Shown here piece after piece: positions 1 to 32,213 of a DNA stretch of 32,213 nt; the stretch's first letter is position 1; every line of letters starts with the position of its first letter. The notes under the pieces were generated by a model. The model was not told the DNA's origin and made no database searches. It saw nothing but the letters and a program-made list of their open reading frames with translations. Location of the stretch: contig JABDJY010000398.1 in the NCBI GenBank assembly GCA_013003285.1, forward strand, positions 1-32,213, in the 5' to 3' direction. Position numbers and translations under genes: made by a program. The DNA is from Alphaproteobacteria bacterium (lineage in GTDB: Bacteria > Pseudomonadota > Alphaproteobacteria > UBA6615).

Positions 1-1
1 G

Positions 2-415
2 GCCGCAGTCGATCGGCTACGTGCTGCGGGTCACAAGGTGGGACTATTGCGGCCGCGGCTGTTCCGGCCCTTCCCCGCCGACACCTTCCGTCGGCTGCTG
101 GCACCAGTGCGCGGCGTCGCCGTCATCGACCAGAATCTATCGATCGGATCGGGTGGTGTTCTTCACAGCGAACTGGCGGGCGCTCTTTACGGTCAACCCG
201 GTGCGCCGATGCTTGTCAGTTTCGTCGGCGGCCTCGGCGGCCGCGACATCGGCGACGACGAGTTCGCAGAAATACTGCGTACGGTCGCCACCGCCTGCGA
301 TTCCGGCGTCCCGCCCCCGCCGCGTCTCATGTTCACCGACACCGAATTGCGCGAGGTTCGCAAGATGCAGGCGGTCGCCCATGTCGAGCGCGAGGATTTG
401 GAGGCCACGCCATGA
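2..415 (+). CDS. porA: 2-oxoacid (pyruvate-type):ferredoxin oxidoreductase alpha subunit, C-terminal part (truncated by window start)
   Basis: Frame 2 is open from the window edge; VAVIDQNLSIGSGGVLHSELAGALYG...VSFVGGLGGRDI resembles the PorA C-terminal domain; overlaps porB by ATGA. Confidence 0.85.
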   Translation, partial: AAVDRLRAAGHKVGLLRPRLFRPFPADTFRRLLAPVRGVAVIDQNLSIGSGGVLHSELAGALYGQPGAPMLVSFVGGLGGRDIGDDEFAEILRTVATACDSGVPPPPRLMFTDTELREVRKMQAVAHVEREDLEATP

Positions 416-1374
416 CCGACCTACACACCGACCCTCAGACAGATCGCCACATCGAACGCATGAAAGATCTGCCGTCAGCCCATCTGCTCGGCGCCGGCAC
501 CGCCATGTGCGCCGGGTGCGGCGGCCTGCAGGCGGTCAAACAGGGCTACGACATACTGGGCGAGAAGACGGTCTTCGTGAACGCCGCCGGCTGCATGACA
601 TTGGCCAGCGTCTATCCGTTCACCCCGTTCCGCGGATCATGGTTGTACACCGCCATGGCATCGGCGCCGGCGGGCGCACAGGGCGTCCGCGACGCCCTCG
701 ATATCTTGCGCGACAGCGGCCGGATGACGCCCGAAGACGATATGCAGGTGGTCGTCCTCACCGGCGACGGGTCGGCCGGCGGCATGGGCCTATCGGCCAC
801 CTCGGGGGCCATCGATCGGGGTCTCGATTTCATCTATCTGTGCTACGACAATGAGGGTTACGGCAATACCGGCCATCAGGCGTCATCAGCGACGCCGCAC
901 GGCGCCCATACCGCGACCACGGCGGTGGGTGATGGCCTCCACGGCTACAAAAAAGACATCTTCGCGATCTGGGCGGCCAATAAGCCAACCTATGCCGCCA
1001 CGGTTATCGGCGCCGAACCGCTCGATCTGGCGAAAAAGTTTGAGAAGGCACGCGACCTAAAGGGCCCCCGTTTGATCAACGCGCTGGCGCCATGCCCGCC
1101 CGGTTGGGGGTTCGACCCCGAGCACACGGTGGAGATCGGCCGGCTCGCCGTGCGCACCGGCGTGTGGCCGCTCAAGGAGTATGTCGACGGTAGGGTCATC
1201 CATACGCGTCGACCCCATCCACACCTGCCGGTCGAAGAATTCTTGAAGCTGCAGGACCGCTTCGCCCATTTGTTCGAGCCCAAGCGCAACGACAAGGTAC
1301 TCGCTGAAATACAGGCGAGGGTCGATGCCTATTGGGACCGCGCGGAAGCCGCGGGCGAGTTTGAAACAAAATGA
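412..1374 (+). CDS. porB: 2-oxoacid (pyruvate-type):ferredoxin oxidoreductase beta subunit, TPP-binding
   Basis: [16 protein letters not shown] and [15 protein letters not shown]-domain motifs of PorB. Confidence 0.9.
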
Positions 1375-3089
1375 CCGGCGCAGCGCTCAGCTATTTCCAT
1401 CGGGGCGGTGACACGGCGTTGCTGGGCGGCACTATTCCCGAACATTTTGCCGATGTGTGCCGCCAGCATGGAGATGCCGAGGCAATTGTTTGCGCATTTC
1501 AAAACCGCCGCCTCACATATGCGCAGTTGGCCGAGGAGATCGATCGGGTCGCCTGTGGTCTCGTCGCGTTGGGATTCGGCAAGGGCGACCGGATCGGCGT
1601 CTGGTCGACCAACAATGTCGAATGGTTGCTCTTGCAAATGGCGACGGCGCGCATCGGCGCTGTGCTGGTTAATATCAATCCGGCCAACCGGCCGCGCGAA
1701 CTCGCCTATGCTCTGGAACGGTCGCAAGTGCAGGGGCTGTTCACGATTCCCGCATTCCGCACCAGCGAATATGTCGAGATGCTGACCGAGCTCGTCCCTG
1801 AACTAAAGAACGCCGATCCGACGGAAGACCTCTCGAGTAAGGCCCTACCCGATCTGCGGCGCGTTGTGGTCTACGATCCGGCGGCGCCGGAGCAGACCGA
1901 CCGGCCCTGGTCGGGCTTTGGTACCTGGCAAGACATGCTGGCGGCGGGCGAGCATGTGGCGGAGGAAGAGCTCGATGCGCGAACCGGTAGTCTCGACCGC
2001 GACGACCCGATAAATATCCAATACACCTCAGGAACGACCGGGTTTCCCAAGGCGGTCGTCCTGACCCACCATAATTTGCTCAACAACGCCTACTTTACGG
2101 CGCAGGCCATGCACTTCACCGCCGCCGACCGGTTGGCCGTGCCGGTGCCGTTCTATCATTGCTTCGGTATGGTCCTTGCGAATTTGGTTTCATTCTCGGT
2201 CGGTGCCTGCGTGGTTATTCCCGCGCCCCATTTCGACCCGCTGGCAACGCTCGAGGCCATCGCCGCTGAACGCTGCACGGCGGTCCACGGTGTACCCACC
2301 ATGTTCATCGCCCAACTCGAACATGCCGAGTTCGAGCGCTTCGATCTAACGAGCCTGCGGACCGGTATCATGGCGGGCGCCCCCTGCCCGGAAGCTCTGA
2401 TGAACCGGGTGATTGCGGATATGCATTGTTCGGAAATCCTGATCGGATATGGCCAGACCGAGGCCTCGCCTTTGACGCATCTGACTACCTCGGAAGATAC
2501 GCTAGAGCGCCGCACCCAGACGGTCGGCCGCAACCTGCAGCATCAGGAAGTCAAAGTGATCGACCCTGAAAGTAGCCAAACCGTTCCGCTCGGCGAGGTC
2601 GGCGAAATATGCTTTCGGGGATATCACGTCATGCGCGGCTATTACGGTGATCCGGAGAAAACTGCCGAGACGGTTGACGAAGCCGGCTGGTTGCATTCCG
2701 GCGATCTGGGCACGATGGACGCCGAAGGCTATGTGCAAATCACCGGCCGGCTGAAGGATATGATCATCCGCGGCGGCGAAAACATCTATCCGGCGGAAAT
2801 CGAAGCCTACCTGTTCACCCATCCGAAGATCGCTCAAGTGTGCGTTTTCGGCGTCCCCGACGAATTCTTCGGCGAAGAGATTATGGCCTGGATCGAGCTC
2901 CATGGCGGCGAACACGCCAGCGAAGATGAGATTCGCGCATTCTGCAAAGACGGGCTCGCCCATTTCAAGACACCGCGTTACATCTGGTTCGTCGACGAAT
3001 TTCCCATGACCGTCACCGGCAAGCTGCAAAAGTTTCGGATGCGGGAAATCGCCGAGGCGCGCATGGGCAAAGACGCGGCCAGCGCATAG
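1371..3089 (+). CDS. AMP-dependent acyl-CoA synthetase/ligase (ANL superfamily)
   Basis: [56 protein letters not shown] and [13 protein letters not shown] overlap with porB. Confidence 0.93.
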
Positions 3090-3129
3090 CAACAGCAGAC
3101 CACAGAATTCTAGCTGGAGATTCAATAAG

Positions 3130-4608
3130 GTGCGTACAAGTTCAACCCCTATTCTTCGATCAATAATGGCGCTTGCTGGGGTTTTGTCCGTCGCCGTGGG
3201 CGCGGCCCAAGGTGCGGAACCTGATCCGCTGCTCTCAGGCAGGTCGGACGACCCCGGGTCACAATTTGCCGCTTCGCAAACGTATAAACCCGCGAAACGC
3301 GGTCTTGAAGGGCGCGCCGCGAGCCCCCTTTTCAATGGCCGAGACCTGCCGCACGAAATATCGGTGTCGGCTGAAACGGCCCAGGCTTGCTCGAATAATG
3401 ATGCCGGGGTGGCCGGCAACCGGTTAGCACAAATTGATGCGGAATACTGGCTGGCAGCGAACGAACGAACCACCAGTGGAAGTGTATCGGACGACCCTGC
3501 CTATCGGCGCCTGAGGGACGCGTTGGCCTTCTATACAGCGCTTGTACATTCCGGGGGGTGGCAGAGCCTCCCGGCAGGACCGTCCTTAAAGCCGGGCATG
3601 ACCCATGATCAAGTCGGCGGCCTGCGCCGGCGACTTAACCTGACGAGAGATCTCCCTGCGGGCGATCAAGGGTCGACTTTATTCGACGCCGAGCTCGAGG
3701 CTGCGGTGCGTCGCTTCCAGTCCCGGAACGGCCTCGATGTAGATGGTATCGTGGGCCGGGAAACGCGGGCGATGCTCAACGTGCCGGCCGATATACGCGC
3801 CGCGGCCATTGCGCAGAGTCTGTGCCGCTATCCCGAGCTTGTGGCAAAGCAGAGTGGGACGTCGATTATTGTCAACGTTCCCGGAGCCAAACTTCGTTTC
3901 TTTCGTGACGGAGAGCTAATATTCAGCAGCCGAGTCATCGTGGGCCGCGCCGATTGGCCGACCCCGCTCATCAGCGACGCCATTTCGGCGATTGAGCTGA
4001 ACCCTTATTGGAATATCCCGCCGCGAATCGCGCGACAGGAAGTGATTCCCCGCATTATTAGGGATCCAGAGTATCTGCGGTCCCAAGGCATCCGGGTTCT
4101 TAGCCTCGGCGAGGCGAAGCCCCGCGAGCTCGATCCGGCGCAGATCGACTGGACATCGGTTGGCGGCGGCGCGCTTCCGTTTCGGTTGCGCCAGGACCCA
4201 GGGCCGCGAAATGCCATGGGGTTGGTAAAGTTCCGGCTTAATAATCCCCATCACATCTTTTTGCATGACACCTCGGCCCGGCAATTATTCGACAATGCGA
4301 AGCGAAACCTCAGCCATGGGTGTGTGCGCGTGCAAGGCGCGCTGGATCTGGCGAAATTGATCCTTGAGGCGCGCTCAGACCTCCCGCCAAACGGTCTCGA
4401 ACAGGCCCTTGAAGGCGACGCACCGGTCGTCGTCCGATTGCGCGCGCCCATACCGGTTCATCTGGTTGTGATAAGCGCCTGGGTCGATGAGGATGGCACC
4501 GTCAATTTTCGTAACGATCCGACGCGTGACACAGCGCAAAAATCCTGTATAGCCTCTATTAACACTATTGCCGGTAATAATTTATCTGGGCGACAGTGTG
4601 ATTCTTGA
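3130..4608 (+). CDS. Murein L,D-transpeptidase (YcbB/YkuD type) with peptidoglycan-binding domain
   Basis: RFQSRNGLDVDGIVGRETRAMLN (PG-binding) and HDTSARQLFDNAKRNLSHGCVRVQ (YkuD HxxxxxxxSHGC); GTG start. Confidence 0.9.
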   Translation: MRTSSTPILRSIMALAGVLSVAVGAAQGAEPDPLLSGRSDDPGSQFAASQTYKPAKRGLEGRAASPLFNGRDLPHEISVSAETAQACSNNDAGVAGNRLAQIDAEYWLAANERTTSGSVSDDPAYRRLRDALAFYTALVHSGGWQSLPAGPSLKPGMTHDQVGGLRRRLNLTRDLPAGDQGSTLFDAELEAAVRRFQSRNGLDVDGIVGRETRAMLNVPADIRAAAIAQSLCRYPELVAKQSGTSIIVNVPGAKLRFFRDGELIFSSRVIVGRADWPTPLISDAISAIELNPYWNIPPRIARQEVIPRIIRDPEYLRSQGIRVLSLGEAKPRELDPAQIDWTSVGGGALPFRLRQDPGPRNAMGLVKFRLNNPHHIFLHDTSARQLFDNAKRNLSHGCVRVQGALDLAKLILEARSDLPPNGLEQALEGDAPVVVRLRAPIPVHLVVISAWVDEDGTVNFRNDPTRDTAQKSCIASINTIAGNNLSGRQCDS

Positions 4609-4628
4609 AGGAATGATGAGAGGTTATC

Positions 4629-5213
4629 TTGAAAGAGATAAAGTCTACTATATCAAAGAGTTGTCCGGTATCGACCGTCGGTCTCGACCGGCGAAAGCTG
4701 TTGCTCGGGGGCGTTGCCGGAATATGCGCCATATCGCCGTTGCCCGCTTTGGCGGCGATTCCGAGGCACGAGGCACGTACGCTTTCGTTTCTTAACCTGC
4801 ATACGGGCGAAAAACTGACCTCGACCTATTGGGAGCGCGGCGACTACGTTGCGGAGTCTGTTGGCGCCATCAACCACCTGCTGCGCGACTTCAGATCCGG
4901 CGAAGTGAAGCCCATCGATGCCAAGCTGTTCGATGTTCTGCATTCGCTCCAGGGTGTGATGGAAAGTTCCGAACCCTTTCATGTCATTTCGGGCTATCGA
5001 TCGCCGACGACCAACAACAAGCTGATCGCTGCCGGTAGAGGCGTCGCCAAGCGCAGCCTGCATATGCGCGGTATGGCGGTTGATGTTCGACTGCCCGGCC
5101 GCGAGCTTCGCGCGGTATACCGCGCGGCGCGGGCGATGCAGGCCGGTGGTGTCGGCTATTACGAAAAATCGAACTTCGTGCATATCGATACGGGCCGGGT
5201 TCGCTACTGGTAA
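4629..5213 (+). CDS. DUF882/YcbK-like peptidase M15 family protein, Tat-like N-terminus
   Basis: DRRKLLLGG N-terminus; VISGYRSPTTNNKL, SLHMRGMAVDVRLPG and NFVHIDTGRVRYW; TTG start assumed. Confidence 0.85.
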   Translation: MKEIKSTISKSCPVSTVGLDRRKLLLGGVAGICAISPLPALAAIPRHEARTLSFLNLHTGEKLTSTYWERGDYVAESVGAINHLLRDFRSGEVKPIDAKLFDVLHSLQGVMESSEPFHVISGYRSPTTNNKLIAAGRGVAKRSLHMRGMAVDVRLPGRELRAVYRAARAMQAGGVGYYEKSNFVHIDTGRVRYW

Positions 5214-5238
5214 CAGCACCATCGTGTCGGATACTGCT

Positions 5239-7950
5239 CTAGTTTCGCCGGTTCTGCGCCACCGTTATCATTTTAAGGATCTCGCCGACGATTAGCAGCG
5301 ACGCCGCGACCGCCGCCACCATCAGCCAATCGGCCAAGGCGACCGGTTGTAGGCCCAACACATCGTTTAGACCGGGGACGTACATGGCCGTGATGTGAAG
5401 TCCCTGCGCTGCTACGATGGCGATGATCAGGAACGGGTTGGCAGCGAAGGGAATGCGGAAAACCGAGCGGGTTTCCGAGCGCGCGTTAAGCGCGTGCATA
5501 TTCTCGAACATCACCATCAACAACAGCAGAAGATTGCGCGCGACCGGTTCGGAAAATCCCCGATCGAGGCTCCACGCATAGAACGCGAAGGCCGCACCGC
5601 CCATATAGGTGCCGGCTACCAGAACCTGGGTAATCATGCGCCGCTCGAACAGGCGTTCGTGGGGTGGACGCGGCTGCCGCTCCAATACACCGGGCTCGCC
5701 TTTCTCAAATGCGAGGGCGATGTCCTGAATTCCGTTAGTCACTAGATTGAGCCACAAGAGCTGCACGGCGAACAACGGTACCGGCAATTGGGCGATGATC
5801 GACAGCAGAAAAAGGACGATCTCGCCAAGCCCCGTCGTGATCAGCAGGTAAATCAGCTTGCGCACATTGTCATAGGCGATACGGCCTTCCTCGATGCCGG
5901 GGACAATGGTGGCGAGATTGTCGTCGGCGAGGATCAGATCGGCCGCGGCGCGTGCCGCGTCGGTGCCGCCGCGGCCCATGGCGACACCGATATCCGCCGC
6001 CGATAATGCCGGCGCGTCGTTAACCCCGTCGCCCGTCACCGCGACCACGTGGCCGGCCCGCTGCAAGGCTTCGACGATCGATAATTTTTGTACCGGCTCG
6101 ACCCGGGCGAAGATTCGCGCGGTGCTTGCAAGATGATCGAATTCAGCTGGGTTGCGGTTTGCGGCGCTCAACTCCGCACCTGTCACAACGCGATCGGTAG
6201 TGTCGGCAAGTCCCAAATCCCGCGCAATCGCCAATGCGGTCTGCGGATGATCGCCGGTAATCATGCGCACATCGATACCGGCGGCACGACACTGCGCAAT
6301 TGCGACCGGCACCTCCGGCCGCAGCGGATCGATCAAGCCAACAAGACCGATCAACTGTAAGCCCTGAAGATCGGTTTGTGTTGCCTTCAGCGCGACGTTC
6401 ATCGGCACCGTCCCGCGGGCCAGAGCGAGCACGCGGTATCCTTGCGTCGCCATGTGGTCGGCGGCGGCGAGCGCGGTATCGGCATCGATACCGTCGCACA
6501 TCGGCACGATGACCTCAGCGGCCCCTTTGACATGCGCACATGCCGAGTGGCCCTGGTCGTTGCGGGTGAACAGCGCTGCGAATTTCCGTCGTGGCTCGTA
6601 GGGAATGAGGCCGAGTTGGGGTTGCTCCGCCTGTAGAATGCGCTGTTGGAGGCCAAGTTTGGCGGCCAGCACCAGAAACGCCACATCGACGGTGTCGCCG
6701 ACATGTTCGACCGTCGCGCCGTCTATTCGAAGCGTGGCTTCGTTACATAGGGCCCCGCTCACCGCCAAATCGATCAGCAACCTCTCCTCGATATCGATCA
6801 GGTCGCGGCCTTCGGTGGTGACCCCGCCGATCGGCAGATAACCTTCGCCTCCGATGTCGATCCTGAACGTCTGCCCCGCATCGCCGAACAGCAGAACCTG
6901 CTTTACCGTCAACTCGTTGCAGGTAAGCGTCCCGGTCTTATCGCTAGCTATGACCGTACAGGCCCCCAGCCCCTCGACTGCCGGCAAGGCGCGAACGATG
7001 ACGTTGCGCCGCGCCATTCGGTTAGTCGCGACTGCGAGGGCAATCGTGATGGCGGCGGGTAATCCCTCGGGGATGGCGGCAACCGCCAACGCCACGGCGA
7101 CCAGGAATACCGTAACCAGGGGCACACCTTGGGCGAGTTGAATGGCGCCGATCAGGCCGATCGACAGAAGGGTGACAACGCCGATGATGCGGCCGAAGCG
7201 TGCCAGTCGCGTGACCAGCGGCGGCGATGCGACGCGCCGGTGCGCCAGCGCCACGGCGATCCGACCCACCTCGGTCGCCGCGCCGGTTGCGGTTACGATA
7301 CCGGTAACACGGCCGGACAGTACTGTGGTGGCGGCGTAGAGCATGTTGCTACGCTCGGCGAGCGGCGCGTCATCAGCCACCACCATATTGGCGTTCTTCT
7401 CAACCGGTACGGATTCACCGGTTAACAGAGACTCATCGACCGCGAATTCGTTATCCGCCAGCAGCCGCATATCGGCGGGGACCAGCGCCCCCGAGACCAT
7501 GCGCACGATATCGCCGGGAACCAGATCGCGGGCATCGACCTGCCGTGGCGCGCCATCACGCACCGCCACGGCGAAATTCGGCACCAACGCGTCCAGGGCG
7601 GCGGCACTGGCTTCCGCCCGATATTCCTGGTAGCTGCCGATCGCCGCGTTGACCTGTAGGACGACAAAGATGAACACGGCGTCGGTCAATTCGCCAACGG
7701 CGAGCGAAACCGCTGCGGCGACCAGCAGGAGATAGACCAGAGGGCTTTTGAATTGTCGCAGATAAATGACGAGTAGGCTCAAACGCTCGCGGCGGGGTAG
7801 CACGTTAGCGCCGAACGCAGCCCGGCGGACTTCCACATCGGCGGACTCGAGGCCCGTTTCGTTCGTTTCGAGAACGGCCAAAACCTGATCTGGAGACAGA
7901 TTATGCCACGCTCGCTCGGAAACTTGATCGGGCGACAGAGATCCCGTCAT
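5239..7950 (-). CDS. P2-type cation (Ca2+-like) transporting ATPase
   Basis: SDKTGTLTCNEL, LLTGESVPVEK, AIPEGLPAAI, MITGDHPQTA, TGDGVNDAPAL; N-terminal cation-ATPase domain and C-terminal TM block. Confidence 0.95.
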   Translation of the reverse strand: MTGSLSPDQVSERAWHNLSPDQVLAVLETNETGLESADVEVRRAAFGANVLPRRERLSLLVIYLRQFKSPLVYLLLVAAAVSLAVGELTDAVFIFVVLQVNAAIGSYQEYRAEASAAALDALVPNFAVAVRDGAPRQVDARDLVPGDIVRMVSGALVPADMRLLADNEFAVDESLLTGESVPVEKNANMVVADDAPLAERSNMLYAATTVLSGRVTGIVTATGAATEVGRIAVALAHRRVASPPLVTRLARFGRIIGVVTLLSIGLIGAIQLAQGVPLVTVFLVAVALAVAAIPEGLPAAITIALAVATNRMARRNVIVRALPAVEGLGACTVIASDKTGTLTCNELTVKQVLLFGDAGQTFRIDIGGEGYLPIGGVTTEGRDLIDIEERLLIDLAVSGALCNEATLRIDGATVEHVGDTVDVAFLVLAAKLGLQQRILQAEQPQLGLIPYEPRRKFAALFTRNDQGHSACAHVKGAAEVIVPMCDGIDADTALAAADHMATQGYRVLALARGTVPMNVALKATQTDLQGLQLIGLVGLIDPLRPEVPVAIAQCRAAGIDVRMITGDHPQTALAIARDLGLADTTDRVVTGAELSAANRNPAEFDHLASTARIFARVEPVQKLSIVEALQRAGHVVAVTGDGVNDAPALSAADIGVAMGRGGTDAARAAADLILADDNLATIVPGIEEGRIAYDNVRKLIYLLITTGLGEIVLFLLSIIAQLPVPLFAVQLLWLNLVTNGIQDIALAFEKGEPGVLERQPRPPHERLFERRMITQVLVAGTYMGGAAFAFYAWSLDRGFSEPVARNLLLLLMVMFENMHALNARSETRSVFRIPFAANPFLIIAIVAAQGLHITAMYVPGLNDVLGLQPVALADWLMVAAVAASLLIVGEILKMITVAQNRRN

Positions 7951-8080
7951 GGCAACGTCAGAGCAGAAAATGCACTGATAAGAACTAAGGGAACGATAGC
8001 GCCCAAGCGTTCGGTCATGTCAACCTTCCGATACCGCAGTTTTGAAGGCCCATGTAGAAATCAAACGGTCGCAGAGCACA

Positions 8081-8094
8081 TTGAGCCGGATCAA
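8081..8094. promoter_or_regulatory. Candidate FNR/FixK-type box TTGAGCCGGATCAA between the Ca2+ ATPase and grdC
   Basis: Perfect TTGA-N6-TCAA palindrome in the divergent intergenic region, ~125 nt from the grdC start and ~130 nt from the ATPase start. Confidence 0.6.
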
Positions 8095-8218
8095 AGTGGA
8101 ACGGCTCCGATAGGTTAAAAGCCTTAATGTCCGCATGCGTTCGCGTCGGAACATTATTTCGTTCCCAGGCTTGTAGGTTGGGGCAGTAATGAAGACACGC
8201 GGCTTCTAGGGTTTTCAC

Positions 8219-9703
8219 ATGGCTAGTAACGCTTTCCTCAATCCGGTCATCAGGAACTGCTCGCAATGCTTGGTTCATGTGCCCGATCTGGCGGTTTACG
8301 GATCGAAGCCGCGGCGCGAAATTCTAAAGGATTCCAAGATCGAACGACGTTTGGTGGCGTCGCTGCGGGCGTTCGATCATGCCGTCGGTTATGCGCCGAA
8401 CCAGACCTATATTGGTAATCTCACGCCCGATCAGTTGGCCGCGATCCCGCGGCCCTGGTACGTCGCGGATGAAGGGGTAAATACCAGCCCACCGCATGTT
8501 GGCCCCTTCGGCGAAATCGTTTCGCAGGACTTGTTCTACGCAATCCTCGAGCGCGCCAACGTACTGACCCCGGCGCTGGTGGAGCTGACCGCGGAGAGCC
8601 ATGAGAAACTGAACGCCAAATTGCGCGGCCATCCAGTGCTTGCCGGCCTGGCCGGCGGCGATGTGGGATCGTCGATGTCGATCGAGGCGGAAATTGAGGC
8701 AGAAACGGCTCTACCGCTGCGCACCGGCGGAAAACTGCGCGGCGGCGTGCGCCGGGATAACCGCAGCGAAGGCCGTGAAGACGCCAATCTCGATGCCGCG
8801 ACACTGCTGGAAGGGCTTTGCGTCAAGGCGTCGGGCACAATCGCGCTGCAGTGGCTGCTGCACCGCGAGGGTATAGGCCCGGAAGAGATCGATTATGTGA
8901 TCAGCTGCGGCGAGGAGGCAGCGGGCGATCGCTATCAACGCGGCGCCGGTGGAATAGCCAAAAGCATCGGTGAGATGTGCGGCTGCGTCAACGCCTCTGG
9001 CATGGATGTGAAGAACTTCTGCGCGGGTCCCGCATCAGCGCTGGTCACGGCCGGCGCGTTGGTGAAGGCTGGCTTGTACCGAAACGTGGCGGTGGTCGCG
9101 GGCGGATCGCTGGCCAAACTCGGCATGAAATTCGAAGCCTTCCTCGAACGCGGCATGCCGGTCCTCGACGATTGCCTGGGCGCGACGGCCTTTCTGGTCA
9201 CCGCCGATGACGGCGTGAGCCCGGTACTCCGCCTGGAGCCGGGTGCGGTGGGGTTGGCGCGCATCGGTGCCAGTACGTCCGACCAAGCGGTCTACCGGGA
9301 ACTTATTCTCAAACCTCTCGAGGCGCTGGGCTTGAGAATGTCCGATGTGGATAAATACGCACCCGAACTTCATAATCCTGAGATCATGGAGCATTCCGGC
9401 TCCGGCGACGTCGTTCACAAGAACTACCGGATCATCGCGGCCCTGGCCGTCATGGACGATCAAATAACCAAAGCGGAGATGCCGTCGTTTATCGAGCGTA
9501 TCGGTATGGTCGGCTTTGCGCCGACCCAAGGCCATATCCCCTCGGCGGTGCCCTATATGGGGCATGCGCTCGAAGCGATGCGACGGGGCGAATTGCGACG
9601 CGCAATGTTTCTATGCAAGGCTAGCCTCTTCCTGAACCGCCTGACGGAACTTTATGATGGCGTGTCTTTCATGCTCGAATCGAACTCTAAATTGAAGTCT
9701 TAG
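8219..9703 (+). CDS. grdC: Glycine/sarcosine/betaine reductase component C beta subunit
   Basis: CLVHVPDLAVYG...APNQTYIGNLTPDQLAAIPRPWY and CVNASGMDVKNFCAGPASALVTAGALVKAG...GGSLAKLGMKFE are GrdC-typical. Confidence 0.93.
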   Translation: MASNAFLNPVIRNCSQCLVHVPDLAVYGSKPRREILKDSKIERRLVASLRAFDHAVGYAPNQTYIGNLTPDQLAAIPRPWYVADEGVNTSPPHVGPFGEIVSQDLFYAILERANVLTPALVELTAESHEKLNAKLRGHPVLAGLAGGDVGSSMSIEAEIEAETALPLRTGGKLRGGVRRDNRSEGREDANLDAATLLEGLCVKASGTIALQWLLHREGIGPEEIDYVISCGEEAAGDRYQRGAGGIAKSIGEMCGCVNASGMDVKNFCAGPASALVTAGALVKAGLYRNVAVVAGGSLAKLGMKFEAFLERGMPVLDDCLGATAFLVTADDGVSPVLRLEPGAVGLARIGASTSDQAVYRELILKPLEALGLRMSDVDKYAPELHNPEIMEHSGSGDVVHKNYRIIAALAVMDDQITKAEMPSFIERIGMVGFAPTQGHIPSAVPYMGHALEAMRRGELRRAMFLCKASLFLNRLTELYDGVSFMLESNSKLKS

Positions 9704-9722
9704 GTCAAAGGGAGTTACCTTC

Positions 9723-10178
9723 ATGCTGGACGCTAAAAAGGTTGCCGTCTTCGGCGAACGCGACGATGTGACGGGCGTAGCCATACGCAAATGCGTCGAA
9801 GCCGCCGGCGGCGAAGTCGTCTACGAAGCGACGTCCTGCTTCGTGTGAACGGCTGCCGGCGCCGCAGGTCTTGCGGAGCAAGAAGAGATAAAGAAGCTAG
9901 CCGACCAGTTCGGAACGGAGCAGCTTGTCGTCGTGTTCGGCCTTAACGAGCCGGCCAATTTGCGCATCATGGCGACCACGTTCAAGGACGGCGATCCCAG
10001 TTACGCCGGCGCGCTCGGCGGCATCGCGTTGGGCCTCGAAAGCTATCACATCTTCGAATTGAAGGACGAGATTCCGGCGGATGCCTGGGCCGAGGAGATG
10101 GCGTTCGAGGAACTGGAAGCCGGCGACGAGCTGATCGACGAAATCTGCCAGACCATGCGCCAGGTACGCGAAGGGTAA
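9723..10178 (+). CDS. grdA: Glycine/sarcosine/betaine reductase selenoprotein A, Sec at in-frame UGA 9846-9848
   Basis: Reads through TGA as MLDAKKVAVFGERDD...EATSCFV-U-TAAGAAGLAEQEEIKKLADQFGTEQLVVVFGLNEPANLRIMATTFKDGDPSYAGALGGIALGL; CFVUTAAG is the GrdA Sec signature; frame continuous to TAA at 10178; AAAGGGAG upstream of ATG. Confidence 0.95.
9862..9876 (+). promoter_or_regulatory. Candidate bacterial SECIS apical hairpin for grdA
   Basis: CCGCA-GGTCT-TGCGG, 13 nt after the UGA; GCAGGUCU apex matches my recollection of the E. coli fdhF SECIS loop. Confidence 0.7.
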
Positions 10179-10242
10179 GCGCGGCGTCAGCTATCGTCGG
10201 TTCCATTATCGCTCAAGCTTATCGGGTGCTTCCTGGCCTCAG

Positions 10243-10256
10243 TTGAGCGAGATCAA
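10243..10256. promoter_or_regulatory. Candidate FNR/FixK-type box TTGAGCGAGATCAA
   Basis: Perfect TTGA-N6-TCAA palindrome in the grdA-orf10382 intergenic region, ~126 nt before the ATG. Confidence 0.6.
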
Positions 10257-10381
10257 CGCTCCTCAATCGATTACATGCGATTCAATAATTACAGTTCGTT
10301 CCTTGAGCCCGCGCAACCCGGCATCCGACCCACAATGGTCTATGCATTGCGGTGAAATGCGGCTCTCCGAGGAAGCAGACT

Positions 10382-10927
10382 ATGCCAATCTATCTGGAGC
10401 CGCGAGACGTTACTGAAGACCTTGAGGAATTCAGTTCTGTCTTGATTGTGTCGTGCCCGATCTGCCCGCAGATGTCGCTGTCGATGCAGAAGAAGACGCC
10501 GTTCATTGAATTCTTCAAACATGGCTTCAAGACGCCAGCGTTCGAGGATTATATCGCGTCGATTCGCGCGCCGCTCAAGCAACGCGGTGTTCGCACCGAC
10601 GTTTTCACCATGCGTGCGCCGTCGCCGTTGATGTGCATCTGGACCGAGGGGCAGCGTCGCCGGCTGCGGGAACGTGCCAAGGGATTTGAGGCGGTGCTCG
10701 TGTTGGGATGCCATTCCGCCACAGCGACAGCGAAAGAGGCACTCAAGGACACCGATTGCCAAGTCTTTCAGGCCATGCGGATGAGAGGGCTGGCAAACGC
10801 AACGATGAAAGTCGATTTTCCGGCGACGGTCGAACTCGATATGAATCCGACGCCGACGAACCGCGCGGCGCGACGGCACGAGAATCGGGTCGGCACCGCG
10901 GCGGAAAACGAAAAGGAGCCGTCATGA
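10382..10927 (+). CDS. Uncharacterised cysteine-motif protein linked to the glycine reductase locus
   Basis: ORF with ATG at 10382 (or GTG at 10352); VLIVSCPICPQMSLSMQKKTPFIEFFKHGFKTPAFEDYI and VLVLGCHSATATAKEAL; ATGA overlap with the next gene. Confidence 0.75.
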   Translation: MPIYLEPRDVTEDLEEFSSVLIVSCPICPQMSLSMQKKTPFIEFFKHGFKTPAFEDYIASIRAPLKQRGVRTDVFTMRAPSPLMCIWTEGQRRRLRERAKGFEAVLVLGCHSATATAKEALKDTDCQVFQAMRMRGLANATMKVDFPATVELDMNPTPTNRAARRHENRVGTAAENEKEPS

Positions 10928-11391
10928 CGGAAGATAGTTCAATGGATAAAGGCGATCGTCAGGCGATGATGGGATCCATGATGGAGCAGTTTTTCGGTGG
11001 CATGGGGGCGGACGAGAAAAAAGAGATGTGCGCGGCCATGATGGTCAAGATGACCGAAGGCCTCGACATGAAGGAGATGATGCCCAAGATAATGATGGGC
11101 ATGATGTCCGGAGGGGCGGGCGACGGTCTCGGCGCGATGCAGGACAAGATGTCGAAAATGATGCAAGGCGGCGCCGAACAGCACATGTCGCAAATGCCCG
11201 AAATGATGCTGAAGTCGATGATGCCTCACTGCATTGAAATGATGTTGCCAGCGATCGATCCGGATAAGCGTGGCGAGGCTGCGGTCGGAATTCTCGCGGC
11301 AATCGTCGAAAAAGGTACTGCCGGTATGTCGGACGAGCAAAGGCAGTCTTTTCATAAGGCACTCGAAGAGGTCTTGAGCCCTTCGGCATGA
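10924..11391 (+). CDS. Methionine-rich small protein (about 31 Met in 155 residues)
   Basis: ATG at 10924 overlapping the upstream stop (ATGA); repeated MM pairs throughout the N-terminal two thirds. Confidence 0.75.
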   Translation: MTEDSSMDKGDRQAMMGSMMEQFFGGMGADEKKEMCAAMMVKMTEGLDMKEMMPKIMMGMMSGGAGDGLGAMQDKMSKMMQGGAEQHMSQMPEMMLKSMMPHCIEMMLPAIDPDKRGEAAVGILAAIVEKGTAGMSDEQRQSFHKALEEVLSPSA

Positions 11392-11428
11392 AGTCGGCGG
11401 GCGAGAGCCATTGCTCACGATGTGATCA

Positions 11429-12739
11429 ATGAAGCAACACCCTGCCTTGTATCGGTGGTCAATGAAGTGGGCTCATCTCGTTCGGTTCGCGTTGGTCGTT
11501 GCGGCCTTTTCTACGATCCTGCTTATCGCAACGAACACGCGCCCGGTCGTGAGTTGGGCGGACGCACAGACTTTTCAAACAGCGGCAGGCGAAAAAGTAA
11601 CTGCGTACCTGTTTTGGGAACGCACCTGCCCCTATTGCCAGAGCGCGAAATCGTTTCTGCAGGAGGCCGCGGTGCAGAACGACTGGTTGGTCCTGGAAAT
11701 GGTCGAAGTGTCCGCACCGGGCAGCGCCAGGCAATTGTTTTTCCGGGTCAGCCAACTGTTCGGTATCGAACGGCTTGGGGTGCCACTCGTTGTCGTGGGG
11801 GCGCGGCCGTTCGTCGGCTACGACGGCGACGTTACCACCGGCGCCGAGATTCTGACCCATGCACAAAATTGCCTCGCACGAAATTGTCCCGACCTCGTTG
11901 CTGCCGTCGCGGCGACAATCGCAGACATCGGTTCCGGCGCAGCCGAAAAATCGACCGAACCGCCGGAGCCGACGCCGACTGCCTCTGTGCCGCAAGAGGT
12001 CGAGTTACCGCTCATCGGCACGGTAGCCATTGGCGCACTTTCGCTGCCGCTGCTGACTGTGGTGCTGGCCGCCGCCGACGGATTCAACCCTTGCGCGATG
12101 TGGGTGCTGGTCTTTCTGATCGGGCTGCTGGTTGGCATGAAGGATCAGGTGCGAATGTGGGCGCTCGGCATTGCCTTCCTGGTCGCTTCGGCAGGCGTGT
12201 ATTTCGCGTTCATGGCTGCCTGGCTCAATCTATTGCTGCTGCTCGGCGCGTTGTTCTGGATCCGCATCGCGATCGGTCTGGTCGCTCTTGCCGGGGGCAT
12301 TTTCTATTTGCGGGAGTTCGCCGTGAACGCCGCCGGACTATGCAAGATCACATCGTCTGGGCAGCGCCGCCGCGTGACAGAGGCGTTCAAAGGCGTTGTA
12401 CGCGAGCGCCGGTTTATCCTGGCGCTCGCTGGCATCGTGGTGCTCGCCGCGGCCGTCAATTTGATCGAATTATTCTGCTCGGCTGGTATTCCGGCGGTCT
12501 ACACACAAGTATTGGCACTCAGCGAATTGCGCCCATGGACCTATTATTCGTACTTGTTGCTGTATATCGGCGTTTTCCTGCTCGACGATATCGCGATCTT
12601 CGTGATCGCTATTTTAACGGCGCAAGCGGTCGGGTTCACCGGAGGCTATTCGCGCTTCGCCCATCTCGTTGGGGGCCTTGTTATGGTAGCCATCGGCGGG
12701 CTACTGCTGTTTCGGCCCGAGTTACTTGCATTCACTTGA
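11429..12739 (+). CDS. Thioredoxin/glutaredoxin-like (CPYC) domain fused to CcdA/DsbD-like transmembrane domain
   Basis: FWERTCPYCQSAK; then TM segments with FNPCAMWVLVFLIGLL and NLIELFCSAGIPAVYTQVLAL carrying the paired TM cysteines of CcdA/DsbD. Confidence 0.85.
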   Translation: MKQHPALYRWSMKWAHLVRFALVVAAFSTILLIATNTRPVVSWADAQTFQTAAGEKVTAYLFWERTCPYCQSAKSFLQEAAVQNDWLVLEMVEVSAPGSARQLFFRVSQLFGIERLGVPLVVVGARPFVGYDGDVTTGAEILTHAQNCLARNCPDLVAAVAATIADIGSGAAEKSTEPPEPTPTASVPQEVELPLIGTVAIGALSLPLLTVVLAAADGFNPCAMWVLVFLIGLLVGMKDQVRMWALGIAFLVASAGVYFAFMAAWLNLLLLLGALFWIRIAIGLVALAGGIFYLREFAVNAAGLCKITSSGQRRRVTEAFKGVVRERRFILALAGIVVLAAAVNLIELFCSAGIPAVYTQVLALSELRPWTYYSYLLLYIGVFLLDDIAIFVIAILTAQAVGFTGGYSRFAHLVGGLVMVAIGGLLLFRPELLAFT

Positions 12740-12800
12740 CCCCAGTGTGCATCTGAGCGTTCCAAAATCACGTATCGTGAGGCTCTACTGGTCTCTCCAA

Positions 12801-13244
12801 TCACCGAACGATTGTGACCGGCACCTTGGCGTTATGGAGAACTTTCTCCGAAACACTGCCGACCAATAAGCCTCTCACTTCGCCAAGCCCGCGGCTTCCC
12901 ATGACGATCAAATCGGCATCGAAGGCCGTCGCGGCGTCGAGAATCACTTGTTCGGGGTCGCCCACAATTGATTCGTGCGACGTTTCTTTGACGCCGGCGT
13001 TGGCGGCTCGAAGTTCCGCCGACGCCAGTATTTTTTCGATAACGGTCCCAACCTCGTCTGGCCCATCGATATGTTCCGAGACAGCGTAATCGTGAAGCTC
13101 ATCAGGAAGCCGCCCGAAGGGATAGTCGGCGGCGTGGATCAGAACGACCTTGGCATCATATTTCGACGCAAGATCGCTGGCGAAATCGACCGCACGGTTC
13201 GCGTTACTGGACCCGTCGATCGGCACGAGGATGGTCTTGAGCAT
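12801..13244 (-). CDS. Universal stress protein UspA family
   Basis: MLKTILVPIDGSSNANRAVDFA...DLIVMGSRGLGEVRGLLVGSVSEKVLHNAKVPVTIV. Confidence 0.95.
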   Translation of the reverse strand: MLKTILVPIDGSSNANRAVDFASDLASKYDAKVVLIHAADYPFGRLPDELHDYAVSEHIDGPDEVGTVIEKILASAELRAANAGVKETSHESIVGDPEQVILDAATAFDADLIVMGSRGLGEVRGLLVGSVSEKVLHNAKVPVTIVR

Positions 13245-13337
13245 GGCGAACCTCTCTTTGGCGGATTTCCGTTGTCGAAACGGCGGTTTATTCGAAGAGA
13301 ATCTAGCACTCGTTGCGCCGGGGTATTTTGCGCTTGA

Positions 13338-14699
13338 TCAATCTGACGATATTGGCTCGTCGAAGACATGCTGGTCGGAAATATCGGTCCCCAGCGCGGC
13401 GAGCGCCTGTTCGACCAAGCGGCGGCGAATCGCTTTTTCCTCATCCGGCGATTTATCGGGATCGCCCAGGGGATGGGGAATGGCGATGCTTGGAATGATG
13501 CGGTTGGCGCCAACGGTTTTAGAGATCGGCACGATCGAGCAGATATGCGCGGTGGGCAGTCCCACCCGTTCCAGTTCCTTGACGATCGTTGCCCCGCAAC
13601 GCGTGCAGGTGCCTCATGTGGAGGTCAGGATAACCGCCTGGACACCTACATTCACCAACTCGGCCGCGATGTTCTGGCCATAACGCTGTGCCCGCTCCAC
13701 CGATGTCGCATTGCCGACGGTGGCGTAATAGGTTTCGCTGAGTTTTCCGATACGCCCCTCGCGTTCCAGATCGCGCATAACATCGAGCGGCAACACCCGG
13801 TTCGGATCCTCGTTGGCATAGGTGGGGTCGTAGCCGCCGTGGACGGATTGGTGGGTCTCCCCGCTTAACCGGTCCAATCCCTGAAGCGAATAGGCGCCAA
13901 ACTTGCTGGCATTTGCGGATTCGATGCGGTCCGGGTTTCCCCTTGGCACGATCCCGCCCGAGGTCACCAGGGCCAGGGTCGCCTGCGCCATATTCTTCAC
14001 CGCGGGTGCGGGTGGCACGCGGCCGAATACCGGCATGGCATACTCGGTCTCCGGCGTAGCGCCGCTGACTTTACGCAACAGCATATCAATCGCCCGTTGG
14101 GCGCCCGGTGCGTCGGCGAAATAGTTCTGGCGCAGGCCGTGTGAAATGGTGTTGTCTTCGGTGGGCACGATTGCCGCGCCCGCGACGAGCTTAAGCCCAA
14201 CACGCGCCATATTGGTCGCTGCGTCGCGCATCCCCATGACATCCGAACTGGCCCGCACGATTGTCACTGGCCGGCGATAGATCTCGACCGCCGGATTTTC
14301 TTCATGCAATGCGGTTGCGGCGTGAATTCCCAGCCGCGCCTGTACGGCCTGACACACAGCTGCGCAGGCCATACCGTAGCGCCCGGCGTTGAAGGCCGGG
14401 CCGGCCAACAGCAATTTGGGTTTGAAATCAGCCGCAACCGTGCGCTTCGCTTCGATGAGGCCGACAATCTCCGCGACCGCGGCATCCAGGTTCTCGGCCA
14501 TATAGTTATCGCCGGCGACGATAGTGCCGATGATTTCGATGTCCGGTGCCATGCCGGCAATCAGTTGCCCCGGCCCCTTCGGCCCATCGTACCACTGGGG
14601 TGCGACTCCGGCTTGATCCTCGCCGCCCAGGCCGCCGAAGAATTGGTTCACATAGTGAATAGTCTGGATCTTTTCGGGCACGGTCACGCCTCTCGACAA
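13338..14699 (-). CDS. grdB: Glycine/sarcosine/betaine reductase component B selenoprotein (GrdB/GrdF/GrdH family), Sec at in-frame UGA 13614-13616
   Basis: Two ORFs (13614-14699 and 13338-13565) lie in one frame and join through TGA as VQAVILTST-U-GTCTRCGATIVKELERVGLPTAHICSIVPISKTVGANRIIPSIAIPHPLGDP; IHYVNQFFGGLGGEDQAG N-terminus; TTG start at 14699 tentative. Confidence 0.95.
13587..13601 (-). promoter_or_regulatory. Candidate bacterial SECIS apical hairpin for grdB
   Basis: On the minus strand CGTTGC-GGG-GCAACG, perfect 6-bp stem beginning 12 nt after the UGA. Confidence 0.65.
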
Positions 14700-15931
14700 C
14701 TCAGGTGGCTATAGCCGAGCTGATTGGTCGCCCCGATAATGGCCTGTAGTTCGACTTCCATGCTGCCGTCGTCGCGCAGGCTGTGCGGATAGCCGCCGGC
14801 GAGCCGCGACACGTCGGGTAATGGTCCGATCGTAGTTGCCATGGCCGGCAGCTCGACTCGCTCGTTGGCATTTCCCGTCGACACCAGGGCGTCGGCCTCG
14901 GGCGTAGTGTCGGCAAGGGACTGGGAAGCGCCATCGCTACCAGCGAATTCGTCGGTTATCGCAACCGTCTTGATGCCCGCCTGTTCCAAATCGCGCACGA
15001 TCATCATCAAATCAGCATCGGGATTGCCGAAGCCTTCTTTACTGATGATGACGCCACTCGATTTCATCTGGATAATTTTTTCGACCGCGGCTGCGGCCGA
15101 GAGCTGCTTTTCGGCAAGGCGCGTGGGTTCGTTGGTAATGACAACACCGGTAAAATTCCAGCGCGTCCCGTGGCCGCTCAGCAACTCGGCGATGACGGGA
15201 TTATTCTGATGGTGGAAGGTGGTGTTCTTGTCGCAGGCGCTCACGCAGTTTCCTGATAAGACACCATTGTCGAGCACGATGCGGGGATCGACGCTGATCG
15301 GTAGGCCTTCCTGTGCATTTCGTCCCAGCACGTAGGTGTCGTGCAGCAAGCCTTGGCTGAGAACAATGTAGACATAGCCTATGCGCGGCAGGCTCGGGGC
15401 ACATGGCACTTCGTCCCACAGCACCTCTTCGGTTTGGTCTGGTACGGAATCCAAACAACTTTGGGCGACAAATTTCGCCGCACGGGTTCCGGCTTCCCGT
15501 AACGCTTCTTCATGCGCGTGGGGGTCCAGGGGTTCGTGAACATCGATTTCCAGGACAATCAGGGGCAACCGGGAAAACGGCGTATAGGCCGCGCCGGGCC
15601 CAGACATATCGATGATGCCTTCCTGAAAGCCGACGATGGGGCCACAGGTTGCGATGGCGACATTCTCCAGGACACAGAGCACGCCTGTTCCCGGCTCCGT
15701 GCCGACCGCTTTCGCGCGCGGTTGGACGACGTCCTTGACGCACAAGATACGCGTGGCTTCGCCGGGCAACGCCAACCTGACGCGGATACGCGCCAAACGA
15801 TGGTCTTGTTCCTGCAATGTGCGCGCCAACGCCGCCGCGTCGAGAGACAAGCAGCCCTGATTGATGCCGGTCTGTTCGCCCAGCTTGACCTGGTTAACAA
15901 TATGCTTGTGCAAGGTTAGGGTCATTTCCAT
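14684..15931 (-). CDS. grdE: Glycine/sarcosine/betaine reductase component B alpha/gamma proprotein (GrdE/GrdG/GrdI family), Asn-Cys autoprocessing site
   Basis: LSGNCVSACDKNTTFHHQNNPVI around predicted cleavage at N228-C229; GVVITNEPTRLAEKQLSAAAAVEKIIQMKSSGVIISKEGFGNPDADLM. Confidence 0.93.
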   Translation of the reverse strand: MEMTLTLHKHIVNQVKLGEQTGINQGCLSLDAAALARTLQEQDHRLARIRVRLALPGEATRILCVKDVVQPRAKAVGTEPGTGVLCVLENVAIATCGPIVGFQEGIIDMSGPGAAYTPFSRLPLIVLEIDVHEPLDPHAHEEALREAGTRAAKFVAQSCLDSVPDQTEEVLWDEVPCAPSLPRIGYVYIVLSQGLLHDTYVLGRNAQEGLPISVDPRIVLDNGVLSGNCVSACDKNTTFHHQNNPVIAELLSGHGTRWNFTGVVITNEPTRLAEKQLSAAAAVEKIIQMKSSGVIISKEGFGNPDADLMMIVRDLEQAGIKTVAITDEFAGSDGASQSLADTTPEADALVSTGNANERVELPAMATTIGPLPDVSRLAGGYPHSLRDDGSMEVELQAIIGATNQLGYSHLSCREA

Positions 15932-16007
15932 TCTCGACGAACAATCGCTCCGGCATTGCCATAAGAGCTATAGATCTAGAATTGCGCACAACTCGCCACA
16001 TTGGCCA

Positions 16008-16021
16008 TTGAGCAACATCAA
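16008..16021. promoter_or_regulatory. Candidate FNR/FixK-type box TTGAGCAACATCAA between grdE and the threonine dehydrogenase gene
   Basis: Perfect TTGA-N6-TCAA palindrome in the divergent intergenic region, ~77 nt from the grdE start and ~92 nt from the tdh start. Confidence 0.65.
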
Positions 16022-16112
16022 ACCAACTATTACGAGAAGCAGGCTATTGAACCTTGTAAACTACCCTGATCTTTGATCCCGGACGCTGCACAAATTAGCG
16101 AGAAATAGCGAC

Positions 16113-17072
16113 ATGCGAAAAATTCTTGTTACCGGGGCGCTGGGGCAGATCGGTCAGGAGTTGGTACCGGCCCTGCGCGACCGCTACGGCGCCGCAAACA
16201 TCGTTGCGTCGGATATCCGTAGCCTGCCGGCAGGCGAGGAAAACGCCGACGATATGTTCGAGGTACTAGACTGCACCAAGGCGCAGCAGGTCGAAGACGT
16301 GGTCGACCGGCACGATATTGGGTGCGTCTACCACCTTGCCGCGTTGCTGTCGGCAACAGCTGAAGACAAACCGCAGGCGGCATGGCGTCTCAATATGGAC
16401 AGCCTCTATTTGATGTTGGAGGTCGCCCGGCAATTCGACTGTGCGCTGTTCTTTCCCAGCTCGATCGGCGCCTTCGGCCCCACCACGCCGCGCAACGAGA
16501 CTCCGCAGGACACTATCCAGCGTCCCACCACCATGTACGGCGTCACCAAGGTGGCGGGTGAGCTGTTGTGCGACTATTACGCGAAACGATTTGGCGTTGA
16601 TGCGCGGGGATTGCGGTTCCCCGGCCTGATCTCCTATGTCGCCCCGCCCGGCGGCGGGACGACGGACTATTCGGTGGAAATCTTCTACCAGGCGATTCGC
16701 GACCGGCGTTACACCTGCCCGCTGAAGCCCGATACGCGCCTCGATATGATGTATATGCCGGACGCGATCCGCGCGATGATCGAACTGATGGAAGCCGACC
16801 CCTCCGATCTAACCCACCGCAACGCGTTCAATGTGACAGCGATGAATGTTACCCCTGAAGAGTTGGCCACCGAAATATGCAAGCACATGCCGGACTTCGT
16901 CATCGACTACGACATCGACCCGGTGCGGCAAGCGATCGCTGATTCCTGGCCCCGCGCGATGGACGACAGCGCCGCCCGGTCCGAATGGCACTGGGCGCCG
17001 CGCTACGACCTGTCGGCCATGACTTCTGACATGCTGGAAAAACTGAGCGCCAAACTCAAGCCCGCGAAATGA
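16113..17072 (+). CDS. L-threonine 3-dehydrogenase, SDR/epimerase-type
   Basis: ILVTGALGQIGQELVPALR, PSSIGAFGP, RGLRFPGLISYVAPPGGGTTDYSVEIFYQAI, MMYMPDAIRAMIELM, RQAIADSWPRAMDDSAARSEW as in SDR-type ThrDH. Confidence 0.9.
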   Translation: MRKILVTGALGQIGQELVPALRDRYGAANIVASDIRSLPAGEENADDMFEVLDCTKAQQVEDVVDRHDIGCVYHLAALLSATAEDKPQAAWRLNMDSLYLMLEVARQFDCALFFPSSIGAFGPTTPRNETPQDTIQRPTTMYGVTKVAGELLCDYYAKRFGVDARGLRFPGLISYVAPPGGGTTDYSVEIFYQAIRDRRYTCPLKPDTRLDMMYMPDAIRAMIELMEADPSDLTHRNAFNVTAMNVTPEELATEICKHMPDFVIDYDIDPVRQAIADSWPRAMDDSAARSEWHWAPRYDLSAMTSDMLEKLSAKLKPAK

Positions 17073-17096
17073 TGTAATCGCCCCAAGGGGATTTCG

Positions 17097-18323
17097 ATGC
17101 CTGATGACCGTTTAGCCAATCTGCTCTCCGCCGAACTCACCGAAATGGAAGCAACCGGCCGGCGCAAGGGAGGCGAGACGGTGTTCGCCGGCGTTGTGCC
17201 GCCGCGCGGCGACAAGGGGCCGCGCTATCTGCTGGAGGGCGAGGGCGATAAGCCGTTTCTCCGAATGAACGCCAACAACTATCTGGGCCTGGCCCGTCGG
17301 CCCGAAGTTATCGAGGCGGAGGAGACAGCGGTGCGGGCGTTTGGTGCCGGCCCCGGCGCGGTGCGCTTCATCAGCGGCACATGGTCGCCCCATGTGGAAC
17401 TGGAACAGCGCCTCGCCGCGTTTCACCGGCGCGAGGCGGCCATGATCTTCAGCTCCGCCTACGCAGCGGTCATGGGGGTCCTACCGCCGCTGATTAGCGA
17501 GGCAACAGCGGTGATTAGCGACGAGCTCAATCACAACTGCATCATCAATGCCGTGCGGCTGAGCCGGCCGCTGGAAAAACATGTTTATCCCCACCTCGAT
17601 ATGGCGGCGTTGGAAGAGAGCCTGGCGAAGGCCGCAGAGTCCTGCCGGCGCGCCATTATTGTTACCGACGGCGTGTTCAGCATGCGCGGCGATCACGCCC
17701 CACTCCACAAAATCTCCGCGCTGGCGCACAAATACGATGATGTGTTCCCCGAGAATATTTTGGTCGTCGTCGACGATTCTCATGGCGTCGGCGCTTTCGG
17801 CGCATCCGGCCGCGGCACGGAGGAATATACAGATAGCCCACCCGCCGATCTTCTGGTGGCGACGCTGGGCAAGGCTTTCGGGGTTAACGGCGGTTATGTC
17901 ACTGGCGGCGACACGCTTATCGACTATTTACGCGAGACCTCGCCCTTCTACGTTTTTTCCAACCCGATCACGCCGGGCGAAGCCGCCGCCGCCAAGGCGG
18001 CCGTCGATCTCGTCGACAGTCCGCGTGGCGTGGCCTTGCTCGATCATTTGCGCGACATGACCGTGAGATTTGAGACAGGTCTGCTCGCGCTTGGCTTCGA
18101 AACCATAGCTGGCGAACATCCCGTTGTGCCGTTGATGGTGCGGGACACCGAGAAAACGTCGCAATTGGTTGCGCATTTGCGAGACCAAGGCGTTCTCGCC
18201 ACCGGGCTCAATTACCCGGTTGTGCCGCGCGGCGACGAAGAAATTCGGTTCCAGGTCTCAGCCGATCACACGCCAGCCGATATCGACGAAGCACTTAACG
18301 CTTTGGCCGATTTTTCGAATTGA
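17097..18323 (+). CDS. kbl: 2-amino-3-ketobutyrate CoA ligase (glycine C-acetyltransferase)
   Basis: AONS/KBL family: NANNYLGLARRPEV, GAVRFISGTWSPHVELEQRLA, SDELNHNCIINAVRLS, VVDDSHGVGAFG, TLGKAFGVNGGYVTGG. Confidence 0.92.
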   Translation: MPDDRLANLLSAELTEMEATGRRKGGETVFAGVVPPRGDKGPRYLLEGEGDKPFLRMNANNYLGLARRPEVIEAEETAVRAFGAGPGAVRFISGTWSPHVELEQRLAAFHRREAAMIFSSAYAAVMGVLPPLISEATAVISDELNHNCIINAVRLSRPLEKHVYPHLDMAALEESLAKAAESCRRAIIVTDGVFSMRGDHAPLHKISALAHKYDDVFPENILVVVDDSHGVGAFGASGRGTEEYTDSPPADLLVATLGKAFGVNGGYVTGGDTLIDYLRETSPFYVFSNPITPGEAAAAKAAVDLVDSPRGVALLDHLRDMTVRFETGLLALGFETIAGEHPVVPLMVRDTEKTSQLVAHLRDQGVLATGLNYPVVPRGDEEIRFQVSADHTPADIDEALNALADFSN

Positions 18324-18345
18324 GTCCGAGACTGTCGTAATCAAG

Positions 18346-19527
18346 TTATTCCTCGATTGTCGTGGTGAGCTCGATCACCCGGCCTTGGCGAAACACTTTG
18401 ACGGCGACGGTTTGCCCCACCTCAATTTCGGCGAGGTGATCGCGTAGCGCTATGTACGACTCGAACTTACCAACCTGAAACCCATCAACCTCAAGGATGA
18501 TGTCACCGCCGAGCAATATGTCGTGCTCACCAATCTTCGCCGGCAAGTAGCTAGGCTGCAGTCCCAGCCGCGCGCCCGGTGAGCCAGCGGCAACCCGTTG
18601 GACCAGAACGCCGGAGTCTTGGGGCAGGTTGAATATCCCAGCCAATTTCTCATCGAGACCGAACACACTGATGCCACTCCAGGGCGTGCGGGGTGTTAGG
18701 AGAAGTTGCCTAATCGAGTTGGACGTGACCGAGAAGCCGACACCCTCGAAGGCACCAGACTGGCTCAAAATGTGGCTGACAATGCCGACCACCTCACCGT
18801 TCATGTCAAACATAGGTCCGCCGGAATTGCCGCGATTGATCGCAACATCAGCCTGAAAAAATTCCGCAAGGGCGAGCGGTCCGCCGAGCGTACCTGGCAA
18901 TCGGCGAGCGCTGATGCGGCCCACAGTCAGCGTATGGCTGAGACCGTAGGGCGCGCCGATGACAAATATCCGTTGGCCCACACGCACGGCGTCCGAATTA
19001 CCCATCTTCGCGATAACGGCGCCTTCTGGTACGCGCTCGAGCCGAAGCATCGCGAGATCCGCAGCCGGCTCCGACGAGACGATCTTGGCCAGAACTTTGG
19101 TGCCGTCGCCAAACTCGACCTGCACAGTATCCGCAACTTGTACCAAATGAGCTGCTGTCAGAACGTCTCCATCCTCCGAAATCAGCACACCAGAACCTTG
19201 GTCGGTGAAGGGCACGACGCCGACATTATTATTGCCGACTAATGCACGCTCGCGTGTCCGCACGAGAACGACCGAACCGTTGACGGCACTAAACAGGTCT
19301 TCGAGCGCTGGTTCGGCTTCTGACGCTTGGCTCGGCCAGGCGAAAAACAGCAGGAAAACTGCGATTGAGCCTATACCCAACTTTGTCTTCCCCGTCCCAA
19401 TTGGTGGATTGTTTCGGTTGCTTGTCATCTGTCGGCCCAGGTTCGCTGTATGTCGCACGGACAAGCGTAGCACGATCATATCTTCATCCGTCAGCCTGAC
19501 CAGAAGACGCGTTAGGTATATTCGCAT
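18346..19527 (-). CDS. DegP/HtrA-like S1C serine protease with PDZ domain
   Basis: GSGVLISEDGDVLTAAHLV, DLAMLRLE, NRGNSGGPMFDMNGEVVGIVS, C-terminal PDZ-like region. Confidence 0.92.
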   Translation of the reverse strand: MRIYLTRLLVRLTDEDMIVLRLSVRHTANLGRQMTSNRNNPPIGTGKTKLGIGSIAVFLLFFAWPSQASEAEPALEDLFSAVNGSVVLVRTRERALVGNNNVGVVPFTDQGSGVLISEDGDVLTAAHLVQVADTVQVEFGDGTKVLAKIVSSEPAADLAMLRLERVPEGAVIAKMGNSDAVRVGQRIFVIGAPYGLSHTLTVGRISARRLPGTLGGPLALAEFFQADVAINRGNSGGPMFDMNGEVVGIVSHILSQSGAFEGVGFSVTSNSIRQLLLTPRTPWSGISVFGLDEKLAGIFNLPQDSGVLVQRVAAGSPGARLGLQPSYLPAKIGEHDILLGGDIILEVDGFQVGKFESYIALRDHLAEIEVGQTVAVKVFRQGRVIELTTTIEE

Positions 19528-19571
19528 GCGCGCGAAAGTCCTTCAAACCCAGCCATCGCAAAATTGGCCCG

Positions 19572-19585
19572 TTGACCGGCATCAA
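19572..19585. promoter_or_regulatory. Candidate FNR/FixK-type box TTGACCGGCATCAA upstream of the usp gene
   Basis: Perfect TTGA-N6-TCAA palindrome, 55 nt before the likely ATG at 19641. Confidence 0.6.
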
Positions 19586-19640
19586 TGTGCAGTTGTCGAA
19601 AGTGGCCATACTCAAGCCAGAAATTGCATGGCAGGAGAAT

Positions 19641-20465
19641 ATGATGAGCTACAAAACCATTCTTCTTGGATTGGTGGCCGGCGATCCGGGCAATGGCGCG
19701 AGAATTAATTCAAGCATCGGTCTCGCAGCGGCTCAGGGCGCGCATTTGACGGCGCTCTATATGATCCCGCCCTTCAGCATTCCAGGATTTGCCGAAGTGC
19801 CGGTGCCGACCTATGTCGCCGAGCAGTACTATGCAGACGAAGAAGCGGCGGCAGGGCCAGTGATTGAGGCTTTCGAAGCTGCGTTAGCTGCACAAGGCGA
19901 TGTGCCCGGTATTATACGAAAGACTAATGTCCTGCCCCGCGACACGTTGCGAGAGAACGCACCGTTCGCCGATCTCATCGTCCTCGGCCAACCCCATGAG
20001 GATTATTACGATCCAGCGACCGACTCTCTGGTCGGCAATGTCTCCTTGTCAGCGGGCCTTCCGGTTCTCGCCGTGCCGCGGGAAGGCGACTTTGGCAGTT
20101 TCGGCAAGAACGTCTTGGTCGCGTGGACGCCCCGGCGCGAATGCACCAGAGCCGTGCGTGACGCTTTACCCTTCCTGCAACGGGCGGAGCGAGTTATCGT
20201 TCTGCGGGCCAACGCCTCTGACGACGGCGCCGACGTGGAGATCGGCGCCTATCTGGCGCGGCACGGCGTCAAGGCCGATATCGAGAAGGTGAAGGCTAAG
20301 GATATCTCGGTGGCGGATGCGATTATCAAGACCGCGTCGAGCGAAGATTGTGATCTCATCGTCATGGGCGCTTACGGCCATTCGCGATCGCGCGAATATG
20401 TTTTTGGCGGTGTCACCCGCGACATTCTGCGGCACATGACGGTACCGACGCTGTTCGCACACTAG
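19641..20465 (+). CDS. Tandem-domain universal stress protein UspA family
   Basis: MMSYKTILLGLVAGDPGNGARINSSIGLAA...; second domain DLIVMGAYGHSRSREYVFGGVTRDILRHMTVPTLFAH; AGGAG just upstream of the ATG. Confidence 0.88.
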   Translation: MMSYKTILLGLVAGDPGNGARINSSIGLAAAQGAHLTALYMIPPFSIPGFAEVPVPTYVAEQYYADEEAAAGPVIEAFEAALAAQGDVPGIIRKTNVLPRDTLRENAPFADLIVLGQPHEDYYDPATDSLVGNVSLSAGLPVLAVPREGDFGSFGKNVLVAWTPRRECTRAVRDALPFLQRAERVIVLRANASDDGADVEIGAYLARHGVKADIEKVKAKDISVADAIIKTASSEDCDLIVMGAYGHSRSREYVFGGVTRDILRHMTVPTLFAH

Positions 20466-20538
20466 GAAATCACACGCCTAGATCTTTGCCCCGCTGCGGC
20501 GTGCCCGCCGGCACCGCTCGATTGAAAGACCGAACGCG

Positions 20539-21585
20539 ATGGCCCTCCTTTCGACATTGTCATTGTCTGCGAACTTGGCCCTCTTTACGGTTTTGGCCGC
20601 CGTGGTGTGGTTCACCGGCACCCGCTTGTCCTATCTCGCCGATGCCATTGCCAAACAAACCGGCGTCAGCCGCGCCATAATGGGTCTGATCTTTCTCGCC
20701 GCGATCACCTCGCTGCCCGAACTGGTCACGACTTCGGCAGCGGCGATTAAAGGGGATGCTGCGCTCGCCCTCAACAACATATTAGGTGGGATCACCATGC
20801 AGACGGCCATTCTGGCAGTGGCTGATGCAATCGCGATCCGCGTAACGCTCTCATCGTTTCCCCGAAAGCCGACCCCAATCCTGGAGGGGGCGATACTTAT
20901 CCTGCTGCTGACGACGACGCTGGTTATCATCTCGATTGGCGAGACCCCGCTGTTTTTCAATGTCGGTCTCGGCGCAACATTGCTCGCCAGCATTTACTTC
21001 ATTTCGATTCGTGTACTCAATCGTTACGACAAAGATCATCCGTGGCAACCGGTCAATCTTCCGGAACCCGAGGACGTCCCGCAGATCCTGCCGCTGCATG
21101 CATTGCATGACCTGCCCTTACGCACGCTTATAATGCAGTCATGTGGCGTGGCCGTGGTCATTCTCGTTTGCGGCATATTATTGGTCGAAACCAGCGCCGC
21201 GATTGCGGACCAGAGCGGATTGGGTAGCAGCTTCATTGGCGTCACGTTATTGGCAGCGACCACCTCGCTCCCGGAGCTGAGCACAACGATCGCCGCCGTG
21301 CGCATGGGCGCATATACGATGGCCGTGTCGAATATCTTCGGCAGCAACTTGATTATGGTGTTCGTCCTGTTCCCCGCCGATTTCTTTTATCGCGAAGGAG
21401 TCATCCTGAACGAAGCGGGTGAAACGGCGCAGTTGGCGTTGCTCTCGGGCATCGTCGTTACGACCATCTACATTATCGGCCTATTGATAAAGAAAAAGCC
21501 GCGAATCGCCGGAATGGGCCTCGATTCAATCCTGGTTCTCGGTGTTTACCTGGTCAGCGTATACGCGTTTTACACCGTGCGTTGA
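20539..21585 (+). CDS. Sodium/calcium exchanger family (CaCA) membrane protein
   Basis: Two alpha repeats: IFLAAITSLPELVTTSAAAIKGDAALALNNILGG and TLLAATTSLPELSTTIAAVRMGAYTMAVSNIFGSNL. Confidence 0.9.
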   Translation: MALLSTLSLSANLALFTVLAAVVWFTGTRLSYLADAIAKQTGVSRAIMGLIFLAAITSLPELVTTSAAAIKGDAALALNNILGGITMQTAILAVADAIAIRVTLSSFPRKPTPILEGAILILLLTTTLVIISIGETPLFFNVGLGATLLASIYFISIRVLNRYDKDHPWQPVNLPEPEDVPQILPLHALHDLPLRTLIMQSCGVAVVILVCGILLVETSAAIADQSGLGSSFIGVTLLAATTSLPELSTTIAAVRMGAYTMAVSNIFGSNLIMVFVLFPADFFYREGVILNEAGETAQLALLSGIVVTTIYIIGLLIKKKPRIAGMGLDSILVLGVYLVSVYAFYTVR

Positions 21586-21610
21586 AATCAACGCGGCGAC
21601 CGGTCAGCGC

Positions 21611-22852
21611 CTATTCGAACCATTCGGCAGGCAGCACGGTCCCTTCGTCCGCCGGCTCATCTTTCGACGCTTGTTCAGTTGGGTCATCGGGTTGAGCCTG
21701 TTCAAAACCCGGAATGCCGACATGGCGGCCCGCCAGTTGCGGACCGCGGGCGAACACCGGGATCTCAATGAACGCGGATTGGGTGAGCGCGTCACGATAG
21801 GCGGCCAAAGCTGCGCGCGACGAATCCAAGCGCATGCGAGACCGCGATCCGTCGCCATTTTCCCAATTGCTGTGCCAATAAGACATTGCCTTGATGCGGG
21901 GATAGCGTCCGCTGCTCAGATCGGTCAGTGCGTCGCGCAGCCATTGGGGTTTGCCCGCATGCTCAACAACGCCGAATTCCAATAATGCGATTGGCTTGCG
22001 GCTCGAGATCGCTGCAAGCTCGGGATAGACATCGTCCATCACCTGGCGGAAACGAGGATTCCAGGACTTCAGCTCTCTCGGTGTCTGTGCGGCATAGACC
22101 GAGACACCGATCCAGTCGATATAATCATCGCCAGGATAGTAAGCCGAATAGGCGTTCCAACTTTCATTATGAGGCGCGCCGTAGCCGTTGACGTGAAACA
22201 CCCAGGTGACGTTGTGCACGTCTTCGGCGCGGAAAATGTCGATGATGTGGCGATAGGCGTCGCGAAAGCGTTCCGGACCATCGGCCAGCGTGGGCGAACC
22301 ATAGGCGGTGCTGGTTGAGCCGCCATTGCAGACGCCGCTCCACGGAAACCAGTTCCCATTAACTTCGGTACCAAATTCAATCATTACCGGTCCGCGCACC
22401 TCTCCCGCCGTTCGGGCGTAAGTGCGAAATTGATCGTCGAACTTACCCGAGAGGATATTTTCCATCCGGTACTTCTTGTCGGCACAGCCTTCCTTCCAAT
22501 TGCTGCGCGACATCAGGCGAATGAAGGGGACGACGCCTTCCTCGAGCAATGTCTCCACTTTGTTTTTTGGAAACCGGATACCGCGGAACCAATTATCTGA
22601 AAAATAACCCCAGACAATCTTGCGGCCGTTCAACTTGTCTGAGAAGCGCCTGATCCGCTGCTTCGTGACGATGGACTCTTCCGGGCCAAAGTCGGGAAAC
22701 GCCGCGTGGTAGATACCGGTTGGCGGTGGCGCCAGCTTAATCGGAGGCATATCACTTTGGGCGCTACCAGCGCTCGCCAGGGAGATAACCGTCGCAGCAA
22801 ACGTCGTTTTGACGAGTAGTTTGATCATCGACCTTTCCACTATATTAGACAA
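21611..22852 (-). CDS. Secreted GH26-like (beta-mannanase-type) glycoside hydrolase
   Basis: Signal peptide; GIYHAAFPDFG, VPFIRLMSRSNW, GPVMIEFGTEVNGNWFPWSGVCN, NVTWVFHVNGYG, YIDWIGVSVY, KPIALLEFGVVE. Confidence 0.8.
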   Translation of the reverse strand: MSNIVERSMIKLLVKTTFAATVISLASAGSAQSDMPPIKLAPPPTGIYHAAFPDFGPEESIVTKQRIRRFSDKLNGRKIVWGYFSDNWFRGIRFPKNKVETLLEEGVVPFIRLMSRSNWKEGCADKKYRMENILSGKFDDQFRTYARTAGEVRGPVMIEFGTEVNGNWFPWSGVCNGGSTSTAYGSPTLADGPERFRDAYRHIIDIFRAEDVHNVTWVFHVNGYGAPHNESWNAYSAYYPGDDYIDWIGVSVYAAQTPRELKSWNPRFRQVMDDVYPELAAISSRKPIALLEFGVVEHAGKPQWLRDALTDLSSGRYPRIKAMSYWHSNWENGDGSRSRMRLDSSRAALAAYRDALTQSAFIEIPVFARGPQLAGRHVGIPGFEQAQPDDPTEQASKDEPADEGTVLPAEWFE

Positions 22853-22912
22853 TTTTTATATGCGGGTGCGATAATATACAGGCGCACGGACCCCGCCAGG
22901 TAATGGCTTGAT

Positions 22913-22931
22913 ATCGGCTTTCAATGCCGAT
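22913..22931. repeat. Short inverted repeat ATCGGC-N7-GCCGAT
   Basis: Perfect 6-bp arms in the wecB-GH26 intergenic region. Confidence 0.4.
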
Positions 22932-23029
22932 CACTGAAAGTTGCGCCATGCGGCGTCAATAAACACAAGCTTTTCAAGCTTGGCGCCGCTATCTCGCGCA
23001 AGACAAGCTGCATTCTTCATACACCGAAT

Positions 23030-24199
23030 CTATCTGCTGAATTGTTCACAATTTGTTAATAGTGGTGTTTTACCGGTTAAAAACCTCTCCAATGCCGTGA
23101 CAATTCGGGTCGCGGCTTGGCCGTCGCCGAAGGGATTGTCGATCCCCTGCATTCCGGCGCGCAAAGCAGGATCGTCCAACCAGCGGCTGGCAATTGAATA
23201 AACGTCTTGGCGATCGGTGCCGACGAGAACGGCCAGACCGTCGCGCACTGCTTCCGGGCGTTCGGTGACGTCACGCAGAACCAGCACCGGCACGTGATAG
23301 CTTGGCGCTTCCTCCTGAATACCCCCGGAATCCGTTAGGATGAGATGCGCCGTGCGAATGAGACTGTGACAGGCGGCGTAATCCAAGGGTTCGGTCAGGG
23401 TTATCCGCGGCTGGTCCCGCAGGATAGGTTCAACAGTTTCGCGAACCCGCGGATTAACATGGAGCGGCAAGACCACGTGAATGTCGTCAAACCGCTCCAC
23501 GATATCGCGCAACGCGCGACACATCCCGTCTAACTTCGTTCCCCAGGATTCGCGGCGATGAAGGGTGACAAAGACCAATCTCTGCCCGTTCGGTATGACC
23601 GGGACATTCGCCGGCGCGCACGGCGCCGCCAACTTATCGACCAAGGCCAAAGCGTCGATCGCCGTATTGCCGGTCACAAAGATCGTGTCCTCTCGGCACC
23701 CCTCGGCCACGAGGTTCGCAGCGGCACCGGGCGTTGGCGCAAACCGCAGGCTAGCCATGTCATCGATCATCCGGCGGTAGGCTTCTTCGGGAAACGGATC
23801 GCGATTGTCGCCGCTGCGCAATCCAGCTTCCACATGCGCGACCGGCAGATGTTGGTGGAATGCGGCAAAGGCTCCGGCGAAGGCACTCACAGTATCGCCT
23901 TGAACAATCGCCAAGGCCGGATCGATCGCCTCGCATAACGCCGTAATGCCGCGAACAACCTTCTCGTTGAGATTCAGCAATGCCCCCCCTGCCCCGGCGT
24001 TGAGGCAATGATCGGGCTTGATGGCGAATCTTGCGAGCGTCTCTCGCTCCAACTCCTCATGTTGCCCTGTCGAGACCCAGCAAACGCGTGCCCCGCCAAG
24101 GCGGTTTCGGGCTTCGAGATATACCGGCGCCAGCTTGATGACTTCTGGTCGCGTACCGGCAACGACAAGGATGGGTCCGCTATATGGCTGTTTTTTCAT
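23030..24199 (-). CDS. wecB: UDP-N-acetylglucosamine 2-epimerase (non-hydrolysing)
   Basis: GTRPEVIKLAPV, VQGDTVSAFAGAFAAF, VAHVEAGLRSGDNRDPFPEEAYRRMID, LTDSGGIQEEAPSYHVPVLVLRDVTERPEA. Confidence 0.95.
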   Translation of the reverse strand: MKKQPYSGPILVVAGTRPEVIKLAPVYLEARNRLGGARVCWVSTGQHEELERETLARFAIKPDHCLNAGAGGALLNLNEKVVRGITALCEAIDPALAIVQGDTVSAFAGAFAAFHQHLPVAHVEAGLRSGDNRDPFPEEAYRRMIDDMASLRFAPTPGAAANLVAEGCREDTIFVTGNTAIDALALVDKLAAPCAPANVPVIPNGQRLVFVTLHRRESWGTKLDGMCRALRDIVERFDDIHVVLPLHVNPRVRETVEPILRDQPRITLTEPLDYAACHSLIRTAHLILTDSGGIQEEAPSYHVPVLVLRDVTERPEAVRDGLAVLVGTDRQDVYSIASRWLDDPALRAGMQGIDNPFGDGQAATRIVTALERFLTGKTPLLTNCEQFSR

Positions 24200-24228
24200 A
24201 ATAAATTCAAAACCAAACTTCGAGCGAT

Positions 24229-24242
24229 TTGATCAAGATCAC
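24229..24242. promoter_or_regulatory. Weak FNR-like box TTGATCAAGATCAC
   Basis: TTGAT-N4-ATCAC, one mismatch to TTGAT-N4-ATCAA; divergent wecB/MBL intergenic region. Confidence 0.3.
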
Positions 24243-24369
24243 TGCCTTGCGTCCCCTGGTATGCGATTCTTTGTTTAGGATAAGTTGTTGCGCGTGGATC
24301 TGGTTGGCGTCTTTTTCCAAAATGGTTGCGACAAAGCGCCAAACAGCTGGCACTGGAGTTGGTTCTCGA

Positions 24370-25395
24370 ATGAAGTTGTCCCCCCAAGAACGGGCCCAAT
24401 TCGCGCTCGAACGCGACGATTACCGCGATCTGATACGGTATATTCGCAGTCCGCGGCAAGAGCCGGCGCAAAATACCCTCGACCTGACTTGTATTGGCAA
24501 TACCGGCGGTGCCCACAATGTGGTGCATGGCAGGCCCGCCGGCGGGATGTTGTTGCGCACCGCTGGCCGGACCATCATCATCGATCCCGGCGACAATTCT
24601 ATCGCCTACATGACCTCGCTTGGTCTGAACCCCTACAGCATCACCGATGTGGCGGCCTCCCATGCCCATAATGATCACGTAGGCGATCTGTCCTTAGCGA
24701 TCTCGGCAGCGCTAACCCTGGGCCTTAAAGACGAGAGCGAGAGCGACAGCCACTTTCTTGTTAGCCCATCGTTGGTTGATTATGGCTCACCGAACGCGAC
24801 CAAACTCGGCTTCACGGTTCCTGCATATGCTTGGAAGGGTCGGGTCCATGCCCTGTGCTCGCGAGACATGGAAATCTTGCGCTTCGACGGTGCTTCTATC
24901 GCCTCGACCCAACAAGTCCGTATTGTCGACTCGCTAAGCGTCACTGCGGCGCCGGCGCACCATGGCCAGGTGCAGGTAACCGGCTTCGTGTTTGACACGC
25001 CGATTGGCCGCCTTGGTTACACCGGCGACACCGAATATTTTCCCGAGCTCGCTGCCGCCTACCAAGGCGCGGACGTGTTGTGGATGAACATGAACACGCT
25101 GGCGTTAGACGCGATCGACGACACGAGGCCAACTTGCCCGAAAACTGCGGCGCCGGTGCACTACCACCTAGGCTATGTCGGCGTGTGCAATTTGATCGAG
25201 GCGGTCCGCCCCACCACGGCGTTCGTTTCTCACCTCGGCGCGCAGCTTTTACCCCAGCGCGAAGCCATCCAGGCGCTGCTGCGCAACCGGTTCGCCGACA
25301 CCGGTATTACCATCTATTGCCCCGACAACGGCGATCGATACAGTTTCGTCTCTACTCTGTCCCGGCCGCCGTCGGTCGGCAGGTTCGTACCATGA
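24370..25395 (+). CDS. Metallo-beta-lactamase-fold hydrolase
   Basis: ASHAHNDHVGDLS (HxHxDH), GYTGDTEYFPEL; ATG at 24370 preferred over TTG at 24229. Confidence 0.8.
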   Translation: MKLSPQERAQFALERDDYRDLIRYIRSPRQEPAQNTLDLTCIGNTGGAHNVVHGRPAGGMLLRTAGRTIIIDPGDNSIAYMTSLGLNPYSITDVAASHAHNDHVGDLSLAISAALTLGLKDESESDSHFLVSPSLVDYGSPNATKLGFTVPAYAWKGRVHALCSRDMEILRFDGASIASTQQVRIVDSLSVTAAPAHHGQVQVTGFVFDTPIGRLGYTGDTEYFPELAAAYQGADVLWMNMNTLALDAIDDTRPTCPKTAAPVHYHLGYVGVCNLIEAVRPTTAFVSHLGAQLLPQREAIQALLRNRFADTGITIYCPDNGDRYSFVSTLSRPPSVGRFVP

Positions 25396-26150
25396 CCGCC
25401 GAAGTCGGAATACCAGCGATCATCCTGGCGGGCGGCCTGGGGACGCGGCTGCGCAGCGTCACCAACGATAAATTTCCCAAGCCGATGGCGCCGATTCCTC
25501 TTAGAGGAAAATCTCACCCCTTTCTGGAATTTCCATTGGCCCATCTGAAAGCCGAGGGCTTCACAGACATCATAATTTGCATTGGACATCTGGGAGACCA
25601 AATTCGCCGGCATTTCGGCGACGGCCGCCAATTTGGGTTGACGATCCGCTACGACGATGCCGGCGACGCCGATACCGCGCGGCGAATTTGGGGCGCGACC
25701 CAACTGCTTGGCGCGCCAAAATATCTGGTGGTTTGCGGTGACGTCTTCCATCCTTTCGGGCTCGGCGAATTTATTGAGGACTTCTGTCGGCATCCGCAGT
25801 GGCTGATGCAACTGGCCGTCGTTCCTACTGCGGGCGACATTTCCGCCAATCTTGCGCTCGGCCCTGGCTGCGAAATTACCGACTACGATGCACGCGGCGT
25901 TCAGGGCGAATATGTCGGCATCGAGGCGGGCACGCTAACGTTCCGCGATACGATCTTCGAAGGTGATCCCGTCGCCGCTGATCTATCGCTAACCGCCAAT
26001 ATCTATCCCAGCTTGATTGCTCAAAGGGCGCTGGGTGGCAAACTTGTGACGCAGCCGTTTTTTGATATCGGCACGCCCGAAAGCTACAACCGTTTCTGCC
26101 AATACGCCGGTGCCGGTCATGCCCAACCGGTCTCTTGGGGGACGCAATGA
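25392..26150 (+). CDS. Sugar-phosphate nucleotidyltransferase (HddC/RmlA-like)
   Basis: AIILAGGLGTRLRSVTNDKFPKPMAPI, YLVVCGDVF; ATGA overlap with the upstream gene. Confidence 0.9.
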   Translation: MTAEVGIPAIILAGGLGTRLRSVTNDKFPKPMAPIPLRGKSHPFLEFPLAHLKAEGFTDIIICIGHLGDQIRRHFGDGRQFGLTIRYDDAGDADTARRIWGATQLLGAPKYLVVCGDVFHPFGLGEFIEDFCRHPQWLMQLAVVPTAGDISANLALGPGCEITDYDARGVQGEYVGIEAGTLTFRDTIFEGDPVAADLSLTANIYPSLIAQRALGGKLVTQPFFDIGTPESYNRFCQYAGAGHAQPVSWGTQ

Positions 26151-27823
26151 GATATCTTGGCGGATTGGCTCGCTTAATTCTTGCTGTGGTCTGGGTCTGG
26201 GTGCCTGTTGCAGCCTACGCCCAGACAATCCAAACAACCCAGTTGACGGCACCCAGCGGGCAAAACAATCGATTGCTGATTGTCGCGCCGGCATCGTCGC
26301 TGGCGCAGGCCCATTTTCTATCCAAAGAAATTTTTGCCGACTACGCCTTCGATATCCGGATTATCGATAGTGCCAAATACGCCCCTCTGATCGACGAGAT
26401 CGCGCACGATGCGTTCGTCTATTTCGGCTCGGATTCAGGTGTTCCGCCGACGCAGGGGTTTTTGGACGACATCGCCCGCACCAAAAAGCCGGTTTTATGG
26501 ATCAAACAACATATCTGGTTGCTCGGCGAAGACCTTTTGCAGCGGCGGGGTCTAAACGTTTTGCGACCGCAAAACACGCAGGCCGAAGCGGCCAACAGTA
26601 TTCGAGTAAAGGTAAAAGACCCGGCCCGAATCTTAAACTGGCTGTTCGACGAAAACGGCCGCGCGGTTCAGCCGACCACTGTTGTCGCTGGAAACTTGAC
26701 TTATCTGTCCTTCAATCCCCAGTCCGACAGCGCCGGAACGGCCGCGGCACCACTGCTCTCTACCGCGCTGCACGCGGCTTTCGGCGATCCAGCGAACATA
26801 TTACCCATGCCAGTGTCGAGCTTTGAGGACAGAGTCCGCAAGGCCCGTGACGACGATTTTGCAGGCGGGGTCCATCTGCCGATCTATATTTCCGAAACGA
26901 GCGAGAAATTCGTCGGCTACGATTCCGATCGTTTGCACAAAAATCTGCTGCGGATAAAAAATTCCGGCGCCGAATGGGTCACAATCCAACGCGTTTATTA
27001 CCAGGAAGGCATCAACGCCAGTCAGATCGCTAAAGATCCGGCGCGCACCGCAACGCTAGCATCGCTCGAGAATATCGTTGCCGACGCCCACAAGATCGGA
27101 CTGATGGTCCGCCTTATTCCGGTCGTAAATCTAACCGAAGCCAGCCGCAAACCCGACCAATGGCGCGGCATGATCCAACCTTCGAATCCGGATCAATGGT
27201 GGATGCAATACCGCGCAATTTTGCTCGAAGCTGCCGCCTTCGCTCGGGAGAACGAGGTCGAATCGCTTGCCATCGGCGCCGAATTGGTTGCTCTGCTGGA
27301 CGAAGACGACCGCTGGCTCTCGCTGGTGGCTGATGTGCGGCACGAAGCCAATTATCGCGGACTTTTGAGCTACCAGATCAATTTCAATGCGTTGGAACAA
27401 ATCGGCTGGGCCCATGCCCTGGACTATCTTTCAATTGCCGCTTATTGGCCGCTCGCCGAAGACCGGGACGCTGACCTCGAGACCCTGATGGAGACTTGGC
27501 GCGGAATCGGCGCAGAGCTTGCTGATTGGCGCAGCCGCAATCCCGGCACAAAGCTCGAATTCGGTGAAATCGGCTATGTCAGCCAACCTTACACCAGCGT
27601 CTTTCCCTTTTCGTGGAAGCCACACAAAGATCAGAAACGTCACCTGTCCGAGCAGTTTACTGCCTATCTCGCGCTGGAGAAATTTCTCGCAGAACATACC
27701 CAGATCGCCGGCGTCAGTTTTTTCGCATCGACGCGAGAAGATACAGACCCCGAAAGCATTGGCTACACACCCTTCGGCAAACCTGCCAGCGAGGTGATGG
27801 AGCGGATCCTCAAGTCGCGATGA
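26147..27823 (+). CDS. Exported protein with an N-terminal Rossmann-like module and a GH113-like TIM-barrel domain
   Basis: Signal peptide; VRLIPVVNLTEASRKPDQWRG, SLAIGAELVALLDEDDRW, LDYLSIAAYWPL, KLEFGEIGYVSQPYTSVFPFSW; ATGA overlap. Confidence 0.75.
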   Translation: MRYLGGLARLILAVVWVWVPVAAYAQTIQTTQLTAPSGQNNRLLIVAPASSLAQAHFLSKEIFADYAFDIRIIDSAKYAPLIDEIAHDAFVYFGSDSGVPPTQGFLDDIARTKKPVLWIKQHIWLLGEDLLQRRGLNVLRPQNTQAEAANSIRVKVKDPARILNWLFDENGRAVQPTTVVAGNLTYLSFNPQSDSAGTAAAPLLSTALHAAFGDPANILPMPVSSFEDRVRKARDDDFAGGVHLPIYISETSEKFVGYDSDRLHKNLLRIKNSGAEWVTIQRVYYQEGINASQIAKDPARTATLASLENIVADAHKIGLMVRLIPVVNLTEASRKPDQWRGMIQPSNPDQWWMQYRAILLEAAAFARENEVESLAIGAELVALLDEDDRWLSLVADVRHEANYRGLLSYQINFNALEQIGWAHALDYLSIAAYWPLAEDRDADLETLMETWRGIGAELADWRSRNPGTKLEFGEIGYVSQPYTSVFPFSWKPHKDQKRHLSEQFTAYLALEKFLAEHTQIAGVSFFASTREDTDPESIGYTPFGKPASEVMERILKSR

Positions 27824-27854
27824 CATAGGCATTAGCGAGGTCTAACCGGAATCG

Positions 27855-30233
27855 ATGGATTACCCTTTGCTATTCTACGGCGCTGCCGCCGCGTTATTTG
27901 CCTACTCATGCTTGAGCATGGCCGCGCGCGCTTATCAATTCGTCGCGTTTCCACGCACCTTCGGCCGCACCACCAATATATCGCTGCGAAACCTTGTCGA
28001 GCTTTCTGATGAAAAAAGCGCCGAATTGCCCAGCTTCAAAATCGTCGTTCCGGCCTATCAAGAGTCGTTGGTAATCGAAGCCACGCTGCGCCGCCTCGCG
28101 GCACTCAACTATCCGCGCAGCCATCTGGAAATTTACGTTGTGACCTATGAAGACGAGCCGAAATCGGCTGGTACGGCGACGACAAGCGATATCGTTCGGC
28201 AAGTCGCGTCACAGCTCAATACCGAAACGGGACGTAGATTCATCAAGTCGCTACACGTACCGCTTGGTTTCGAAGGTTATTTCCCCGGCCGTTTGGATGC
28301 CGACCATCGCCATATTGGTAAAGCGCGCGGCCTCAACTTCGCGTTGCGCGCCATTCACGAAGAAAACGAGCGCGACGAACGCGCCTATTTCATCGCCGCC
28401 ATGCGCGCGGCGGGCTATTTGGCGCGCGTGGATAGCGCGATCGAGGCGCTCATTACAAACATGTCCGATCCCGGCGCATTCGACGCGACGACACGACGTT
28501 ATTTCGATCCCAAAAGCGATGAGTATGTCGGACCAGCGACCTTGAGCTCGCAACTCTATCGGGTTCGCGACCTGGAACAGAAGGCAGCGCAACAAGGGAC
28601 TGACATTGCCCAGTCCGCCCAAATCTTACGCGACTATGTTCAAGGCGAAGCGGCCCGGTTCTTTCTTCAGGCCCCGCGCGAAGACGCGCCAACCGCCGAA
28701 TGGCGCATCATTCCGAAGCGGGAGTTTCTTCATCGAATCATGGGTGAGGTTGAGGCGGAGTCGACAACCGTTCTCGCCGAGCGCTATAGCGCTCGAAACC
28801 TGGAACTCGCACAGGACCGACCAACATTGTTCAGTTCGCTCCAAGGGGTTGAAGATGGTGAGGCGCTGTACCAATGCACGCGGCAGCTAAATTCGCGCTG
28901 GTTAGCCATCTACGACGCCGACACCGATGCACCGCCCGACCTCTGCCGACACCTGGCCGCCCGCATCCTGACAGATCCATCCGCAATGGGCTTCCAAGGC
29001 CCGGTTGCCGCTGTCGGAAATTTTGCGGAGGTGCATCCCCTGTGCAGACCCGCCAGTCTGTGGATGGCGTTTTGTCATGCTACGAGCTATCCCCGGCTGC
29101 TCAGTAAACCGAGTTGGGCCCACCCACTCGCCGGTACAAACTTGTGCTTTCGCCTCGATGGATTTGAGCGCAACGGCCAAGTGGTGCGCACCCCACCCTA
29201 TGACGAAATTCAACGGCGTTTCATTCTGAGTTTCGATCCAGAACAACTTACCGAGGATCTCGAGGCGGGCATCCGTATGTTTAGCGACTGCCACGTCAAC
29301 GCGGACTGGCATCCCTATCTCGAAATCGAACAAGCCCCGCCGACACCTCGGGCTCTTATTGCGCAGTGGACAAGGTGGACGCAGGGAACGTTGCAGACCC
29401 TCGGTTATGTCCTACGTAGCCGCCTGCCGCGCACGCAAAAAGCCAAGCTCGCTTTGCTGCCGTTCGAGGTCATGGCCAGCGGTGTGGGCCCGGTAATCAC
29501 CATCTCATTATGGGCAGTTATCTTATTGGGCGAACTTACCACGCATCCCCAATTACTGCCGCTCACGCTGTTACTGACTTTCGCAAACTTGTTTTACGTG
29601 CTGCCGTTTCTGGTCGCGTACAATCGCTTCCGCCCTCTCACGCTGCGCGCGAACGCCGTCGAGACGTTGCGCGCCCAAGCACCACTCGTTCTAAACGAAC
29701 TCTCAAACCGAGCAAAGGATCGGCCAATTAGTGCCCAAGAGCATGAGCTGGTGCGAATGATCGCGGAACGGCTGGCACACGGTCTCAAGAAAGGCGGCTT
29801 CCTCTCTCGCTATCTCAGCTCACGCTGCATCGAAGACGACGACCGGCGACCGGCGATTGCAGGCGAAGTCGCGGCGCGGCTTGCTAACCTGGAAGAATGC
29901 ACACCCGCTGCGCTGCGGCGCGGCGAATTGGTGGCGTTGGCGACCGCGTTCCAGAATTCAGTAGCCGAAACCCCACAGGCTCGGACACCCGGCACGTGCC
30001 AAGCTTCACTGTTAGCCGATCGTTTGGCAACACTCGACCTCGCTCTGGCCCACGGCGCCGGCGAAGGTGCGCAGCGCAGGCGCGAACGCGTATCCTTGTG
30101 TCTTTGGGCCCTTCCCTTCCTGCTGTTTCAGTTGATTCCCTATTACAAGGGGCTGGTTCGCTGGATCGTTGGAAGTCGCCAACGCCACTGGGAAAAAACA
30201 CCCCGTACCCACAAAGGTGCCACATGGCTGTAA
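27855..30233 (+). CDS. Processive GT2 family glycosyltransferase, membrane-embedded (polysaccharide synthase-like)
   Basis: FKIVVPAYQESLVIEATLRRL, IYDADTDAPPD (DxD), IAQWTRWTQGTLQTL (QxxRW), TM segments before and after. Confidence 0.88.
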   Translation: MDYPLLFYGAAAALFAYSCLSMAARAYQFVAFPRTFGRTTNISLRNLVELSDEKSAELPSFKIVVPAYQESLVIEATLRRLAALNYPRSHLEIYVVTYEDEPKSAGTATTSDIVRQVASQLNTETGRRFIKSLHVPLGFEGYFPGRLDADHRHIGKARGLNFALRAIHEENERDERAYFIAAMRAAGYLARVDSAIEALITNMSDPGAFDATTRRYFDPKSDEYVGPATLSSQLYRVRDLEQKAAQQGTDIAQSAQILRDYVQGEAARFFLQAPREDAPTAEWRIIPKREFLHRIMGEVEAESTTVLAERYSARNLELAQDRPTLFSSLQGVEDGEALYQCTRQLNSRWLAIYDADTDAPPDLCRHLAARILTDPSAMGFQGPVAAVGNFAEVHPLCRPASLWMAFCHATSYPRLLSKPSWAHPLAGTNLCFRLDGFERNGQVVRTPPYDEIQRRFILSFDPEQLTEDLEAGIRMFSDCHVNADWHPYLEIEQAPPTPRALIAQWTRWTQGTLQTLGYVLRSRLPRTQKAKLALLPFEVMASGVGPVITISLWAVILLGELTTHPQLLPLTLLLTFANLFYVLPFLVAYNRFRPLTLRANAVETLRAQAPLVLNELSNRAKDRPISAQEHELVRMIAERLAHGLKKGGFLSRYLSSRCIEDDDRRPAIAGEVAARLANLEECTPAALRRGELVALATAFQNSVAETPQARTPGTCQASLLADRLATLDLALAHGAGEGAQRRRERVSLCLWALPFLLFQLIPYYKGLVRWIVGSRQRHWEKTPRTHKGATWL

Positions 30234-31918
30234 ACCAATTCAAATCCGTGACGAGAGGCAACCCAACCTACGAACCAAATAATCGTAGCCCACGGGATGA
30301 CGCATCGCTGGAGACACGATTGGCAGTCGCCAAGTCGCACTGGCACCGTACAGTTGGCGAGCGCGTGCTGCGACTTATCGGATTGTTGGTGGGCCTGGTG
30401 GTGCTGTTGTTGGCAATTACCTTGGCGTCGCAAGAAGTGCCTGCAGCATCGACCGATACAATAAGGATAAGACCGTTACCGACGGCACATGAAGCCTCAT
30501 GCGCGATCGCCCCGCTTCCCGCGACCGCCGACCGGTTGTTGCTTGTCGTCGCTGATAACAACGAAAGCGTTTTCCCCCAGATTGTAGCGCTTGAAGAAGC
30601 CTTGAGTTCCTACTTTAACTTGCGAGTTCAGAGAGTGGCTGCTGCCGATTATCAGCCGGCCCTTTTGGAGAACGTTCGGGCAAGCGTGGTTTATGCCAAT
30701 GCAGTATTCAAAGATGACGAACGCATCGGCGAATTGGTTAACGATACCTGGCGCCACGAGCTGCCGGTGCTTTGGCTGGGGCCCGGCGCTTATGTGGCGG
30801 AAGCAGAGCTTGATATCGTGCTCAAGACAGACCCCAGCGCGTTTGAATCGGCGCCGAAAGGCACTATCGTCGAATATAACGGGGTTTCGATCTCGGCAAC
30901 CGGGTTTTTACTTGGCGAAACCATCAGCGAGTCGACGGGGTCACCCGCCCGCGCGGTCGCAACGGTGCGGTTGCCTAACGGCACAGCCATGCCAGCAATC
31001 ACGGTCAGAGACGATTTCGTCCACGTTAGCTTCGACCCGTTAGACCCTGACCTGCCGCCCAACCTGGCGCTAGCTGTGGTTATCGACGCTTTCGCAGAAG
31101 TGTTGGGCTCGCCCACCCCCGACCCTCGCGTGCTTTTTCGCCTCGAAGACCTGAACGGCCACGACTACGGAGAGACCGATACCTCGTTCGCGAAAACCGC
31201 CAACTATCTGCTGTCCGAGAACGTATTCCTGCACTTGGCCATCATCCCAGAATGGGTCGACGCGCAAGGAAACGTCCAGGAAAATATAGGATCCGCGCGG
31301 AAGATTCTCGACTTGATCAAGGCCTATCCGGAGTCGGTCAGTCTCATTCAGCACGGTTACCAACACTTCCGGCCGGAGGCGCGCAACACGGGTCTGCGCT
31401 CCGGCCAAGCGTTCGAGTTTTTTCTCGATGATGACCGCACATTGGGCATCGAAAAAGCGCAAGAGTTGCTCCGGCAACGGTTGGCGGCGGGAAGCGACCT
31501 AATAGAGCGTTATGCTTGGCGGCCGCATATTTTCGAGGCCCCCCACTACCTCATGTCGCCGAGCCAACAGGCACTCGCTGAAGAACTCTATCCGGTCATT
31601 CATCACCAGCCTTTATTCTACGCCAGCAAATCCAGTCAATTTCTGCTGCCCTGGTACACCAAGCGCAGCGCTGTGGTTTATGCCCCCAGCTCCGCCGGTT
31701 TTGTCGATGTTCTAAAACCTAACAGCGTTTCGAAAATCCTGCGTGTGCTGGAACAAGGCGCGCGTATTCTACCCGATCCTGTTTTCGTGGTTTTTTTCCA
31801 TCCTTTTGTGACGGAGTATGTCGGCCGGGAGACAGACCTGGAGAAATTGATCTCCGGGATCAAAGAACTCGGCTATCGCTTCGCCAACACGTGCGAGGAT
31901 ATTTCGCGGCCTCGCTAA
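30224..31918 (+). CDS. DUF2334 polysaccharide deacetylase-like protein with an N-terminal Rossmann-like module
   Basis: ATG at 30224 overlapping the GT2 end; N-terminal TM; VLFRLEDLNGHDYGETD, LIQHGYQHFRPEARNTGLRSGQAFEF, FEAPHYLMSPSQQALAEEL. Confidence 0.8.
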   Translation: MAVNQFKSVTRGNPTYEPNNRSPRDDASLETRLAVAKSHWHRTVGERVLRLIGLLVGLVVLLLAITLASQEVPAASTDTIRIRPLPTAHEASCAIAPLPATADRLLLVVADNNESVFPQIVALEEALSSYFNLRVQRVAAADYQPALLENVRASVVYANAVFKDDERIGELVNDTWRHELPVLWLGPGAYVAEAELDIVLKTDPSAFESAPKGTIVEYNGVSISATGFLLGETISESTGSPARAVATVRLPNGTAMPAITVRDDFVHVSFDPLDPDLPPNLALAVVIDAFAEVLGSPTPDPRVLFRLEDLNGHDYGETDTSFAKTANYLLSENVFLHLAIIPEWVDAQGNVQENIGSARKILDLIKAYPESVSLIQHGYQHFRPEARNTGLRSGQAFEFFLDDDRTLGIEKAQELLRQRLAAGSDLIERYAWRPHIFEAPHYLMSPSQQALAEELYPVIHHQPLFYASKSSQFLLPWYTKRSAVVYAPSSAGFVDVLKPNSVSKILRVLEQGARILPDPVFVVFFHPFVTEYVGRETDLEKLISGIKELGYRFANTCEDISRPR

Positions 31919-32213
31919 ACTTGCGCTAACACTCGATGTGCCCGTTCGGCGGCGAGTTCCCAATAGAGCTCTTCGTACTGCGGTATGATGAGGTCCTGTG
32001 CGTAGTTCTTAACCGAACTTTCGCGCGCGGCCTTACCCATGCGCAACCTCCGATTATCGTCTTCCAACAGGGTGATGGCGGCGCGCCCCATCGCCTTATA
32101 GTCGCCGACTGGAAATAGCATTCCGCTAACGTCATGCTCGACCACCTCGGGCAGGCCGCCAGCACGCGAACAGATAGACGTGAAGGAAATCGCGCAAAAG
32201 CTCCGTGTGAAAC
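31915..32213 (-). CDS. Glycosyltransferase group 1 (GT4), C-terminal part, truncated by window end
   Basis: Frame open to the window edge: SRAGGLPEVVEHDVSGMLFPVGDYKAMGRAAITLLEDDNRRLRMGKAARE. Confidence 0.85.
   Translation of the reverse strand, partial: FTRSFCAISFTSICSRAGGLPEVVEHDVSGMLFPVGDYKAMGRAAITLLEDDNRRLRMGKAARESSVKNYAQDLIIPQYEELYWELAAERAHRVLAQV

Follow-up and report, generated by a model that had tools for sequence, protein, structure and literature searches.

An N-terminal GATase1/ThuA-like module common to a GH113 hydrolase and a DUF2334 de-N-acetylase of a putative synthase-dependent polysaccharide locus

A GH113 protein (protein A) and a DUF2334 protein (protein B), encoded on either side of a GT2 synthase gene in an alphaproteobacterial contig, have in common an N-terminal module of about 180-200 amino acids. 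This module is the N-terminal domain of DUF2334 de-N-acetylases, a GATase1/ThuA-like alpha/beta/alpha domain that lacks annotation and is covered by no Pfam family. The two proteins are probably the hydrolase and the de-N-acetylase of a synthase-dependent locus, located in the periplasm or anchored in the membrane, and their common, non-catalytic domain would hold the same amino-polysaccharide. That A and B share an N-terminal module had been claimed in a first-pass annotation of this DNA, and the claim is confirmed by direct BLASTP comparison, by z-scores, by DUF2334 profiles and by the predicted fold.

Organization of the locus

The window analyzed here is the whole contig (32,213 nucleotides) from a fragmented assembly (506 contigs), and it ends about 300 bases past the gene for protein B. 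Its GC content is even (55-64%), so that there is no sign of a misjoined contig; the contig may be mis-binned. The genes and domains of the locus are as follows.

21611-22852, minus strand: GH26-like protein adjoining wecB (PF02156, 6.4e-9, above cut-off)
23030-24199, minus strand: WecB, UDP-GlcNAc 2-epimerase, a source of UDP-ManNAc (TIGR00236, 9.6e-118, above cut-off)
24229-25395, plus strand: metallo-beta-lactamase-fold protein (PF12706, 7.1e-14)
25434-26150, plus strand: sugar-1-phosphate nucleotidyltransferase, directly upstream of A (PF00483, 3.1e-10)
26147-27823, plus strand: protein A, with signal peptide, N-terminal module and GH113 domain (open reading frame; Pfam GH113, 1.6e-29)
26918-27712, plus strand: GH113 catalytic domain of A (PF22612, 103.7 bits, cut-off 27)
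27855-30233, plus strand: GT2 synthase (PF13632, 5.7e-14)
30224-31918, plus strand: protein B, with membrane anchor, module and DUF2334 de-N-acetylase domain (open reading frame; PF10096, 8.1e-24)
30371-30421, plus strand: predicted membrane-anchor segment of B, the hydrophobic run LRLIGLLVGLVVLLLAITL, called by eye in the translation
31130-31855, plus strand: DUF2334 deacetylase domain of B (PF10096, 84.8 bits, cut-off 26)

The metallo-beta-lactamase-fold gene, whose true start is probably further downstream, opens the plus-strand run, and wecB is divergent from the operon. The best NCBIfam match of the nucleotidyltransferase is MurU, below its cut-off. The ATG of A overlaps the stop codon of the nucleotidyltransferase gene (ATGA), and the start of B and the stop of the GT2 gene overlap by 10 bases. 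Protein A begins with a putative signal peptide, RLILAVVWVWVPVAAYAQ, called by eye, and keeps the Glu at both catalytic positions (GAEL and FGEIG), each invariant in a five-sequence GH113 alignment; its GH113 domain is thus a putative hydrolase of the endo-beta-mannanase family with retained active-site residues. In B, the motifs RLED, HGYQH and FFHP occupy E/D, HxxxH and His columns that are invariant among 38 sequences, and they correspond to an Asp-His-His metal site and a catalytic His. The earlier description of a putative hydrolase and a putative deacetylase flanking the GT2 is therefore borne out by the PF22612 and PF10096 matches and by the kept motifs. The GT2 itself has the DxD, TED and QxxRW motifs, with a large insert at about residues 139-335. 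A scan of genome contigs found no relatives of it, and neither the other sequences of 289 genomes (at E 1e-20 or better) nor plasmids gave a match. Few true relatives of B were found in a search of the class, from which one match (L004) was set aside, being located in a LysR-type region.

Elsewhere in the window, genes for glycine/sarcosine/betaine reductase component B lie at 13350-15931 on the minus strand, with a PF09338 protein (14684-15931, minus strand) in the pair. The frame of the GrdB selenoprotein (PF07355, 8.7e-137) continues across an in-frame TGA (motif TSTUGTCTRCG), immediately followed by an Rfam SECIS_4 element at 13576-13613. A protein with DUF5940 and a ketoacyl synthase III-like part (8219-9703, plus strand) is possibly a subunit of glycine reductase component C. 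Selenoenzymes such as GrdB are best known from anaerobic Gram-positives; the present contig belongs to the Alphaproteobacteria.

Sequence evidence for the common module

The two copies of the module are located as follows.

26267-26788, plus strand: shared module in A, GATase1/ThuA-like alpha/beta/alpha and free of Cys (hhalign, AlphaFold2, Foldseek, Cys count)
30530-31108, plus strand: shared module in B, a divergent copy free of Cys (A-B BLASTP, z-scores, AlphaFold2 strand and helix order)

The segments on which the first-pass annotation had based its claim are present in both open frames, from NRLLIV at 26267 to HAAFG ending at 26785 in A and from DRLLLV at 30530 to AEVLG ending at 31108 in B. 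The interval 30528-31110 originally given for B is out of frame, with stops when read from 30528, whereas the frame from 30218 is open. Direct BLASTP of A against B gave E=0.009 over 178 collinear columns, which contain every one of the quoted pairs of segments apart from the final helix. This direct similarity is weak, yet above chance. The local alignment has z=5.7 against shuffled sequences, with its score reached by 1 of 1000 shuffles, and the global alignment has z=4.9, reached by none of 1000. With either protein as the query, none of 1340 real protein chunks of 204 amino acids reached the A-B score.

DUF2334 proteins of other bacteria provide a second line of evidence. The N-terminus of A matches seven DUF2334 N-termini in BLASTP (E from 1e-5 to 0.017) at a constant position. 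When a profile of seven DUF2334 N-termini, with A and B left out, was run against six frames of 399 genomes, the sole match was A (E=1e-4). A 42-sequence profile, likewise made without A and B, gave 96% with A in hhalign (P=1.4e-9), the best of 100 shuffles reaching 1.9%. When 7280 open reading frames of the window and of related loci were searched with it, A was also its only significant match outside DUF2334 proteins. Membership of A in the module family is settled by this route, because a profile of intermediate DUF2334 N-termini finds A, and chance similarity between A and B is rejected by the same profile matches together with the shuffle and real-chunk scores.

The B module is more divergent. 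It went undetected by the 42-sequence profile that finds A (hhalign 0.7%). B nevertheless aligns collinearly and in full length with one DUF2334 protein (E=1.8e-13), the alignment beginning inside the module at residue 129. The B module has z=6.2 with one DUF2334 module, most others sampled giving about 0 on local alignment, and B shares invariant columns with the DUF2334 family in an alignment of 38 sequences. Membership of B in the family follows from its similarity to A, the full-length alignment, the z of 6.2, the invariant columns and the predicted fold. The failure of the profile on B, together with the commonness of GATase- and flavodoxin-like folds, could mean that A and B resemble each other merely by a common alpha/beta pattern without common descent. 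Such a coincidence is disfavoured and we consider it very improbable, for it would leave the specific and sole recovery of A from 399 genomes, and an A-B score above that of every real protein chunk, to accident.

Predicted fold of the module

AlphaFold2 models were built with alignments from window and fetched-locus sequences only. The model of the A module has a mean pLDDT of 83.8 and a pTM of 0.83 and that of B a mean pLDDT of 72.4 and a pTM of 0.76, both partly inheriting the family fold because DUF2334 sequences dominate the alignments. Both modules are predicted to run strand-helix-strand-short helix-strand-helix-strand; after a variable stretch come several strands and a closing helix. 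The two folds were compared through this order and through Foldseek matches. Missing profile matches and different folds had been named in the first-pass annotation as grounds for abandoning its claim; instead, A is matched by profile and the predicted order of strands and helices is equal in the two modules.

Foldseek pairs the A module with glutamine amidotransferases of the PabA type and with ThuA-like proteins. The best PDB match of the B model is human NDST1, in its N-terminal domain and deacetylase (513 columns, E=5.4e-12), with a TM-score over the whole model of just 0.40; PabA, HisH and ThuA-like structures are matched as well. In a viral fold search, B gave deacetylase-type matches and no clear full-length relative. 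The fold raised the candidate of a class I glutamine amidotransferase. This was rejected, since neither window module contains a Cys and the Cys-His-Glu triad of these enzymes is therefore absent; DUF2334 modules in general have no fixed Cys either (at most 16 of 38 in any one column). The models, the Foldseek matches and the Cys count thus agree with what characterizes CBM87 and CBM114, a GATase1-like alpha/beta/alpha fold devoid of the GATase catalytic residues. The link to these two families is by fold only, because profile searches of PDB sequences found no relative and Agd3, PelA and PelADA are not named among the best 50 Foldseek matches of the A module and the B model.

The module in DUF2334 loci and the link to WecB and Nfr

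A DUF2334 scan of public genome contigs found 457 relatives, from which 80 loci were kept. In every one of the 80, the DUF2334 protein carries the module, and the idea that the module is a peculiarity of the present hydrolase/deacetylase pair is therefore rejected; DUF2334 proteins normally have it as their N-terminal domain. In the same loci, which are mostly from Burkholderiales so that the counts are not independent, wecB is present in 43, an NfrB-like GT2 in 53, an NfrA-like gene in 52, and wecB together with NfrB in 40. NfrB with WecB is the proposed maker of a ManNAc polymer, the receptor glycan of phage N4 (PMC8669469, PMC8669472). Since wecB and an NfrB-like synthase lie beside DUF2334-module genes, the glycan of these loci is suggested to be of the ManNAc type.

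Six loci (L016, L035, L043, L052, L070 and L087) hold DUF2334-module genes within full Nfr-type sets composed of wecB, an NfrB-like GT2, an NfrA-like TPR protein and a DUF4434 gene, and their DUF2334 protein is a candidate for an undescribed de-N-acetylase of NGR-type glycans. Tandem triplicate DUF2334-module genes adjoin wecB and NfrB-like genes in two further loci (L013, 6507-14677; L027, 7057-12444). A deacetylase goes unmentioned in the phylogenetic section of PMC8669469, and among the papers searched none joins NfrA, NfrB and 'polysaccharide deacetylase', nor DUF2334 and 'polysaccharide'.

The window also has WecB linked to a processive GT2, as in the Nfr/NGR system (wecB; DxD, TED and QxxRW). 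Its GT2 is no orthologue of NfrB (BLASTP E=0.046 to an NfrB-like protein) and gave no MshEN match, and an NfrA-like query found no NfrA-type exporter up to the contig end about 300 bases after B. On a Streptomyces plasmid, the GH113 gene most similar to A (33% identity, module lacking) stands side by side in one locus with wecB, a GT2 and a DUF2334 gene that bears the module, which ties GH113, DUF2334 and wecB together independently.

Fusion of the module to GH113 and relation of the copies

The unusual element is the fusion of the module to GH113. The first-pass annotation had proposed a search for other proteins with the module; DUF2334 proteins carry it throughout, whereas it was absent from all of the roughly 30 other GH113 proteins examined, drawn from 299 phylum genomes, plasmids and class relatives, the N-terminus being covered partly for a few very long ones. 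A tblastn search of plasmids with A gave no match extending into the module, and a survey of 24 genomes of the order showed the fusion in this genome only. A module on a GH113 cutting enzyme, in the operon of its usual DUF2334 host, thus appears to be new, and it may exist elsewhere, because the DUF2334 scan was not designed for GH113 fusions in other phyla.

In two loci of the same class (L009, 1486-2550; L010, 1246-2277), GH113 genes lie beside bcsB-like cellulose synthase genes, bcsB being called by eye. This suggests a role for GH113 enzymes in further kinds of synthase locus as well, and GH113 alone therefore does not imply a mannose-type chain.

The A module is nearer to ordinary DUF2334 modules than to the B module, and so the A copy is not a recent duplicate of that of B. 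In A, a His stands in place of the Asn that is conserved in the DUF2334 'NxW' motif, and most family-conserved residues of the C-terminal half are absent, so that its binding site may differ. Both the closeness to ordinary DUF2334 modules and the lost residues would also suit an origin of A as a DUF2334 protein whose deacetylase was swapped for GH113, leaving the module as a functionless structural remnant. We regard this as improbable, given that the core of the module (Y82, Y96, D112, W122 and W128) is well kept and that the A model is confident.

Proposed function of the module

Three fold relatives bear on function. First, the N-terminal domain of Agd3 has a GATase1/ThuA-like fold and is assigned to CBM87, and its glycan binding has been measured (PMC7229062). 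Second, the N-terminal domain of Bacillus cereus PelADA, CBM114, has measured binding to GalNAc oligomers (PMC13254593). In both enzymes this domain binds the polymer that undergoes deacetylation (PMC7229062, PMC13254593). Third, the N-terminal domain of NDST1 is described as Rossmann-like and is likened to the CBM of Agd3 (PMC10864358). Glycan binding is most likely the role of the module, because the fold relatives Agd3 and PelADA bind glycan and B follows the PelADA layout; the earlier suggestion of a glycan-binding module is in this respect well supported by analogy with CBM87 and CBM114.

The N-terminal domain of NDST1 is also part of a homodimer interface (PMC10864358), and contact with PelB has been suggested for the alpha/beta domain of PelA (PMC12022489). 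These cases, and the position of the A and B genes on both sides of the GT2, allow the module to be mainly a domain for protein-protein docking or dimerization that unites hydrolase, deacetylase and synthase. This is rather unlikely, as glycan binding has been measured directly in the two best-studied fold relatives and the module normally resides on a deacetylase alone. A common periplasmic complex of A and B, as the first-pass annotation implied, is possible.

With the module as a glycan-binding domain, we infer ManNAc as the likely sugar and the following order of action. WecB would supply UDP-ManNAc, and the GT2 would polymerize and extrude the chain. From its anchor in the inner membrane, B would catch the emerging chain by its module and strip acetyl groups, and A, soluble after export by its signal peptide, would engage the same chain by its own copy and trim it with GH113. 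Tentatively, then, one glycan-binding domain so far known on de-N-acetylases may have come into use on a glycoside hydrolase too, with both enzymes recognizing a single chain, probably built on ManNAc. On the same tentative reading, DUF2334 proteins in general would be a de-N-acetylase partner, so far undescribed, of machines of the Nfr/NGR type. The results offer a likely role for a domain that has no Pfam family. They also link DUF2334, a large uncharacterized family, to polysaccharide de-N-acetylation in loci resembling the system for the receptor glycan of phage N4, and the hydrolase/deacetylase pair with its common domain makes the substrate question testable on two small proteins.

Comparison with known systems

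The catalytic domain of A is that of GH113 endo-beta-1,4-mannanases (PDB 4CD6, 5YLH and 7DVZ), to which A adds a module absent from the other GH113 proteins examined. Like the Nfr/NGR system (NfrB, NfrA, WecB and YbcH), the window combines wecB with a processive GT2, and DUF2334-module genes are often part of Nfr-type loci; it differs in its non-orthologous GT2 without an MshEN match and in having no NfrA gene before the contig end. Human NDST1, which the complete B model matches best in fold, has an added sulfotransferase domain and acts on heparan sulfate. PelADA (transmembrane anchor, CBM114 and CE26) shows the same order as B, namely membrane anchor, alpha/beta/alpha domain and deacetylase, and Agd3 (CBM87 and CE18) likewise places an alpha/beta/alpha domain before the deacetylase domain; however, neither has detectable sequence similarity to the window proteins, and the sugar predicted here is ManNAc rather than GalNAc. 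As for DUF2334 (PF10096) proteins themselves, B has their architecture with a strongly diverged copy of the module, and A carries a homologue of their N-terminal domain with GH113 in place of the deacetylase domain.
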